64,000 nt of DNA from assembly GCA_944323255.1 (NCBI GenBank), contig CALURU010000008.1, positions 1-64,000 of the forward strand, given 5' to 3'. The translations under genes and the position numbers were made by a program. Position 1 is the stretch's first letter, and every line of letters starts with the position of its first letter. Shown here one piece after another: positions 1 through 64,000 of the stretch. The stretch comes from Candidatus Gastranaerophilales bacterium. GTDB lineage: Bacteria > Cyanobacteriota > Vampirovibrionia > Gastranaerophilales > Gastranaerophilaceae. The notes below the pieces were generated by a model. That model saw only the letters and a program-made list of their open reading frames with translations. It was not told the origin of the DNA and made no database searches.

Positions 1-19
1 TTCTCATTCTTCCTCCTTT
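1..19 (-). CDS. Start of a gene running off the left edge
   Basis: Only the first bases are present. On the minus strand an ATG begins at position 7, preceded at good spacing by a strong ribosome site (AAAGGAGG) at about 12-19 and by a TATAAT-like box at about 25-30. Nothing can be said about the product. The gene is divergent from the DUF475 gene at 226. Confidence 0.6.
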
Positions 20-171
20 TTTTATTATATTCGAAAACTTGCCTACTGACCGATTACGTTTTTAGGGGGACAATTCAAGTAAAGCCGACCTACAATTTTT
101 ATTGTATTCTTTGGCGGTAAGATATTCAACAAACCGCTATTTTGAACCTTTATAAAATCCTGTTCAAGATG

Positions 172-200
172 TTTACACGATTGTACTATTATAATATAAT
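172..200 (+). promoter_or_regulatory. Promoter of the DUF475 gene
   Basis: TTTACA at 172-177, a 17-base spacer and TATAAT at 195-200 form a near-consensus housekeeping promoter. Transcription would start near 207, leaving a short leader with the ribosome site AAGGAG at 214-219. The rest of 30-171 shows no gene and no recognisable riboswitch. Confidence 0.65.
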
Positions 201-225
201 TTAGCTAAAGAAGAAGGAGAGATTA

Positions 226-1278
226 ATGATAAGGTACTTTTTAGGCTCATATTTAGTGACAATATTCGGGTTTATAATGGCTTACCTCTGGGGTGAGCAT
301 GTTCATAACGGAACCGGTTTAACATGCGTATTCATTGCGTTTGTACTTGCGGTATTAGAAGTTAGCTTATCTTTTGATAACGCTGTAGTTAATGCAATGA
401 AACTTGAACACATGTCGGAAAAATGGCGTCACCGTTTCATCACATGGGGTATTTTGATAGCTGTATTCGGTATGAGATTTTTATTCCCTCTCCTTGTAGT
501 TGCAATCTTTGCAAAACTGAATATCTTAAAAGTACTTGATATGGCTTTGAATGACGTACATTCTTATGCTCATTACCTGCATTTAACCCATGCTCCGATA
601 GTATCTTTCGGCGGAGCCTTCTTATTAATGTTATTTATGGATTATTTTACTGAAAAAAACAAAGATATTCACTGGATAAAAGGTTTGGAAGATTTTCTCC
701 AAAAATTTCATCGTATTCCGGGAATTTGCACGCTTGTAACACTTGCTGCTTTAGGCTTATTAATGTATGAAATTCCGCCGGAGACAAGAAGCTCTGTATT
801 TATGTCAGGAGTTTCCGGTATAATCACTTATCTTGTAATTGACGGGCTTGCTGAGTGGATGGAAAGACGTCAGGAAGAGAAGATGCGTTTGAATCCTGAT
901 GCCATAAAGTGCTCCGGAATCGTGGGATTTCTGTACCTTGAACTTATTGATGCTTCCTTTTCTTTAGATGGTGTTTTAGGTGCTTTTGCTCTGAGTAAAG
1001 ATATTTTAATAATCACAATCGGACTTTGTATTGGTGCAATGTTTGTTCGTTCTTTAACAATAATGCTTGTGGAAAAGAAGACTCTTGATAGTTATATTTA
1101 TCTTGAGCACGGCGCTCACTGGGCAATCGGAACGCTTGCTGTTTTAATGTTTGTCTCAACTTTCCATGAAGTTCCGGAGGTTGTAACAGGACTTATGGGG
1201 CTTGCATTTATTGTTGCTGCGTTCATTTCTTCTCTGATTCACAACAGGAAGGTTAAGAAGAATGCTTCAGGAGAGTAA
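226..1278 (+). CDS. DUF475 / TerC-like integral membrane protein
   Basis: Multi-pass inner-membrane protein of 350 residues in the DUF475 family, related to TerC. The sequence shows about nine hydrophobic segments and two TerC-type acidic membrane motifs: EVSLSFDNAVVNA near residue 46, and LIDASFSLDGVLGAF near residue 242. TerC relatives are implicated in metal-ion (often manganese) export or metal delivery during secretion; the role of DUF475 itself is not established. The start is set by AAGGAG seven bases upstream. The cca gene begins 17 bases before this one ends, so the two are probably translationally coupled. Confidence 0.85.
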   Translation: MIRYFLGSYLVTIFGFIMAYLWGEHVHNGTGLTCVFIAFVLAVLEVSLSFDNAVVNAMKLEHMSEKWRHRFITWGILIAVFGMRFLFPLLVVAIFAKLNILKVLDMALNDVHSYAHYLHLTHAPIVSFGGAFLLMLFMDYFTEKNKDIHWIKGLEDFLQKFHRIPGICTLVTLAALGLLMYEIPPETRSSVFMSGVSGIITYLVIDGLAEWMERRQEEKMRLNPDAIKCSGIVGFLYLELIDASFSLDGVLGAFALSKDILIITIGLCIGAMFVRSLTIMLVEKKTLDSYIYLEHGAHWAIGTLAVLMFVSTFHEVPEVVTGLMGLAFIVAAFISSLIHNRKVKKNASGE

Positions 1279-2119
1279 TCTTTATTATGTTGGTGGAGTT
1301 GTTCGGGACGGAATTCTAGGCGTACCAAGCTTTGATACGGATTATTGTTATCAAGGTAATGCTATTGAGTTCGCCAAAAATCAGGGGCTTAATATAATCA
1401 AAGAAAATTCTGCATTCGGTACTGTTCGGGTTTTGTATGAAGGTAAAGAGATAGATATTGCTTCTACAAGGTGCGAAACATATCCAAGAAAAGGACATTT
1501 GCCACAGGTTGAAAAAATCGGCTGCTCGCTTGATGAGGATGTGAAAAGACGTGATTTTACAATAAATGCAATTGCAAAGCGTACAACGGACGGGGAAATA
1601 ATAGATTTTACCGGCGGTATAAGAGATATTGAAGCAAAAAAGCTTCGTGTTTTGCATGATAAAAGTTTCATAGATGATCCTACGAGAATTGTGAGAGGGC
1701 TTAAATTCTCTGTTCGTTTTGGGTTTGAACTTGATGAAAAAACAAAAGAGCTGCAGGAAGAGTATTTGTGTAATATAAATTACGATATGAGTTACCACCG
1801 CCTGAAAAAAGAGCTTGTAGAAACCTTCAGTTTGAATAGGCAGGAAGCTCTAGATAAATTTGTTGCACAAAGAATTTATAAACTTTTGAGTCCGGACTGC
1901 AAAAGCGTAGAGATTCATACTAATATTGAATCACTCATAAAGGAAAATCCTGTGAATACTGTCTGGATTGTGTACATGGGATTATTTAATCTTGAAAATC
2001 TTGAATTGACACGTGCCGAGAAGAAAATTATAGAATGGGCAGAGCGTCTGAAACACGGGGATAGTCCAAATAATAATACGCCGTTGGAAAGTATTTTGAT
2101 TAATAAGATTCGGGGTTAA
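1262..2119 (+). CDS. cca: CCA tRNA nucleotidyltransferase
   Basis: Class II nucleotidyltransferase that adds or repairs the 3' CCA of tRNAs in the cytoplasm. Visible motifs are GGVVRD near residue 11, the metal-binding pair DTDY near residue 26, the RRDFTINAIA block and DPTRIVRGLKFSVRFGF. At 285 residues it is short for the family (about 380-450) and lacks the long C-terminal domain, so it may do only part of the reaction or be a compact form. The tRNA-Ile in this window does not encode CCA, consistent with a need for this enzyme. It overlaps the DUF475 gene by 17 bases; AGGAAGG is its ribosome site. Confidence 0.88.
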   Translation: MLQESNLYYVGGVVRDGILGVPSFDTDYCYQGNAIEFAKNQGLNIIKENSAFGTVRVLYEGKEIDIASTRCETYPRKGHLPQVEKIGCSLDEDVKRRDFTINAIAKRTTDGEIIDFTGGIRDIEAKKLRVLHDKSFIDDPTRIVRGLKFSVRFGFELDEKTKELQEEYLCNINYDMSYHRLKKELVETFSLNRQEALDKFVAQRIYKLLSPDCKSVEIHTNIESLIKENPVNTVWIVYMGLFNLENLELTRAEKKIIEWAERLKHGDSPNNNTPLESILINKIRG

Positions 2120-2155
2120 TTGTATTTAGATATTGTGTAGTATAAACTTAAAAAT

Positions 2156-3034
2156 ATGTTTAAGAAGATATTGAATTCAAAATTTCATTTGCGCTTTGTT
2201 TTAAACCCTTTAATAAGGTATAAAGCTGATAATTTAGGTAATTATCACGGTGTGAATGATTATGAACGTGAAATACCACTGGTTGTATCTTTGACTTCAT
2301 ATCCTGAACGGTTTGAAGACTTAACTCTTTCAATATATTCGATTTTAAAACAGAAGCTAAAACCTGATAGAATTATTTTATGGCTTGGAAACGATGGCGA
2401 ATACAAAGAAATAAATGATCTTCCGTATGAAATAACCAGATTTATTAAAAACGGGTTGGAAATACGCTTTGTAAAAGATATCCGTTCTTATACAAAAATT
2501 ATTTATGCCTTGAGGGAATTTTCTAAGGCTGTAATTGTGACTGCTGATGATGATATTTATTATCCTTCCGACTGGCTCGGGAAATTGTATTATTCATATG
2601 CAGCTCACCCTGAAGATATTCAGGTGCATAGAGCTCACAGGGTAAAAGTTCTGCGTGGTGCGCTTGCTCCTTATGAAGAATGGGTTAAACATGTTGAAGA
2701 GGAATCGGCAAGATATGATAATTTTCTTACTGGGGTCGGTGGAGCGCTGTATCCTCCGGAATGCTTCACAAAAGAGGTCTTGAGAGAAGACGTGTTTCTT
2801 AAAAATTCTCCCAACGCAGATGATGTTTGGCTCTGGGTTATGGCGCTGTTAAGCGGCAGGAAAATAAGAGTAGTTAAAAACCATATAAAGACATTGCGCT
2901 GTACAAATTTATACCGCCAGATGTTTAAGAAAGGCAGAACACTCTATGCCTTAAATGCTTTCGGCGGTAACGATGAACAGCTCCATAATCTTATGAAACT
3001 CTATGGTCAAAATGTTATCGGGAAATTAGTGTAG
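2156..3034 (+). CDS. Glycosyltransferase (GT-A type)
   Basis: Cytoplasmic sugar transferase of 292 residues, probably acting in surface glycan assembly. It begins with PLVVSLTSYPERF, typical of a GT-A family that opens with a SLTSYPxR motif. It carries an acidic DDD cluster (VTADDDIYYPSDW, about residue 135) expected to bind the nucleotide-sugar metal. No membrane segment is seen. No ribosome site precedes the ATG; a TATAAA/TAAACT box lies just upstream. It is the first gene of an eight-gene glycan block. Donor and acceptor sugars cannot be read from sequence. Confidence 0.75.
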   Translation: MFKKILNSKFHLRFVLNPLIRYKADNLGNYHGVNDYEREIPLVVSLTSYPERFEDLTLSIYSILKQKLKPDRIILWLGNDGEYKEINDLPYEITRFIKNGLEIRFVKDIRSYTKIIYALREFSKAVIVTADDDIYYPSDWLGKLYYSYAAHPEDIQVHRAHRVKVLRGALAPYEEWVKHVEEESARYDNFLTGVGGALYPPECFTKEVLREDVFLKNSPNADDVWLWVMALLSGRKIRVVKNHIKTLRCTNLYRQMFKKGRTLYALNAFGGNDEQLHNLMKLYGQNVIGKLV

Positions 3035-3038
3035 CTGT

Positions 3039-3905
3039 CTAAAACTCTTTTTCTAAGACTATTTTGTCGTTAAATAGGCTTACTTTTATTTGTTTTTTGG
3101 TGAATTTGAAATAAATAAATCTTGTTCTTATATAATTTAGGGTCAGAAATATTCTCTTTAGCCAGAATTTGTTTTTTATTGTTTGTGAATATATGGAAAT
3201 ATTAAATAAAAATCTGAAAATCCAGCTGCATTTGTCTTTATTAATATAACTGTCTTTGTGCAGTCTCCAACGGGTGAGTTTTTTGTTTATATAATAGATT
3301 TTGTTATGCGAAAGCTGTGCCCAGAGGTAATGGTCAAGTGAAGATTTGCAGATTGGATTAAATTTACACTCCTTAATTAATTCTTTTTTTACCATAGCGC
3401 AGGAAAAAGTCGGAATAATATTGCTTTTGGCAATTATTTGCGGGAAATTGTCAATGAATTTCGAACGATCAAGTTCTACGAGGTACTTGCTTACTTTTCT
3501 ATAGTATTCTTCTATGTTGGCTGCTTTTTCTTTGTCCTGAAAAAATTCGGCATCTGTATAGATAATATCAGCTCCAATCCTTGCCGCTTTAAGCTTTTCT
3601 TCAATCGAGTCCGGTAAAAACTCATCATCTGATTCAAGGAATGCAATCCATTCTCCGTCTGCAAAATTGATAGCTTTTTTCAGAGCCGCTGCAAGACCGA
3701 GGTTTGTTTCATTAATGATAAGCTTTATTCTGCTGTCTTTTTTTACGTATTCATTAATAATATTAAGCGAATAGTCGGTAGAGGCATCATCAATGATTAT
3801 CAAATCCCAGTTTTGGTAAGTTTGATTGAGAACGCTTTCTATCGCCTGTTTTATGTACATGGCGTAGTTGTAGCTTGGCATTATTATACTTACTTTTTCA
3901 TACAT
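3039..3905 (-). CDS. Family 2 glycosyltransferase
   Basis: GT2 enzyme of 288 residues. N-terminal VSIIMPSYNYAMYIKQAIESV and DDASTD are the nucleotide-binding strand and first acidic motif, and LESDDEF near residue 94 is the DxD-type metal site. The C-terminal part is basic and aromatic, which would suit peripheral membrane contact. It converges with the gene at 2156 (4 bases apart) and diverges from 3946. Specificity is unknown. Confidence 0.85.
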   Translation of the reverse strand: MYEKVSIIMPSYNYAMYIKQAIESVLNQTYQNWDLIIIDDASTDYSLNIINEYVKKDSRIKLIINETNLGLAAALKKAINFADGEWIAFLESDDEFLPDSIEEKLKAARIGADIIYTDAEFFQDKEKAANIEEYYRKVSKYLVELDRSKFIDNFPQIIAKSNIIPTFSCAMVKKELIKECKFNPICKSSLDHYLWAQLSHNKIYYINKKLTRWRLHKDSYINKDKCSWIFRFLFNISIYSQTIKNKFWLKRIFLTLNYIRTRFIYFKFTKKQIKVSLFNDKIVLEKEF

Positions 3906-3909
3906 TAAA

Positions 3910-3938
3910 TTTACAGCCTTTTACTAGTATACTATAAT
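3910..3938 (+). promoter_or_regulatory. Strong promoter abutting the start codon at 3946
   Basis: TTTACA at 3910-3915, a 17-base spacer and TATAAT at 3933-3938 match the housekeeping consensus very well. Only 7 bases separate the -10 box from the ATG at 3946, and no ribosome site is present. The mRNA should therefore start at or within a base or two of the start codon. Confidence 0.6.
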
Positions 3939-3945
3939 AAATATA

Positions 3946-5274
3946 ATGAGTTTGAAAGAATTTTGTAAGAAGAGAGCTAATATGATTATAATGATTGCGG
4001 TTTTAGCAATCTATATTTGTTTAACGCTTTCAAGTTCCTCTTTTGTGAATTTTAATCATGATGAAGTTCACGCATGGAATATAGCGTCAAACTTTGGTTT
4101 TTTTGATGTTGTAAGATTAATGCGGAGCGAGGGACATACTTTTGTCTGGTTTATGCTGATGAAACCGTTTACCGGATTCTCAATATTTGCAATTAAGTGG
4201 TTAAACTGGGTATTTACTTTTTCCGCAGTTATCCTCTTGTGGTTATTTTCTCAGTTTAAGATTCCGGAAAAAATATTAATAACATTTTCCTGTCCGTTTT
4301 TATTAATTTATCCTGTTGTTGCAAGATGCTACGGAATCGGGCTTTTGCTCCTTTTTGCAATAGCAGTTTTATACAAAAGGCGCTTTGAGCATCCTGTATG
4401 GTTCGGAGTTTTAATCTTTTTTGCCGCAAATACAAGTCTTATGGCGGCAATACCGGCACTTGTTCTCGGTTTGTTTTTCGGAATTGAATTAATTATTAAG
4501 AAGAAATTCTTGCCTGTTTTAATACTTTTCTTAGCACCGCTTAGTCTTTATATTCAGTGGCATAATCCTATAATACCCGCTTATTCAGATGAATATTTAT
4601 TTCTGCCGAGAGTTATTGATTTTTTGTTCGGAAATTTTAAATACAGCTGGTGCGCAAGCTGGGCTAAAGTTGTTTATCCTTTAATGTTTATTGCTTCTTT
4701 GCTGTTTTTTAGGGGAAAAGCTCTGGGATTCTGGCTTCTCTCGTCTGCTTCTCTGCTTGCTGTTTTTGCGTTTGCATATTGCGGGTTTGATTATCATTTT
4801 TATTTCTTTTATGTGTATTTGATACTTGCCTGCTGGATAAATCAAGATAACAAGTACAGCGAATTTTTTATTGCGGTTTTCTGCACGTTGTCATTGCTTT
4901 ATTGTTTTAAAACGGTTGATAATGTATGGCATTTCAAAACTTATTACAGAGAAAATGCACAGTGTATAATGAGCGCTGTTGAAAAAGGTGCGACTATTTA
5001 TACAACACTTTACGATCACAACGTTCTGGTTCCTTACCTGGGTAAGGAACCGCTAAAAGACTTTAGCGGTTCTCCCCTTCTATCTTTTGAAAATTTCCGG
5101 ACAATTTACACAGATAAACGTCAGGAGCTTGATTTAGAGGCATTATATAAAATAGCGCCTGATAAGAGCTACTTGTTAATAAAATCCTCACAGGCAGACG
5201 GTTTAACGCTGGATTTCACGGATAAAAACCGTTATAAAGAGTGCGGGGCCGATATTTTATACAGATTTAAATAA
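3946..5274 (+). CDS. Multi-pass membrane protein, GT-C glycosyltransferase-like
   Basis: Integral membrane protein of 442 residues with roughly ten hydrophobic segments. After the first segment comes an acidic periplasmic motif (NFNHDEVHAW, about residue 36), like the DE/DD motif of lipid-linked sugar transferases in the PMT/ArnT (GT39/GT83) superfamily. A soluble C-terminal part follows after about residue 330. A role moving a sugar from a lipid carrier outside the inner membrane is inferred from this motif and from the surrounding glycosyltransferases. The promoter makes a leaderless transcript likely. It converges with and overlaps the 3' end of the next gene by 18 bases. Confidence 0.6.
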   Translation: MSLKEFCKKRANMIIMIAVLAIYICLTLSSSSFVNFNHDEVHAWNIASNFGFFDVVRLMRSEGHTFVWFMLMKPFTGFSIFAIKWLNWVFTFSAVILLWLFSQFKIPEKILITFSCPFLLIYPVVARCYGIGLLLLFAIAVLYKRRFEHPVWFGVLIFFAANTSLMAAIPALVLGLFFGIELIIKKKFLPVLILFLAPLSLYIQWHNPIIPAYSDEYLFLPRVIDFLFGNFKYSWCASWAKVVYPLMFIASLLFFRGKALGFWLLSSASLLAVFAFAYCGFDYHFYFFYVYLILACWINQDNKYSEFFIAVFCTLSLLYCFKTVDNVWHFKTYYRENAQCIMSAVEKGATIYTTLYDHNVLVPYLGKEPLKDFSGSPLLSFENFRTIYTDKRQELDLEALYKIAPDKSYLLIKSSQADGLTLDFTDKNRYKECGADILYRFK

Positions 5275-6261
5275 TTTCTTTTTAATATTAATTATGTTTT
5301 TCCACAGATTAGGGCAATGTTTGCGCATAAGAACTTTTCGCAGGTTTATTAAAAGTTCATATTCGTTCGGGTCAAGTTCAGTATAGATATATTTTTTAGA
5401 ATCGGGAGTATTTAGACGAAGTACAGTTTTTATGAGTTCAAATGTTGATATTTCGTTTTCGATGTAAGCTTTCTCGACATTGTGCCTGATTTGATAGTAG
5501 TCAAATCCGAGAAGTCTGTATTTTATATTATCAGGCAAATTTTTGTAGAGTTTTTTATTATGTTCAAAAGCTTTTACTATACCTTTAAAACTCTTATACC
5601 CTTCCGATACAAGAGAACCTTTTCTGTTAATTCTGTAATTTATTCCGATAATATCTGTGTAAACAAGCGTTTTGCAATTGATATACGCAATTGCCGCAGG
5701 AATCATTTCTTCTAAAGCTTTGTCGTGTGTGTAAAAAATATTGTTATTAAGAAGAAATTGTCTTTTATGCAGCTTAATCCAGGCATATCTGTCCCAGTTG
5801 TCAAATACTTCGGGATTTTTAACGGGATTCAATATCCGGTTAATTATTGTTTCATTTTTAAATTCAACGGTATTGAATTCTTTTGAAATATTATCAAAAG
5901 TCTTGTATTTAAAGTAAAAAATGTCCGGCTGAGAAAACTCCTGCAGCTTTTTGCACAGCCCTGAATATAAGTCAGCTTCAAGCCAGTCATCAGGGTCTAC
6001 AAAGTGCACATACTCTCCGTTTGCCGCTTTTAGCCCTATATTCCTTGACTCTCCCGCACCGACATTAATTTCGTTTTTTATTATCCGTATTCTCTTATCT
6101 TTTTGTTTATATTCTTCTAAAATTTCCAGAGAATTATCGCTGCTTGCGTCATTAACACAAATTATTTCCAGATTGTCATAACTCTGGCTGATAATAGAAT
6201 CAAGACATTTTGAAAGATATTCGGATACATTATAAACAGGTAAAATAACGCTTATTAACAC
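5257..6261 (-). CDS. Family 2 glycosyltransferase (tandem paralogue A)
   Basis: GT2 enzyme of 334 residues. Motifs are ISVILPVYNVSEYL, NDASSDNS and VDPDDW (about residue 92). The start is GTG at 6261 with AAGAGG eight bases upstream. It overlaps the end of the upstream gene by 7 bases, so the two are co-transcribed and coupled. Its N-terminal half closely parallels the neighbour at 6255 and both end in a basic IKKxL tail, indicating tandem duplication and divergence. The sugar specificity is unknown. Confidence 0.85.
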   Translation of the reverse strand: MLISVILPVYNVSEYLSKCLDSIISQSYDNLEIICVNDASSDNSLEILEEYKQKDKRIRIIKNEINVGAGESRNIGLKAANGEYVHFVDPDDWLEADLYSGLCKKLQEFSQPDIFYFKYKTFDNISKEFNTVEFKNETIINRILNPVKNPEVFDNWDRYAWIKLHKRQFLLNNNIFYTHDKALEEMIPAAIAYINCKTLVYTDIIGINYRINRKGSLVSEGYKSFKGIVKAFEHNKKLYKNLPDNIKYRLLGFDYYQIRHNVEKAYIENEISTFELIKTVLRLNTPDSKKYIYTELDPNEYELLINLRKVLMRKHCPNLWKNIINIKKKLFKSV

Positions 6262-7295
6262 TTAATTAACCTCTTTTTAATTTCAAAATATCTCTTTGTA
6301 AATTCCGGAAAATGCTCTTTTATGAATTGTCTTGCATTGTAGGAGAAAAAGAATTTAACCTGATTGTATCTTAAAACTTTTCTGCAAAGCTTTACTGCTA
6401 ATTGAGCGTTAAAAATATTATTTTCTTTAAATATTTCCATATCAATATTTTGCCTGAACATTTCTTTGATTTCTCTAAAAGACATTTTTCCGCAATAATA
6501 CGCATCAATGGCATTCATGACAAGCATTTCATATATATAGTTTAATATTGCAGTTTTGGTGTCAGAAGGTAAATCCTTAACAGCATTATTAGCCCAGATT
6601 GTATCTTGCAGAATATTTCTGACAAAAGAAGTGCGTTTTGTAAGAAGTGAGCCTGTTCTTGCAGCTCTATAATGCAGGAGAGGTTCTTCTATAAAAATAA
6701 TATTTTTCGCTTTTATAGCTGCACGCATAGCGTATTCGATGTCTTCAAGACATCTGTAATCATTGTAAAATAATTGATTTTCCATAATAAAATCCCGCCT
6801 GTAAATTTTTATCCAGGCGCTTGGACTCCAGAGTTTGAAGCATTTCGGATTGTCGTAAATATTTACTTTTTTGTACAAAAGGTCTTTTTCCGGATAGTCA
6901 ATATGTTCAATTTTACCGGTTTCCTCATTGTGGGATAAGTATGTAAACCTTACAGCCTCAACACCATCCTCAAAGTATTTTAGGAGTGTTTCATAGGCAT
7001 TTAATTCTAACCAATCGTCAGAATCAAGGCAGTGAATATATTTTCCCCCGGCAATTTTTATTCCTTCATTTCTTGATAATCCGAGTCCGAGATTTTCGGG
7101 ATTTTTTTTGACAATAATTCTGGAATCTTTTTGGGCATATTCTTCCAGAATTTTATCCGATGAGTCAGTAGTGCAGTCATTAATACATATAATTTCCAGA
7201 TTTTTATAAGTCTGGTTTATGACAGAATCAAGACACTCTCTCAAATATTTTTCGACATTATAAACAGGTATAATAACGCTTACTATAGGATTCAT
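6255..7295 (-). CDS. Family 2 glycosyltransferase (tandem paralogue B)
   Basis: GT2 enzyme of 346 residues with VSVIIPVYNVEKYL, NDCTTDSS and LDSDDW (about residue 95). It resembles the downstream neighbour at 5257 along most of its length. No ribosome site is present. TATATT (7302-7307, minus strand) ends 6 bases before the ATG, so the transcript is probably leaderless. It is divergent from the gene at 7341. Confidence 0.85.
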   Translation of the reverse strand: MNPIVSVIIPVYNVEKYLRECLDSVINQTYKNLEIICINDCTTDSSDKILEEYAQKDSRIIVKKNPENLGLGLSRNEGIKIAGGKYIHCLDSDDWLELNAYETLLKYFEDGVEAVRFTYLSHNEETGKIEHIDYPEKDLLYKKVNIYDNPKCFKLWSPSAWIKIYRRDFIMENQLFYNDYRCLEDIEYAMRAAIKAKNIIFIEEPLLHYRAARTGSLLTKRTSFVRNILQDTIWANNAVKDLPSDTKTAILNYIYEMLVMNAIDAYYCGKMSFREIKEMFRQNIDMEIFKENNIFNAQLAVKLCRKVLRYNQVKFFFSYNARQFIKEHFPEFTKRYFEIKKRLIKC

Positions 7296-7340
7296 AGGTA
7301 TAATATAGCATGAAATTTATATTTAATGTAAGATTTATGT

Positions 7341-8174
7341 ATGAAATTGAGTATTATAACTTTAACTTTAAACAAACTGGATTATACAAAAAACTTTATA
7401 GAGAGCTTAAAAAAGTATACCAAAGATTTTGAATTGATTATTGTGGATAACGGTTCTTCTGACGGTACAGTTGAGTATATTAAATCAATGCCCGACGTAA
7501 AATTAATTCAAAACAGTGAGAATCTGGGGTTTTCAAAAGGTAATAATCAGGGGATAGAAATAGCAGAGGGTGAATATATAGCTTTTCTAAATAATGATAT
7601 ATTGCTTTATCCGAACTGGTTTGAGGCTTGTGAAAAGGTTTTTGCAAATGAAAAAGCCGGTTTTGTTTCTCCGAGACACATTAATCCGCATTATGATAAC
7701 ACTAATCCAGAGAAGTATATAAAATACTTTCAAAATTTTCATTACGACAAACCTTACGAAAAAAGTTTTGATGAATGCGTATTTTCGTGTGTTATAACAA
7801 ACCGTGACGTTCTTGATAAAATCGGTGTTTTTGATGAGAACTTTTTCCCTGCGTTCTTTGAAGATAATGACTTGAAATACAGGGCAATTGAGGCAGGGTA
7901 CGGTGTTTTTGTTACAAATGAAGCGTGTTTTTATCATTTTGGCTCGGTTACATCTGTAAAACATTCCCAAAATATGGAAAAAAACAGAGCTTATTATTAT
8001 TCAAAACACCCGCTTGCTGAATATCTTTCAATTTCAGGCGCAGAAAAGTTCCAGCTTCAAAGAATGGCAAAGCAATTCAAGGTTTTTCCACTCAACAAGA
8101 TTTATGCAGTCCATTTAATGTTTATAAAACTTATAAACAGGTTGAAAAAGATTACGGGAGTAAAGAAGGCTTGA
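7341..8174 (+). CDS. Family 2 glycosyltransferase (rhamnosyltransferase-like)
   Basis: GT2 enzyme of 277 residues: LSIITLTLNKLDYT, DNGSSDGT, the GFSKGNNQG stretch and FLNNDILLYPNW, followed by FFEDNDLKYRA near residue 170. This arrangement is typical of GT2 enzymes often annotated as rhamnosyl- or galactofuranosyltransferases; the actual sugar is not determinable. TAAGAT ends 6 bases before the ATG without a ribosome site, so a leaderless mRNA is likely. The next gene starts inside its stop codon. Confidence 0.85.
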   Translation: MKLSIITLTLNKLDYTKNFIESLKKYTKDFELIIVDNGSSDGTVEYIKSMPDVKLIQNSENLGFSKGNNQGIEIAEGEYIAFLNNDILLYPNWFEACEKVFANEKAGFVSPRHINPHYDNTNPEKYIKYFQNFHYDKPYEKSFDECVFSCVITNRDVLDKIGVFDENFFPAFFEDNDLKYRAIEAGYGVFVTNEACFYHFGSVTSVKHSQNMEKNRAYYYSKHPLAEYLSISGAEKFQLQRMAKQFKVFPLNKIYAVHLMFIKLINRLKKITGVKKA

Positions 8175-9394
8175 AAATACTCTATGATTGTACTGAGCTT
8201 TCATATTTTTATGATACGAACGGACATAGAGCCGGTGTGTTTTATGTTGCACTAAACCTTTTAAACGAATTAAAAAAACGAGGGCATGAAATAACTCTGT
8301 ATTGTGATTTTAGGCGATATTATTTTATGAAGAATATAAAAGAATTTGAAGATTTTAAAATTCTGGATTCACATTCTTTGTTGAATAAGTTTATCGGCAG
8401 AATACTTTATCATACAAGGAAACTGCCTTATACTGCAAAGACGGCTTTTACAATACTTTCGAGGTTTTATGATAAGTATTTTTATATAATAAGTTTAAAA
8501 GGAATTAAAAAGATTGAAGAATTTGATATTTACCTATCACCTTTTACTCCTCCGTCAGTCGATATTCAAAAAGCTGAAATCCCAAAATTCAGAATGCTCC
8601 ATGATATAATTCCTATCTTGGAAAAAGGTATGCCTAAGAATACAAAAGATTGGCACTATAAGGTTTATAACACAATTAGTGAAAATGAATTTTATTTTGC
8701 TAATTCTGAATGTACACGCAATGATGTCTTAAACTATTTTTCTTTTATAAAGCCTCAAAATATTAAAACGACGCTTCTAGGGGTAAATGAAAATTTCAAA
8801 AAAGTTGAGGGCAAGATAGGGTATAACATTCCAGAAGATAAGAAGTATGTATTTTCTCTTTGTACACTGGGTAAGCGCAAGAATGTAATTTTTGCTATTA
8901 GAAATTTCATAAAATTTATAGAAATTAATAAAATAAACGATCTTGTCCTTGTTCTTGGCGGAAGCAACTGGAAAACCTTTGAGACTGAGCTTGACAGGAC
9001 GATTAAACAGTATGACAAGTCTAAGATCATACTTACGGGGTATGTAAAAGATGAGGACTTGCCAGTGTTGTATTCTAATGCTCTAATGTTTGTATACCCT
9101 TCGCTCTATGAAGGCTTTGGGCTGCCTGTTCTTGAGGCTATGAAATGCGGTTGTCCTGTGATTACATCGAATGTCTCATCGCTTCCCGAAGTTATAGGTG
9201 AAGCCGGTATAAAAATTAACCCGGAAAATAATGATGAGATGATTCAGGCATACGAAAAATTATATTATGACAATTTCTTCCGTGAACTTTGTTCAGAAAG
9301 AGGAATGATACGAGCAAGGACTTTTACTTGGAAGCATTGTTGCGACGATATTTTGAATTTTATAAACGAAAAATTAAATCAACCTAATATATGA
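8171..9394 (+). CDS. GT4-type (GT-B fold) glycosyltransferase
   Basis: 407-residue GT-B transferase. The N-terminal half has the GVFYVALNLL helix region. The C-terminal half has the family-4 block FVYPSLYEGFGLPVLEAM (about residue 312), whose E(x7)E motif binds the nucleotide sugar, followed by VITSNVSSLPEV. Translation begins at TTG (8171), which overlaps the preceding TGA; GGGAG lies about ten bases upstream. It is co-transcribed with 7341. It is probably mannosyl- or glucosyl-type, but the donor is unproven. Confidence 0.85.
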   Translation: MKILYDCTELSYFYDTNGHRAGVFYVALNLLNELKKRGHEITLYCDFRRYYFMKNIKEFEDFKILDSHSLLNKFIGRILYHTRKLPYTAKTAFTILSRFYDKYFYIISLKGIKKIEEFDIYLSPFTPPSVDIQKAEIPKFRMLHDIIPILEKGMPKNTKDWHYKVYNTISENEFYFANSECTRNDVLNYFSFIKPQNIKTTLLGVNENFKKVEGKIGYNIPEDKKYVFSLCTLGKRKNVIFAIRNFIKFIEINKINDLVLVLGGSNWKTFETELDRTIKQYDKSKIILTGYVKDEDLPVLYSNALMFVYPSLYEGFGLPVLEAMKCGCPVITSNVSSLPEVIGEAGIKINPENNDEMIQAYEKLYYDNFFRELCSERGMIRARTFTWKHCCDDILNFINEKLNQPNI

Positions 9395-9443
9395 TATTAA
9401 AACTCTAATGATACTCTATAATAAAATTATAGTGAGGGTTTTA

Positions 9444-9638
9444 ATGGTCATAAGAGTATTATTTTTGTTCGTATCTTTCATAATTCTTGTCAATATGTGT
9501 ATATTGACCTTGTGTTATTTGACCGGACAGAATTTATATCAGAAATACGGAAAACAAATTTTGATTGGATTTGGAGTTTTTGTATTTTTAGTTGCTGCTT
9601 TATATGTTGCTCTGGCTCTTCTGGCTTTAAAGTCTTAA
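9444..9638 (+). CDS. Small membrane protein
   Basis: 64-residue protein with two hydrophobic segments (residues about 3-25 and 40-62) and a short loop between them. The ATG at 9444 is preferred over an in-frame ATG at 9408 because GAGGG stands six bases before it and none precedes the other. It lies 27 bases before the SPFH gene and is probably in its operon, suggesting a helper or partner. No family recognised. Confidence 0.5.
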   Translation: MVIRVLFLFVSFIILVNMCILTLCYLTGQNLYQKYGKQILIGFGVFVFLVAALYVALALLALKS

Positions 9639-9665
9639 TAGTGAAATTTGTAAGAAGAAAGGAAA

Positions 9666-10460
9666 ATGATGGACAAAAAATTCTTTGGAATGCCTGTGCT
9701 GGTTCTTTGCCTGCTGGTGTTGTTTTTGATCTTGTGTAATCCGTTTGTTATGGTTGGACCAGGTGAAAGAGGAATTAAAATAAAACTGGGCGAAGTTCAG
9801 CCGGAAAGCTATGGTGAAGGTTTGCATCTTATCTTTCCTTTTATACAAAAATTCAAAACAATGGATGTTAAGACTCAGAAAAATACATATACCACAGCCG
9901 TTTACACAAAAGATATTCAACAAGCTAAAATTACTTACGTCATAAATTACAATGTTCAACCGGATAAGGTTAATAAACTGTTTCAGGAAGTAGGTATGGA
10001 CTATCCTTCAACTATTCTGATGCCTGTTGTTGAGGGGACGATAAAAGATATTATCGGAAAATGGAATGCTCAAGATTTAATAGCAAACAGAGAAAAAGCT
10101 ACCGGTGATATTTTGTTTAGGTTACAGCAGCAGCTTACGGATAATTATATTAATGTTACGGATTTTCAGATGACAGAAATTAATTATTCAGAGGTATTTG
10201 AAAGAGCCATCGAAAGTAAGGTAACGGCTGAGCAGGAAGCATTGAAAGCTAAAAATAAAACCGTTCAGGTGGAAGAAGAGGCAAAACAAAAGGTTATTGC
10301 TGCTGAGGCAGAGGCTAAATCTATGGCAATCAGAGCAAGAGCTTTGAGTCAGAATAAATCTCTTGTACAGTATGAGGCAGTGCAGAAATGGGATGGTAAA
10401 ATGCCTCAGTATATGCTTGGAAATTCAGTCCCTTTTATTAATGTAAGTCCGTCTAAGTAG
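9666..10460 (+). CDS. SPFH/prohibitin-family membrane protein (HflC-like)
   Basis: 264 residues: one N-terminal membrane anchor (about 6-28), then an SPFH domain starting VGPGERGIKIKLGEV, then an Ala/Glu/Lys-rich coiled coil (about 180-235, with EAEAKSMAIRARAL). Such proteins form large membrane-associated ring assemblies that scaffold proteins or restrain the FtsH protease. No hflK partner is adjacent, so this is a stand-alone prohibitin-type protein. The ribosome site AAGAAAGGAAA precedes ATG ATG. A strong terminator follows directly. Confidence 0.85.
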   Translation: MMDKKFFGMPVLVLCLLVLFLILCNPFVMVGPGERGIKIKLGEVQPESYGEGLHLIFPFIQKFKTMDVKTQKNTYTTAVYTKDIQQAKITYVINYNVQPDKVNKLFQEVGMDYPSTILMPVVEGTIKDIIGKWNAQDLIANREKATGDILFRLQQQLTDNYINVTDFQMTEINYSEVFERAIESKVTAEQEALKAKNKTVQVEEEAKQKVIAAEAEAKSMAIRARALSQNKSLVQYEAVQKWDGKMPQYMLGNSVPFINVSPSK

Positions 10461-10463
10461 AAT

Positions 10464-10495
10464 AAAAAAGCCCCCGATATTCGGGGGCTTTTTTT
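10464..10495 (+). terminator. Rho-independent terminator
   Basis: AAGCCCCCGA / TCGGGGGCTT forms a GC-rich stem with a minimal loop, followed by seven T. It closes the operon 9444-10460. Confidence 0.9.
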
Positions 10496-10513
10496 GTGTG
10501 AATATTCTCGTGA

Positions 10514-10519
10514 TATAAT
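10514..10519 (+). promoter_or_regulatory. -10 box of a probable leaderless promoter
   Basis: Perfect TATAAT ends six bases before the ATG at 10526. No ribosome site lies in between. A weak TTGTGT at 10494-10499 is the only -35 candidate and its spacing is short (14). Confidence 0.5.
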
Positions 10520-10525
10520 TGTCGT

Positions 10526-11275
10526 ATGAAAATTACCGTACTTGTTGAGAATAATACAAGAATTGATAACTATTTGCTGGCAGAACCGGCTCTATCTTTA
10601 TTGATAGAACTTGAAGGGCGAAAAATTCTTTTTGATACTGGATATAGTGATGTATTTTTAAAAAATGCAAGAACTCTCGGAATTGATTTAACAGACATAA
10701 CGGATATTGTCTTATCTCACGGACATGACGACCATACGGGAGGTTTAAGGTATATAAAACCTAATAAAGCGGTGAAACTTACAGCTCACCCGGCTATTTT
10801 TGATGAAAAAGTCGATTCCTTCGGTATTGCGTATGGCTGTCCGGTTTTAAATGAGTATTTAGAAAACAAATTTAACCTTAATTTGACTAACGGAATTTAT
10901 AATTTAACACCGGAGCTTATATTTTTAGGTGAAATAGAAAATAATAAATCTGATGATATTGATGATTCTGCTTTAGTGTATGTTATGCAGGATAAGCTGT
11001 TTATTATAACAGGTTGTTCGCATTCGGGGATTATAAATATTATAAATTATGCTAAAAAAGTAACAGGAATTAATCAGATATACGGAGTCCTCGGAGGTTT
11101 ACATTTGCTTAATGTTTCTGATGATATTTTAAGAGAACTCGGGGAATATTTCCGCTCTGAAAATATAGAATACTTAGCACCCTGCCACTGTTGTGATTTA
11201 AGGTCAAAAATTGTTCTGTCACAAAAGAATTTCATTCAAGAAGTCTGCGCAGGCGATATAATTACTATTGTATAG
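10526..11275 (+). CDS. Metallo-beta-lactamase-fold hydrolase
   Basis: 249-residue MBL-fold enzyme. The dinuclear metal motif SHGHDDHTGGL is at about residue 63, with further ligands in GCSHSGIIN (about 168) and the C-terminal PCHCC. The pattern matches the subgroup of archaeal/bacterial proteins annotated as dihydropterin-aminobenzene-phosphate synthase-like hydrolases; the true substrate is unknown. The start follows a TATAAT box by six bases, giving a likely leaderless mRNA. It converges with the GNAT gene, overlapping by 11 bases. Confidence 0.8.
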   Translation: MKITVLVENNTRIDNYLLAEPALSLLIELEGRKILFDTGYSDVFLKNARTLGIDLTDITDIVLSHGHDDHTGGLRYIKPNKAVKLTAHPAIFDEKVDSFGIAYGCPVLNEYLENKFNLNLTNGIYNLTPELIFLGEIENNKSDDIDDSALVYVMQDKLFIITGCSHSGIINIINYAKKVTGINQIYGVLGGLHLLNVSDDILRELGEYFRSENIEYLAPCHCCDLRSKIVLSQKNFIQEVCAGDIITIV

Positions 11276-11759
11276 TATATTCCATTATATAATCGTCCAT
11301 AACGAAGCCTTTACCTATATCCGTAACATCTTTGTCAATTATTGCAAGACGGTATTTCAAATAAGCGTCAATAGTCTTTTTGTTATTCTTATTAACAGTA
11401 AGTTTAATTGATGAATAGCCAAAGTCTTTTGCAATTTCTATGACTTTTTCAAATGCAAGCCTTCCAATACCCTGGTGTCTGTACTCTTTTTTTAAATAGA
11501 GTTTTGATAAGAATAAATAATCTTCTTTTCTTGAAATTCCAAAATATCCGCATTTTATGCCGTCTTTTAAGATAAAAAAGTATGCGTAATTTTCATTTTT
11601 TATCTGCTCAATTATTGCATTTTCTGATTGGAATTTTTCCACCATGTAATCTATTTGTTCGGCTGCCAAAAGACACGGCCAGTATTCATGCCAGATTCCT
11701 GACGCCAGCTCTGCAAGCTCTTTGATATGCTCTTTATCAACAATTTTAAATTCAACCAT
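11265..11759 (-). CDS. GNAT-family N-acetyltransferase
   Basis: 164 residues with the acetyl-CoA pyrophosphate-binding motif YRHQGIGRLAFEKVI (about residue 95) and the following SIKLTVNKNNKKTIDAYLK segment typical of GNAT motif B. It transfers acetyl from acetyl-CoA to an unknown amine, possibly a protein terminus or small molecule. There is no ribosome site; TAGAAT ends six bases before the ATG. It stands alone between the MBL hydrolase and a small protein. Confidence 0.85.
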   Translation of the reverse strand: MVEFKIVDKEHIKELAELASGIWHEYWPCLLAAEQIDYMVEKFQSENAIIEQIKNENYAYFFILKDGIKCGYFGISRKEDYLFLSKLYLKKEYRHQGIGRLAFEKVIEIAKDFGYSSIKLTVNKNNKKTIDAYLKYRLAIIDKDVTDIGKGFVMDDYIMEYTIQ

Positions 11760-11825
11760 ATAATAATTCTATCATAAATAGCAAAATTTTATTTTAGGGG
11801 GTTTAATATAAATAAAGGAGAAATT

Positions 11826-12092
11826 ATGTCAGAAATATCATTCGGTTCCAGTTATAAAATTCCTGTATCACAATGGGGAATTAATAATACAAAAAAATTA
11901 CAGCTAAAGTCTCTTGTAGGTTCTTATGGCGGAAAAATTGGCGGCAAAGGGCTAGATTCTTTTGCGGTTGTTTCAATGCAGGATAAAAAAGATATGGGAT
12001 TCATTAGAAAACTTAGAAAAATCGGGTATTTTCAGTTTGAAATGTTTGAAAACAGCAATTTCCCTGAAAATTTGAAAAAGCTTTTAAAATAA
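11826..12092 (+). CDS. Small hypothetical protein with N-terminal SFG motif
   Basis: 88 residues, basic C-terminus, no membrane segment or signal peptide. Translation is supported by TAAAGGAG at ideal spacing before the ATG. The protein starts MSEISFG, resembling short N-terminal S-F-x-G motifs in the larger proteins at 16222 and 16989. No known family recognised. A terminator-like hairpin follows. Confidence 0.6.
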   Translation: MSEISFGSSYKIPVSQWGINNTKKLQLKSLVGSYGGKIGGKGLDSFAVVSMQDKKDMGFIRKLRKIGYFQFEMFENSNFPENLKKLLK

Positions 12093-12115
12093 ACATTTGA
12101 AAGTTTGAAATAAAA

Positions 12116-12150
12116 AGAAGACGTTTTCAAAATTTTGAAAACGCCTTCTA
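12116..12150. terminator. Bidirectional terminator-like hairpin
   Basis: AGAAG(A)CGTTTTCAA and its complement enclose AATT, giving a long AT-rich stem (one G-T pair) between the convergent 88-residue gene and oadB. A-rich and T-rich flanks could serve both directions. Confidence 0.6.
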
Positions 12151-12166
12151 AAATCCATAAAACAGT

Positions 12167-13342
12167 TTAGTGGCAGAGTGCCAGCAATACACCTGCAGCT
12201 ACTGCAGAACCGATAACACCGGATACGTTAGGTCCCATAGCGTGCATTAACAAGAAGTTTTGAGGATTAGCTTCCTGACCGACTTTGTTAGATACACGTG
12301 CTGCCATAGGTACTGCAGAAACGCCTGCTGACCCGATGAGCGGATTGATTTTTTCCTTGCTGAACAGGTTCATTATCTTAGCCATAATTACACCGCCTGC
12401 AGTTGCAAGTGAGAATGCAACAATACCTAAGATTAAGATGAACAATGTCTGGATTGTCAGGAACTGGTTTGCAGAAAGTTTTGAACCTACTGATAAACCG
12501 AGGAAAATTGTTACAATGTTGATTAAAGCATTTTGCATTGTATCTGACAATCTTTCAACAACGCCGCATTCTTTACATAAGTTACCGAAAGTTAAAGCTC
12601 CGATAAGCGGGCAGGCATCCGGCAGCAGAATTACGCAAAGTAATAATACGAGAAGCGGGAATACAATCTTTTCTCTTTTTGAAACTTCTCTCAACTGTGT
12701 CATCTGAATTTTTCTTTCTTCTTCGGTAGTTAAAAGTTTCATGATAGGCGGCTGAATTACAGGAACCAGTGCCATATAAGAGTATGCAGCAACAGCAATT
12801 GCACCTAAGAGTTCAGGAGCTAATCTCGTTGTAACGAAGATTGAAGTCGGACCGTCAGCACCGCCTATGATACCGATTGCAGCTGATTGCGGCATTGTGA
12901 AACCAAAGAAACATAATGCCATCAATAATGCGCCGAAAATACCGAATTGTGCTGCGCCTCCGAGTAATGCGGTTTTAGGGTTCGCAATAAGCGGACCAAA
13001 GTCTGTCATAGCACCAACGCCCATAAAGATTATTAACGGGAATAAACCTTTATGAATACCTGCTTCATAAATAACACCTAAAAATCCGGTTGGACCAGCC
13101 ATATCGCAGACCGGAATGTTTGATAATAAACCGCCGAATGCAATCGGAACTAAAAGTAACGGTTCAAACTGCTTTTTAATACCTAACCATAACAGGAATA
13201 AGCAGATAAGAATCATTATCCAGTATCCGTGCATATGTAGAAATTGTTCAAATCCGTTTGTAATTGCAGGATCGGCAGGTTTAACGAAGTTCATTATACC
13301 CGTTGAATTCCAAAGAGTTACTAAACCTTCTCCTATATTCAT
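12167..13342 (-). CDS. oadB: Sodium-translocating decarboxylase, beta subunit
   Basis: 391-residue polytopic membrane subunit that decarboxylates carboxybiotin and couples this to sodium export. The sequence shows about nine to eleven hydrophobic segments and the conserved intramembrane block [16 protein letters not shown] (about residue 175), which contains the aspartate known to be essential in the family, plus [11 protein letters not shown] near the end. Length is normal. It lies 10 bases after oadA in the operon birA-oadG-oadA-oadB. The substrate could be oxaloacetate or a related acyl donor handled by the alpha subunit. Confidence 0.93.
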
Positions 13343-13352
13343 TTTTACCTCC

Positions 13353-15143
13353 TTAACCTACAATTGCCAGAGCCTGTCCGGTCACAACCTTATCACCTTG
13401 ATTTACAAGGATAGATTGTACAGTACCTGCTTTTGGCGCCTTGATTTCAATTTCCATCTTCATAGCTTCAAGAACCATAATTACATCCCCAACAGCAACA
13501 GAATCACCAGGATGAGCTTCAATTCTCAGAACGTTACCAGGAACACCGGCTTTAACTTCTTCACCAGAACCGCTTCCTGCAGAAGCAGAAGTATGTTCAA
13601 TACCTTCTTTAACTGAAACGTCATAAGTTTTGCCGTTAACAGATGCTTTTCCGCCTTCAAGCTTGATAGCGTATGACTTTCCGTTAACTTTAACAGTGTA
13701 TTCGCTGCCGTTAGCTGAAACAGGAGCACAGGTTTGTGCAGGGCAGTTTTTGCGAACGCCGATTTGACCTTTGCCTTGCAGGAACATGATACCTTTTTCT
13801 TTGCAAGCACCTGCAATGAAGATATTTTCATCATTAACATCAAGTCCTGCATCCTGAAGCATTTTTGTAGCAGCTGCAATACCTTTGTTAGGGTCTTTAT
13901 CATTCAAGTCAACTACTAATTCGGTTGTAGGCTGCAAGCCAAGCTGTTCTTCAGCAATTTTAATAACTTCCGGATCCGGTTCGCAAGGAGTTTTTCCGAA
14001 ATAACCGAGAACCATCTTGCCGTAACCTTCTGCCATTTTCTTCCATTTTCCGAACATAACGTTGTTGAAAGCCTGTTGGAAATAGAATTGAGAAACAGGT
14101 GTAACTGATGTTGCAAAACCGCCTTTTTCAACAACTTCTTTCATAGCGGCAACAACTTCAGGGAATTTGTCCATAACGCCATTGTCTCTCATCATTTGAG
14201 TATTAGCTGTCAAAGCTCCGCCAGGTAACGGTGAAGAAATAATCATCGGGTTAACTGCCAGTGCTTCAGGCGGTAAGAAGTAATCTTTCATACATTCTTT
14301 GAAGATTTCTTCTGTTTCAAGAATCTTGTTAATATCAATACCGAGATCATATTCGGAACCTTTAAGAGCATGCCACATAGAAACAATATCCGGCTGAGCA
14401 GTTCCGCCTGAAACAGGTTTCATAGAAAGGTCAATACCGTCAGCACCGCCGTCAAGAGCTGCTAAGTATGCAGCTAAGCCTGTACCTGCTGTTTCGTGTG
14501 AGTGGAATCTGATATGAGCTTCTGAACCCAAAATTTCACGTGTTCTTTTAATTGTTTCATAAACTTTTCTAGGCGCAGAAGTTCCTGATGCATCTTTGAA
14601 TGCTATGCTGTCAAACGGAATTCCAGCATCAAGAATGTTTCTTAATACTCTTTCATAGAAAGCAACATCATGTGCACCGGTGCATCCGATAGGAAGTTCC
14701 ATCATTGTGATTGTAACTTCGTGTTTTAAACCGTTGTCTTTAATGCATTGACCTGAGTAAATCAAGTTGTTAACATCATTCAAAGCGTCAAAGTTTCTGA
14801 TTGTTGTAACGCCGTGTTTTTTGAATAATTTTGCGTGTAAATTAATCATATCTCTCGGTTGGGAATCAAGTCCTACAACATTAACACCTCTTGCAAGGGA
14901 TTGCAGATTAATATCCGGACCTACTGCAGCTCTGATTTTGTCCATAGTTTCAAAAGCATTTTCATTGCAGTAGAAAATCGGTGACTGGAATCTTGCACCG
15001 CCTGCAACTTCAAAATGTTTGATACCGGCAGCTACTGCTGATTTAAGCGCCGGAAGAAAATCGTCAACGAAAACTCTCGCCCCGTAAACTGATTGGAAAC
15101 CATCTCTGAAAGATGTGTCCATAACCTTAATAAGTTTTGTCAT
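13353..15143 (-). CDS. oadA: Decarboxylase alpha subunit: carboxyltransferase plus biotin carrier
   Basis: 596 residues. Residues about 1-460 are a PYC/OAD-type carboxyltransferase barrel, with metal and catalytic motifs FRDGFQS (near residue 12), AFKDASG (the lysine expected to be carbamylated) and FHSHETAG (metal histidines). A linker rich in Ala/Ser/Gly leads to a C-terminal biotinyl domain with EAMKME, the lysine being about residue 562. It removes carboxylate from oxaloacetate (or pyruvate-type substrates) onto biotin for OadB. The usual RDAHQS is RDGFQS here, so this is a divergent branch and the exact substrate is less certain. Ribosome site GAGAGG. Confidence 0.9.
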
Positions 15144-15183
15144 TTGTTTTACCTCTCTTTATTTTGACAATTTATAAAAAATA

Positions 15184-15420
15184 TTATTTTTTTATTAATG
15201 CAGAAAGTAGTGCAACTGCAATGTTTTCATCTTCATTTGCTGATGGAGTAACATTGCTTGCAGCAGCTGTTTGAGGTACAGCTTCCGGAAAAATTTCATT
15301 TAATTTCTTTACAATTTTAGCCATAATTATCATTGAGAATATAGTTGTGCATAAAAATGCCAGCACTGTGCCCATACCAATGAACATTACAGTTAAACTT
15401 TGAATTAATGTTTCATTCAT
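15184..15420 (-). CDS. oadG: Decarboxylase gamma subunit
   Basis: 78 residues: one N-terminal membrane helix (about 8-33, starting LTVMFIGMGTVLAF), then a short cytoplasmic tail ending with Ala-rich and charged sequence. This is the usual form of OadG, which anchors the alpha subunit to OadB. The call rests on length, topology and position between birA (4-base overlap) and oadA. OadG sequence conservation is always low. Confidence 0.82.
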   Translation of the reverse strand: MNETLIQSLTVMFIGMGTVLAFLCTTIFSMIIMAKIVKKLNEIFPEAVPQTAAASNVTPSANEDENIAVALLSALIKK

Positions 15421-16136
15421 AATATGTCTCCTATAAAAAGTATGTGTTCTTGATTATCCTTATCAATTAACCTTAAAGCACCATTATCTGTTATATCTTT
15501 TGCTAACCCCGAAATTGTTTTGTCAAAGACTTTTACAGAAATATTTTTATTGAGAAAACCGGCTCTTTTTAAATACTCTTCTTTTATTAATAAAAAACCT
15601 GTTTCAATAAATTTATCATACATCAAAAAAAATCTTGCTAAAAGTTTTTTTAAAAATATTTCTTTATCAATAATTTTTCCGGTTTCAATATTCAATGATG
15701 TTGCAGGCTGGTCAATTTTATCCAGTAATTCTTTTTTTGTATTCAAATTTATTCCAAATCCGATAACAAGTCCTTTTAATTTACCCTGTTCAATAACACC
15801 TTCCGCTAATATTCCTGATATTTTTTTAGAATTGATTTGAATATCGTTAGGCCACTTTATTTTGGGAATAACTCCGTATTCTTCAAAAGTTTGTGCTAAA
15901 ACTACGCATAAATACTGGGTTAAGTTTGAATAAACTTCTCTCATATCTTCTGAAGGTTTCAAAACAATAGAAGCGTAAATATTATCTTCACCTAGATAAG
16001 CCCATTTTCTGTCGAGTCTTCCTCTTCCGGAGGTTTGATTAAAAGTGTAAACTACTGTTTTGTCGGATAAATCCTGAATATGCTCTTTAGCATATTTATT
16101 AGTAGAATCAACCTCTTCTATATAAAATAAATTCAT
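15417..16136 (-). CDS. birA: Biotin-protein ligase, monofunctional
   Basis: 239 residues. It activates biotin to biotinyl-AMP and attaches it to carrier lysines. Motifs are TSGRGRLDRKW (about residue 35, the adenylate loop), KWPNDI (about 94) and GFGINLN. The N-terminal DNA-binding domain of E. coli BirA is absent, so it should not be a repressor. Being first gene of the oad operon, it probably biotinylates OadA. TAGAAT ends six bases before the ATG with no ribosome site, so the operon mRNA may be leaderless. Confidence 0.9.
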   Translation of the reverse strand: MNLFYIEEVDSTNKYAKEHIQDLSDKTVVYTFNQTSGRGRLDRKWAYLGEDNIYASIVLKPSEDMREVYSNLTQYLCVVLAQTFEEYGVIPKIKWPNDIQINSKKISGILAEGVIEQGKLKGLVIGFGINLNTKKELLDKIDQPATSLNIETGKIIDKEIFLKKLLARFFLMYDKFIETGFLLIKEEYLKRAGFLNKNISVKVFDKTISGLAKDITDNGALRLIDKDNQEHILFIGDIL

Positions 16137-16152
16137 ATTTTTATTCTAATAT

Positions 16153-16188
16153 AAAAAAGCTGCTCTGAAAATAAATTTTCAAAACAGC
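16153..16188 (-). terminator. Terminator after the 16222 gene
   Basis: On the minus strand GCTGTTTTGAAAAT pairs with ATTTTCAGAGCAGC and is followed by a run of T. It ends the 18395-16222 transcript just before the birA promoter. Confidence 0.75.
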
Positions 16189-16221
16189 CTGTATGTACAC
16201 ATTAGGTTTGCATTTGTTTTA

Positions 16222-16989
16222 TTAAGCTGACTGCTTATATTCCTTTGTAGGATTCAACTCGATTTCTTTTGCTTTTTTAACATTAGGCTCTAAAGCAATT
16301 TCTTTAGCTCCAGAAATATTATCTTGATTGAATTCCTTGTTATTAGCATTTTGTTTTTTTGTTTTTTTCCAAGCAAGATACTTGTCTCCTGCCCAGTTTG
16401 CCAGTGGAGTTATTGCTACCGGTGTTGCAAATCTGTAAATGGTTGTAAATGTGAGTAATCCCATTAATGCGCCGAAGAGCTTTAACTTAGTTCCTAAAGA
16501 TTTTGTTAATTGTTCGCATTTTTCAGGAGAAATTTTTCCTAAGGCCATTTGTTGGCGTTTTAGTCCGGAATATCTGTATTCCATATTTTTATTAAAATCT
16601 TTAAGTTTATAATCTACTGCGTAAGCACATACCGTAGGAATTGCAAAACAGCCTATCTGGTTAATTCCGAGTGTTGTTCTTTTGTCATTATCTAATTTTT
16701 TATTAGTTATTGTTTGGTAAAAATATACACTGCTTGTTAGTAAAGATCCTAATGTTGCCATATGCTGGGTCATTAACTTTGAAGCTCCTGCCAAATTGCC
16801 TGAGAGTGTATGCATCCATTCTTGATCCAACATTTTGTTTGCATATTTTTCACCGTATACCTTGCCTATCTTGTCCCAAAACTTACCGCAAAAATTTGGG
16901 GTATTAAGCGTTTCCGTATTATTTTGTTTATTTGTTTGATTATACTTTTGTGTTTTATATTGTTGACTATTAATATTTTGAATTCTCAT
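16222..16989 (-). CDS. Hypothetical membrane-associated protein (FxG motif)
   Basis: 255 residues, family not recognised. A polar Gln/Asn/Thr-rich N-terminus runs into PNFCGKFW (about residue 31). Two to three hydrophobic segments follow (about 80-95, 110-125, 165-190), then a charged, low-complexity C-terminus. There is no cleavable signal peptide. It starts on the last base of the upstream gene's stop codon, so it is co-translated with that larger protein, which has a similar layout. A lineage-specific pair is likely; function unknown. Confidence 0.6.
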   Translation of the reverse strand: MRIQNINSQQYKTQKYNQTNKQNNTETLNTPNFCGKFWDKIGKVYGEKYANKMLDQEWMHTLSGNLAGASKLMTQHMATLGSLLTSSVYFYQTITNKKLDNDKRTTLGINQIGCFAIPTVCAYAVDYKLKDFNKNMEYRYSGLKRQQMALGKISPEKCEQLTKSLGTKLKLFGALMGLLTFTTIYRFATPVAITPLANWAGDKYLAWKKTKKQNANNKEFNQDNISGAKEIALEPNVKKAKEIELNPTKEYKQSA

Positions 16990-18395
16990 TATGCCACCGC
17001 CTTTCCGGCTGAAGTATTTTCTTGTTTTGGATTTAATTGAATGTTATTTTGAATATTTTGTATTTGCTCCGGTTTCTTTTTCTTTTCCAGGTGGAATACA
17101 TTTTTAAGAATAGCAGGAATTAGAGCAATTGTTGCAGTTGCAACAGCAGGTCTTGTTACTATATCAGGAAGCCATATTAGTAATTTATATAATATTGTGT
17201 TGCTTGCATCTGCATCCAACATATTCTGTGTTATTTCTGTACCAAGTTTATCAGGAACTTTTGCTGCATCATAATCCTTAATATTTTTCTGGTATGCACA
17301 GTATTTTGTTTCTTTTTTGCCTGTAGTTTCAGTTCTTTTTATGCCGGAGTATAATGGAATTGCATCGTGAGTTTCCCTATATGAGGAAATATATACGTTG
17401 TCCATTAAATCTGGCATAAATGTTGAGCCGTCTTTGTTTTTCCATTCAAGCGGATTAATTCTTTTACCATCTTTTTCAATTGTTGCTATGTCTAACTTGT
17501 CAAATGTTTCTCCAAGGAATTTCTTATCGGCGAGTCCTAGTGAGAAGTAATTTTTTCCCATGCCTTCTTCTTTGATTTCTATAAACATATCTTGTGGTTT
17601 AAATTTAAGTTTTTCACCGTTTTTAGTTGTCCATTCACTTACTGGTTTTCCAAGCATTGCAGCTCTATCAATATCTAAACCGAAGTCTGTTTTTAAAGTG
17701 TTTTCTGATATTGTTTCAATTGGTCTAGGTTTTGCGACCATCATAACGTCTTTAGTTTCCTTTGAAAATTTGTTGCCAAAAATATCCAACCACTCATTCA
17801 TAGGTTTTCTTATGCCATTAGCATCCTTTATAGAATTTAAGTCAACATGTGGGAACATTTTCTTGATATGATTTTCTTTTAATTTATGAAGTAAATGTTG
17901 TTGTGCATATTTTACACCTTTAGAGAAAGGCACTGCTATCAATAATGAACTTGCAAGTCCGACAAGACCTGATGATATTGAGTGAGCGGATGCATATTTA
18001 TTGTTGTCTTTATCCTTAGCCGGAAGAGCCATAATCGCAAGAGGTCTAAGCAAGCCGCAAATAATTGCAGAAATTGCAGCTTGAACAAAAACTTCATGAC
18101 TCATTAAATCAAGTATCTTATCAAAAACACCGCCGGTGAGAAATTTATCATACCATTTCTTCTCTTTACCTGCGGTGTTTATAATTCTTTTTGCTGTTTC
18201 TTTTCCAGCTTTAATAAATTCTTTTTTGCCCTTAAAAGACACATTTCCCTCATACGTATCTTGTTGGTCATAAAGGTGCTGCTTTCGCATGCGTTCCGAA
18301 TAATTTAATCTAAGCTCATTGGATGGGATAGGTACATTGTTGGTTGATTGCATTCTCCCCAACGAGTTTAGATTTTGCGTTGTATGAATCTTCAT
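16989..18395 (-). CDS. Hypothetical membrane-associated protein (FxG motif)
   Basis: 468 residues from the ATG at 18395, placed seven bases after GGA; a TTG further upstream lies inside that ribosome site and is unlikely. The N-terminus is polar and leads to NVSFKGKKEF (about residue 51), echoing the N-terminal FxGK motif of the next gene. There are hydrophobic stretches at about 105-125, 140-160 and near 410-425, with a soluble middle. No enzyme motif is visible. Promoter and divergent gene lie in 18396-18518. Confidence 0.6.
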   Translation of the reverse strand: MKIHTTQNLNSLGRMQSTNNVPIPSNELRLNYSERMRKQHLYDQQDTYEGNVSFKGKKEFIKAGKETAKRIINTAGKEKKWYDKFLTGGVFDKILDLMSHEVFVQAAISAIICGLLRPLAIMALPAKDKDNNKYASAHSISSGLVGLASSLLIAVPFSKGVKYAQQHLLHKLKENHIKKMFPHVDLNSIKDANGIRKPMNEWLDIFGNKFSKETKDVMMVAKPRPIETISENTLKTDFGLDIDRAAMLGKPVSEWTTKNGEKLKFKPQDMFIEIKEEGMGKNYFSLGLADKKFLGETFDKLDIATIEKDGKRINPLEWKNKDGSTFMPDLMDNVYISSYRETHDAIPLYSGIKRTETTGKKETKYCAYQKNIKDYDAAKVPDKLGTEITQNMLDADASNTILYKLLIWLPDIVTRPAVATATIALIPAILKNVFHLEKKKKPEQIQNIQNNIQLNPKQENTSAGKAVA

Positions 18396-18518
18396 CATAG
18401 TTTCCAATCTAAATTAACTGTCTACACATTTATCTTAAACCAAAGAAAAATTTTTTTTGCTAGTTGTTTACAATTTTGTTACAATTGTTTTGGAAGAAGA
18501 TTTTTTATCGGGTTTGGT

Positions 18519-19373
18519 ATGAATAAAAATGCAATAATAGCTTGTTTAATTTTTATTATGTCAACAAATTTTGTTTGGGCATTTGATCTGGACATGACTG
18601 TTGATGATGAAATCCGCAAAAATTATAATTCTTCAAAACTTGTAGAGGATACTCATACAGGAAATTCTGAAGAAGAGTCTTTACCTTCTCTGCCGGAAAT
18701 TTCAAAGTATGATAAACAAAATGATAGTGTTAATAAAGTTATTGATAATGAAGTCTTAACAGTGACACAGCTACCAAAGGCTTCTATTATTGCAAACACT
18801 GTCAAAATCTGGAAAGGAACTTCGTTTGACGTTGTAAATGCAACTAAGATTAATGATTGGCTTGCAAAAGGCAATACTGTAAAATTTCGGACAAAAGCTC
18901 CAATTGTGAAAAGAAAATATACAATACCTGCCGGTACGACTTTTACAGGTGAGATTCTTGAAGTTCACCGACCGCAGATAACTTGTAATGGCGGACTTGT
19001 GGTCATAAGAATTAGGAGCATGACTTATAAAGGACAAACGATACCTATAAATGCTTATATTACACGTGCAGACGATAAAAAAATCTTTTTAAATAATATA
19101 AAGGGTGATAGAACATATCTTAAAACTACCTGGAAAAAAGGCAGCTGGGGAAGAAACATGTTTAGTAAAATGTGGAATCTTACAACAGACTTGGGAGATG
19201 ATGCCGCAACACTTATATTATCCCCGTTCCCGTTTGTATACGGAACGGTTTGTTATGGCGTAAATACAATTGTATCTCCTATCTGCGCATTTTTCTCTAA
19301 AGGCGGGCATGTCTCAATTCCAGCCGGAAGTGATTTTAGAATTAAATTTTTAGACAGCGTGTATATTGAATAA
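18519..19373 (+). CDS. Secreted hypothetical protein
   Basis: 284 residues from the ATG at 18519. An N-terminal signal peptide (about residues 1-22, ending FVWA) predicts export to the periplasm or surface. The mature part is beta-rich and contains KRKYTIPAGTTFTGEI, and near the C-terminus SIPAGSDFRIKF, two copies of an IPAG(T/S)xF motif. No family could be named. The ribosome site is poor (GGAAGAAG too far upstream), so the start is uncertain. It converges with 19378. Confidence 0.6.
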   Translation: MNKNAIIACLIFIMSTNFVWAFDLDMTVDDEIRKNYNSSKLVEDTHTGNSEEESLPSLPEISKYDKQNDSVNKVIDNEVLTVTQLPKASIIANTVKIWKGTSFDVVNATKINDWLAKGNTVKFRTKAPIVKRKYTIPAGTTFTGEILEVHRPQITCNGGLVVIRIRSMTYKGQTIPINAYITRADDKKIFLNNIKGDRTYLKTTWKKGSWGRNMFSKMWNLTTDLGDDAATLILSPFPFVYGTVCYGVNTIVSPICAFFSKGGHVSIPAGSDFRIKFLDSVYIE

Positions 19374-19377
19374 CGGG

Positions 19378-20886
19378 TTAAAATAACTTAACAACATTGT
19401 GTTCTTCAAATCTTGGGCATGTATTCCAAACCAGCGTCGGAATTATATCGCCTTCAACTCTTCCTTGAAACTTGCAGTTACAACAGCCTTTAATCATATT
19501 TGTTGAACCGTCAACAAGCGGCTGAAAATATTTGCAATTTTGGCAAATTTTCAGTGCTAACCCGTAATCGTTTAATTTATCTGACAATTCCCGTATTGCA
19601 TCAACCATTCTCAAATGATTATTTTTAGTAAGATATGTCTTTCTTTTGTTAATAAACCTGACTTTAGCCAATCCGTCGTCTGATATTAATTCAAGCTGAC
19701 AAGGAAAATCTTTTTTCCCGTCTGTCACAATAATATTTGTAATCATTTTTTCAATGTTATGTTTGCGCCTAGCTTTCTTTATGATATTTCGTGTACCTCT
19801 AATTGGCGGCAGGTTTTTGATAATATGTCCGATAGAGTAAATTGGATATGCAAACAGGTAAAAATGTTCTTTTGCATAGAGTTTTGTACTCATGATGCTT
19901 AGGCAAAAAGCAAGAGTCAGAACAATAAATGTAATTAAAATTGTCGTATAGCTTGTCCAGAACGGAAAAGTGTATGCGTGGTGAATTAAAATAGTGTAAG
20001 CCAGAATACATACGAGCCAGTTAGGTTGTATAAGTGAGCAAACGTATTCTAATGCTAAAAAATTCGGGCAGTGAGTTACATTGTTCCAGAAAATATTAAT
20101 TCTTTTTGATAGTGATGGAATTCTGGAATCATAGTTGGCAATGGAGGTGTAGACCTTTAAATCGTCAATAAAAGCAACATATACACCTTCATTTGCTAGT
20201 TTAATTGTATACTTTATTTCAGCGACTTTATCCTGAAATTCAAAGGATTCAATTTTGTCCAGTAAGCTTTTTCTGATTATAAAGGAGTCTGTATTAATTA
20301 GGTTTGCAAGTTTTAATCTGGTTCTTGCTGTAAATATAAATTTAGAACAGTATCTTGAAAACGTAGCTTTGACATTTTCCAGCGGGGTAAACACTTTTCC
20401 TTCCGGAATATAATTTACCATTGGCATGAAAACGTCATATTTGGATAAATAATAGTTTACGTTTGTTAGAAAGTCGGAATCCACGTAGTTTTTGGAATCA
20501 AGAAAAACATATGCATCAAGATTAGGAGTCTCTGCAAGTTTTTCTGCGAGTATCGAATAAGCCTGACTTTTCCCTATTGGCTCAAGGTTATCAATAGTAA
20601 TAAAATTTACATCAAGATCGCTCTGGAGTGTAACGTCTGAGGATTTTTTACATTTGTCTAAAATTGCATAAATTGTGTATCTTTGTCTTGGATAATCCTG
20701 ATGTTTAAGCTGCTGCAGCAGGTTATCAAGAGTATTGGCTTCGCCTGTAGCATAAACAACAACGCAAATATTTGAGTCTTTAGAAGTATATTTATCTCTT
20801 ACTTTTCTCAAAGGTTTTATGCTGACGAGAGCCAGTGTAATAAAATAGATGGTAAATAAAGTAATATAAATGTATAAAATAGTCAT
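19378..20886 (-). CDS. Membrane-bound family 2 glycosyltransferase
   Basis: 502 residues from the ATG at 20886 (GGAG nine bases before it). One N-terminal membrane helix is followed by a GT2 domain: CVVVYATGEANTLDNLL, DYPRQRYTIYAILD and FLDSKNYVDSDF (acidic motif near 145). Then come two or three membrane segments (about 285-350). The C-terminal soluble tail carries a Cys cluster (KICQNCKYFQP, GCCNCKF), probably a small metal-binding domain. The topology resembles processive or cellulose-synthase-like GT2 enzymes, but the QxxRW motif is not seen. Confidence 0.75.
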   Translation of the reverse strand: MTILYIYITLFTIYFITLALVSIKPLRKVRDKYTSKDSNICVVVYATGEANTLDNLLQQLKHQDYPRQRYTIYAILDKCKKSSDVTLQSDLDVNFITIDNLEPIGKSQAYSILAEKLAETPNLDAYVFLDSKNYVDSDFLTNVNYYLSKYDVFMPMVNYIPEGKVFTPLENVKATFSRYCSKFIFTARTRLKLANLINTDSFIIRKSLLDKIESFEFQDKVAEIKYTIKLANEGVYVAFIDDLKVYTSIANYDSRIPSLSKRINIFWNNVTHCPNFLALEYVCSLIQPNWLVCILAYTILIHHAYTFPFWTSYTTILITFIVLTLAFCLSIMSTKLYAKEHFYLFAYPIYSIGHIIKNLPPIRGTRNIIKKARRKHNIEKMITNIIVTDGKKDFPCQLELISDDGLAKVRFINKRKTYLTKNNHLRMVDAIRELSDKLNDYGLALKICQNCKYFQPLVDGSTNMIKGCCNCKFQGRVEGDIIPTLVWNTCPRFEEHNVVKLF

Positions 20887-21046
20887 TAATTTAGTCTCCA
20901 AGAAAAGTTTACTCTAAAAAAAGCAAATTCTCAAATAAAAAAAGACTTGATTTAAAAAAATGTCTATGCTAGATTAAATATTGCCGGGGGTAAATGAAGA
21001 AAAGGCTTTATTAATCCATAACTAGCCGGTATGAAAATTAGATTAC

Positions 21047-21120
<74 letters not shown>

Positions 21121-21123
21121 TAT

Positions 21124-21157
21124 AAAAAGGATGATAGCATAAGTTATCATCCTTTTT
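21124..21157 (+). terminator. Terminator of tRNA-Ile
   Basis: AAAAAGGATGATA pairs with TATCATCCTTTTT around a short loop, immediately after the tRNA. Confidence 0.85.
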
Positions 21158-21225
21158 ATTTTAAGTTCATATCATTGCTTAAACACATAATAAAAATTAC
21201 TGCTCTTTTTTTATTGTTAATAGTA

Positions 21226-21512
21226 ATAGGTTTCTGGGACATTGAGACAGAGAAAATTTAATAAAAAAACAAACAGACAGCACGATTGAGGCTGTTTTTT
21301 AGTATTGAGATGTACCGGTCTTTTCTTGCACTTAAGTACTCTTTTCTTGCACTCTTTTGCACTCCATTTGCAAAATTTTAAGACCACATTAGGCTAAAAT
21401 CGGCTTGGTGTTTGAAGTTAAGTTCAGTGCAATAAAGTGCAAAAAAGTGCAATTTTATTTTTACTTACAATATGAGATACCCTAAATTATCAATGAGATT
21501 GGGATATTTACG
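21226..21512. repeat. Long intergenic repeat, copy A
   Basis: About 285 bases, nearly identical to 22435-22712 and partly to 35897-36260. It begins GGTTTCTGGGACATTGAGA and ends GAGATACCC(T)AAATTATCAAT. Inside, three TTGCACT boxes (21326, 21347, 21357) face three AGTGCAA boxes (21426, 21436, 21446); most boxes are exactly 10 bases apart. No ORF of note. It occupies the whole gap between the tRNA terminator and the antitoxin gene. Confidence 0.85.
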
Positions 21513-21828
21513 CAATTTCTAATTCATAACCTAATTCATGGAATATTTTTACAATGGTTGAAAATTTAGGTTCCTTTTCATTTTTAAATAAACTGTATAA
21601 ATGAGTTCTGGACATTCCAATTTTCTTTGCAAAACCTGAAATTGAATTTCTTGATTTAATGGCAATTTCTAATGCACGATAAAAAGAATTAAAATCACCA
21701 TCTTCAATATAATCTTTTAAACTTGTATTTAGATATAATTTAATATCTTCATCAGTTTTTAAGTCGTTAACTATATAATTTTCTAAATCTATTGTATGTT
21801 TTAATTCTTTCATTGTAAGTTTCTCCAT
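21508..21828 (-). CDS. Antitoxin, helix-turn-helix (HigA/TIGR02684-like)
   Basis: 106 residues. The C-terminal half has a Cro/C1-type helix-turn-helix (SISGFAKKIGMSRTHLYSLF, about residues 60-80) followed by the PKFSTIVKIFHELGYEL helix typical of addiction-module antidotes. It would neutralise the toxin encoded just upstream (start 19 bases inside the toxin gene) and repress their shared promoter. The toxin-first gene order is that of higBA-type systems. Confidence 0.82.
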   Translation of the reverse strand: MEKLTMKELKHTIDLENYIVNDLKTDEDIKLYLNTSLKDYIEDGDFNSFYRALEIAIKSRNSISGFAKKIGMSRTHLYSLFKNEKEPKFSTIVKIFHELGYELEIA

Positions 21829-22133
21829 TCTTGAAGTATACTTTTTGCTTTTAGGATATCTTTACTTTGTGTTGATTTATCGCCACCATTAATAAGTAAA
21901 ACTATTATATTATCTATTTCAGTATAATAAATCCGATATCCGGACCCAAACTTAAATCTTAATTCAGATATTTCATTGTCTATTTTCTTATCGTCTCCAA
22001 AATTATTTTCCAATAATCTTGTTAACCTGCTTTGTATCCTTATTTTTGTATTTTTATCAAGCGAATTCATCCATTCTATAAATGGAGCTTTGTTATTTGC
22101 TAATTGGGCAATTTTTACAACTCGCTTATTCAT
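21810..22133 (-). CDS. RelE/HigB-type toxin (phage Gp49-like)
   Basis: 107 residues from the ATG at 22133 (a GTG 27 bases upstream lies within the promoter). The C-terminal sequence ELRFKFGSGYRIYYTEI and INGGDKSTQSKDI are the signature of RelE/ParE-superfamily toxins of the TIGR02683 group, which generally cleave mRNA at the ribosome. It is co-transcribed with the overlapping antitoxin. Confidence 0.82.
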   Translation of the reverse strand: MNKRVVKIAQLANNKAPFIEWMNSLDKNTKIRIQSRLTRLLENNFGDDKKIDNEISELRFKFGSGYRIYYTEIDNIIVLLINGGDKSTQSKDILKAKSILQEWRNLQ

Positions 22134-22138
22134 ATTTA

Positions 22139-22167
22139 TAGTGTAAACTATAGCAGACACTTTGTCA
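22139..22167 (-). promoter_or_regulatory. Promoter/operator of the toxin-antitoxin operon
   Basis: Reading leftward: TTGACA, 17 bases, TACACT, then the toxin ATG within a few bases. An inverted repeat AGTGT...ACACT spans the -10/-35 spacer, a natural place for antitoxin binding. A degenerate second copy of this region lies at 24387-24420. Confidence 0.5.
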
Positions 22168-22250
22168 ATTTTCTAAGTGCTTATTCTTAATAAGTTCTTA
22201 ATAAAAAGTTTTGAGCAAATGACTTGACTTTTATTGCTACAAGAGCGATT
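22142..22250. repeat. Repeat B, copy 1
   Basis: About 105 bases running from the toxin-antitoxin promoter outward, shared with 24387-24490. The most conserved part is TTCTTAATAAGTTCTTAATA followed by GCAAATGACTTGACTTTTAT and GCTACAAGAG, where identity stops abruptly in both copies. Confidence 0.8.
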
Positions 22251-22307
22251 AATGTGTGTGTAATAGTCAATAAGGAGGTATTAGAAAGGATAAAATAAGA
22301 TAAATTA

Positions 22308-22410
22308 CATTTAACAGAATATGTATAGGCTGATGGTCCCAGTCCACTGAGTGCATGATAATCTCTAGTGAACCTATAGTGGTTGTAAAATTTTTGCAGG
22401 TAATATGTTT
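22308..22410 (-). pseudogene. Remnant of a DDE integrase-core transposase C-terminus
   Basis: Minus-strand translation reads FYNHYRFTRDYHALSGLGPS, matching the end of IS3/IS481-type transposases (FYN..R.H.ALGG.TP). No upstream catalytic part is present; at about 22402 the frame runs into repeat copy B. The IS ends cannot be defined. Confidence 0.6.
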
Positions 22411-22712
22411 CTGGGACATTGAAACAGAGAACTAATAGGTTTCTGGTACATTGAGACGGGGGAAATTTAATAAAAAATCAAACAGACAGCACGATTGAGG
22501 CTGTTTTTTAGTATTGAGATGTACCGGTCTTTTCTTGCACTTAACTACTCATTTCTTGCACTCTTTTGCACTCCATTTGCAAAATTTTAAGACCACATTA
22601 GGCTAAAATCGGCTTGGTGTTTGAAGTTAAACCCAGTGCAAGAAAGTGCAATTTTATTTTGACTTGCAAATCGAGATACCCCAAATTATCAATAAGATTT
22701 TGATATTTAGCT
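22402..22712. repeat. Long intergenic repeat, copy B
   Basis: Second copy of the repeat seen at 21226. Its first about 30 bases are tandemly doubled (TTTCTGGGACATTGAAACAG at 22408, again from 22439 with changes). It keeps three TTGCACT boxes at the same spacing but only two AGTGCAA boxes. 22713-22834 shows no further gene. Confidence 0.85.
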
Positions 22713-22834
22713 CTTAAACTCTTTTTTCTTAAAGTTACAAATAATACTGATTTAGATATAGACTAACAATTAAGGTCTTCTATAATAACCACTAACTTTT
22801 GTTCCATCTGAACGAGTATATTCTTCTACATAAA

Positions 22835-23704
22835 TTAATTCTCGACATGGACTCTTTTATCTAGTTCCTCTTTAGTCGGCATTGTACCATTACCATAATA
22901 TTGATCCAAATATACATCTAATAATTTATCATCCATATTTTCTAAAGCTACTTCTCCTTTATATAATATCCTATTTTTTGTATCAAAAACATCATCACTA
23001 TAATCTATATATTCAATTCCGGTTTTAAATAATGGTGTTTTATTTTGTTCAAAAGCTTCTTTTTTATATTCAACTGCTTTAGATAAATCTTCTAGGTTTT
23101 CAATATTATGAGGTTCTATTCCATGATACTTATACCCCTTTTCAAAAATATCTCCAGTTTTTGCGTTGGAATTTAAAACCATAGTTTTTCCAATCTGATT
23201 ATCTATATTTTTAATAAAAATACCGTCCTGCGCATTACCATAATTTGTAATATTATCTGTATAATTAACTTCTACTCCATTAAAGTTCTTAGTACCATAA
23301 GCTTCAAAAGTAACTGTTTCTGCTCCATACTTAGTTCCTAGTATTTGTGCTTCACTTCCTCCCAGCGAATGCCCAGTAAGTATAACATTATCCTTACCAT
23401 ATTCTCTTATCGTTTCAATATATGCTTTTTCAGCATCTTGCATTTGATGAGGTAAATAACCCAAGCCCATTCGTAAATCACTTAAAACATCCTTTGATGT
23501 TTCATTGATACCTGAATGTAATTCAGTTCCTCGAATTACCAATATTGCTTTATTATCCTTAGTATATATTTCAGAATAAAAACCTGTTCTATTATTACTA
23601 TATGTACCTTTATGCGACCAACCATTTGTTGCCTCATGTCTATTTTCCGGATACACTCTTTGAGATAAAATTTTACAATCATTATGTAATTTATAGTTTG
23701 TCAT
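22835..23704 (-). CDS. Class 3 lipase-like alpha/beta hydrolase
   Basis: 289 residues, no signal peptide. NKAILVIRGTE supplies the oxyanion-strand motif of class 3 lipases, and ILTGHSLGGSEAQILG (about residue 120) is the nucleophile elbow with Ser; acidic and His partners are plausible downstream (the GIEPHNIENL region) but not certain. It would cleave ester bonds, perhaps phospholipids. The ribosome site AAAGGAAA supports the ATG. It is divergent from a small membrane protein (34 bases between starts) and lies within the mobile region. An effector-type toxin is one possible reading. Confidence 0.72.
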   Translation of the reverse strand: MTNYKLHNDCKILSQRVYPENRHEATNGWSHKGTYSNNRTGFYSEIYTKDNKAILVIRGTELHSGINETSKDVLSDLRMGLGYLPHQMQDAEKAYIETIREYGKDNVILTGHSLGGSEAQILGTKYGAETVTFEAYGTKNFNGVEVNYTDNITNYGNAQDGIFIKNIDNQIGKTMVLNSNAKTGDIFEKGYKYHGIEPHNIENLEDLSKAVEYKKEAFEQNKTPLFKTGIEYIDYSDDVFDTKNRILYKGEVALENMDDKLLDVYLDQYYGNGTMPTKEELDKRVHVEN

Positions 23705-23738
23705 AATTATTTCCTTTCTTTTGTTGTATTATGTATCT

Positions 23739-24089
23739 ATGCAAATTACTGAAAAATTAAACAGTTTAAATAAAAGCTACAGTTACATACTATTTGCCTT
23801 AACAGGTTTATTAATAGTTATCTTTAGGATTTATTGCTTATCAAAGGGGAATTATACATATAACTATATGATTATCGACTATCTATTTTTCCCTGCATGC
23901 TTTTTATTAATTTTTATACTGTCGCTATTCGAAAATATTTTTAAATTTAAAATAAAAAAAGAAAAATTATTTAGAAATAAAGCTCTTAATATTATTCTGT
24001 CTATAGGCACCATAGCAGGGATAATTTATGTGATATTAATGTTAACTTTTATATTTTATGGTTTTGTTATAATTCCATTATTTCATTAG
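23739..24089 (+). CDS. Small polytopic membrane protein
   Basis: 116 residues from the ATG at 23739 (the open frame extends to a TTG at 23721). Three hydrophobic segments are visible (about 18-36, 46-66, 86-112) with a Lys-rich loop KFKIKKEKLF. No family recognised and no clear ribosome site. Its divergent position beside the lipase-like gene would fit an immunity or accessory protein, but that is speculation. Confidence 0.45.
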   Translation: MQITEKLNSLNKSYSYILFALTGLLIVIFRIYCLSKGNYTYNYMIIDYLFFPACFLLIFILSLFENIFKFKIKKEKLFRNKALNIILSIGTIAGIIYVILMLTFIFYGFVIIPLFH

Positions 24090-24386
24090 TTTTTGATATT
24101 CATATACTTTTTGTGAAGATACTTTACTATCTTCATGTGATTTTAAGATTTATAGGTCTTTTAATTTGTATAATATGGATTATAAGCTCATTATAAATTA
24201 TTTTTATAAAAGACTATAAGATTGTAACAATATTTTTACATCTTAACCTAAGATTTAATAGATGCTTTATTTTAAATTGTTTTACCTCGCTATAATACAA
24301 AGTAAATAATATATTTTATAAGAATATGTTTGTAGACATTCCTAGCGACTCTATTATTGAAGTATACTTCTAGCTTTAAAAATATG
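24090..24386. other. AT-rich gap without recognisable gene
   Basis: About 300 bases, very AT-rich, stop codons in all frames at short intervals. Nothing was recognised apart from the start of repeat B at its right end. Confidence 0.6.
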
Positions 24387-24490
24387 ACGTAAACTGTAGC
24401 AGAAACTTTGTTAATTTTGTGGTGTTTATTCTTAATAAGTTCTTAATAAAAAGTTTTGAGCAAATGACTTGACTTTTATTGCTACAAGAG
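24387..24490. repeat. Repeat B, copy 2
   Basis: Degenerate second copy of 22142-22250, including the toxin-antitoxin promoter-like part (GTAAACTGTAGCAGAAAC) but with no toxin gene. It ends at GCTACAAGAG and continues directly into the open frame of a transposase-like tail. Confidence 0.8.
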
Positions 24491-24675
24491 TTCAGGGTGA
24501 CAATAAGTTCAAGCCTCGTTCAAATAGTGTTCAAAAAATAAACAAAGGAGAAAAGTCCCTCCCAATTTTCAAAAACAATTCAGAAAAGTATGAATATTTG
24601 ATAAAACATAACCCAAGCGACACTTGGATTGCAGAATTTAAACAAACAAAGGAGTACAAACTGTTGTATGAATAA
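24469..24675 (+). pseudogene. Probable 3' remnant of a Mu-type transposase
   Basis: Open frame of up to 68 residues with no good start (TTG inside repeat B). Basic sequence (NKFKPRSNSVQKINKGEKS) is followed by an acidic/aromatic end. Its stop codon overlaps the ATG of a MuB-like ATPase, the position normally held by the transposase A gene, so it is probably the tail of that gene joined to repeat B by a deletion. Homology is inferred from position only. Confidence 0.4.
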
Positions 24676-25348
24676 AACATTTGTCAGAACTCGAAATGTA
24701 AGGAATTTTATAGGTTTAGTTGAAGCCCTGAAAAGCAAACCCAAAAACATTCCTAAAATGGGACTTATATATGGCGAGCCGGGGCTTGGAAAATCACAAA
24801 CAGCACTTTGGCTAGCCTGCAAATATGACGGGATTTATATTCGAGCCTCAAACCTTATGACAAGCAGGTGGCTTGTTGAAGAAATTGTTAGAGAAATGTA
24901 TGAACTTCATCGGTATTTGACCTCGGACAACTTTAATGTCGTGATTAGCAAACTTATCCAAAAGCCCAAAATTATTTTTGTAGATGAAATCGACTACTTA
25001 ATGAACAATTACAAAAGTGTCGAGACTCTAAGAGATATCCATGATAAAACAGATTGCCCGATAATCTTTGTCGGTATGGGCTTGGCTCTTAGAAAACTTG
25101 AAAGATACAAACATCTGTATGACAGATTTAGCGAAATTGTAAAGTTTGAAACCTTTGAAATAGAAGATTTGAGCCAGATTTTTAGCCAACTATCTGAAAT
25201 ACCGTTTACGCCTGATTCGATAGAATATATCCACAAAAAATACAATAGGTTCAGACAAATAGTACAGCTTATAAGCAAACTTGAAAGTTTTGCAAAAGAG
25301 AATAATTTAGAAGAAATTACAAAAGAAGTTATGGAGCAAATTATATGA
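24668..25348 (+). CDS. AAA ATPase, MuB/TniB-like transposition protein
   Basis: 226 residues from the ATG at 24668. Walker A is GEPGLGKSQTAL (about residue 35), Walker B is KIIFVDEIDYL (about residue 100), and IIFVGMG is a sensor-1-like strand. This pattern matches the phage Mu B protein and related DNA-targeting ATPases that deliver target DNA to a transposase. It overlaps both neighbours (8 bases upstream, 4 bases downstream) as in a phage early operon. The partner transposase is apparently lost, so function is doubtful. Confidence 0.75.
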   Translation: MNKTFVRTRNVRNFIGLVEALKSKPKNIPKMGLIYGEPGLGKSQTALWLACKYDGIYIRASNLMTSRWLVEEIVREMYELHRYLTSDNFNVVISKLIQKPKIIFVDEIDYLMNNYKSVETLRDIHDKTDCPIIFVGMGLALRKLERYKHLYDRFSEIVKFETFEIEDLSQIFSQLSEIPFTPDSIEYIHKKYNRFRQIVQLISKLESFAKENNLEEITKEVMEQII

Positions 25349-25905
25349 ACATTGAAAAATTAGCTAAGAGATTAAAAGAATTTACCCTTGATGATATTGA
25401 ATTGATAGCAGAATGCGATTGCAAAACAAAACTTGAACAGCTTTTGAACAGCAATAAAATACTTTTTGAAAACGGAATTTATAAATACAATGAGGAAACG
25501 AAAACGGGTGAAAATTATGAAATATTCAGCCCGCTAAAGAATAAACACCTAAAAATTAGTATAGAAGATGCAAAAGAATATTTTATGAAAAATTATGTTG
25601 AAAAATACTGTAAATTCGAGACCTACAGGAACTATAATGCGATTTTTAATTTTAATATTATACCGTTTATAAACTGCTATTACCTGCACGAAATTGATAT
25701 TGAATCGATAAAAGAACTTTTTAAAGTCTGCGAATTAAGACGCCTGAAACCCCGCAGAATTAAAAATACAATGGCTCTTCTAAACCAGCTGATAAAATAT
25801 TTCCAACACCTTGGAGTGATTGATAGAAGTTGCGTTTATCAGGTTAAAAAAGTACAAGACAAAAACCATTTTGGAATAGAAAACTTAATTTTTGAGGGCT
25901 TTTAA
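25345..25905 (+). CDS. Protein with integrase-type core-binding (SAM-like) domain
   Basis: 186 residues. The second half (about 75-175) reads like the N-terminal DNA-binding domain of tyrosine recombinases: FETYRNYNAIFNFNIIPF, then RLKPRRIKNTMALLNQLIKYF. The catalytic domain with R-H-R-Y is absent; the frame ends and the next gene starts immediately (TAATG overlap). It is either a natural DNA-binding protein of the Mu-like element or a severed integrase. Confidence 0.5.
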   Translation: MNIEKLAKRLKEFTLDDIELIAECDCKTKLEQLLNSNKILFENGIYKYNEETKTGENYEIFSPLKNKHLKISIEDAKEYFMKNYVEKYCKFETYRNYNAIFNFNIIPFINCYYLHEIDIESIKELFKVCELRRLKPRRIKNTMALLNQLIKYFQHLGVIDRSCVYQVKKVQDKNHFGIENLIFEGF

Positions 25906-26303
25906 TGAGTAAAATGAAATTATTTAAACAAGCAGAGCAAATGTATTTAAAAGGCTCGACCGTTAATGAAATCTCTTTAGAGCTTGGGATTGCCAAAAGG
26001 ACTTTGTTTTACTGGAAAAAGCAATATGATTGGGATAAAAAGCGAAAAGAATCCATGTATGATAAATCCCAGTTCAAAGAGGATTTGCAAAAGTTTGCCC
26101 AAAAGCTTATGGAGAAAATCGCAAATAGTAATAAAACTAACAGCCAGATAAGCCAAGCAGAATATTATTCCCTTGTGAATATTTTGAACTTCCTTCCTGA
26201 ATTAAAAGAAAACAATACTCAAAACGAAACACCGCAAATAAAAACAGAACTTTCTCCTGACTTCATCCGCCAAATCGAGCGTGAAATTTTAGGTATAGAA
26301 TAA
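25905..26303 (+). CDS. Phage terminase-small-subunit-like helix-turn-helix protein
   Basis: 132 residues. The N-terminal helix-turn-helix (YLKGSTVNEISLELGIAKRT, then LFYWKKQYDW) matches the gpP/DUF1804-type phage terminase ATPase-associated or small-subunit proteins. The rest is a helical linker with a polar, Asn/Gln-rich tail. It is last of three overlapping genes of a Mu-like remnant; no head or tail genes follow. Confidence 0.6.
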   Translation: MSKMKLFKQAEQMYLKGSTVNEISLELGIAKRTLFYWKKQYDWDKKRKESMYDKSQFKEDLQKFAQKLMEKIANSNKTNSQISQAEYYSLVNILNFLPELKENNTQNETPQIKTELSPDFIRQIEREILGIE

Positions 26304-26407
26304 AATATTATTAATTTACTACCAATATGGCTATACATTTAACGATTATACTAGTACATAAAAACATTGAAATTTTTATGATAGTATAAATATAAAAGGA
26401 GCTAAGT

Positions 26408-26572
26408 ATGGCAGTATTGGGAAAATTAAAAAAGATTGATTTGAGGGAAGAGTGGAAACATGAAGCTTTAGATTTCACTCAGTGGCTTGCAAAAGATGAA
26501 AATTTAGCTTTATTAAGCGAAGAAATAGGTGTCGATATTAATCTAATTGAAACTCTAATGATGGTTATTTAA
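26408..26572 (+). pseudogene. 5' fragment of a DUF4268-type nuclease-like gene
   Basis: Only 54 residues, preceded by a good ribosome site (AAAGGAGC). It begins MAVLGKLKKIDLREEWKHEA and continues DFTQWLAKDENLALLSEEIG, the conserved start of large proteins with a restriction-endonuclease-like N-terminal domain (DUF4268 and relatives, usually about 300 residues). After INLIET the frame stops. The expected catalytic continuation is missing and the DNA runs into another gene's 3' end. Confidence 0.65.
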
Positions 26573-26694
26573 TAAAAAGTGGTACTATTAAAAATTTAAA
26601 TGATAATATCGTAACTATAACTACAGAAAATCATTCAAATAAAGATACACAAACATATGCAATAATTATTGAACTTTGGAATAATAACGAATAA
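26560..26694 (+). pseudogene. 3' fragment of an unidentified gene
   Basis: In a second frame the DNA reads NSNDGYLIKSGTIKNLNDN and continues for about 25 residues to ELWNNNE and a stop. It has no start codon or ribosome site. The beta-like Thr/Asn-rich pattern could be the end of a pilin-like or surface protein, but this is a guess. It is joined to the fragment at 26408 by an apparent deletion. Confidence 0.35.
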
Positions 26695-26773
26695 ATAAGC
26701 GTTTCTAACTCCAATAGTATTTGCAGAAAAAAAAAAGACATGATAATATCTACTTAAAAGAGGTCTTTTTTAG

Positions 26774-28456
26774 ATGTTCAACAACGAATATTACTATTGG
26801 AAGGAATTTTTTTCTCAAAAAGAAAACCAGAAAAAAATCACATATCTCAAAAAAAAGTATAAAGACAAAAAAATCATTTTATATTCAAATGGTATTTATT
26901 TTGATGCTTTAGTTGATTCGTATAGATTAAAAAAAATCCTTAATATAGTAGGAATTTCTGATATCAGATATGAAGATAACAAACAAGATATCTATAAGGG
27001 CTATCGCTGTATTCGACCTAGTGATTTAAAAAATATAAAATTCGATTTAATTCTAGTAACATCTCCTAACCCTGAATCAATAAAAAAATACCTTAGAGAG
27101 AACTTGAATATAAAAACCAAAATAGAAGCTTTTGATATAAAAGATTTTAATATCCTAGAAAACTCTTTTCTTAAGTTTGAACTAGCTTATAACTACCTAA
27201 TGGAATCAAAAAATCTTGTTAAAACAGCAAAATATGCATTCTGTTGTTCAAATAGAGAATTGAATACAAAAACTAACTATTTAAGGGTTCTAAAAAAAAT
27301 AAAACAAAAAGAAAAGCTTAGAGTATTATTTATATGCGAAGAAAATTCAAAATGGGGCTATCAATCTTTATATGAAGAATTAAAAAAAGATAGCAGATTT
27401 GAAATTTTACCAATAGTAATTTATCCTATAATCACCAAAAGCAGAATTGAATTCAATCAAGGTGAAAATATAAGCTTCTTTGAAAAATTAGGTATAAAAG
27501 CTGTTGACGGATATGACTACAAAAACAGTCAATGCCTAGATATAAAGACATTTGACCCGGATTTAGTATTCTACCAACAACCTTGGTATATTCAGGGAAA
27601 TAACCACCCTTATAAAGTCTCAGAATATGCTCTTACAATGATGATACCATATGGATTTACAACACTTAATGAAAACTCTTGGGGAAGTGATTCTGTTAAA
27701 AGAGTGTATTCTTCTTTATGGAAATTCTTCTCAGAATCAAAATATCATAATAAATTCTATGAAAAAGCTGCAAATATGAAAGGAAAAGATATTTTAGTAG
27801 CAACAGGGACTCCTAAATTAGACAGCTATTTTTTAGAAACAAATCCTAAAATAGAAAAATTATGGAAAGGGGAAAATGCAAAATATAGGATAATTTGGGC
27901 ACCTCACCATTCTATTAACAATGAAGGGCTTCGCATGTCTACCTTTCAAGAAAATTATGAGTACTTTCTTAATTTTGCAAAAAGATACTCGCAATTCTCA
28001 TTTATCCTTAAGCCGCATCCTGCTCTTAGAAATATGTGTATAAAATCCTGTTTAATGAATGAAAAAGAATATGATAATTATATAAAAGAATGGCAAAGCT
28101 TAGAAAATGCAAATGTCTATATCGGCGGAAATTATTTTGATATTTTTAAAAGCTCTGATATATTGATAACAGACTGTTCATCTTTTTTAGCAGAATATTT
28201 TCCAAGTGGAAAACCTATCATATTTTTGGATAGAAAAGATAGAGCTCCTTTTGATAAATTCGGAAACAAGTTAAAAAAAGGATTTTATAGGGTAGAAAAT
28301 TATAGAGAAATAGAGCCTTTAATTAAGACTGTACTATTAGAAAAAAAAGATACGCTTAAAGTATTGAGAGCAAAAATCATAACTAAAAATTTTGGCGAGC
28401 CAAAAGCAATGGCTGCAAGTAAAATAATACAAATACTAAACAAAGAACTATTTTAG
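26774..28456 (+). CDS. CDP-glycerol glycerophosphotransferase-family protein with N-terminal Rossmann-like domain
   Basis: 560 residues. Residues about 30-125 form a Rossmann-like sensor or nucleotide-binding domain (KKIILYSNGIYFDAL, GYRCIRPSDL, FDLILVTS) also seen in the proteins at 29196 and 34290. Residues about 190-555 are the TagB/TagF-type GT-B fold: APHHSI, FILKPHPALR, SSDILITDCSSFLAEYF and GKPIIFLDR. Such enzymes transfer polyol-phosphate from a CDP-alcohol to a growing surface polymer. It faces the minus-strand cluster 34685-28453, overlapping it by 4 bases. Confidence 0.82.
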   Translation: MFNNEYYYWKEFFSQKENQKKITYLKKKYKDKKIILYSNGIYFDALVDSYRLKKILNIVGISDIRYEDNKQDIYKGYRCIRPSDLKNIKFDLILVTSPNPESIKKYLRENLNIKTKIEAFDIKDFNILENSFLKFELAYNYLMESKNLVKTAKYAFCCSNRELNTKTNYLRVLKKIKQKEKLRVLFICEENSKWGYQSLYEELKKDSRFEILPIVIYPIITKSRIEFNQGENISFFEKLGIKAVDGYDYKNSQCLDIKTFDPDLVFYQQPWYIQGNNHPYKVSEYALTMMIPYGFTTLNENSWGSDSVKRVYSSLWKFFSESKYHNKFYEKAANMKGKDILVATGTPKLDSYFLETNPKIEKLWKGENAKYRIIWAPHHSINNEGLRMSTFQENYEYFLNFAKRYSQFSFILKPHPALRNMCIKSCLMNEKEYDNYIKEWQSLENANVYIGGNYFDIFKSSDILITDCSSFLAEYFPSGKPIIFLDRKDRAPFDKFGNKLKKGFYRVENYREIEPLIKTVLLEKKDTLKVLRAKIITKNFGEPKAMAASKIIQILNKELF

Positions 28457-29199
28457 ACAAAATCCTTATAAGAGTCCCATTTATTCGTACTACATTTGTT
28501 CCAATTTATATCTTTTTTTACAATTTTTGCTGGAGTTCCTACAATTATACAATTTTCATTGTTAAAAGGTTTTGTAACTATAGCATTTGCACCAATAACA
28601 CAATTATCAGCGATTTTACACCCTTTCAATATTTTTACATCTTGAGCAATCCAAACATGATTACCTATTATAACGTCTTTGGGATAATTTATCACATTTT
28701 TTGTATTAACATCATAAATAGTATGTGCATCACTTGTTCTTATTATTATCCCCATACTTAAAAGACAATTTTTACCTATTATAACTTTTGAACCTATAGT
28801 CCTTTGAAGTGATATCAGAGCATCTTGAACAGAAAAATCTCGCCCTATATCTAATAATCCCTCCGTGCACATATAAATTTCCAATTTTTTTATAATATTT
28901 GCATTTTCTTTTATTATTAACCGATTACCGTCACCTAAAAACTTACAAGATAAATTCTTTAAATTATAAGGTTCATGAAGTTCAAAATAATTATTTTTAC
29001 CATAGAACTTTACTTTTACAGCTCTATATTTCCATGGTATTCTACTTTTTACATCACCATTTTTAGTTATAAAAACAATTCTATTATTATTTTTCCCCAA
29101 TATCTCATCACAATACCAAAGAAATCTTTTATATTTTTGACTTTTTCTGAAATTATAAATTTGACATAACAAAGCATATTTAAAAAATAATCTATTCAA
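28453..29199 (-). CDS. Hexapeptide-repeat acyltransferase (WbbJ/LacA-like)
   Basis: 248 residues. Residues about 130-235 contain left-handed beta-helix hexapeptides (VIIGKNCLLSMGIIIR, VIIGNHVWIAQDVKILKG, CVIGANAIVTKPF) and the catalytic His in DAHTIYD. It most likely acetylates a surface sugar. The N-terminal 110 residues are unusual, beta-rich and unrecognised. It is the last gene of the polymer operon; its start overlaps the upstream stop (ATGA). Confidence 0.82.
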   Translation of the reverse strand: MNRLFFKYALLCQIYNFRKSQKYKRFLWYCDEILGKNNNRIVFITKNGDVKSRIPWKYRAVKVKFYGKNNYFELHEPYNLKNLSCKFLGDGNRLIIKENANIIKKLEIYMCTEGLLDIGRDFSVQDALISLQRTIGSKVIIGKNCLLSMGIIIRTSDAHTIYDVNTKNVINYPKDVIIGNHVWIAQDVKILKGCKIADNCVIGANAIVTKPFNNENCIIVGTPAKIVKKDINWNKCSTNKWDSYKDFV

Positions 29200-30338
29200 T
29201 TTTTCCTCGCTAATTCTTTTGGAATTGCATACATTACGGATTCAACATACCTGCCAGAATAATGTGCAAATCTAAATTCATAATCTTTTAACAAACTTTG
29301 TAAATACAGAGGAATATTATAAAAATGCTCATCAGAATGATAAATTGAAATAGCAAGTTGCGGTCTTTGGTTTAATAAGACTTTCTCTGCCCCTTTTAAC
29401 ACTGTCATTTCCGCATTTTCTACATCTAGTTTTATATAATCGATTTTTACATTCTCACTTATTGCAAAACTATCAATACTAGTTGTCTCAATAGAAATTA
29501 TCTTATGAGGTCTTGTCACACCGGGTTTTGCATCAACAATTGCGGAACCTAAAGTAGCTTGGGTCTCCTCTCTAAAATTAAGAGTTGTATCCTCATTCCA
29601 AAGCCCTTTTGGAATAATTTTTATACGTTTATCCTCATTGATTACAGCATCAACTAAATCTGTTTTGAATGAATTATAGCAAGGTTCAAACATATAAATA
29701 TTTTCTACATTTTTAAAAGCATCCGCAAATAGCACCGAAGTAAAACCGTCAAACCCACCACCATCAATAACATTTTTTATAGCATCTTTATTAACAAAAT
29801 CCAAATAATGCTCTTTCGGCATAGAATCAGCCATATATCGTTCTTTATAGTTTTTATTAAAATAATCATTTATTATTGGAAGATATTTGACTCTATCTTG
29901 ACGCACTTTTGATATAAATTTATATAATTCTCGTTCTTTTCTGGTTTTAAATACAGATGCAGATTTATTCACATCCCAACTTTTTGATTTTGAACAATTT
30001 AGAGTTTCAAACAAATCTTTATCCAATAAATAAATATTTTTAAACCCCATTCTTCTTAATATTAATTCCAAAAAATATCTTGATGAAAAAGATGCTACAA
30101 TTATTGAATCTACCTCATCCTTATATTTGGACAAATTTTTACCGTAATAGATAGGAACACTTTTTAATTCACCTCCTTTTTTTGAATCTGCAAAAAATTT
30201 AATCTCAATATCTTTTCTTTTTTCTTGCAAATAATCAAAAATCTTTTCTGCGACTTTATTTGAACCATAAATACAAAGCTTTGAATTTTCCCCTATTTTA
30301 TCCGTAAAATCTTTTAATAAATCTTTTTTTGTAAACAT
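29196..30338 (-). CDS. FkbM-family methyltransferase with N-terminal Rossmann-like domain
   Basis: 380 residues. Residues about 15-105 are the Rossmann-like module (KLCIYGSNKVAEKIFDYL, VDSIIVASFSS). Residues about 175-375 are an FkbM SAM-dependent methyltransferase: VIDGGGFDGFTSVLF (SAM site), MFEPC, DYIKLDVENAEMTVLKGAE and YHSDEHFYNIPLYL. It probably methylates a hydroxyl on the polymer or its sugars. AUGAGGUGAG-type sequence stands before the ATG. Confidence 0.85.
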   Translation of the reverse strand: MFTKKDLLKDFTDKIGENSKLCIYGSNKVAEKIFDYLQEKRKDIEIKFFADSKKGGELKSVPIYYGKNLSKYKDEVDSIIVASFSSRYFLELILRRMGFKNIYLLDKDLFETLNCSKSKSWDVNKSASVFKTRKERELYKFISKVRQDRVKYLPIINDYFNKNYKERYMADSMPKEHYLDFVNKDAIKNVIDGGGFDGFTSVLFADAFKNVENIYMFEPCYNSFKTDLVDAVINEDKRIKIIPKGLWNEDTTLNFREETQATLGSAIVDAKPGVTRPHKIISIETTSIDSFAISENVKIDYIKLDVENAEMTVLKGAEKVLLNQRPQLAISIYHSDEHFYNIPLYLQSLLKDYEFRFAHYSGRYVESVMYAIPKELARKN

Positions 30339-30355
30339 AACTCACCTCATAATAT

Positions 30356-31354
30356 TTACATTACTTCTGCAATTAGAACAGTATCCTCTAATATTCTATT
30401 TTTTGTCGCTTTTCTTATTTTAAACTTATAGCCTAAATTTAATTCTTCGATTTTAGTTTTTATAGTAAAAAAATCATTTCCTGAATGGTATATTGCAATA
30501 ATTAAAGCTGGTCTTTGTTTTTTGATTGTATTTATAGCACCTTTTAAAAATTCTTGTTCAAGTCCTTCTATATCAACTTTTATAAGTCCTACTTCAAGAT
30601 TTCCACTTTCAACAAAATCATCCAAAGTTGTGATTTTTATTTCCTCTTGAATTACGTCTTTAGTTAAATTTATATCACTCCTTACAGTACTTCCTACTGC
30701 CGTTGATTCATAAATATTAATTAAACAATTCTTATTTTCGGCCCCTAATCCTAATTTATGGGGTATAATTTTTTGAGTTTTATTCAACTCAATAGTTTTT
30801 AATAAATCTTGATAATTCTTTTCTACAGGCTCAAACACATGTACATTTTTATCTGTATAGTCAGAAAAAATAATCGCACTATCCCCAATGAAACCGCCAA
30901 CATCTATAATATCTTTTTCACGCAAAGCTCGTAGAGCTTTAATTTCTTCTATAAAATATTTATCGTAAAAAATTTCATCGTTAAAATGATATCTGGATAA
31001 AAAATATTTTCCATAACTAAAACCAACATTTTCATACTTTACAAGATTTTTTTTAATATTTCTAGCTTTATTTAATTTCACTATTTCACTTATAGGATTT
31101 AAAAAAGTTGTCTTATTTCTATTTAAATATGCTTTTATTCTTTTAAGTATTAAAAACACGATACCTCTGCTTTTATAGTCCAAATTTTTATACAAATTAT
31201 CTTCATAAATTTTATAATTATTTGATTTAAATATTTCTTCAAATTTACCAATACTTGTATCTGAGCCTTTAATCAAAAACACTTCATTTTTAGATATATG
31301 TACCAAAAAACTTTTTAAAAATTTAGAAATTAATATTAAAATATTATATTTCAT
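30356..31354 (-). CDS. FkbM-family methyltransferase
   Basis: 332 residues. Residues about 145-325 hold the methyltransferase: DIIDVGGFIGDSAIIFSDY (SAM site), HVFEPVEKNY, LIKVDIEGLEQEFLKGA and IAIYHSGNDFFTI. The N-terminal 140 residues are basic and unassigned, lacking the Rossmann-like module of its neighbour. It overlaps the upstream CDP-glycerol transferase gene by 11 bases. Two FkbM enzymes side by side suggest two distinct O-methylations. Confidence 0.85.
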   Translation of the reverse strand: MKYNILILISKFLKSFLVHISKNEVFLIKGSDTSIGKFEEIFKSNNYKIYEDNLYKNLDYKSRGIVFLILKRIKAYLNRNKTTFLNPISEIVKLNKARNIKKNLVKYENVGFSYGKYFLSRYHFNDEIFYDKYFIEEIKALRALREKDIIDVGGFIGDSAIIFSDYTDKNVHVFEPVEKNYQDLLKTIELNKTQKIIPHKLGLGAENKNCLINIYESTAVGSTVRSDINLTKDVIQEEIKITTLDDFVESGNLEVGLIKVDIEGLEQEFLKGAINTIKKQRPALIIAIYHSGNDFFTIKTKIEELNLGYKFKIRKATKNRILEDTVLIAEVM

Positions 31355-32519
31355 ACTCCCCCCACAATGATGTCTCGATTAAATCGACAACTCTTTCAGA
31401 TGATCTTCCATCATCTATACAACCTTTCTCTTTCAAAAACTCTTCTACATTCTTCTTATAAATATTATAATCGAAACCTAAAATTTTCTCACTTAGCTCA
31501 TTATTATTAGTAATAATAGGGAACGGAGTCGTTTCTAGAGGATAGAAAAAACCTCTTTCATTATTATATTTTTCTATATCACTTGCATAAATAAAAGCAG
31601 GCTTTTTTGAAAGCATATAATCAAAAATACAACTTGAATAATCAGAAATCATAATATCTGAATAAACCATAAGTCCCTGCATATCAGGATATCTAGTTAA
31701 ATCAACTATATTATTACCAAGAACATTTTTCAAATTTATTTTTGTACGTGGATGAAATTTTAGTGCAAGAAGAAAATCTTCATTGTATTTTTTCTTTAAT
31801 ACGTCTAACAACAAATTATAATCTAAATTAAAACAATCTGTTCTATCTATTTCTCTAAAAGTTGGAGCATACAATATTAATTTCTTATTATCAATTTTTC
31901 TATTTAGAAAATTTTCGACAGCTACTTTTATCTTTGACCTATCTGGATTATAATACGAATCCACAAAAAAAACATCATTTCTAGGATGTCCTAATTCATA
32001 AATTGTTTTTTCAAATAGCAAAGACTTTCTATATACCTCAGATTCAAAATCGCTATTTGATATAAAAATATCAACCCAATCTAACATTTTCTTATTATAC
32101 AATCTATTCTCTTCTGTCTCACCAATACGTTTAATACCTAAAGAACCATGCCAAGTATTTATAAAAGTTTGTCCCTTTTTTTTCTTTAAATTATAATTAC
32201 TCAAGCCCAAATAAGAATTTGAAATACAACATACTGAAGTAGAAAAATAATATAATAAAATAAACTTATTGGTTACAAGTCTTATTTTTGCGGGGAAATC
32301 TCCATTTTTTGCCATATTCACTCTTGTTGCCCAAATCAATTGATAATTTTTATTTCTTCGTAAAATTTCTTCTGCTATATATTTTGGATTACAATCATAG
32401 CCATATTTAAATGGTTGATGTAAGAGAATTCTATTTTTTTTCACTTTTAATAATGATAAAAAAAATACATATATTTTTATCACAAAATTATATATAAAAA
32501 ATAGTAAACCAAACTTCAT
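31344..32519 (-). CDS. CDP-glycerol glycerophosphotransferase-family protein
   Basis: 391 residues from the ATG at 32519 (AGGAG 11 bases upstream; a TTG at 32549 lies in the neighbour and is unlikely). An N-terminal membrane-like helix (about 3-25) precedes the TagF-type domain: NTWHGSLGIKRIG, ILYAPTFRE, LKFHPRT, YSDIMISDYSSCIFDYM and KPAFIYASD. These are the CDP-polyol binding and catalytic motifs of polymerases or primases for teichoic-acid-like chains. It starts one base after the epimerase gene ends. Confidence 0.85.
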   Translation of the reverse strand: MKFGLLFFIYNFVIKIYVFFLSLLKVKKNRILLHQPFKYGYDCNPKYIAEEILRRNKNYQLIWATRVNMAKNGDFPAKIRLVTNKFILLYYFSTSVCCISNSYLGLSNYNLKKKKGQTFINTWHGSLGIKRIGETEENRLYNKKMLDWVDIFISNSDFESEVYRKSLLFEKTIYELGHPRNDVFFVDSYYNPDRSKIKVAVENFLNRKIDNKKLILYAPTFREIDRTDCFNLDYNLLLDVLKKKYNEDFLLALKFHPRTKINLKNVLGNNIVDLTRYPDMQGLMVYSDIMISDYSSCIFDYMLSKKPAFIYASDIEKYNNERGFFYPLETTPFPIITNNNELSEKILGFDYNIYKKNVEEFLKEKGCIDDGRSSERVVDLIETSLWGEYEI

Positions 32520-32520
32520 A

Positions 32521-33561
32521 CTATAAACAACTCCTAAAACTTTCAACAAGGCGAGAAAACATTTCTTCTAAATCGACCTTACAATAAAAACCCAAAGAAA
32601 ACAGTTTTTTTACATCAAAATCAAAATCCACATCTGAGAAATATTTATTATTATCACTTATTTCATATTTTACAGAAATATCATATTTTTCTGCAAGCAT
32701 TTCTGCAATCGCTTTTATAGATTTTTTAGTACTAGGATTTGCTATATTATAAAATTCTTCAGATTTGCCTTTTAATAATATACACAAGATAGCAGAACAA
32801 GCATCAGTAAGATAACAATAACTCTTTGATGATAAGCCTTTTGTATGCAAGATTATATCCTGATTATTTATAATACTTCTTGCAAATTGTGCAAATACTC
32901 TTTTATCATCGCTATTCACTCCTGCACCAAAAGTCTGAGTAAGTCTTGCAATTTTTACATTAATACCAAATTGCTTTGCATAAGAAATGCATAAATTCTC
33001 GCACATTCTCTTGCTCTCAGGGTAACTTGACCTTGGAGAAGATAAATCCAAATAACCTAGTTCCTCCTCCTTAATAGTTCCATCTTTATTCAAAACGCCA
33101 TAAGCTTCTATTGATGAAAGATAAACAAAACTTTTTACAATTTTTTTCACCCCAAAATCTAGTGCATTTTTTGTACCATTAATATTCGTTAAAATTGTCT
33201 CTACAGGTTTTTCTACAAAATCTTTTGACGAGGTATTACTAGCACAATGGATTATATAATCGACATCTTTTTCATAAAAAATTTCATCATTTATATCCTG
33301 CACAACTATTTCTAATTCTTTCCTTGCAATAACATTTTTAAAAATTTCTTGAGATTTTTTATAGTTACGAACTAGTGCAACGACTCTTATATTCAAATTC
33401 TTAATTCTATTAGCAGCTAAAATTCCTAATACTATTTCACTTCCAATTAGTCCAGTTGCACCGGTTACTAAAACGGTTGAATTATTTAGCCCCTCAAAAA
33501 TATCATCCTGAGCCAGCTCATTTAAATCATTTTGTCTTACTCTATTTTCTACTTCAAACAT
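32521..33561 (-). CDS. NAD-dependent epimerase/dehydratase (extended SDR)
   Basis: 346 residues from the ATG at 33561, which overlaps the upstream stop as TGATG. The NAD-binding site TVLVTGATGLIGSEIVLGIL is at about 29, and the catalytic pair is YPESKRMCEN (Y-x3-K) near residue 182. In this position it probably makes or modifies the activated sugar or polyol for the polymer. It is not a TarJ-type alcohol dehydrogenase. Confidence 0.85.
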   Translation of the reverse strand: MFEVENRVRQNDLNELAQDDIFEGLNNSTVLVTGATGLIGSEIVLGILAANRIKNLNIRVVALVRNYKKSQEIFKNVIARKELEIVVQDINDEIFYEKDVDYIIHCASNTSSKDFVEKPVETILTNINGTKNALDFGVKKIVKSFVYLSSIEAYGVLNKDGTIKEEELGYLDLSSPRSSYPESKRMCENLCISYAKQFGINVKIARLTQTFGAGVNSDDKRVFAQFARSIINNQDIILHTKGLSSKSYCYLTDACSAILCILLKGKSEEFYNIANPSTKKSIKAIAEMLAEKYDISVKYEISDNNKYFSDVDFDFDVKKLFSLGFYCKVDLEEMFSRLVESFRSCL

Positions 33562-34286
33562 CAATTCTCTTCCCCATACTCATTTTGATATTCCAAAATA
33601 CCTCTTAAAATATAAACATCCTCTGGAGTTGTTACTTTTATATTTCCAAAATTACCAGCTACTAAATGAGTATCTCTTCCCAATTTATTAAATAAAGTAC
33701 AAGAATCCACAATATCTTGATATGAATTATTATTTTTTCTTATCTCTTCATGTGCCTCTAAAATTTCACCAAGTCTAAAGCTTTGCGGAGCTTGAGCTTT
33801 AAAAGTTTCTTTTCTTATTGGAACATGATTAGTAGAACGACCATCTTTACTCTCAATTATCGTCTCATAGCAAGGAACTACAGTAACAGCGGTTCCATGA
33901 GATTTTACCCCGGAAATATTATCAGAAATAACTCTATCCGTTATAACAGGTCTTACGCCATCATGAATTAATACTATTGAATCAGGATTATTTTCTACTC
34001 TTGCTGCAAGCAAGGCATTATAAATAGATTCTTGTGCGGAACTTCCACCTTCTACAACTTTACAAACCTTCTCTATTCCATATTTTTCTATTAACACATG
34101 AGTAAATTCCATATACTCTTTTAAAACAGCAATATAAATTTTATCAATTTCTGCATGTTTTTCGAATTTCAAAAGAGTATGTATTAAAATTTCTTTTCCA
34201 TCAATTTTTAAAAACTGTTTGGGAAGATCAAAAGAATTATTCAATCTTTCACCACGCCCTCCAGCAAAAATTATAGCAATATTCAT
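33561..34286 (-). CDS. IspD/TarI-family cytidylyltransferase
   Basis: 241 residues. Signature strand IIFAGGRGERL (about residue 6), PKQFLKIDGKEILIHT, and VLIHDGVRPVIT (about 104) define the IspD/TarI family that makes CDP-alcohols from CTP. It sits beside two CDP-glycerol-type transferases, so the likely product is CDP-ribitol or another CDP-polyol for a surface polymer rather than the isoprenoid intermediate. ispF lies 17 kb away, and IspD activity cannot be excluded. The ribosome site AAAGGAAA is usable. Confidence 0.82.
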   Translation of the reverse strand: MNIAIIFAGGRGERLNNSFDLPKQFLKIDGKEILIHTLLKFEKHAEIDKIYIAVLKEYMEFTHVLIEKYGIEKVCKVVEGGSSAQESIYNALLAARVENNPDSIVLIHDGVRPVITDRVISDNISGVKSHGTAVTVVPCYETIIESKDGRSTNHVPIRKETFKAQAPQSFRLGEILEAHEEIRKNNNSYQDIVDSCTLFNKLGRDTHLVAGNFGNIKVTTPEDVYILRGILEYQNEYGEEN

Positions 34287-34289
34287 TAT

Positions 34290-34685
34290 TTACTCAAATA
34301 TTTCCTTTAATAAAGTCATAAATGGTTTGTCTACTAAAGGCAATACCTTAATTTTTGTCCCTCTAAATACATTATTTTTAAAATCATCCATAATTCCTAA
34401 AAATTTTAATGTAGCAATTAAAACATAATCCGGTTTATAATCAACAATCTTATCTAACGGAATTATTTTATACCCAAGAGTCTCTTGTCCTTCTTGATCC
34501 TCTGTAAATTTTCTATCAGATACACCAATAATATTCAAATTCGATAAATCATAATTATCTTTTAATTTCTGAAACAAAATCCCTGTTCCATAAATAACAA
34601 CAGATTTATTCTTCAATTTTTTATTCAACTTTTTCAATTGCTTATCAAAGTGAACACTTTTTAAATACTCCAATTGCTCGTCCAT
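34290..34685 (-). CDS. Stand-alone Rossmann-like domain protein
   Basis: 131 residues consisting almost only of the module found at the N-termini of 26774 and 29196: KSVVIYGTGILFQKLKDNY, NIIGVSDRKF, GYKIIPLDKI and PDYVLIATLKF. The GTG(x)L turn suggests nucleotide or nucleotide-sugar binding. It is the first gene of the polymer operon, with a strong GGAGAGGAG ribosome site. Function unknown; possibly a regulator or docking partner for the cluster enzymes. Confidence 0.7.
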   Translation of the reverse strand: MDEQLEYLKSVHFDKQLKKLNKKLKNKSVVIYGTGILFQKLKDNYDLSNLNIIGVSDRKFTEDQEGQETLGYKIIPLDKIVDYKPDYVLIATLKFLGIMDDFKNNVFRGTKIKVLPLVDKPFMTLLKEIFE

Positions 34686-34741
34686 AAAAACTCCTCTCCT
34701 AGAAATTATAATTTAATACTCTGATTAAATCAACTAAAAAC

Positions 34742-34757
34742 TTCTCTTACAAGAGAA
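34742..34757. repeat. Perfect 7-bp palindrome before the 34758 gene
   Basis: TTCTCTT AC AAGAGAA directly abuts the ATG at 34758. It could be an operator, a hairpin blocking initiation, or a scar at a recombination junction. Confidence 0.4.
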
Positions 34758-35924
34758 ATGAAAAATGTTACAAAGGATTATCAAGAAGCATTAAACTCAA
34801 AAGTTTTGAAATGGAGTACTAATTCTGGAGTAACATATACAGATTTGAGCTATAACACTTTAATGACACAAAACAGTACCAACAATGGAAATCCATACCT
34901 TGTAACAAACCTAAATGGGAAAGTTATAGTCAATGGGGCCTATAAAACTTATGCTGAAATGATTTCAGCAGATGGTGCCGCTGGTGGAGACTATGAATCA
35001 GTAAGAACAGAAATTCTCTCGAGCGTTTGCGGCATATCCGAAGACAAAATTAATAACTCTGTTACAACAAACGAAGCACTTAATACTTCCGCAGAAAAAG
35101 TTAATACTCTAAAAGAGGAAGTTGCTATAGCACTTGATAAATGTAGCAATAAAAGTAGTGCTACTGATTTTATGAAATTATTTGGTGAAATTCCTGCAAA
35201 ATATGACTGGGACAGAAACGAGACAAATAATTTGGGCTATAGCTATGAAGATGGTGCCAATACATCAAGTGGTTCTTATCACATTATCTTAGACACTCAA
35301 GATCCCAATACAGCAAAGCAATTAAGTGATGAATTATTCGAAACATTCAAAACAAATGCGAAAAATTATTTAACAGAAGACGATTACGAAGCATTTGTAA
35401 CTGCTTGTGATCAAACTAAAACTGAGTATAGAAATTATATAGATGCTTTTGAAGCCGGATACTACGCTTGTGGAGATGATAAAAGCAGTGTTCTCGATCA
35501 GTACGGAGTTGATATATCTAAAAGAGATAGTAACTCCGATATTTCAGATGGTGTATATATAGTAAGAATTAACAACCTTATGGACAATCTAATGCGTAAC
35601 TATGAAAGTGCTGGGGACAGTACAACTACTGGAACTGTAAATTCAAATACTACTTATTATTACACTGTAGATAGAAACAGTGAAGAATACAAAACATATG
35701 AAGCAAAACAAGCTGAATTAGATGCTGCAAAGGAAGAATATGACCAAGCAGTAGACACTGATAATCAAGCGTTAACAGCAACTGAAGAAAGCCAAATTGC
35801 TTTTTATGATAAGATTTTTACAGCAATAGCAGATAATGGTTGGGAATATAATTCACAAATAGATGATAATGATTACTTAAACCAAATGCTACAGAACAGG
35901 GATATTGAGATAAGGAAAATTTAA
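34758..35924 (+). pseudogene. Hypothetical protein truncated by the long repeat
   Basis: 388 residues, soluble, no signal peptide, with a helical middle and a Glu/Ala-rich coiled segment (EYKTYEAKQAELDAAKEEY). Family not recognised. The last nine or so residues (about NRDIEIRKI) and the stop codon come from the left end of repeat copy C, so the natural C-terminus is gone. The N-terminus also looks incomplete: the ATG lacks a ribosome site and abuts a palindrome, and the opening sequence starts mid-helix. Confidence 0.55.
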
Positions 35925-36004
35925 TAAAAAATCAAACACATAGCCGATTTGAGGCTGTTTTTTAGTATTGAGATGTACCGGTCTTTTTGTCTTGGATTAT
36001 TCGG

Positions 36005-36035
36005 GGTGTCGGCGGAGTAACGTCCGACCGACACC
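36005..36035. repeat. GC-rich hairpin inside repeat copy C
   Basis: GGTGTCGG ... CCGACACC with an inner CGGA ... TCCG pairing. It is markedly GC-rich against its surroundings and belongs to the inserted segment. Confidence 0.7.
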
Positions 36036-36130
36036 TTACGGGCTTGCTCGTCTAGCCTCGCATCGCCCTACCAAAAATCCGCTGCACTTATCTACTCAAT
36101 TTTTGCACTCTTTTGCACTAATTTTCTGTC

Positions 36131-36151
36131 ACCCTGAATTTATTTCAGGGT
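36131..36151. repeat. Palindromic dispersed repeat (CHPEFISGS type)
   Basis: ACCCTGAA TTTAT TTCAGGGT. Its spurious translation HPEFISGS is characteristic of a palindrome family found dispersed in many bacterial genomes. It replaces the normal centre of the long repeat here. A half-copy TTCAGGGTGAC occurs at 24490. Confidence 0.7.
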
Positions 36152-36320
36152 CTATCCTACTCACAAAGCCTGTTTTAGCCCAGTGCAATAAAATGCAAAA
36201 AAGTGCAATTTTATTTTTACTTGCAAATTGAGATACCCAAAATTATCAATGAGATTGAAATAATTCTAAAAATTATATACACTGTAGAAATAGTAGAAAT
36301 TTATAATACTTAAAGTGATT

Positions 36321-37658
36321 ATGATTGAAATTACGTTAGATTTATTAATAAAATATTTAGGTCCACCAGAAAGAAAAAAGGGTTCCGAATATGTATGGCA
36401 ATGCCCGTACTGCTTAGATAGTCATAAAGACAATTTGACATATAATGCTCAAAAAGGTATTGTGTATTGTTTTGCTAGCGAAGGGGAACATTCTAGACAA
36501 CTAATTAAGAATATTATAAGCAATGAATCAAAAAATAATCCGAATGCATGGAAAGAGTTTTTAGAAAACAAATATCAAAATATAAAAAAAATATCAAAAG
36601 AAAAAGAAGAAAAAGCTTCAATAATATATGAAGATGAAAAACAATTAGAATTTGTTAATTATGCCGCAATAAATATGATAAGTTTAATGGGAAACCTAGA
36701 AGCTTTAACTGTATTATTAGAAAAAAGAGGAATAACCAAAGAAACTGCTATGAATGTTGTTCTAGGTTATGACACACAAAAAAGGCGGTGGGTAATACCT
36801 ACAATAAAATATTCAACTGAATATACAGCATATTTAATTGGTTTTGAATATCGTCCTCTTGATTTTAGTAAAGATGGTATATCTAGAGAGAAAGGAACAC
36901 CAACTGGTCTTGCACAAATTAATGCTTTCAATGATCAAAAAAATTTAATTGTTGTAGAAGGTTACTTTGACGGTTATGTTCTTTATCAACACTTAACTGA
37001 GCAAAATAAAATAAATGAATACCACATTGTTACATGTAGTAATGGTGTTAATGGGCTTTTAAATCAACTATCTGTTATAAATTTTGATAAATATGAAAAG
37101 TGCTATTTACTAATAGATAATGATGAGACCTCCATCCCAATAGCAACAAAAATATGTAACAAATATCCTAAAATAATAAACTTATCTACAAAAATGTTTA
37201 AAGATTGCGGATGCAAGGATTTTAATGAACATTATTTAAAATGTATTTATAATAAAAGAATTTCTTCTCGTTATAACTTAGATGATATAAAGAAGATTAA
37301 AAACATAAATGAATTAATAAACTATGTAAAAGATAAAGAAGCTACAATATATCCAGAAAAAATAAATAAAAGATATAGTTTAGAAAAAGCTGGCAATATG
37401 GCAAAAATAATCCTTGAATGTATAAATAATTTTAATGGAGAATTTAATAAATCTGTACTAGCTAAAATATTATCTGGTGAATTAGGTGTATCTCGAATTG
37501 CAAGGTATGGTAAAAAAGTAACTGATTCAAAATTCTATGGAGTGTATAGCCCTGAAGAATATTATAATATTAGAAAAGAAATTGACAAATTATTACATGC
37601 TCAAGTTATCTTTTCAGAAAATAACTGGAAATGGGGTAAAATATATATTAGAAAATAA
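36321..37658 (+). CDS. Toprim-domain primase-like protein
   Basis: 445 residues from the ATG at 36321 (GTG at 36315 also possible). The N-terminal zinc-ribbon resembles the CHC2 domain of DnaG primases (WQCPYCLDSHKDN, then IVYCFASEGEHS). The toprim domain follows at about 210-300 (NLIVVEGYFDGYVLY with the catalytic Glu, CYLLIDNDE with the DxD pair). The C-terminal third is helical. It is shorter than DnaG (about 600) and typical of phage or plasmid primases. It is alone, between repeat copy C and a gene fragment, so it probably belongs to a lost mobile element. Confidence 0.72.
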   Translation: MIEITLDLLIKYLGPPERKKGSEYVWQCPYCLDSHKDNLTYNAQKGIVYCFASEGEHSRQLIKNIISNESKNNPNAWKEFLENKYQNIKKISKEKEEKASIIYEDEKQLEFVNYAAINMISLMGNLEALTVLLEKRGITKETAMNVVLGYDTQKRRWVIPTIKYSTEYTAYLIGFEYRPLDFSKDGISREKGTPTGLAQINAFNDQKNLIVVEGYFDGYVLYQHLTEQNKINEYHIVTCSNGVNGLLNQLSVINFDKYEKCYLLIDNDETSIPIATKICNKYPKIINLSTKMFKDCGCKDFNEHYLKCIYNKRISSRYNLDDIKKIKNINELINYVKDKEATIYPEKINKRYSLEKAGNMAKIILECINNFNGEFNKSVLAKILSGELGVSRIARYGKKVTDSKFYGVYSPEEYYNIRKEIDKLLHAQVIFSENNWKWGKIYIRK

Positions 37659-37681
37659 TTAAATTTTTAACACTTGACTTC

Positions 37682-37737
37682 TGTCTCAAAACGAGTGATG
37701 AATGTGTTGCACAACGCATTACAAGGATTTTGAGACA
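37682..37737. promoter_or_regulatory. Nested inverted repeat, possible operator
   Basis: TGTCTCAAAA (37682-37691) and its exact complement TTTTGAGACA (37728-37737) flank an almost centred palindrome GTTGCACAAC (37706-37715). The right arm touches the ATG at 37738. The geometry is that of a repressor site. Confidence 0.45.
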
Positions 37738-37860
37738 ATGGAAAACCAAGTTGAGACAATCAAATATACACCTGAGAAGGCAAAACAAAATGCTCTTGCA
37801 AAACTTGATTTAATCCGCATTTGTTTGTATTTAAAATTTTATGATAGAAAAACCGGAGCA
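37738..37860 (+). pseudogene. 5' fragment of an unidentified gene
   Basis: The reading frame from the ATG at 37738 (AAGGA upstream) gives MENQVETIKYTPEKAKQNAL then AKLDLIRICLYLKFYDRKTG, helical and basic. After about 37850 it overlaps the 3' end of the opposite TIGR04076 gene and loses coding character. It is probably cut at the island's right border. Family unknown. Confidence 0.35.
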
Positions 37861-38168
37861 TCTTCCTCTGTTGCTTCCAGTAAAAATATTACGGGGCGGA
37901 AGCCGTCATTGCAGGTAACTATTGCAGAATTTTTATCTTTCATCCAGCCGTCATAAAAGTCATTGCCGCCATGTGCCAGTGTCATTGCATATTCCATCAT
38001 AGATTTCCAAGCATTGTCGCACAAGCCTTCCGGTTTTTGCCAGCCGTTTGTGTAAAATACCTGTCCCGATTGGTTATAAGTGCAGGCGGTTAAACCTTCT
38101 CCTGCGTATTTTTGTGCCAATTCTTTATTAAAAGTACATTCTATTACTGTAATTTTAACTTTCTTCAT
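37839..38168 (-). CDS. TIGR04076-family protein
   Basis: 109 residues. Conserved features are MKKVKITVIECTFNKELAQKYA, a central GLCDNAWKSMMEYAMTLAHG and the end GFRPVIFLLEATE with scattered Cys residues. The family is widespread in anaerobes and has no established function. It is taken here as the first chromosomal gene right of the accessory region. Good coding frame; ribosome site AAGGAAGAA. Confidence 0.78.
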   Translation of the reverse strand: MKKVKITVIECTFNKELAQKYAGEGLTACTYNQSGQVFYTNGWQKPEGLCDNAWKSMMEYAMTLAHGGNDFYDGWMKDKNSAIVTCNDGFRPVIFLLEATEEDAPVFLS

Positions 38169-38202
38169 AAATTCTTCCTTACTTTCAATAATTTTTAAAC
38201 GT

Positions 38203-38871
38203 TTATCTCATTGTACTTTTGCACCACTCCAATAGTCTATTGTAAGATCTTTCAAGCTCTTTAGCGTTAAAATCTTTAATTAAATTTCTATTTATGCAAG
38301 TTTCTAATATGCGGTAATCTTCATTGTCTAAATAATTTAAAAGTTCTTTTTTAGTTAGAATGTACTGATTAGTTTTCAAAAAATACTTGGCCTGCAGGAT
38401 AAAGAATGTCATTTTGTACAGACTGGCAAGGTTTTCTGCTTTGTTTTTATCAAATAAAAAGGAGTGGCATAGGGCATGATAAAGTGTTTCAACTCCTGTT
38501 TTTATGGCGGTTTGAATATCTTCTTTTTCAGGCGGAGTTATTAGTTTTTTAATATCGCCATAGAGATTTTCTGTTTCGTAATAAAACTGAAAAATATCCG
38601 ATTTAGACCAGTTTTGAATTTCTTTTTCTCCGGATATAAAACCGCAGCATTTTTCTTTAAAAGGCATTGAGTTTACTATTTCTCTGTACTTTTTTAAATC
38701 TTCAATTACTAAAGTTTTAAGTATAACAATGAGGTCAATATCGCTGTATTCTGTAGCTTCTTGCCGCCTGTAACTTCCGTGGTAGCCGATAAAAAGCAGG
38801 TTATCTGCAAAAGTGGTTTTTAATTTTTCTTGTATTAAATCAAGCCAGAGATGTAAATTAAAGGTTTCCAT
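38203..38871 (-). CDS. Nucleotidyltransferase-fold protein
   Basis: 222 residues. The N-terminal Pol-beta-type nucleotidyltransferase motif is GYHGSYRRQEATEYSDIDLIVIL (about residues 30-50), with the GS turn and the D-x-D metal pair. A helical C-terminal domain (about 120-220) resembles HEPN/kanamycin-transferase-like helices. It probably transfers a nucleotide to a small molecule or protein; target unknown. TAAAAT ends six bases before the ATG and no ribosome site is seen, so the mRNA is probably leaderless. Confidence 0.72.
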   Translation of the reverse strand: METFNLHLWLDLIQEKLKTTFADNLLFIGYHGSYRRQEATEYSDIDLIVILKTLVIEDLKKYREIVNSMPFKEKCCGFISGEKEIQNWSKSDIFQFYYETENLYGDIKKLITPPEKEDIQTAIKTGVETLYHALCHSFLFDKNKAENLASLYKMTFFILQAKYFLKTNQYILTKKELLNYLDNEDYRILETCINRNLIKDFNAKELERSYNRLLEWCKSTMR

Positions 38872-38894
38872 AAAAAGATTTTAGCATATTTTCT

Positions 38895-39668
38895 TTAAAT
38901 ATCCATGCTGCCGCTTCTGAGACCTTCCAGATCAAGGGTTATATATTTAAATCCTAATTCTTTCATGTCTTTGACGATTTTATCTTTAATTTCCAGAAAG
39001 GTATAAAAGTCCTCTGAAGGTATTTCAATCCTTGCGATATCTTGATGAAGTCTAAGTCTGCAACGGCTAAAACCTGTTGCCTTCAACAGATTTTCACCTG
39101 CTTTTACTTTGTTTATTAAATCTTCACTAAGAGTTGTTCCATACGGAAACCTTGTTGCGATACACGGAGTTGACGGTTTGTCGAAAATTTTAATTCCTGC
39201 TTGTTTGGCAAACTCTCTTATTTCCTGCTTTGTGATACCAAATTCGGCAAGAGGTGACGTGATTCCGAGCTCTTTTAACGCTTTCAACCCCGGACGGAAA
39301 ACCTTTAAATCGTCAGCATTTGTCCCGTCGATAATAAACCTGCCGGCTGCATAATCTTTAAGTTTGGAAAAGAAAAGCCTTTTGCAGTGATAGCATCTGT
39401 CTTTGGGGTTGTTTTTTATAATTTCATTTTCAAGCGGGAAATATTCTATAATTTCCTGCTTTACACCGTAAAAATTACAAAGAGCGGTTGTTTCCTCAAT
39501 TTCTTCTTCCGTTTGAAAAACGGATTTAAAAGTAACTGCTGTCAGGTTCAAATCTTTGCAAAGAAACAACAAAACTGTGCTGTCAATTCCGCCTGAAAAA
39601 GCAAGGCAAATTCCCTGTTTATTTAACTCTTTCAGGAAATTTTTTAATCCGGCAAATTTCTCTTCCAT
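38895..39668 (-). CDS. larE: ATP-dependent sulfur transferase LarE
   Basis: 257-residue PP-loop enzyme: LAFSGGIDSTVLLFL (pyrophosphate loop), DRCYHCKRLFF, IIDGTNADDL and KPSTPCIATRFPYGTTL. LarE adenylates and thiolates the pyridinium precursor of the nickel-pincer cofactor of lactate racemase; the cysteine in the PSTPC segment is the likely sacrificial residue or part of a cluster site. larA, larB and larC are not in the window. The start is leaderless-type: TATTAT ends six bases before the ATG. Confidence 0.88.
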   Translation of the reverse strand: MEEKFAGLKNFLKELNKQGICLAFSGGIDSTVLLFLCKDLNLTAVTFKSVFQTEEEIEETTALCNFYGVKQEIIEYFPLENEIIKNNPKDRCYHCKRLFFSKLKDYAAGRFIIDGTNADDLKVFRPGLKALKELGITSPLAEFGITKQEIREFAKQAGIKIFDKPSTPCIATRFPYGTTLSEDLINKVKAGENLLKATGFSRCRLRLHQDIARIEIPSEDFYTFLEIKDKIVKDMKELGFKYITLDLEGLRSGSMDI

Positions 39669-39814
39669 AATTTTATAATATGCTAAATAAAATAAAGTCG
39701 CACCTTTTCATATTTTTATACCCTCATTTTGTAACTTCCAAGTCCCTGTTAATTATTTTAACAGAATCAATTAATATAATACAACCTGATAGGTACTCTC
39801 AGCCAAGTGCAATA

Positions 39815-39846
39815 AAAAACAGCGGAAATTTTTCCGCTGTTTTCTG
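39815..39846 (-). terminator. Terminator of trxA
   Basis: AAAACAGCGGAAA / TTTCCGCTGTTTT stem with flanking A and T runs, 17 bases after the trxA stop on the minus strand. The rest of 39669-39814 has no recognisable gene; a single AGTGCAA box occurs just beside the hairpin. Confidence 0.85.
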
Positions 39847-39862
39847 ATATTTGTTTGTAGAA

Positions 39863-40180
39863 CTACAGATGCTTTTCAATATTAGTTATAATTGAACTTT
39901 TAGGCATTAGTCCTACCATTCTTTCAACGACTTCTCCGCCTTTGAAAACCAGAAGTGTCGGAAGCCCGCTTACCTGATATTTTTTTGCCGCATCTATATT
40001 GTCGTCAGTATCAATTTTTGCAAAATTTACCCTGTCTCCGATTTCTCCTTCAACTTCTTCAAGTATAGGACCCAGTTTTCTGCAAGGTCCGCACCAGGTT
40101 GCGAAAAAATCAACTACGGTTAATTTATCAGCATTTATTACATCGTCCTCAAAGCTTGTATAATTAATTTCTTTTACCAT
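39863..40180 (-). CDS. trxA: Thioredoxin
   Basis: 105 residues from the ATG at 40180, chosen because AAGGAG stands seven bases before it; the longer frame has none. The active site WCGPCRK is at about residue 29, the cis-proline is in SGLPTLLVF, and VDFFATWCGPC and FAKIDTDDN match canonical thioredoxins. It reduces protein disulfides in the cytoplasm using thioredoxin reductase, which is not in the window. Single-gene unit with its own terminator. Confidence 0.95.
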   Translation of the reverse strand: MVKEINYTSFEDDVINADKLTVVDFFATWCGPCRKLGPILEEVEGEIGDRVNFAKIDTDDNIDAAKKYQVSGLPTLLVFKGGEVVERMVGLMPKSSIITNIEKHL

Positions 40181-40327
40181 ATTAAAACTCCTTATTAAAA
40201 ATATCACACTTAATATTACCATATATTATATATTTATGCTATTATTCTAGTAGAGGGGATAAATTTTATTCGGCTTGCGATTTATTAAAGCTCAGATACC
40301 TTAAATACAGACAATTTGGAGTAAGGA

Positions 40328-41248
40328 ATGCCTAGGAAAAAAGAAATTGAGATCGTTTTAGATACTGAAACAACAGGTTTAGATTATACAAGAGAAAGAA
40401 TTATTGAATTTGCAGGGGTGCGTCTTGAAAACGGAAAGATTAAAGACGAATTTCAAACATTAATAAACCCGAAGCAGCACATAAGAAAATCAAGCATGGC
40501 AATTCACGGGATTACGCAGGAGATGGTTGAGGATGCTCCGACAGAGGAGGAAATTCTGCCGCAGATACTTGAGTTTATAGGTGATTACCCGATTGTAGCT
40601 CACAATGCGATATTTGACTACTCATTCCTCAATGAGGCAAAGATGAGAGTTTTCGGTGAAAAACTTGAAAATCCGAGAATTGATACGCAGACGATGTTTA
40701 AAGAAGTTGCGCCTGATTTAGAATCTCACGGACTTGAAGCTTTGACAAACAGATTTAATGTCGAGCTGCATAATCACCATAGGGCTATGGCTGATGCAAT
40801 GGGGCTTGCGCTAGCTTATCCAAAGCTTAAAAAACTTTATCTACAGAGACTTGACTGGCAGAGAAAGCAGCTTGCAAATGTTGATTACCTCTTTGACAGA
40901 TATTTGAGAATTCAGCAGAGTATTGCAACTATGCAGGCGGAATTACAGGACTTGAAATCAATATTTAAACTCCATTTTGAACTCGGAGGCGAGCCTCTTG
41001 TTGCTGAAACAGGAGAGATGATGGTTTATCAATCAAAACAGTCTTTTGGATATGATCTTGCTGATATTAAAGATGTTCTGGAAAATGTAGGAGCGCTGGA
41101 AAAAGCCGTTAAGGTCAATAATGGATTTATTGACAGACTTTGTAACGGGTTAAGTCTGTCGGAAGAGTACAAAGAAATTATACGCGATGCCCGTCAGGAA
41201 ATTTCAGAAACAAGAAATATTCAAGTGATTAAGCCATGCAAGCAGTGA
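40328..41248 (+). CDS. DEDDh 3'-5' exonuclease (DnaQ/PolC epsilon-like)
   Basis: 306 residues. All DEDDh residues are visible in the first 170: LDTETTGLD, HNAIFDYSFL and HHRAMADA. This is the Pol III proofreading-type exonuclease domain as in PolC/DinG-like proteins. The C-terminal 130 residues are helical and unassigned, lacking a helicase or UvrC domain, so the protein may be a stand-alone repair or proofreading nuclease. The ribosome site is GTAAGGA. It overlaps rlmD by 13 bases. Confidence 0.85.
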   Translation: MPRKKEIEIVLDTETTGLDYTRERIIEFAGVRLENGKIKDEFQTLINPKQHIRKSSMAIHGITQEMVEDAPTEEEILPQILEFIGDYPIVAHNAIFDYSFLNEAKMRVFGEKLENPRIDTQTMFKEVAPDLESHGLEALTNRFNVELHNHHRAMADAMGLALAYPKLKKLYLQRLDWQRKQLANVDYLFDRYLRIQQSIATMQAELQDLKSIFKLHFELGGEPLVAETGEMMVYQSKQSFGYDLADIKDVLENVGALEKAVKVNNGFIDRLCNGLSLSEEYKEIIRDARQEISETRNIQVIKPCKQ

Positions 41249-42603
41249 TTCCCGAAGAATTAGAAGTAAAAATAGAAAAGCTTTCAAATATGGGGCTCGG
41301 TATTGCAAAAGTTGACGGGTTTGTAATTTTTGTTGAAAACTCATGCCCCGGAGATTTTGCAAAAATCAAAATTTATAAGAAAAATAAGCATTTTGCATTT
41401 GCTAAGATTACAGAACTTATACAACCTTCACCTCAAAGAGTAGAGCCGTTTTGCCCGATGCAAAAAGTATGCGGCTCATGCCAGCTTCAGTTTATAGATT
41501 ATGATTATCAGCTTGTATTAAAACGGGAAATCGTGAAAGACGCCATGCGCTCAATAGGCGGAGAGGAGTTTGAAGTAAGAGAGGTTATTCCGAGTCCGCA
41601 AATTAGAAATTACAGGCACAAAATTCAATATCCTATAGCGCAGACAAAGAATTCAAAAAGGATTCTTGCCGGTTACTACAAGCCTTCAAGCCATGAAATC
41701 GTAAATATAAAATACTGTCCGATTCAGCCTGAAATTTGTGATAGGATTATAGAATTTATAAGAGAAGAAGCTCAAAGACTAGGTATTTCCGGATATGACG
41801 AAAAATCTCATACGGGTATCCTCCGGCATGTAGTGATGAGAGCTTCCAATTATTCGGGGAAAGTTCTTGTTGTTTCCGTAATTAATTCGAAAAAGCTTCC
41901 TGAAAATGTAAGAAAGCTTTCAGAAAAAATATCTGATAAGTTTGACGAAGTATCAGGGGGAAGTGTTAATTTTAATACAAGGAAAACAAACCTGATTCTT
42001 GGAGAGAAAACCCAAAATATTTGTGGTCAAGATTATATAGAAGAGAAACTTTGTGAAAAAATATTTAAAGTTGGGGCTAAGACTTTTTTTCAAGTAAATC
42101 CTACAAGTGCTAATAATATTTTTGAGTATGTAAAAAAATATATTGGTGAGAATTTTGAATCGCCTGTCATTCTCGATGCTTATGCCGGAATTACAGCGTT
42201 CGGGATTGCACTCTCGGATATAGCTAAAAAAGTTGTAAGCGTGGAAGAAGTTAAAGAGTCTGTTGATTTGGCAAAACAAATAGTTAAGGAAAATAATATT
42301 AATAATATTGATTTGTACAATATGGATGCGGGTGATTTTTTTAGAAAACAATTAGATAAATACGGTAAAAGCTTTGACGTAACAGTATTAGACCCGCCGA
42401 GAAAAGGGTGTACAAATGAATCTCTTGATTATGCTTTAAAATTAACTAAGCACAAAATAATCTATGTTTCCTGCAATCCTGCAACACTTGCCAGAGATTT
42501 AAAGTATTTAAAAGAAAAAGGCGCAAAAGTTGATTTTATCCAGCCGTTTGATATGTTTCCTCACACTTATCATATAGAAGATGTTGCTGTTATAAATGTT
42601 TAA
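41236..42603 (+). CDS. rlmD: 23S rRNA (uracil-5-)-methyltransferase, RlmD/RumA family
   Basis: 455 residues. The N-terminal TRAM domain (about 5-60) is followed by the iron-sulfur cysteines (FCPMQKVCGSCQLQ, and a fourth Cys in KYCPIQP). The C-terminal SAM methyltransferase has FFQVNPTSANNIF, LDAYAGITAFGIAL, LDPPRKGCTN (catalytic and ligand residues) and YVSCNPATLARDL. It makes 5-methyluridine in rRNA or tRNA; exact position not determinable. Coupled to the exonuclease gene by overlap. Confidence 0.9.
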   Translation: MQAVIPEELEVKIEKLSNMGLGIAKVDGFVIFVENSCPGDFAKIKIYKKNKHFAFAKITELIQPSPQRVEPFCPMQKVCGSCQLQFIDYDYQLVLKREIVKDAMRSIGGEEFEVREVIPSPQIRNYRHKIQYPIAQTKNSKRILAGYYKPSSHEIVNIKYCPIQPEICDRIIEFIREEAQRLGISGYDEKSHTGILRHVVMRASNYSGKVLVVSVINSKKLPENVRKLSEKISDKFDEVSGGSVNFNTRKTNLILGEKTQNICGQDYIEEKLCEKIFKVGAKTFFQVNPTSANNIFEYVKKYIGENFESPVILDAYAGITAFGIALSDIAKKVVSVEEVKESVDLAKQIVKENNINNIDLYNMDAGDFFRKQLDKYGKSFDVTVLDPPRKGCTNESLDYALKLTKHKIIYVSCNPATLARDLKYLKEKGAKVDFIQPFDMFPHTYHIEDVAVINV

Positions 42604-42637
42604 ATGTAAAATTTTGTAAATATTGTCATAAAACTCC

Positions 42638-42664
42638 TAAAGTTTTTTCTAATCTTGCCGATAT
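42638..42664 (+). promoter_or_regulatory. Sigma-28 (FliA) type promoter
   Basis: TAAAGTTT at 42638-42645, exactly 11 bases, GCCGATAT at 42657-42664. This matches 15 of 16 positions of the flagellar late-gene consensus TAAAGTTT-N11-GCCGATAA. Transcription would begin near 42670, 30 bases before the ATG at 42700. The same type of site stands before the gene at 57365. Confidence 0.85.
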
Positions 42665-42699
42665 ATTAAAACGGATGTAATAAATATAGGAGAAATAAT

Positions 42700-43368
42700 A
42701 TGAGTGGTTTTTCAGTAAATGATGCTATGGCTAAATTAGGCATATACAAGTCTGAAGCGGAAGCTTTAGATGCTATGGATGGCAAGAAGGATGGAAAAAT
42801 TTCCAAGGATATTTTTACGCAGGCACAGGAAGCCTTAACTAATGCAGAAGCCATGTACAGCGAAGACAATGCAGACGAAGCTCTGGATATGTCTAAATGG
42901 TCTGATGTTGCAAAAAATATGGCAAGAACAATTACGCAGCGTATGGGTATCGGAGGCTTTATATACAGCAGCAATAAAAGTGAAGATTTCCAAACGAAGA
43001 TGGACGAAGATACATTAGAATCTGCACATGAAGATATGGATGAATTAGCAGGAGAGGCTGCTGATTATATTGCAGAGCATAAAACTTTAGAGGGTTTTAA
43101 ATTTAAAGGTGTACCTAATGGAGTTACTAATATTAAAATTAACGTAGATGACTATTACGGTAATAGTGAAAACGATGTGATTTCTTTTGATTCAGATGGT
43201 AAAGCTGTTGTAGAAAAGGTTATAGATGGTATTTCTATAGAAATACATTATACCTACAATGGAAACGATTATGCAATGGGTGCAGTTGTTGAAACTGAAG
43301 ACGAATCAATGGCTAATAAAGAGATTGCACAAGCAGAATCCGGACAGAGTAAGATGAGTACTCAATAA
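42700..43368 (+). CDS. Hypothetical protein of the putative sigma-28 regulon
   Basis: 222 residues, acidic, soluble, no signal peptide or membrane segment. Near residue 25 DAMDGKKDGKIS resembles a degenerate calcium-binding loop. The middle is helical (about 35-120) and the C-terminal part beta-like with a Ser/Gln-rich tail. No family recognised. ATAGGAGAA gives a sound ribosome site. The sigma-28-type promoter predicts co-expression with flagellar late genes; export through the flagellar apparatus is possible but unproven. A terminator follows. Confidence 0.7.
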   Translation: MSGFSVNDAMAKLGIYKSEAEALDAMDGKKDGKISKDIFTQAQEALTNAEAMYSEDNADEALDMSKWSDVAKNMARTITQRMGIGGFIYSSNKSEDFQTKMDEDTLESAHEDMDELAGEAADYIAEHKTLEGFKFKGVPNGVTNIKINVDDYYGNSENDVISFDSDGKAVVEKVIDGISIEIHYTYNGNDYAMGAVVETEDESMANKEIAQAESGQSKMSTQ

Positions 43369-43383
43369 ATAACTAGTTAATCA

Positions 43384-43412
43384 AGCCTGATGCTTTTTAG
43401 TATCAGGCTTTT
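43384..43412. terminator. Bidirectional terminator
   Basis: AGCCTGAT ... ATCAGGCT with T-run on the plus strand and A-run context on the other, between the convergent genes 42700 and 43403 (it overlaps the last codons of the latter). Confidence 0.8.
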
Positions 43413-44038
43413 ATAAAACTCTCTAATCTGTCAATAATATCTTTTTTTGTAATATCCGGCATGATTTCTTTTATGCAGGTGATTCCATTAACTTCTTCAT
43501 GGAAAAGTCTTTCTAAAAGTTCTTTGTCATAATCATACAAAATAGAACCGTGCTGGAGAATATATCCCTGTTTCCTACACTGAGCCGAGCCGATTAGTTT
43601 TTTTCCTTGATAACAAACGTCAGCCCCTGTTGATACAAGCATACAGTAATCGAAATGAGTAGAAACTCTTTTGTTTTCTCCAAAATCCAGCTCTATACCA
43701 AGTGTTTTAAAGAAATTTATTAAAATTCCTGAAATATATTTGTACGATTCAATTACACTTTCGCCATTCGGAATAATTGATACAGGGCTTACATAACTGT
43801 ATGTAATTTCGTTGTCATGCAGAAGCGCTCTTCCGCCGGTTAATCTTCTTACAGAATCTATTTCACCTGTTATAAAATCCCACTTCTGGTTTCTGCCAAG
43901 TGAAATACATTTAGGCTTCCAGCCGTAAAGTCTGAAAACAGGTTCTTGAGCATTTGCCTTAATCGCTTTTTCAAGAATATCGCTGTCAATTTGCATATTC
44001 TCTTTGCCTGTATGTTCGGAATACCTGATTAATTTCAT
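43403..44038 (-). CDS. lplA: Lipoate-protein ligase family protein
   Basis: 211 residues of the LplA/LipB/BirA fold. SVRRLTGGRALLHDNEITYS (about residue 66) is the conserved lipoate/octanoate-binding RRxxGGxxVxH block, here with L instead of V; GSAQCRKQGYILQHGSIL (about residue 150) provides the catalytic lysine region variant. It attaches lipoyl or octanoyl groups to E2/GcvH-type proteins. It is shorter than E. coli LplA and lacks the accessory C-terminal domain. It overlaps the dgt gene by 4 bases. Confidence 0.8.
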   Translation of the reverse strand: MKLIRYSEHTGKENMQIDSDILEKAIKANAQEPVFRLYGWKPKCISLGRNQKWDFITGEIDSVRRLTGGRALLHDNEITYSYVSPVSIIPNGESVIESYKYISGILINFFKTLGIELDFGENKRVSTHFDYCMLVSTGADVCYQGKKLIGSAQCRKQGYILQHGSILYDYDKELLERLFHEEVNGITCIKEIMPDITKKDIIDRLESFIKA

Positions 44039-45066
44039 TCTCTTTCACGTGCTTTCTTCAAGAGTGCATCGTCATTGGTTCGTTCGGCTAAAGGCATAGG
44101 TATAAATAAATCTTTATATCTTCTAATTGCATACTGATCGGTCATGCCGGAAATATAGTCTGTTACAATTTGCGGTATCTCTTCTTGCGGGTAATAAGAT
44201 TGAAGCATATTTGTGTAATACTCAAATAAGGCTTTTATGATATTTCTGGATTTTTTTTCTTCCGCTTTTGCAATAGGATCAAGATAAACATTATCAAACA
44301 TCCAGGTTCTTAATTTTGTAACATAAAACCAGCCCTCTTCTGACATTGTAACTTTGGGTTTGTCCATAGAGCTTGTAATAACATCTGTAATCATTTTACC
44401 GAGTCTTGCAGATTGGTTTGAAGTGTAATACTTTGTGCAATCTGCCGGCAAATCACTTTCAGAAATAATTCCGGCTCTTATCGAATCTTCTATATCGTGG
44501 TTTATGTATGCGATTTTATCAGCGTATTGTACAATTTGTGCTTCTGGGGTTTTGGGTTTGTACCCCCAAGTGTGGGTTAAAATTCCTTCAACTGTTTCCC
44601 TGCAAAGATTCATATCCTCAAGAACGTCTACTACTCTTACACTTTGAAGGTTATGGTGAAAACCTTCCGGCAGAAGTTCATCAAGTATTCCCTCTCCGCT
44701 ATGTCCGAATGCTGTATGTCCTAAATCATGTCCAAGTGCTATAGCTTCTACAAGATCTTCATTTAACCTCAATGCCCTCGCCATAGTTCTTCCTATTTGA
44801 GCAACTTCAAGTGTGTGTGTAAGTCTTGTTCTGAAATGGTCATTGTATGGTGATAAGAAAACCTGAGTTTTATGTTTTAATCTTCTGAAAGATTTAGAAT
44901 GGAGAATTTTATCCCTGTCTCTTTGAAATTCTGTTCTTATTGCAAATTGCTCTGTTCTCGGGCGCTTTCTGCCTTTTGATTCTTTGCATTTTGTAGCATA
45001 AGGACTAAGAATTTCAAATTCCCGTTCTTCAAGTTGTTCTTTTATTGTTTTGCATTCGGTTTCCAT
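44035..45066 (-). CDS. dgt: dGTP triphosphohydrolase-like HD protein
   Basis: 343 residues of the dGTPase family, which removes triphosphate from dNTPs. Motifs are HSKSFRRLKHKTQVF, FRTRLTHTLEVAQIGRTMAR (metal His), ALGHDLGHTAFGHSGE (the HD pair and following His) and YADKIAYINHDIEDS (second Asp). Length fits the short form common in non-proteobacteria. TATAAT ends seven bases before the ATG, so a nearly leaderless mRNA is expected. The lipoate ligase gene is in the same operon. Confidence 0.9.
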   Translation of the reverse strand: METECKTIKEQLEEREFEILSPYATKCKESKGRKRPRTEQFAIRTEFQRDRDKILHSKSFRRLKHKTQVFLSPYNDHFRTRLTHTLEVAQIGRTMARALRLNEDLVEAIALGHDLGHTAFGHSGEGILDELLPEGFHHNLQSVRVVDVLEDMNLCRETVEGILTHTWGYKPKTPEAQIVQYADKIAYINHDIEDSIRAGIISESDLPADCTKYYTSNQSARLGKMITDVITSSMDKPKVTMSEEGWFYVTKLRTWMFDNVYLDPIAKAEEKKSRNIIKALFEYYTNMLQSYYPQEEIPQIVTDYISGMTDQYAIRRYKDLFIPMPLAERTNDDALLKKARERE

Positions 45067-45162
45067 ACCTCATATTATACTCAAAAACAGTTAATTTGGC
45101 TATCTATGATTGATATTTTGGTCTAAATATTGTATTATTATTTTTATTAAGGGAGAGATTTA

Positions 45163-45882
45163 ATGGATACATTTTTTAATGCTGAGTATATAATACGCTT
45201 ATTTCTGGCTCTTGTTTTAGGTTTTGCATTAGGCTTGGAAAGAGAACTGACTAATAAATATGCTGGTTTAAGAACACATATTCTTGTCTGTCTTGGTGCT
45301 TGTATATTTACACTCCTTTCAATATATGCATTTCCGACCTTTGCATCTGGAGATAATGTAGTAATAACAAATGCAACAGGTATTCGTGATACTTCGAGGG
45401 TCGCTGCACAAATAGTTACAGGTATCGGTTTTATCGGTGCCGGAACTGTTTTAAGGAATGGTCCTATGGTTTTCGGGCTTACTACGGCTGCAACTTTGTG
45501 GATTGCTGCAAGTATAGGTATGGCTTGCGGTTCCGGAATGTTTGATGTTGCAATTTTTGCAACTGTATTAAGTGTTGCGGTTCTTACTCTAATCAGAATT
45601 TTTGAACGCCAGTTTCTGCCATCAAGTGTAAAACAGGTTAGAAGATGCAAGGTTACTATATATTTGAATGAATGCGATGTTAATTTAATTTATGACTTTC
45701 TTAGTAAAAATGTGGAAAATATGCAGGACTTTTCTTCTAAAAAACTACTGGAAAATCCGGAGAAAGCCAGAGTTACTTCAGTATTTGATTTGGGCAATAA
45801 AAGAATGATGAATAACTTTTACAAGAAGATTAGTTCTGTTGCACAGCTTGATTCCATTTCTTTGCAGGAAATAAATGACTAA
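45163..45882 (+). CDS. MgtC/SapB-family membrane protein
   Basis: 239 residues. The N-terminal half (about 5-140) has four or five membrane helices with the family signature LGFALGLERELTNKYAGLRTH, then IVTGIGFIGAGTVLRNG. The C-terminal cytoplasmic part (about 150-239) is ACT-like. MgtC relatives affect magnesium homeostasis and ATP synthase activity; a housekeeping role is likely here. AAGGGAGAG precedes the ATG. Its stop overlaps the next start by 8 bases. Confidence 0.87.
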   Translation: MDTFFNAEYIIRLFLALVLGFALGLERELTNKYAGLRTHILVCLGACIFTLLSIYAFPTFASGDNVVITNATGIRDTSRVAAQIVTGIGFIGAGTVLRNGPMVFGLTTAATLWIAASIGMACGSGMFDVAIFATVLSVAVLTLIRIFERQFLPSSVKQVRRCKVTIYLNECDVNLIYDFLSKNVENMQDFSSKKLLENPEKARVTSVFDLGNKRMMNNFYKKISSVAQLDSISLQEIND

Positions 45883-47212
45883 AGAAAAAATTAAAAAACC
45901 GAGATTTGAACAAAAAAAGTCTCTAATAAAAATAATTACAGAGTATGCCAGAACTGCTGGTATATCTTTTCTAGTTGCTTTAATATTTACTTTGCTTTTA
46001 TCGTTCCATGCAAGGAATGAGATGATAAGGAATTTGTACACAAATGTACACAAGCAGCAGGAAATAGATACGAAACTTGCAAAACAATTAGTTTCACAGT
46101 CAGATCTAACAAAAGATTTACGGAAGAAACGATATGCCGTGGTTATACAGGTTGGTATGCTATATGAAGCTGCCGGAGATTTACAGAAAGCACAATTTGC
46201 TTATGAAATTGCGAGGGATAAAGCAAGGCAGGGTATCTATACTCCGTATTACAGACTTGCAAGGGTTCTGATTGCACAGGAAAAATTTAATGAAGCGAGG
46301 GAAATTCTAAAATCTGTAAAAGATTTAAATAATAAGTCGCTTATAAAGTTTAAGACAAGGTCTTATATAGAAATGGGCGATAAGTATTATTCAATAGGTA
46401 AATTTTTAAGTGCAGCAAAAAGTTACGAAAAATCAAAATATTATTATGATAAGTTTGCAAAAAATGATAAAGTTGTCGCTGAGGCAATAATTGACAGAAT
46501 TGTAAAAGCTTATGTTGAAACTGCTGATGTGATGGTAAAGAGCGGGTTGAATTCTGATGGTGTAAGGTTCTTAAAAAAGGCTGAGCATTACAGACCTGAT
46601 AATTTTAATATAAGATATAAACTTGCAATAATTTATTCTGATCTTGATCCGGTAAAATCAGTAGAATACTTTGAGTCACTAATGAAGGAAAGACCGCAAG
46701 ATATTGATTACGGCGTCTATTCTAAAGCACTGATGAAATCTGCAAATATTGCTGATTGGGAAGGAAAACCTACGCAGGCAAAATTTTACAGGTATAAAAT
46801 TCATTCTCTTGATATTTATGTAAACAATAAAGTTGTTTATAAAAATGATGTTGAGATTTATTTAGATAGTTTTTCTGTTAGAAAAATTTGGCTGAAATAC
46901 CGTTTGAGAGGCAAGTATCGAATTAAAAATACTTCTCATACTGATATTGTAAATTTGAACGCTGATTTTGTATTAAGGCATAAAAAGAAAGAAAAGCCTA
47001 TAGAAACGGTGAGTGTAAAATGTGTAACAAAAAATACTCCATTGTTTTCAAATGGTGGGGTAACGGCAGAAATCCCTGTAGTGTTTGATAAAAATATATT
47101 CACAAAAAAGGAATTGGAGCAGTATGTTATTGATATATATTTGTACAAAGATGAAAAGTTTAAGACAATGATTAGTTCAATGCGTGTTCCATTGAAATCT
47201 GTAAATAACTAA
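45875..47212 (+). CDS. Membrane-anchored tetratricopeptide-repeat protein
   Basis: 445 residues. A basic cytoplasmic start, one membrane helix (about 30-50), then helical repeats of TPR type (GDLQKAQFAYEIARDKA, QEKFNEAREILKSV, GKFLSAAKSYEKSK and others) to about residue 310, and a beta-rich C-terminal domain. It probably faces the periplasm as a protein-interaction scaffold. No specific family. Coupled to the MgtC-like gene; it converges with the ABC gene (overlap 4 bases). Confidence 0.72.
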   Translation: MTKEKIKKPRFEQKKSLIKIITEYARTAGISFLVALIFTLLLSFHARNEMIRNLYTNVHKQQEIDTKLAKQLVSQSDLTKDLRKKRYAVVIQVGMLYEAAGDLQKAQFAYEIARDKARQGIYTPYYRLARVLIAQEKFNEAREILKSVKDLNNKSLIKFKTRSYIEMGDKYYSIGKFLSAAKSYEKSKYYYDKFAKNDKVVAEAIIDRIVKAYVETADVMVKSGLNSDGVRFLKKAEHYRPDNFNIRYKLAIIYSDLDPVKSVEYFESLMKERPQDIDYGVYSKALMKSANIADWEGKPTQAKFYRYKIHSLDIYVNNKVVYKNDVEIYLDSFSVRKIWLKYRLRGKYRIKNTSHTDIVNLNADFVLRHKKKEKPIETVSVKCVTKNTPLFSNGGVTAEIPVVFDKNIFTKKELEQYVIDIYLYKDEKFKTMISSMRVPLKSVNN

Positions 47213-47988
47213 TGTAGAATCGGGGCAGAATCTAGTAAGGTTTTGGTATACTCTTCTTTCGGGTACATAAAAATATTACCGGTGGTATTTTCTTCTATTA
47301 ATTTCCCAAAATACATAATCCCGACTCTGTCAGCAAGATATCGAATAACATTCAAGTCATGAGATATGAATAAAATTGTGAGTTTCTTCTGTCTTTTCAA
47401 ATCCTTTAGAAGATTAATGATTTGGGCTTGAATGCTGGCATCTAGTGCGCTTACAGGTTCATCTGCTATAATGAGTTTAGGCTTCAGAATCAGAGTTCTT
47501 GCAATTGCAATACGCTGCCTTTGTCCTCCTGAAAACTCGTGAGGGTATAAATCTATGCAATTTTCCTGCAAGCCAACTTCTTGAAGAATTTCGAAAATAG
47601 CATTCTTTTTTTTCTTAGCTGACAAATCCGTATTTATATCGAGCGGTTCTTTTAAAATATCACCTATTTTCATCTTAGGATTAAGGCTTGAGTATGGATT
47701 CTGGAAAACCATCTGTACTTCTTTAGGATAATTCTTCTTTTCCTGCTTTGTTTGTTTAAATATATCTTGACCGAGAAAAAGAATCTCTCCTGATTTCGGT
47801 GTGACTAATTTTGTAATCGCTTTAGCAAGTGTAGATTTTCCGCAGCCTGATTCTCCTGCTAAAGCATAAGTCTCGCCCTCTCTTATTTCCAGCGAAACAT
47901 TATTTACTGCAACAACTGCAGCTCCTTTTTCTTTATTTAAACTGTTATATTCTACAGTCAGATTTTTTATTTCTAATAAATTACCCAC
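47209..47988 (-). CDS. ABC transporter ATP-binding protein (OppF/DppF-like)
   Basis: 259 residues: Walker A GESGCGKST (about residue 43), Q-loop MVFQNPYSSLNP, signature FSGGQRQRIAIART, Walker B LIIADEPVSALD and the H-loop in LFISHDL. The NPYSSLNP stretch and the C-terminal HP(K)EEYTKTLL-like region are those of oligopeptide/dipeptide ATPases. No permease or binding protein is adjacent. The start is GTG at 47988, six bases after TAATAT and with no ribosome site, so leaderless. Confidence 0.87.
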   Translation of the reverse strand: MGNLLEIKNLTVEYNSLNKEKGAAVVAVNNVSLEIREGETYALAGESGCGKSTLAKAITKLVTPKSGEILFLGQDIFKQTKQEKKNYPKEVQMVFQNPYSSLNPKMKIGDILKEPLDINTDLSAKKKKNAIFEILQEVGLQENCIDLYPHEFSGGQRQRIAIARTLILKPKLIIADEPVSALDASIQAQIINLLKDLKRQKKLTILFISHDLNVIRYLADRVGIMYFGKLIEENTTGNIFMYPKEEYTKTLLDSAPILH

Positions 47989-48049
47989 GTATATATATTA
48001 TCATAATTTTGTTTATGATAGTATTGTCTGAGAGGATAAGGAGTTTTAA

Positions 48050-49075
48050 ATGTTTGATATTTTTGTAAAGAAATATATTACTGTAAAAAATATTATATTT
48101 TTCATAATTGCAATATTGTTTTTGATATTTATTACCAAGATTAAAGATACAGCAATATTATTTTTTGCTTCATACGTTATTGCATGCTCGCTTAATCCTA
48201 TAGTAGATAAAATGACAAAGAAAATGAGTCGTACCCTGGCTTCAACTCTTGTACTGTGCGGGGTGCTGCTGGCTTCAGTATTGTTTATTTTGCCTTTATT
48301 TATAGTTGCAGCTCAGCAAATAAAGTCGTTTTTAATGATGCTTCCTGAACATATTGTAACTGTTAAATCATTTCTTTTGCAGACACCTTTTCTTAGCAAG
48401 TCTACGATTGCCCAGTTAGATATTGGTGAACTTTTATCAACAGCATCAGGTTTTACGACAAAATTTGTAAATAATTCTATAAATTTTAGTATGAGTTTTG
48501 CTTCTGGAATTGTTTATTTTCTTGCGGCATGTATTATCGTTTATTACTTTTTGGTAGATAAAGAAACCGTAAAAAAGGCATATAGCAGTCTATTTCCCGG
48601 TCAGATGAAAGCAAAAGCGGAGGAAATCCTTGAAACAATATCACAAAAAATCGGTGGATATGTTCTGGCGCTTATTGTAACAATATTTTGTGTAGGCTTA
48701 ATTATGACGCTTGGTTTAATGATGCTTGGGGTGGATTATGCACTATTGCTAGGAGTCCTAAACGCTGTTTTAGATATCATTCCGGTAGTAGGACCGGGAA
48801 TTGCACTTGTAATAACACTCCTTGTTGCATATAAATTGGGACCTCTTACGCTTGTACTTATAATATTGTTGTTTATTTTTGCACAATGGGCTGAAAATAA
48901 TCTTGTTCGCCCGTATATTTTCGGAAAGTTTTTGGATCTTCATCCTTTAATAATATACTTTTTCCTATTTATAACTGCGCAATATCTTGGAGTTGTTGGG
49001 GTAATATTTGCTCCTGCAATTGCGGCTACTGTTTGTGTCCTGATTGACGAATTATACATAAAGAACGTAAATTAA
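48050..49075 (+). CDS. AI-2E family transporter
   Basis: 341 residues with about eight membrane segments and the family pattern: N-terminal pair of helices, VIACSLNPIVDKM, a long periplasmic-like helical section, then LGVLNAVLDIIPVVGPGIAL (about residue 240) and LHPLIIYF. Members export small molecules or ions (AI-2 in E. coli TqsA, sodium/proton in others); the substrate here is unknown. AAGGAG stands at ideal spacing. Its stop overlaps the next ATG by one base. Confidence 0.87.
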   Translation: MFDIFVKKYITVKNIIFFIIAILFLIFITKIKDTAILFFASYVIACSLNPIVDKMTKKMSRTLASTLVLCGVLLASVLFILPLFIVAAQQIKSFLMMLPEHIVTVKSFLLQTPFLSKSTIAQLDIGELLSTASGFTTKFVNNSINFSMSFASGIVYFLAACIIVYYFLVDKETVKKAYSSLFPGQMKAKAEEILETISQKIGGYVLALIVTIFCVGLIMTLGLMMLGVDYALLLGVLNAVLDIIPVVGPGIALVITLLVAYKLGPLTLVLIILLFIFAQWAENNLVRPYIFGKFLDLHPLIIYFFLFITAQYLGVVGVIFAPAIAATVCVLIDELYIKNVN

Positions 49076-50559
49076 TGGAAAAGTATTTGTACAAGAGAAA
49101 TTCGGGTGATTACACTATATTGATGGCGTATCCTGCCATTGAGGAATTTGCGCTGGCCTCTCTTGGGTATATGTGGCTTTATAAAATTGCTGATTCAATG
49201 TCAGGCATTAATGCATTAAGATGCTCAACCGATAATATTGTTTCTGCAAAAAATATTCAAAGTATTGCTTTTTCAATGTCGTTTGACTTTGATTTTATGG
49301 GGGTATTTGGGATTTTGGATAAACTCCATATCCCTTTTTATGCCAAAGACAGAGATGAATCATATCCTCTGATTTTTGCAGGCGGTCCTGTTATAACAAC
49401 TAATCCAAGACCATATGAGGCTTTTTTTGACTTTATGCTTATCGGTGATGGAGAAAATTTATTCCCTAAAATACTGGATATATTAAAAAGTAATTCAAAA
49501 TCGGAAGCTTTAGAGTTAATAGGAAAACTTGAAGGTGTTTATATACCGGATAAAACAGCTGTTAAGGCAACTGTACCTCTTGAAGATGTTATTTATACCC
49601 CGATTATAAGCGATAAAGGATATTTTAAGGATACTTTTGTAATAGAAATTGCCAGAGGGTGTATGAATAGGTGCGCTTTTTGTACTGCCTCTTATACAAA
49701 TTTGCCGTTTAGAAGTTATCAATATGAGCAAATTATAAAAGCGATAGATCTCGGACTTGAGTATACGAACAAAATTGCACTTTTGGGGGCACAAATAAGC
49801 GCTCATCCTAATTTTAATGAGATAATGCATTATTTGGAGGACAAAATTGATAGTGGTATAAAGCTGGAACTCGGAATTTCTTCTCTAAGAACAGATTCTG
49901 TTACTCCTAAAATGGTGCAAACTCTTGTAAAGGGTGGGCAAAAGCATTCTACAATTGCAATAGAAGCCGCAAGTGAAAGACTGCGACGTTTCATTAATAA
50001 AAATTTAAAAGAACAACAAATTATTGATGCCGTACGAATTTCAAGAGAGAACGGACTCAAAGGACTAAAAATATACTCAATGATAGGACTTCCGACAGAA
50101 AATCAGGATGATATTGATGAGTTTATTAGGCTTGGCAAAATTCTGAGAGCTGAGAATAAGGGCTTTGGTATTGAATTTTCATTCTCAACATTTGTTCCAA
50201 AACCACATACTCCATTTCAGTGGACGAAAAGAGAAGATACTAAATCACTGGAGAAAAAGCAAAAGTATTTGGAAAAACAATTAGCTAAAATTGGAATTTC
50301 CTCAAAATTTTCCAGCATAAAGTGGGATTACTGGCAGGCTGTATTGTCGAGAGGCGGAAGCGAGCTTGCTCCTTTTCTTGTAGAAGTTTATAATAATGGC
50401 GGGAAAATAGGTGCTTATAAATCAGCTCTAAAAACGCTAAAACCGGAAATTAAGCAAGAATTTGAGTTAGATGAGGTTTTACCCTGGGATGTTTTGGAGA
50501 TTTATCCCGGGAAAAAACTTTTGATCAATGAATACAACCGACTTTTCCGCAGATTATAA
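49075..50559 (+). CDS. Radical SAM protein with B12-binding-like N-terminal domain
   Basis: 494 residues. Residues about 10-170 form a cobalamin-binding-like Rossmann domain (FDFDFMGVFGILDKL, PLIFAGGPVITTNPRP, FMLIGDGENLFPKIL). Residues about 185-420 are the radical SAM barrel with RGCMNRCAFCTAS (the CxxxCxxC cluster). It belongs to the widespread group annotated TIGR03960-like, whose reaction is unknown. The partner DUF2344 protein often next to such genes is absent. It is co-transcribed with the AI-2E gene. Confidence 0.85.
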   Translation: MEKYLYKRNSGDYTILMAYPAIEEFALASLGYMWLYKIADSMSGINALRCSTDNIVSAKNIQSIAFSMSFDFDFMGVFGILDKLHIPFYAKDRDESYPLIFAGGPVITTNPRPYEAFFDFMLIGDGENLFPKILDILKSNSKSEALELIGKLEGVYIPDKTAVKATVPLEDVIYTPIISDKGYFKDTFVIEIARGCMNRCAFCTASYTNLPFRSYQYEQIIKAIDLGLEYTNKIALLGAQISAHPNFNEIMHYLEDKIDSGIKLELGISSLRTDSVTPKMVQTLVKGGQKHSTIAIEAASERLRRFINKNLKEQQIIDAVRISRENGLKGLKIYSMIGLPTENQDDIDEFIRLGKILRAENKGFGIEFSFSTFVPKPHTPFQWTKREDTKSLEKKQKYLEKQLAKIGISSKFSSIKWDYWQAVLSRGGSELAPFLVEVYNNGGKIGAYKSALKTLKPEIKQEFELDEVLPWDVLEIYPGKKLLINEYNRLFRRL

Positions 50560-50599
50560 TTTTTGTTTTGTAACAAAGTTTTTAATTTTATGATTTTTA

Positions 50600-50845
50600 T
50601 TATTTCAGTAATGTAGAGATAAATCTGATTGAGTCATCTTTTAATTCTCTAACAAAGTCTCTTGCAATTTTTGAAAGAGGTCTGCTGTCGATTTTATCAA
50701 ATACAGCGTAGATTGGATCGCCGCCGTTATTAAATCTCATTTGTCTGTCCTGTTTTTTGAGATAATAGAATTGAAAGTCAGAAGGGATTTCTAAAGCTCC
50801 TGCCGGTTTTTTATTTCTTTCGATTGCATCGTATGTTGCTGTCAT
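50600..50845 (-). CDS. Small hypothetical protein under a shared promoter element
   Basis: 81 residues from the ATG at 50845 (the open frame begins at TTG 50866). Soluble and basic, with an aromatic patch (DFQFYYLKKQDRQMRF) and a helical C-terminus. No family recognised. The ribosome site is weak (GAGAGAGTAAG). About 60 bases of its upstream region recur before the other 81-residue minus-strand gene at 56848, implying common control. Confidence 0.55.
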   Translation of the reverse strand: MTATYDAIERNKKPAGALEIPSDFQFYYLKKQDRQMRFNNGGDPIYAVFDKIDSRPLSKIARDFVRELKDDSIRFISTLLK

Positions 50846-50868
50846 AATTCTTACTCTCTCTTTCAATT

Positions 50869-50935
50869 ATCTCTTACATATATATAAAGTATATCTAGTC
50901 TAAAAAATTGCCTTTTTTGTTATAATTTGTTAAGA
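50869..50935. repeat. Conserved intergenic element, copy 1
   Basis: Shares TATATATAAAGTAT, a run of A followed by TTG(A/C)CTTTTTTGTTA, and TATCTCTTA with 57199-57262. Both copies lie upstream of an 81-residue minus-strand gene and face a plus-strand gene. Probably a shared promoter. Confidence 0.65.
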
Positions 50936-51012
50936 AATGTTAAAAAGGGTTTATAACATATTATACATGTGTTATAATGAATATATACAGGACGTTTATG
51001 CGAGGTTAATGT

Positions 51013-51507
51013 ATGGCAGAACAACAATACAGAATAGGAATAGGTTTTGATATACATAAGTTAATTGAGGGTCGTGATTTGATTATTGGCGGCGTGAAAA
51101 TTCCTTATGAAAAGGGGCTTGAAGGACATTCTGATGCGGATGTACTTGTACATGCTATTATGGATGCTTTGCTTGGGGCTTTGGCAATGGATGATATCGG
51201 AACGCTTTTCCCTGATACAGATGATAGGTTTAAGGGTGCTGACAGTTTAACTTTATTGAAAAAAGTTTGTGACAAAGTGCAGGCTCAAGGGTATTGGATT
51301 AGCAACATTGATACTAATATAATTGCACAAGAACCTAAATTAATGCCTTATATACCGCAGATGAAAGCAGTTTTGGCTCCATATCTCGGGTTGGACAAAA
51401 TGGATATTTCTATAAAGGCAAAAACAAAAGAACAATTGGATGCCGTTGGTTCAAAGCTGGCAATTGAGGCTCAGGCAATTGTAATGCTTGAAAGAATCGG
51501 GGCTTAA
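51013..51507 (+). CDS. ispF: 2-C-methyl-D-erythritol 2,4-cyclodiphosphate synthase
   Basis: 164 residues. IspF closes the cyclodiphosphate ring in the non-mevalonate isoprenoid pathway. Motifs are GIGFDIHKL (zinc Asp and His), LEGHSDADVLVHAIMDALLG (zinc His, substrate residues) and IGTLFPDTD. Normal length. Promoter TATAAT at about 50975 and ribosome site GAGG. Single gene with its own terminator. Confidence 0.95.
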   Translation: MAEQQYRIGIGFDIHKLIEGRDLIIGGVKIPYEKGLEGHSDADVLVHAIMDALLGALAMDDIGTLFPDTDDRFKGADSLTLLKKVCDKVQAQGYWISNIDTNIIAQEPKLMPYIPQMKAVLAPYLGLDKMDISIKAKTKEQLDAVGSKLAIEAQAIVMLERIGA

Positions 51508-51525
51508 TTAAAATAGTTGTATGAT

Positions 51526-51560
51526 AAAAAATGGAGCTTTGTAAAAAGCTCCATTTTTTA
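51526..51560. terminator. Terminator between ispF and fabZ
   Basis: AAAAAATGGAGCTTT / AAAGCTCCATTTTTT with a four-base loop; symmetric A and T runs allow termination in both directions. Confidence 0.92.
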
Positions 51561-51580
51561 TTGTTATAGTGATTAAATTC

Positions 51581-52060
51581 TTATTTTAAAGCAACTGTCA
51601 TATCAGCTTCTATGCAGACTTTACCATCTACATATCCAACACCGTGGCTTTTGCAGATAGGTCCTTTTGCTTTAATAAGTTCTATTACCATATCGAATCT
51701 GTCACCAGGTCTTACAATATTTTTAAATCTAACATTGTCTACTCCTGCGTATAATGTTAATTTACCCTTATATTGAGGAAGGCACATAAGAACCGGTGCT
51801 GAACATTGAGCAAGTGCTTCAAGTTGTAGTACACCAGGCATTACAGGATTTCCAGGAAAATGTCCCTGAAAAAATGCCTCATTCATTGTAAGATTTTTAT
51901 ATCCTTTTGCATATTTCCCCGGAACACATTCAGTAATTTTGTCAACAAGCAAAAACGGGTATCTGTGAGGAATCATTTCCATAATTTGCATTACGTCAAA
52001 TGATAAAATATCTTCACCTGCCTCAGTAGTACCTATTTTTACTCCTAATTCTTCTGTCAT
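51581..52060 (-). CDS. fabZ: (3R)-hydroxyacyl-ACP dehydratase
   Basis: 159 residues, hot-dog fold. MEMIPHRYPFLLVDKI holds the catalytic His and FFQGHFPGNPVMPGVLQLEA the catalytic Glu. It dehydrates hydroxyacyl-ACPs in fatty-acid synthesis and balances lipid A precursors. It is last in the order hldE-lpxD-lpxC-fabZ. lpxA, which often follows fabZ, is not here. Confidence 0.95.
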   Translation of the reverse strand: MTEELGVKIGTTEAGEDILSFDVMQIMEMIPHRYPFLLVDKITECVPGKYAKGYKNLTMNEAFFQGHFPGNPVMPGVLQLEALAQCSAPVLMCLPQYKGKLTLYAGVDNVRFKNIVRPGDRFDMVIELIKAKGPICKSHGVGYVDGKVCIEADMTVALK

Positions 52061-52076
52061 AAATCTCTCCTTTATA

Positions 52077-52913
52077 TTATATTTTTACCAATTTTGTTTT
52101 TAATATTTGTGCGACTTTTGTGTGAACGGCATGTCCGGCTTCTTTAACAAGAATTTGCACTCTCATATTTATAGGTGAAACTCCTGTTAAATAAAAATCA
52201 CCAAATAAATCCAGTATTTTATGCTTAATAGGCTCATCTTTAGAGCGAAGCTCTGTCGTATACCCTTCGTCTTTAAGTCCTACTGTATTGTCAATAGTTA
52301 CACCTTTTGCGAAACCAAGCATTTGGAACTTTTTCAGATCTTTATAAAATCCGAAGGTTCTAGCTTCAATAATCTCATCCAGATTATTGTTATCCATTGT
52401 TACCCATCTTTCTCTTAGATCCGGATGGTCATAATTTACAGCATATGTAATTCTGAGCTCTTTATCAGGTACAACTATAAGACTTGTCTTGCCGTTCAGG
52501 TAGTAAACAGGTTCGCTGACGGTGTATAAATCTTTACTCACGCCCTCAATACCGGCTTGTTTAAATAAATCAACCCAAACTTTTGAACTTCCGTCAAATA
52601 TAGGCATTTCTGTCTCTGAAAGATATACATCAATGGAGTCAATTCCGCAGATAGCACAAGCTGCAATAAAGTGTTCACAGAGCATAACTTTATGTTTGTA
52701 ATCGCCAAGAAGTGTTCTGTGTTCTTTGCTGCATAAAGTTACGCAATGATCTGTAGAATAAAGGTTTTCTATGCATACATTAAACGGAGTCTCTGAGCCT
52801 TTGGAAAAAATACGAATATGACCGCTATTCGATGGCTTAATTACCACCTCGCAGTTTTTATTCTTCATTAATCCTTTCCCTGAAGTCTTTATCTCTGTTT
52901 TTATAGTACCCAT
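52077..52913 (-). CDS. lpxC: UDP-3-O-acyl-N-acetylglucosamine deacetylase
   Basis: 278 residues. LpxC performs the committed step of lipid A synthesis. Zinc and catalytic motifs are HKVMLCEHFIAA (Glu-His), IKHKILDLFGDFYL (His and Asp ligands) and the C-terminal AGHAVH with the catalytic His. It is rather divergent in the N-terminal domain and slightly short (E. coli 305). It lies between lpxD and fabZ with gaps of about 15 bases; one operon. Confidence 0.9.
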   Translation of the reverse strand: MGTIKTEIKTSGKGLMKNKNCEVVIKPSNSGHIRIFSKGSETPFNVCIENLYSTDHCVTLCSKEHRTLLGDYKHKVMLCEHFIAACAICGIDSIDVYLSETEMPIFDGSSKVWVDLFKQAGIEGVSKDLYTVSEPVYYLNGKTSLIVVPDKELRITYAVNYDHPDLRERWVTMDNNNLDEIIEARTFGFYKDLKKFQMLGFAKGVTIDNTVGLKDEGYTTELRSKDEPIKHKILDLFGDFYLTGVSPINMRVQILVKEAGHAVHTKVAQILKTKLVKI

Positions 52914-52928
52914 ATTACCCGTTCACCC

Positions 52929-54050
52929 TTATACAGTAGTTTTATTTCCCGAATTTATCCCGTCATTTACCCCATCTTCAAATGAGCGTAAGAGTGGTTC
53001 ATACTTTTTAAATTTAGTGATTAAATCGCCTGCATCTTTAATAATCTTGAGCTGCTTAATAAATTCTTTTCTAGGAACTGCAGGAGCACCTACAACTATT
53101 GATTTTGCCGGGAAGCTCTTTGTAACACCGGCCTGAGCTGCAATAATTGTGTCATCGCCTATGCTAATGTGGTCTGCAAGACCTGCTTGACCTGCTATTA
53201 CAACTCTGTCACCGATTACACAGCTTCCTGCAATACCGACTTGAGAAACTATCATACAACCTTTTCCGATTCGGCAATTATGCCCGATCATAACCAGGTC
53301 ATCAATTTTTGTGTTGTCTCCAACTGTTGTATTTTCAATTGTTCCTCTGTCAATTGCAGTGTTTGCGCCTATTTCTACGTTGTTGCCGATTTCTACAGAA
53401 CCAATTGAAGGAATTTTATAAATAACCTGTTCTATGTCATTTTCTTTAATTTCACCGTCTTTGCGTGCCTGCTCAATGTTGTTAGGATTTTCTGTTACAA
53501 AGCTGAATCCGTCTGCACCGAGAGAGACACCGTGGTGTAAAATTACTTTATTTCCGACCTTTACTCTGTCACCTATACATACTGCAGGGTGGAAGAAACA
53601 GTTATTACCGATAATTGCACCATTTCCGATATAGCCGTTTGCAAGAATCTTTGTATTATCACCGATTTGAGCATTTTCACCTATCACGACATTTGGTCCT
53701 AACGAAACATTCTGACCTAGTTTTGCTGACGGGTGAACCGTTGCTGTCGGATGAATTCCTGAGTTTACGTGTGGTTCTTCGTAAAACATTGTAATTAATT
53801 TCATCATCGCAAGCCGAGGCCTTTCGACTTCTATTGTAGAAAAGCCGTCAATGTTAACTCCCAAAGGAACAAGTGCAGCTTTTGCCTTAGTTTTTGAAAG
53901 ATTATTAATTTCTTCTTCTCCGAGAGCTAATGCCAGAGTATTTTCATCTGCTAAAAGCGGTGGAGCTATGTTTGTGATGGCTACATCCTTAGCTTTTGAA
54001 AGCATTCCGCCAGTAATTTGTGCAATTTGTTCCAATGTGAAAGTTTTCAT
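52929..54050 (-). CDS. lpxD: UDP-3-O-acylglucosamine N-acyltransferase
   Basis: 373 residues. An N-terminal uridine-binding domain (about 1-95) is followed by a long left-handed beta-helix of hexapeptides (LGPNVVIGENAQIGDN, VEIGANTAIDRGTI, LVMIGHNCRIGKGC) with the catalytic His in MIGHN, and a C-terminal helix. It adds the second acyl chain to UDP-glucosamine in lipid A synthesis. The ATG has AAGGAG-type upstream sequence. Confidence 0.93.
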   Translation of the reverse strand: MKTFTLEQIAQITGGMLSKAKDVAITNIAPPLLADENTLALALGEEEINNLSKTKAKAALVPLGVNIDGFSTIEVERPRLAMMKLITMFYEEPHVNSGIHPTATVHPSAKLGQNVSLGPNVVIGENAQIGDNTKILANGYIGNGAIIGNNCFFHPAVCIGDRVKVGNKVILHHGVSLGADGFSFVTENPNNIEQARKDGEIKENDIEQVIYKIPSIGSVEIGNNVEIGANTAIDRGTIENTTVGDNTKIDDLVMIGHNCRIGKGCMIVSQVGIAGSCVIGDRVVIAGQAGLADHISIGDDTIIAAQAGVTKSFPAKSIVVGAPAVPRKEFIKQLKIIKDAGDLITKFKKYEPLLRSFEDGVNDGINSGNKTTV

Positions 54051-54066
54051 AATACACTCCTTATAA

Positions 54067-54534
54067 TTATTTCAAACACTTGTTTATTACATTTGTTGTA
54101 GATTTACCTTGTACAAACTCAATAAATTCTACTTTTATGTTGTTTCGAAGAACAACATCACGCTCCGGTAAAGTTTCCAGAGTATAATCAGCTCCTTTTG
54201 TATAAATATCAGGTTTTATCGCTTCCAGCAATTTTGCCGGAGACCTCTCTTCAAATAATACCACATAATCAACTGAGCTCAAAGCATTTAATATTTCAGC
54301 TCTGTCTTCTTCGCAATTTATCGGGCGATCCTCTCCTTTGATAAGTTTTACGGATTTATCTGAATTAAGCATTACTATTGAATAGTCGGCGAGTGACTTG
54401 GTCTTTTTTAAATATCTTACGTGACCAACATGCAAAATATCAAAACAACCATTTGTTGCGACATATGTTTTTTCATTTTGCTGCCCTTTTCTTACAATAT
54501 CAATAATTTCTGTTTGTGAAACTAATTCGCCCAC
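54067..54534 (-). CDS. hldE: Heptose 1-phosphate adenylyltransferase-type protein (RfaE2/HldE C-terminal)
   Basis: 155 residues. TNGCFDILHVGHVRYL is the HxGH nucleotidyltransferase site, and IKPDIYTKGADYT and VQGKSTTNVINK match RfaE2. It forms ADP-heptose for the LPS core; the kinase half (RfaE1) is not fused, so it must be elsewhere. The start is GTG, directly after the stop of the small upstream gene, with AAAGGG as ribosome site. Confidence 0.87.
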   Translation of the reverse strand: MGELVSQTEIIDIVRKGQQNEKTYVATNGCFDILHVGHVRYLKKTKSLADYSIVMLNSDKSVKLIKGEDRPINCEEDRAEILNALSSVDYVVLFEERSPAKLLEAIKPDIYTKGADYTLETLPERDVVLRNNIKVEFIEFVQGKSTTNVINKCLK

Positions 54535-54744
54535 TTATTTTTGCCCTTTCATATTCTCAATAGAAATCTGGATATAATCTTTTATGCGCTCGAATGACTC
54601 TGATAGCGGATGAAAATATATTTTCTTCTCAACAGGTATTTCTTTAGGTAAAATATTAGCTTGTTTTACTGTTTGCTTTGCCTCTCTCATTTTTTTATTT
54701 GTCGGTCTGACCGTTATTTTACCGGAAATCTTTTTTATATTCAT
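54535..54744 (-). CDS. Small basic hypothetical protein
   Basis: 69 residues, Lys-rich (MNIKKISGKITVRPTNKK), no membrane segment, no known family. It fills the one- to two-base gaps between asd and hldE exactly, so it is probably a real operon member. Its ribosome site is poor, suggesting coupled translation from asd. Confidence 0.5.
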   Translation of the reverse strand: MNIKKISGKITVRPTNKKMREAKQTVKQANILPKEIPVEKKIYFHPLSESFERIKDYIQISIENMKGQK

Positions 54745-54745
54745 A

Positions 54746-55759
54746 TTAAAATAGCCCCATCTCTATAACTCTCTTGCATATTCTTACAGTATTTAATGCT
54801 GCGCCGATTCTTAAATTATCGGCAACACACCATAATGAAATTCCATTATTGAAAGCCAGATTTTTTCTGATTCTTCCGACAAAAACAGGATCTACACCGC
54901 TCGCATCACGTGTTGTCGGGTATTCATAATTTTCAGGATTATCGATAACTTTAACCCCATATGCATTTTTCAATATTTCTCTGACTTCATCAGGTGTAAT
55001 ATTTTTTTCAAACTCTATATCAACAGCTTCCGAATGCCCGTTGAACACAGGAACTCTGGCTGCTGTACAAGAAATTTTGGTGTTTTCATCAAGGTGAAGA
55101 ATTTTTCTTGTCTCGTTTACAACCTTCATCTCTTCTTTTGTATATCCATTTTCGCAGAAAACATCAATCTGCGGAATTACATTGAAAGAAATCGGTTTTT
55201 TGAAACACTTATTTTCAAACGGCTTTCCTTCAAGATTGGCAATTGTATCATCTCTTAATTCATTAATCGCTGCAAGTCCGGCGCCTGATACAGCCTGATA
55301 AGTTGATACTATTAGTCTTTTGATTCCAAATCTTTTTAACGGTTCAAGAACCAGCATTAATTGGGAGGTTGAACAATTAGGATTTGCAATAATACCCTTG
55401 TGCTTTTTTAAATCTTCATCATTTACTCCGGCAATAACAAGCGGAACCTCTTCTTCCATTCGGAACGCTGACGAATTATCAATGATTAAACCGCCTCTTT
55501 TAACAATTTCCGGCGCAAATAATTTGCTTGTTGAACCGCCTGCTGATGCCATTACAATATCAACATTATCAAAAACTTCAGGCTTTGCTTCTTCTACTGT
55601 ATATTCCTGCCCTTTGAAAGTTATCTTGCTGCCTGCACTTCTTGCGCTTGAGAGGAACTTTATACTTTCATATTCAATTCCTAGCTCTTCCGTAATCTTT
55701 GTAATTTCTCTTCCAACAACACCTGTTGCTCCTAAAATCGCAATTCTTGGTTTTCTCAT
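54746..55759 (-). CDS. asd: Aspartate-semialdehyde dehydrogenase
   Basis: 337 residues. NADP site ILGATGVVGREI at the N-terminus, catalytic cysteine in IANPNCSTSQLMLVLEPL (about residue 127), and the active-site His in VPVFNGHSEAVDIE. It makes aspartate semialdehyde for lysine/diaminopimelate, threonine and methionine. It lies downstream of dapB, forming a diaminopimelate pair that supports peptidoglycan. Ribosome site AGAGGATAAAG. Confidence 0.95.
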   Translation of the reverse strand: MRKPRIAILGATGVVGREITKITEELGIEYESIKFLSSARSAGSKITFKGQEYTVEEAKPEVFDNVDIVMASAGGSTSKLFAPEIVKRGGLIIDNSSAFRMEEEVPLVIAGVNDEDLKKHKGIIANPNCSTSQLMLVLEPLKRFGIKRLIVSTYQAVSGAGLAAINELRDDTIANLEGKPFENKCFKKPISFNVIPQIDVFCENGYTKEEMKVVNETRKILHLDENTKISCTAARVPVFNGHSEAVDIEFEKNITPDEVREILKNAYGVKVIDNPENYEYPTTRDASGVDPVFVGRIRKNLAFNNGISLWCVADNLRIGAALNTVRICKRVIEMGLF

Positions 55760-55782
55760 CTTTATCCTCTTTTACTTCATTT

Positions 55783-55816
55783 CCTCCCCTATTGAGGAGA
55801 GGGTTAGGGGGAGGTG
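55783..55816. repeat. GC-rich hairpin between dapB and asd
   Basis: CCTCCCC ... GGGGAGG encloses a purine-rich loop (GAGGAGAGGGTTA). It stands out in base composition and resembles dispersed palindromes of the type seen in other bacterial genomes. It could modulate dapB-asd readthrough. Confidence 0.5.
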
Positions 55817-55827
55817 TAAAACCTCTT

Positions 55828-56574
55828 CTACATTATTTTATCCAAACCGTAAACGAATCTACGGTTTTCATTTACGTACCTTACAGCCCTTAAAACACCG
55901 TCCATATAGCATTCTCTATTCATAGAATCGTGTCTTATCGTCAAAAGTTGACCTCCTGCTCCGAAAATAACTTCTTGAGAAGCTATATAACCAGGTAATC
56001 TTACAGAATGAATATGTATGTTATTGTATGATTTTGCACCTCTTGCACCTTCAATTGTTTCAACTTCTGCGCAATTTCCTTTTGTGAAATCAGGATTCTC
56101 TTCCGACATCATTAAAGCAGTTTTTACAGCAGTTCCAGAAGGAGCATCTTTTTTCTGGTTGTGATGAAGCTCAATGATTTCCGCATTATCAAAATATTTA
56201 GAAGCCATTTGGGCAAATTTCATCATCAAAACTGCACCGGTTGAAAAGTTCGGCGCAATAAAACACCCTAGTTTTTGAGATTCAGAAAGACTCTTTAATT
56301 CGCTAATCTGTTCATCGCTGAGTCCTGTTGTGCCTATAACAATGTTTATACCGTTATTTAAGCAGTATAGTGCATTTTCGTAAATAGATTTTGGCTGCGT
56401 AAAATCTATTAAAATATCTATCTTTACTGAATTTTTTGCATCCTTAATAGTTGCAAACTCGCCGTCTTTTATATCAATTCTAGCAACCAGAGCCATATCT
56501 TCAGCATTATTAACTGCTTTGATAACTTCCTGCCCCATTTTTCCGTTTGCCCCGCATACTGCTACATTAATCAT
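55828..56574 (-). CDS. dapB: 4-hydroxy-tetrahydrodipicolinate reductase
   Basis: 248 residues. NAD(P) motif VAVCGANGKMGQEVI, IDFTQP, IVIGTTGLSD, and the catalytic block ELHHNQKKDAPSGTA. It performs the second step of the diaminopimelate branch. AAGGGGAA precedes the ATG. It is separated from asd by 68 bases holding a hairpin. Confidence 0.95.
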   Translation of the reverse strand: MINVAVCGANGKMGQEVIKAVNNAEDMALVARIDIKDGEFATIKDAKNSVKIDILIDFTQPKSIYENALYCLNNGINIVIGTTGLSDEQISELKSLSESQKLGCFIAPNFSTGAVLMMKFAQMASKYFDNAEIIELHHNQKKDAPSGTAVKTALMMSEENPDFTKGNCAEVETIEGARGAKSYNNIHIHSVRLPGYIASQEVIFGAGGQLLTIRHDSMNRECYMDGVLRAVRYVNENRRFVYGLDKIM

Positions 56575-56744
56575 ATTATTCCCCTTCTGTTCGGATATGT
56601 TTAAGATTTATTCAAATTCCTTCCCTGTCTACACTTTACCCAATTATACAATAAAAAAAAGATATGAAAATGTAAAGATTTGTAACAATTATATACTAAA
56701 TATGTTACTAATATATAAAAATGTGGAATAATATATATATAATC

Positions 56745-56815
56745 TCTTTTCTTTATTTTCTCCTCCACTCCTTTATCTAACGAGAGTTAATGCCGCAAAC
56801 GATTGCGGCTTTTTG
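56745..56815 (+). ncRNA. Candidate small RNA with anti-ribosome-site sequences
   Basis: A plus-strand TATAAT at 56738-56743 and a plus-strand terminator (56792-56815) bracket about 65 bases with no ORF, between two minus-strand genes, so the terminator has no gene to serve. The body is pyrimidine-rich and contains CTCCTCC and CTCCTTTA, exact complements of GGAGGAG and TAAAGGAG ribosome sites. The -35 region is weak. Confidence 0.45.
56792..56815 (+). terminator. Plus-strand terminator of the candidate small RNA
   Basis: GCCGCAA ACGA TTGCGGC followed by TTTTTG TTTT. The opposite strand has no T-run after the stem. Confidence 0.8.
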
Positions 56816-56847
56816 TTTTGTATATATTTAACGTTAGGAGGTAGAGT

Positions 56848-57093
56848 TTACGCAGCTTCCTCTGTACATACATATTTAGCAGATTTTGCAACAACACCGT
56901 AGCATACCATCGTTAATCTGTTGTTCAACGCAAGCATTGTTCGGAAATTGTTTGCTGACTGGTTCATAGCACTCATAATATCGTCTGCTGATACTCTCGA
57001 TACAAGTGCTCCTTCTTCGTGATTATCAACTTTTTCCTGTGCATATTTTTCTACTAATAACTTGTCAATAAAATCTCTTGCTCCGATTGCCAT
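56848..57093 (-). CDS. Small hypothetical protein under a shared promoter element
   Basis: 81 residues, mostly helical, no signal peptide (MAIGARDFIDKLLVEKYAQ; C-terminal LTMVCYGVVAKSAKYV hydrophobic helix). No family recognised. Ribosome site TAGGAG. It has a leader of about 100 bases that can fold into a GNRA-capped hairpin, and further upstream the element shared with the gene at 50600. It is divergent from the large protein at 57365. Confidence 0.6.
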   Translation of the reverse strand: MAIGARDFIDKLLVEKYAQEKVDNHEEGALVSRVSADDIMSAMNQSANNFRTMLALNNRLTMVCYGVVAKSAKYVCTEEAA

Positions 57094-57134
57094 AATTAAA
57101 TACTCCTATATAATCTTATGTAATACTCTCACTT

Positions 57135-57195
57135 TAAGACAGAATAACCTGGCACCTCTAAAGCTTACGCTCTATGGTTTTTAGCTCTCTTTCTT
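57135..57195 (-). promoter_or_regulatory. Structured 5' leader of the 56848 gene
   Basis: On the minus strand AAAACC is followed by TAGAGC GTAA GCTTTA (a hairpin with a GNRA tetraloop), then GAGG and CCAGGTT. The AACC/GGTT flanks can pair around the hairpin. The layout recalls one half of a GEMM-type leader, but a second helix is not seen. Confidence 0.3.
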
Positions 57196-57198
57196 AAA

Positions 57199-57262
57199 TA
57201 TCTCTTATGTATATATAAAGTATTTAACTTTAAAAAAATTGACTTTTTTGTTAGCCTTTGTA
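57199..57262. repeat. Conserved intergenic element, copy 2
   Basis: Second copy of the element at 50869-50935, upstream of the minus-strand gene 56848 and facing the plus-strand gene 57365. Confidence 0.65.
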
Positions 57263-57291
57263 AAGTTTTGTAAAAATGATTTATAAAAATC

Positions 57292-57318
57292 TAAAGTTAT
57301 ACAAAAATATGCCGTTAT
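57292..57318 (+). promoter_or_regulatory. Sigma-28 (FliA) type promoter
   Basis: TAAAGTTA at 57292-57299, exactly 11 bases, GCCGTTAT at 57311-57318 (13 of 16 consensus positions). It lies 46 bases before the ATG at 57365 and matches the site before the 42700 gene. Confidence 0.78.
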
Positions 57319-57364
57319 AAGTAAATGTATAACTATGTTAAAAATACTTTTAAAGGAGTTTGAT

Positions 57365-60300
57365 ATGAGTCTGAACGTTGATGCAAGTGAAGTGTTAGCA
57401 CAAGCAAAAGCCCGTCAGGAAGCTGCCATAAGAGCAAAAGAAGAAGCTGAAAAGGCAAAAACGGATGCTGCAGCAAAAGATGCGGAGGCAGCGGCATTAG
57501 CCGAAAAAGAAAGTTTGGAGGCAACAGAAGCGGCTGCTGCGGCAGAAAAAGAGGCTGCAGAGGTTGCTGCAGCACAGGAAAAAGTGAATTCTGCAAACGT
57601 AAGAGTAACATCTGCACAAGCGGCGTACGCAAATGCCTGTTCTCAATTGAATTCAGCTCAAGGTCAACTAAATTCTGCAAAAGCGAGTGGGGACGAAAGT
57701 GCAATTGCAGCAGCAGAATCGGCTGTTAATAGCGCAAAGGCTGCCGCTGAAAGAGCTTATCAAGAATTACAGACAGCACAGCAAGAAGCTGAAACTGCAC
57801 AAAAAGAGTTAGAAAAAGAAACTACTGAGGCAGAAGATGCAAAGAAGAAGGCAGAACTTGAAAAAACTGAGGCAGAAAAGGCTGCAAAAGAGGCAGAGGC
57901 TGCAAAAAATGAATTAGCTGAAGCTGAAACTGTTTTAGCAGATGCTGCTAAAGAACTGGAAGCTGCGAATGCAGCAGTTAGTGAAGCAGAAGCAGCTGTA
58001 GAGGCAGAAGAAGCAAATGCCGCAAATGAGACGGAAGGTGTACAGGAAGCAGAACATTTGTCCCAAGAAGAGATTGATAAACTTGTCCAAGAAGAAGGAT
58101 ATACATACATAACTTCTAAAGATCAATTCTTAGAAATTTTCCAAAATGGCGGAATTGATTTAAATGGAAGTTATATTCTCGGATGTGATATAGATTTAAG
58201 TGAAATTGAAAATTGGCAGCCGGTCGGTGATGAGGTAAATCCGTTTACCGGCGTGTTTAATGGTAACGGATATTCGATAGATAATTTGACAATTAATGTG
58301 GAAGATTCTAATGCTGAAAATGTTGGTTTCTTCGGAACTACTGTGAATGCTGAAATTTCTAATGTCAATTTTACAAATGCTTCAATTGTAACTCCAAGTG
58401 ATTTTATTAATGGATCTTCTTCCGTAGGTATAGTTGCCGGAACTGCAAGAGGAACTTCGTTTGATAATATTACTATTTCAGGAGATGTTACGGGCTACGA
58501 AAGTGTTGGCGGCATGGTAGGTGTTATTAATGATAATTCTTATTATGATGCCAATGAAAATTATATAGAAGTAGGAAATAGTTCAATCTCAAATGTTGAT
58601 ACTTCTGTAGATGCAAGCGGTAAATATTATGTTGGTGGTTTGGTAGGCTCTATCGAGGGTACAGAGGTTTTAGACGGTGTTGCAACAAGAGATTTGGTGA
58701 TTTCAAATTGTAATACAAGCGGAGATATTGTATTTGATGAAGAATCTGCAGGCGGTTTAATAGGTGAGGCGGGTAAAACCGTTGTAACAATTACAAATAG
58801 TGAAAGTAATGTAAATTTAACCTGGAATAATACAGAAAATGACGGTGATATATCATTTCTTATGGAGACTGGCAGAGCCGGTGGTTTTATTGGTTGTGCA
58901 AATGGTACATATATTGCAATTTGTAATTCTGAATACAACGGAAATCTTGATGTTGAAGGTGATTTCAAAGGTGAATGGTACGGATGGTACATGAATGATG
59001 CTCATGTTACAACATACGAAATCCCGGGCGGGCTGCCTGTTGACGATATTTTAAATATTGAGGGAATCGATGCTCTAGAACCTGTAACAGATCCTTCAAG
59101 CGGTATTTCTCATTATGAAGTTACGGTAAGTACACTTACCGGTCTGGACAAAATGGTTACAATGCTGTATGAAAATCCGGCTCTGGCAGAGATGATTACT
59201 TTTAATGTAAATTTTGATTTTGAAGCTATGGACGGAATGTATGACAGCTCGGTATATGCGCAGTATGGTGTTACGCAGCATTTGTACGAGGATGAAGAAG
59301 GAATTGTACATAATGATGTCTATATTGATAATGAAATTGATCTGGAGACAACATTTCATAATGAACAGAAATCAAGTTCTTCTTCAACTCCTGTAACTTC
59401 TGTAACTTCTGTTCCGCTTAAAGAAACTATGGTATCAGGTTTATATAAGGATGAGGAGGGCAAATATGTAGTTATAGCAAAGGATATGTCAATAGTCGAA
59501 GCTAATATGAGCTTTAACTATGATAATCAGGTTACGGATGTTACAAAGCGCCTTCAAACTGATGAAGTAAGATTCCGTGAGTATATTACTGATATGGTTA
59601 AATACTATCAGAGTAAAATGAACGAAGCAATAAAAGCCTTGTTTGAAATTGCAGAAAATAAAGAGATTACTGTTCTTAATAAGGCTGAGTATAAGAAACT
59701 TATTAAAATGCAAGAAGCCGGCATGGAATTATCAAATGAACAAAAGGCTGCAATTGCTCTTTATGAAGTAGATTATCAGGTTATGAATTTAGTTGCAGAA
59801 ACTACGCATAATAAAGGCTGCGGCATGGGCGGAGATGCATCATTCCTTGATGAGACAACTGCTATTCAAATGTTTGATGACGCAGGCAGACCTCTGTTTA
59901 CAACTCTAAATGGTGATCAGTTGCGTCAGAGAATGGATGAGGAAGGCAATCTTATGACAGATGATGAGGGTAATCCTGTATATGAAAATCTTGACGGCAG
60001 TGATTATACAGGTTTAGCAGAAGTCTTTGCTCAAAGAGGTTATCCGGTGACGGATGAAGAAGGTAATTTCTTATATACAGATAAAGACGGTAATAGTGTA
60101 ACAAAATCGACAGATGAAGAAGGAAATACTATTTACACTAATGCCGACGGAACTGCTTATGAGGGTGCGGAAGAAGATTTGACGCAGCAGTTAGAGCCGT
60201 TTGATATTTCAGAAGAATATAAGTCTCTTGAAAATGAAATGAAAGATCTTTTGGATGATGTCGAGTCAGGTAACTATGGGGGTACTCCGCTTGATAATGC

Positions 60301-60370
60301 CGTAGCGGAAGATAATATTGAAACAGCTGTTCAAGAAGAATTGAAAGAAGAGCTGAAAGACAAAATATAA
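57365..60370 (+). CDS. Large coiled-coil and GLUG-repeat protein of the putative sigma-28 regulon
   Basis: 1001 residues from the ATG at 57365 (TAAAGGAG at ideal spacing; an upstream in-frame ATG lacks one). Residues about 15-228 are an Ala/Glu/Lys-rich coiled coil. Residues about 290-515 hold GLUG-type beta-helix repeats (GVFNGNGYSIDNLTI, VGGMVGVI, YYVGGLVGSI, AGGLIGEA, AGGFIGCANG). Residues about 857-933 contain short repeats of the form (D)DEEGNxxYxxxDG. There is no signal peptide, membrane helix or beta-barrel end. GLUG repeats are typical of surface adhesins, so a secretion route is needed; the flagellar gate genes lie 1 kb downstream. Function unknown. Confidence 0.8.
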   Translation: MSLNVDASEVLAQAKARQEAAIRAKEEAEKAKTDAAAKDAEAAALAEKESLEATEAAAAAEKEAAEVAAAQEKVNSANVRVTSAQAAYANACSQLNSAQGQLNSAKASGDESAIAAAESAVNSAKAAAERAYQELQTAQQEAETAQKELEKETTEAEDAKKKAELEKTEAEKAAKEAEAAKNELAEAETVLADAAKELEAANAAVSEAEAAVEAEEANAANETEGVQEAEHLSQEEIDKLVQEEGYTYITSKDQFLEIFQNGGIDLNGSYILGCDIDLSEIENWQPVGDEVNPFTGVFNGNGYSIDNLTINVEDSNAENVGFFGTTVNAEISNVNFTNASIVTPSDFINGSSSVGIVAGTARGTSFDNITISGDVTGYESVGGMVGVINDNSYYDANENYIEVGNSSISNVDTSVDASGKYYVGGLVGSIEGTEVLDGVATRDLVISNCNTSGDIVFDEESAGGLIGEAGKTVVTITNSESNVNLTWNNTENDGDISFLMETGRAGGFIGCANGTYIAICNSEYNGNLDVEGDFKGEWYGWYMNDAHVTTYEIPGGLPVDDILNIEGIDALEPVTDPSSGISHYEVTVSTLTGLDKMVTMLYENPALAEMITFNVNFDFEAMDGMYDSSVYAQYGVTQHLYEDEEGIVHNDVYIDNEIDLETTFHNEQKSSSSSTPVTSVTSVPLKETMVSGLYKDEEGKYVVIAKDMSIVEANMSFNYDNQVTDVTKRLQTDEVRFREYITDMVKYYQSKMNEAIKALFEIAENKEITVLNKAEYKKLIKMQEAGMELSNEQKAAIALYEVDYQVMNLVAETTHNKGCGMGGDASFLDETTAIQMFDDAGRPLFTTLNGDQLRQRMDEEGNLMTDDEGNPVYENLDGSDYTGLAEVFAQRGYPVTDEEGNFLYTDKDGNSVTKSTDEEGNTIYTNADGTAYEGAEEDLTQQLEPFDISEEYKSLENEMKDLLDDVESGNYGGTPLDNAVAEDNIETAVQEELKEELKDKI

Positions 60371-60388
60371 TATTTGTGAGGTAAGCAA

Positions 60389-60410
60389 GGCACCTGCTTT
60401 AGCAGGTGCC
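60389..60410 (+). terminator. Hairpin terminator after the large protein
   Basis: GGCACCTGCT / AGCAGGTGCC perfect 10-bp stem with a two-base loop. The following T-run is weak (GTTTGT). Confidence 0.7.
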
Positions 60411-60480
60411 GTTTGTAAAATTATATTACAATAGTGTGCAACTTATATGCAAATGTTATATAATAGAATTATAGGTGTAT

Positions 60481-60699
60481 ATGTATATCGTTAAGAATTT
60501 AAAGGACTATAATTTGTCCCACAAGCAAAGGATTTTTGCCGGGTACTTGAAGGATAATGTTGATTCGTTTACATGCTATGAAAAGGTAACGAATCGCAGT
60601 GCTATGCGAAAATATTTTGCTCCAGACAATGATTTTATTGTGTATACGACTGCCATAGCTGAGCCGGCAGAACTTTTGGCACGTGCTTTTGTCGGGTGA
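60481..60699 (+). CDS. Small hypothetical protein
   Basis: 72 residues from the ATG at 60481 (GTG at 60475 possible). Soluble, mixed charge, with SHKQRIFAGYL in the N-terminal half and a hydrophobic end (ELLARAFVG). A TATAAT box lies at 60459-60464, and AGGTG is a weak ribosome site. No family recognised. It sits between the large sigma-28-type gene and fliP. Confidence 0.5.
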   Translation: MYIVKNLKDYNLSHKQRIFAGYLKDNVDSFTCYEKVTNRSAMRKYFAPDNDFIVYTTAIAEPAELLARAFVG

Positions 60700-60732
60700 T
60701 ATTAAAATTTTGTTTATGATATTCTGACATGT

Positions 60733-61323
60733 ATGAAGAGACTTTTTATAATATTTTTTCTTTTGTTTTTAGGTTGCAGCTTTGTTCCGGCTCAAGAGTC
60801 AAGAACATTTGAATATGAAGGAAATAAATATTCTCTTTTATATAGCGAAAAGAGTGCAGAGCATAACGGATATTTTAACCAGTATTTTAAAGATGGAGAA
60901 GAGTCTTCCTCTTGGACAGAGGTCATGTCTGTTCAACATTTCCCAAATATATATTCTCCTATAGATTTGGCGTATACATTCAGAGAATTCTTAGGAGAAC
61001 ACAATTGCCCGAGTTCTATGTTTATTGATGAAGAAAAAAATATTGCAATGTTAGATTTTATTCTTATTGATACTGTTGGAGAAAATAAATTACCTGTAGT
61101 TATTGAGTTTAATGTATTTAAATATGAAAAATATTCAGGATGCGGAACTGTAGCTCTACAGTATGCAAAAAAATATATGGTTTATGATGCCAAACAAGTT
61201 GATAAAGTAAAAAAGAAATTTGAAAAATTCCGTCCGAAAGCGATAAAGAAAATTTTAGAATTTGATATTCCTGAAGTGGTGCAAGAGGATATTGGTGAAA
61301 TAAAACTTAATGATTTGCCATGA
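60733..61323 (+). CDS. Secreted or lipid-anchored hypothetical protein
   Basis: 196 residues. An N-terminal hydrophobic signal (MKRLFIIFFLLFLGCS) offers either lipoprotein processing at the cysteine (lipobox FLGC is imperfect) or ordinary cleavage after VPA. The mature part is alpha/beta and ends with a Lys-rich helix. No family recognised. TATTCT ends seven bases before the ATG, suggesting a leaderless mRNA. It precedes fliP by 60 bases. Confidence 0.6.
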   Translation: MKRLFIIFFLLFLGCSFVPAQESRTFEYEGNKYSLLYSEKSAEHNGYFNQYFKDGEESSSWTEVMSVQHFPNIYSPIDLAYTFREFLGEHNCPSSMFIDEEKNIAMLDFILIDTVGENKLPVVIEFNVFKYEKYSGCGTVALQYAKKYMVYDAKQVDKVKKKFEKFRPKAIKKILEFDIPEVVQEDIGEIKLNDLP

Positions 61324-61383
61324 CTTTTCTTATTCTGGTAGCATATACTAGAGTAAATATATAGTTATTAAAAGGATATAGTA

Positions 61384-62142
61384 ATGAATTGGTCAAATTT
61401 AAGGAAATGGGGATTTTTTCTGTTTGCCTTTTTGTTAATAAGTGTACCTGCACATGCTGCAATGTCATTTCCTAATATAAATATAGGGTTACAAACGGCA
61501 AATACTCCGCAGGATTTTACAAACGGGCTGCAAATTTTAATCTGGTTAACAATATTAACGCTGGCACCGAGTATATTAATAATGACAACTTCTTTTGTAA
61601 GGCTTGTTGTAGTTTTGTCATTGACAAGACAGGCTCTTGGAGCCGGTACTTTACCCCCAAATCAGGTTATTACAAGTTTAGCTTTAATATTAACTTTTTT
61701 TATAATGGCGCCAACTTTTAATGAAATTAATGAAAAGGCACTGCAGCCTTATATGCAAAATCAAATTACTCAGCAGGTTGCTTTGGATAGAGGAATTGCG
61801 CCAATTAGAAACTTTATGTTTAAGCAAACACATGAAAAGGAGTTAGCTTTGTTTGTAAGAATGGCAAAAATAGAAAAACCGAAAAATAAAGATGATGTGC
61901 CTACATATGTGCTGCTTCCTGCTTTTATTTTAAGTGAATTGAAAACGGCATTTACTATAGGGTTTGTTGTGTATTTGCCGTTTTTGGTAATAGATATTGT
62001 AGTTTCATCCGTTTTGGTGTCAATGGGTATGATGTTTTTGCCTCCGACTATGATTGCTTTACCTTTCAAGTTGATAATGTTTGTTATGGTTGATGGTTGG
62101 TATCTGGTTGTTAAGTCGTTGGTGGAAAGCTTTGTTAAGTGA
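61384..62142 (+). CDS. fliP: Flagellar export gate protein FliP
   Basis: 252 residues. N-terminal signal sequence (about 1-25, ending AHA) as in other FliP, four membrane helices, and the family blocks LTLAPSILIMTTSFVRLVVVL, LGAGTLPPNQVI, PAFILSELKTAF and DIVVSSVLVSMGMMFLPP. FliP forms the pentameric core of the flagellar type III export gate. AAAGGA serves as ribosome site. It heads fliP-fliQ-fliR. Confidence 0.96.
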   Translation: MNWSNLRKWGFFLFAFLLISVPAHAAMSFPNINIGLQTANTPQDFTNGLQILIWLTILTLAPSILIMTTSFVRLVVVLSLTRQALGAGTLPPNQVITSLALILTFFIMAPTFNEINEKALQPYMQNQITQQVALDRGIAPIRNFMFKQTHEKELALFVRMAKIEKPKNKDDVPTYVLLPAFILSELKTAFTIGFVVYLPFLVIDIVVSSVLVSMGMMFLPPTMIALPFKLIMFVMVDGWYLVVKSLVESFVK

Positions 62143-62155
62143 GGTTTGAGATATT

Positions 62156-62431
62156 ATGAATCAGGATGTAGTTATAACGCTTTTACAAAAAATGTTTATA
62201 TTAACCTTGGAAATATCTGTTCCAATTTTGTTAGTTGGTGTAGTACTTGGTTTGCTTGTCAGTATTTTTCAAACAGTTACTCAAATACAGGAATCAACTC
62301 TAACCTTTGTGCCGAAAATTGTTGGTTGTGTATTGTTGTTGATTTTTTTAATGCCATGGATCTTCAGCATATTTATAACTACTGTTAATGAATTTATGGA
62401 TATGATACCACAGTTAATCGGCGGAGTATAA
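62156..62431 (+). CDS. fliQ: Flagellar export gate protein FliQ
   Basis: 91 residues, two membrane helices: VPILLVGVVLGLLVSIFQTVTQIQE and a second from about residue 52. Normal length. FliQ packs around FliP/FliR in the export gate. It begins 13 bases after fliP and its stop codon overlaps the fliR ATG. Confidence 0.95.
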   Translation: MNQDVVITLLQKMFILTLEISVPILLVGVVLGLLVSIFQTVTQIQESTLTFVPKIVGCVLLLIFLMPWIFSIFITTVNEFMDMIPQLIGGV

Positions 62432-63210
62432 TGTTCAACCTTGATGTATTATTTTCAACTGCTAATATAATTTTATTTATGGCAATTTTTACAAGGTTGT
62501 CAGGTTTGTTCATGTCAGCGCCGATATTTTCAACGTACCCTATTCCTATGCAGGTTAAAATCTGGCTTGCTGCAACAATTGCGTTTATTCTGTTTCCAAT
62601 TGTTCAGTATAATACGGCATTTACAGCTCCTAATTCAGTGCCGGCACTTACAATAATATTATTAAAAGAATTTTTTGTCGGATTTGCTATGGGGTATTGT
62701 GCAAATATCATATTTGTTGGAATTGAACTCGGGGTTAATATGTTTGCAATTCAGATGGGATTATCTGCGGATCAGGCTTTAAATCCGACCTCAGGCGGAC
62801 AGTCACCGGTCATAACGCAGGCTTATACGTATCTTGCAACAATGTTATTTATCGCCTTAGGTGCGCATCAATGGCTTTTTTCTGCAATTTATAACAGCTT
62901 TAAAACATTACCTGTTGGTTATACTTTTATATTTTCGCCAGAACTTGTCGGACATATAGTGAGCATTTCTGCGCAAATGTTTAGTATCGGCTTGAGTATT
63001 TCTTTGCCAATATTTGGTATTTTGTTTATAACAGATGTTCTGCTGGGGTTTACTTCTAAAATGATGCCTCAAATGAACATTTTTATGGTCTCTTTGCCTT
63101 TAAAAATTTATTTAGGTTTGCTGCTTTCTTTAATTTTTATGCGCCCGACGGCAGAATATATTACTGTATTGATTGAACGTTTTATGGAGCACATAGCTTT
63201 CTTATTTTAA
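62431..63210 (+). CDS. fliR: Flagellar export gate protein FliR
   Basis: 259 residues with about six membrane helices. Signature regions are FTRLSGLFMSAPIFS, ELGVNMFAIQMGLSADQALNPTSGGQSP and the C-terminal LTSKMMPQMNIFMVSLPLKI-like segment (here GFTSKMMPQMNIFMVSLPLK). It completes the FliP5Q4R1 export core. flhB and flhA, which often follow, are not next; the neighbour is an unrelated membrane protein on the other strand (4-base overlap). Confidence 0.95.
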   Translation: MFNLDVLFSTANIILFMAIFTRLSGLFMSAPIFSTYPIPMQVKIWLAATIAFILFPIVQYNTAFTAPNSVPALTIILLKEFFVGFAMGYCANIIFVGIELGVNMFAIQMGLSADQALNPTSGGQSPVITQAYTYLATMLFIALGAHQWLFSAIYNSFKTLPVGYTFIFSPELVGHIVSISAQMFSIGLSISLPIFGILFITDVLLGFTSKMMPQMNIFMVSLPLKIYLGLLLSLIFMRPTAEYITVLIERFMEHIAFLF

Positions 63211-64000
63211 GAATAAATAATCAGATATGCTGCATATGTCAAGTTTGCAATTAAAACAGTTAGTATTATTGCTTTAATTGTTAATACATGTTTATCAGGT
63301 AATGAAAAGCCGGTAATAGTTTGTAGTACAGGTGCAAGTACTAAATATAGCGGAATAAAATATCTGCCTTGAACTCCAATTATAATATCGTTTTCCAGCG
63401 GTGAAAATGTCAAGAAATAGAGCAATATAGTTAAAATTACAAACAGTATTGATACAGAGCAGATGGTTGCAATATTAAATAAATTTATTTTATTCTTTCC
63501 TAATGAAAGTGAACAAAGGTATGCAATAAATAGTGATATTACAGCAATCGGTTTAGGTTCTATTTCCAGCCAGCCAAGACGGAAAATACTTGATTGAACA
63601 TAAAAAGTGGTTTTATGAACAAGTGTGTTTATAATTAATTTAACAACGTACATTGGATATTGCAGCATTAGAGCTTTTCTTGCTGCATAATCTATGTTGT
63701 TGGCAATCAGTATGAAAGAGTTTGAACTGATAAATGCTTGTAACAGTATGACAGGCAGGATTATAAGAATAAAAAGAACGTATTTGTTTCGTTTTATTTT
63801 AGATTTTGGAATTAGTAGAAACAGGAATATAAGTAAAAATAGTCCTTTCATAAGAGTTGTGATAAATGACAGGAAAATTAATAAATTTAGTTGTTTTTTA
63901 GAGATTCTTGATTTTCCGTATGCGAGTTTAAAAATAAATGCAATGTATAAAAATGCAAATGATAAATTTATGCAATCAGCAGAAAGCGACATTCCTTCAT
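63207..64000 (-). CDS. DUF2142-type polytopic membrane protein, partial
   Basis: At least 264 residues; the reading frame stays open to the right window edge, so the N-terminal part is missing. About seven hydrophobic segments are seen, with a motif (MSLSADCINLSFAFLYI) and the C-terminal GVQGRYFIPLYLVLAPV that match DUF2142 membrane proteins associated with cell-surface glycan loci. These resemble GT-C glycosyltransferases in topology; function is unproven. Confidence 0.7.
   Translation of the reverse strand, partial: EGMSLSADCINLSFAFLYIAFIFKLAYGKSRISKKQLNLLIFLSFITTLMKGLFLLIFLFLLIPKSKIKRNKYVLFILIILPVILLQAFISSNSFILIANNIDYAARKALMLQYPMYVVKLIINTLVHKTTFYVQSSIFRLGWLEIEPKPIAVISLFIAYLCSLSLGKNKINLFNIATICSVSILFVILTILLYFLTFSPLENDIIIGVQGRYFIPLYLVLAPVLQTITGFSLPDKHVLTIKAIILTVLIANLTYAAYLIIYS

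Follow-up and report, generated by a model that had tools for sequence, protein, structure and literature searches.

In Campylobacter jejuni, the Feds and FspA are encoded by sigma-28-dependent non-structural genes, and the Cia proteins are non-flagellar proteins exported via the flagellar type III system (PMC9856085). Both FliA-driven non-structural proteins and their flagellar export are already known. In cyanobacteria, HLR1, the site of the response regulator RpaB, has the consensus (G/T)TTACA(T/A)(T/A)NN(G/T)TTACA(T/A)(T/A) (PMC11633204). Non-photosynthetic Melainabacteria retain RpaA, RpaB and NblS, which 'may have another function' (Di Rienzi et al. 2013, PMC3787301).

The window, which is the whole stretch of 64,000 nucleotides analysed, covers positions 1–64,000 of the forward strand of contig CALURU010000008.1 of a Candidatus Gastranaerophilales bacterium (GCA_944323255.1). 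The gene under study, its regulatory elements, the second promoter and gene described below and fliPQR all lie on the + strand. The ORF and its orthologues define a coding sequence at 57365..60370, which starts at ATG 57365 and encodes a Sec-less modular protein of 1001 aa. The ribosome binding site AAAGGAG is located at 57352..57358, and AAGGAG-like sites occur at the equivalent start in the orthologues. A sigma-28 (FliA-type) promoter, TAAAGTTA-N11-GCCGTTAT, is located at 57292..57318. Directly 3′ of the stop codon is a perfect G+C-rich hairpin without a strong T run (60389..60410), which judged from its sequence may be the transcript end of a monocistronic unit. The genes fliP, fliQ and fliR of the flagellar export gate occupy 61384..63210 (NCBIfam TIGR01103, TIGR01402 and TIGR01400), with the FliQ score slightly below the TIGR01402 cut-off. 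Elsewhere in the window, a 388-aa Sec-less ORF at 34758–35924 has no family and a regulon-like style, without a clear upstream sigma-28 site. A stretch of 428 bp at 56847–57274 that spans an 81-aa ORF is identical to positions 266–693 of contig 4 of the same genome (G000:C4:266-693), and is either a duplication or an assembly artefact. Its 3′-end coincides exactly with an HLR1-like box.

The promoter matched the E. coli sigma-28 consensus at 13/16 positions and the consensus of its own genus at 15/16. The 13/16 score alone is not significant, since 64 kb of shuffled sequence contain about 1.6 sites of this quality; the site is significant because it is conserved across orthologues. The search of 97 related genomes yielded 17 full-length orthologues and one cut at a contig end (19 with the own copy), all from one genus of Candidatus Gastranaerophilales. 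The sigma-28 site was present in 19/19 orthologues at 31–56 bp upstream of the ATG, always with a spacer of 11 nt. Conservation was 1.75 bits/position in the boxes, 0.96 in the spacer and 0.67–0.92 in the flanks. The start codon equivalent to ATG 57365 was kept in the orthologues, with similar ribosome binding sites. Across its many contexts, the gene is accompanied by its promoter. The 13/16 match with an 11-base spacer reported in a preliminary description of this DNA is thus a real site, backed by all orthologues. The same architecture had been described at another position of the window, and the sigma-28 site there (42638–42664) is also real and departs from the E. coli consensus at one position. 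By consensus match it forms a second composite promoter (42603..42664) with HLR1-like boxes at 42603–42620, and by its promoter and N-terminus the 222-aa Sec-less gene that follows (42700..43368) is the second regulon member in the window.

The promoter has a −35 box TAAAGTTT, an 11-nt spacer and a GCCGATAA-like −10 box, and the genome encodes FliA, by which this promoter would be used. The FliA gene (C2:44505) scored 232 bits with TIGR02479 (cut-off 189.6) and was the sole FliA above the cut-off in the own genome. With the genus consensus and a maximum of 0/1/2 mismatches, this genome has 4/20/36 sites, where 0/0/3.5 were expected. Spacers of 8–10 and 12 nt gave 0 sites in the stretches examined, and spacers of 13–14 nt gave 2–3 sites at two mismatches. 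All same-genus genomes contained 3–34 sites each (reversed control 0–3), and such sites were rare outside the genus.

In the own genome, 30 distinct promoters were each located 24–144 nt upstream of a gene, and nearly all precede lone genes encoding Sec-less orphan proteins. The regulon includes one flagellin, one GAF/HD protein and several proteins with EF-hand motifs; most members have no known family. Of the regulon proteins, 0/30 have a hydrophobic N-terminus; among 243 other genes the share is 23% (Fisher p 0.001). The first 25 residues of the regulon proteins are enriched in Q, G, S and N. The GAF/HD protein is presumably cytoplasmic, so a gene under FliA control need not encode an exported protein. 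Among the flagellin genes of the own genome, most are without the sigma-28 site that one of them carries. A protein family with N-termini like MGMSASQARLLSLQAR ('SASQAR'), some members of which are sigma-28-driven, was seen at the loci L080, L084, L072 and L099. The flagellar (FliA-type) control proposed in the preliminary description is strongly supported by the orthologue conservation and this genome-wide regulon. So far as literature and database searches show, a regulon of this size is new for gut Melainabacteria.

Tandem TGTAA boxes precede the promoter. The TGTAA-N5-TGTAA of the window (57259–57263 and 57269–57273) ends 18 nt upstream of the −35 box and lies within a match, in reverse complement, to the HLR1 (RpaB) consensus of cyanobacteria at 57257..57274. 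In the 50 nt preceding each of the 30 regulon promoters, TGTAA occurred only at a distance of 18 nt (24/30) or 28 nt (20/30) to the −35 box; the pairs were spaced by N5 in 23/23. The strict HLR1 consensus was matched in 20/30 regulon promoters, each match ending 17 nt before the −35 box. The 64-kb window contains only three strict matches (0.0 expected), two of which are at its two sigma-28 promoters; the third, HLR1-like as well, is at 56669–56686 without a sigma-28 site. Among the orthologues of the 1001-aa protein, the proximal box was kept in 16/18, at 17–18 nt from the −35 box. With at most one mismatch, TGTAA-N5-TGTAA-N18-TAAAGTTT occurred in all same-genus genomes searched (8–32 sites each, control 0–1). 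The full composite promoter was also found in a sister family at the same tolerance, with controls near zero.

The own genome encodes four OmpR-family regulators, among them an RpaB equivalog on contig 13 (C13; NF045944, 356 bits, cut-off 330). The match of the boxes to HLR1 suggests that RpaB may bind them. TGTAA boxes are missing from two promoters of the own genome, those of the flagellin and the GAF/HD protein, which suggests two classes of FliA promoter. Among papers containing both HLR1 and flagell-, none was by its title on an HLR1–flagella link, and the rigid setting of HLR1-like boxes before FliA promoters is new as far as our searches show. Its genus-wide occurrence offers a concrete and testable candidate for the function of RpaB in these bacteria.

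The AF2 model of the protein was built with 17 sequences (pLDDT 81). From N- to C-terminus, it contains an antiparallel helical hairpin with two helices of about 100 residues each (residues 7–213, 57383..58003, pLDDT about 83), a GLUG-type beta-helix (residues 245–550, 58097..59014), a conserved alpha/beta domain (residues 570–720, 59072..59524), a helical segment (residues 732–814, 59558..59806) and a beta-repeat module, 'TDxDGNxVxxxxDExGNxxYTxxDGxxYxGxxxDL' (residues 843–946, 59891..60202). The model and the GLUG structure matches agree with the coiled coil and beta-helix of the preliminary description. The weak Pfam match of the coiled coil to TPR_MLP1_2 and its PDB matches to SipB, keratin and tropomyosin were taken for noise of the kind that coiled coils produce. 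In structure comparison, the beta-helix matched 3n6z (Z 29.9, rmsd 2.7, 257 aligned residues) and the GLUG domains of IgA1 proteases (Z 23–26, including 7uvk with Z 26.2), and the sequence profile also matched 3n6z (E 2.3e-9). The earlier naming as a GLUG-repeat protein holds for the fold, but neither the whole protein nor the beta-helix alone reached the threshold of the Pfam Glug motif PF07581; 'GLUG-type' therefore refers to fold and homology only. No close solved structure was found for the alpha/beta domain. For residues 540–968, no convincing solved structure appeared in the Foldseek (best E 0.017) and VIA (best Z 4.7) lists, a result compatible with a known fold.

The protein has no hydrophobic N-terminal segment, LPXTG, HExxH or RTX motif, and the AF2 model contains no barrel, in agreement with the earlier statement that signal peptide, LPXTG and autotransporter barrel are absent. 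A longer N-terminus with a hidden Sec signal, which had been named as an observation that would speak against the earlier proposal, is excluded unless transcription starts elsewhere, because the orthologues keep the start and the promoter leaves no space. An IgA-protease-like enzyme was rejected, as HExxH is absent. The C-terminal tail is poorly conserved among the orthologues.

The nearest relatives of the beta-helix in the own genome lie within genuine flagellins composed of Flagellin_N, Glug and Flagellin_C. Identity to the own-genome beta-helices was 34–44%, and four of these sit inside flagellins (36–44%). The 1001-aa protein itself was rejected as a flagellin, since Flagellin_N and Flagellin_C were absent in the Pfam search. 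An HMM of residues 893–946, run on 822 ORFs gathered for this study and so a non-random set, matched only the orthologues, sigma-28-driven coiled-coil paralogues and FlgL (E 4.9e-13 for the own FlgL). No paper was found with 'GLUG' together with 'flagellin', and the sharing of the GLUG and FlgL-type modules is, to the extent of our searches, new. Because very large proteins of 4000–6000 aa also contain GLUG beta-helices, the beta-helix alone is no proof of an export route. The own genome has 13 Flagellin_N matches. Those of its flagellins in which a GLUG beta-helix separates Flagellin_N from Flagellin_C are 555–595 aa long (L135, L137 and L139; contigs 17, 7 and 34), and another is split by a frameshift or an assembly error (L140/L141, G000:C1:178227-179326). 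On contig 28, a flagellin-type ORF exceeding 1000 aa has RTX-like GGxGxD repeats following Flagellin_N (L169, G000:C28:1-3044).

The position of the gene next to the export gate was part of the earlier argument. The fliP, fliQ and fliR genes are confirmed, but they adjoin only 6/19 orthologues; one orthologue is directly behind flgL, one is about 5 kb from a flagellin and the others are elsewhere. The suggested check for orthologues beside flagellar genes thus gave many contexts, the adjacency argument is weak, and we rejected it as evidence for flagellar export because the context is not conserved.

The protein could instead be a substrate of a second, non-flagellar-type gate, which FliA and the RpaB-like boxes would now serve. 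This gate consists of SctQ-like, FliO-like and SctRST-like (FliP/Q/R-like) genes on contig 12 (L110, G000:C12:30000-49900) and a second FlhA/SctV-like gene on contig 4 (L168, G000:C4:1-8200). The second FliP/SctR, with its SctQ-like neighbour and the second FlhA/SctV, was found in nearly all genomes of the order searched. A ~490-aa ORF on contig 28 (L169 4023-5489) also has a partial FHIPEP match (positions 321–655) and is not a full FlhA. The genome G070 of a sister family keeps the second-gate operon and has 12 composite promoters, most of which precede Sec-less genes, although neither flagellin nor a flagellar FliP was detected in it, only a short FliP. From this genome, a flagellum does not seem to be required for the regulon as a whole. 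The G070 assembly is 87% complete, so a loss of flagella in it is likely, short of proof; flagellins are present in G073, of the same genus. G070 has no direct bearing on the 1001-aa protein, of which no orthologue was found in it. The orthologues found are confined to a genus whose searched genomes all have flagellin, and the protein shares domains with flagellin and FlgL, both flagellar substrates. We consider export through the second gate unlikely, though the strongest of the alternatives.

It is more doubtful that the protein stays in the cytoplasm and is merely co-expressed with the motility genes, for example as a scaffold whose coiled coil forms an arm. Cytoplasmic proteins do occur in FliA regulons, the GAF/HD member being an example here, and the 1001-aa protein carries no standard export signal. 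Its beta-helix, however, is of a type known from surface proteins and the own flagellins, and its C-terminal module is common to FlgL, an extracellular protein. Another Sec-independent route, by type I or a system of another kind, followed by anchoring on the cell surface, would suit the surface-type domains, and a classical anchor is absent. There is no RTX motif, the C-terminal tail varies as noted above, FliA control and the domains shared with flagellar proteins point elsewhere, and type I secretion is absent from published gut melainabacterial genomes (PMC3787301). Such a route is very improbable.

Of the possible routes, flagellar export has the best support, as the protein has two parts otherwise known from flagellar substrates and C. 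jejuni offers a precedent for accessory secretion dependent on FliA. The lack of a standard export signal, the flagellar sigma control and the filament-protein domains make export by the flagellar machine probable. From the conserved promoter, the regulon, the FliA and RpaB genes, the Sec-less N-terminus and the kinship of its domains with flagellin and FlgL domains, we infer the export, final location and function of the protein as follows. The gene would be a late flagellar-class accessory gene, whose promoter would be read by RNA polymerase with FliA. An RpaB-like OmpR-family response regulator on the tandem TGTAA boxes probably modulates the promoter. The Sec-less product would most likely leave the cell unfolded via the flagellar type III apparatus, and the beta-helix and C-terminal module would fold outside. 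The protein may then be shed, or remain at the filament or close to it as an adhesin-like accessory. We give this combined account, a FliA-dependent, RpaB-modulated, type-III-exported accessory protein of the flagellum that is filament-associated or shed, an even chance of being correct. The flagellar secretion or filament association of the preliminary description gains from the flagellin- and FlgL-related domains, while its adjacency argument is weak and a second gate exists. More tentatively, the ancestral light/redox regulator RpaB may have been rewired in these uncultured gut relatives of cyanobacteria to act with FliA at one rigid composite promoter, driving 20–30 Sec-less proteins that leave via one of two type III machines and include this GLUG protein, built from domains of the bacterium's own filament proteins.

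Should export be confirmed, gut Gastranaerophilales would possess large orphan proteins that form a flagellum-linked secretome and could mediate contact with the host or other microbes, together with flagellins displaying beta-helices. The regulon may also answer what the cyanobacterial light regulator RpaB does without photosynthesis. As in cyanobacteria, RpaB is encoded and the tandem boxes fit the consensus in reverse complement; here, unlike there, the bacterium is a non-photosynthetic gut inhabitant and the boxes keep a constant distance to the FliA promoters downstream of them. Compared with the IgA1 protease GLUG domains and the Bacteroides structure 3n6z, the protein has the same beta-helix fold (Z 23–30), whereas it lacks HExxH and a Sec signal and stays below the Pfam Glug threshold. 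It shares a related beta-helix (36–44% identity) with the GLUG flagellins of contigs 7, 17 and 34 (C7, C17 and C34), but has a helical hairpin and another C-terminus in place of Flagellin_N and Flagellin_C. With FlgL (HAP3) of the same genus it shares the C-terminal beta-repeat module, and no further FlgL part was found in it. The likeness to the Feds, FspA and Cia of C. jejuni is one of regulatory logic, sequence relation being outside the claim: a non-structural gene would be under sigma-28-type control, and its product would be exported. The system described here differs from the Feds in its regulon of about 30 genes, its large modular protein and its extra tandem box.
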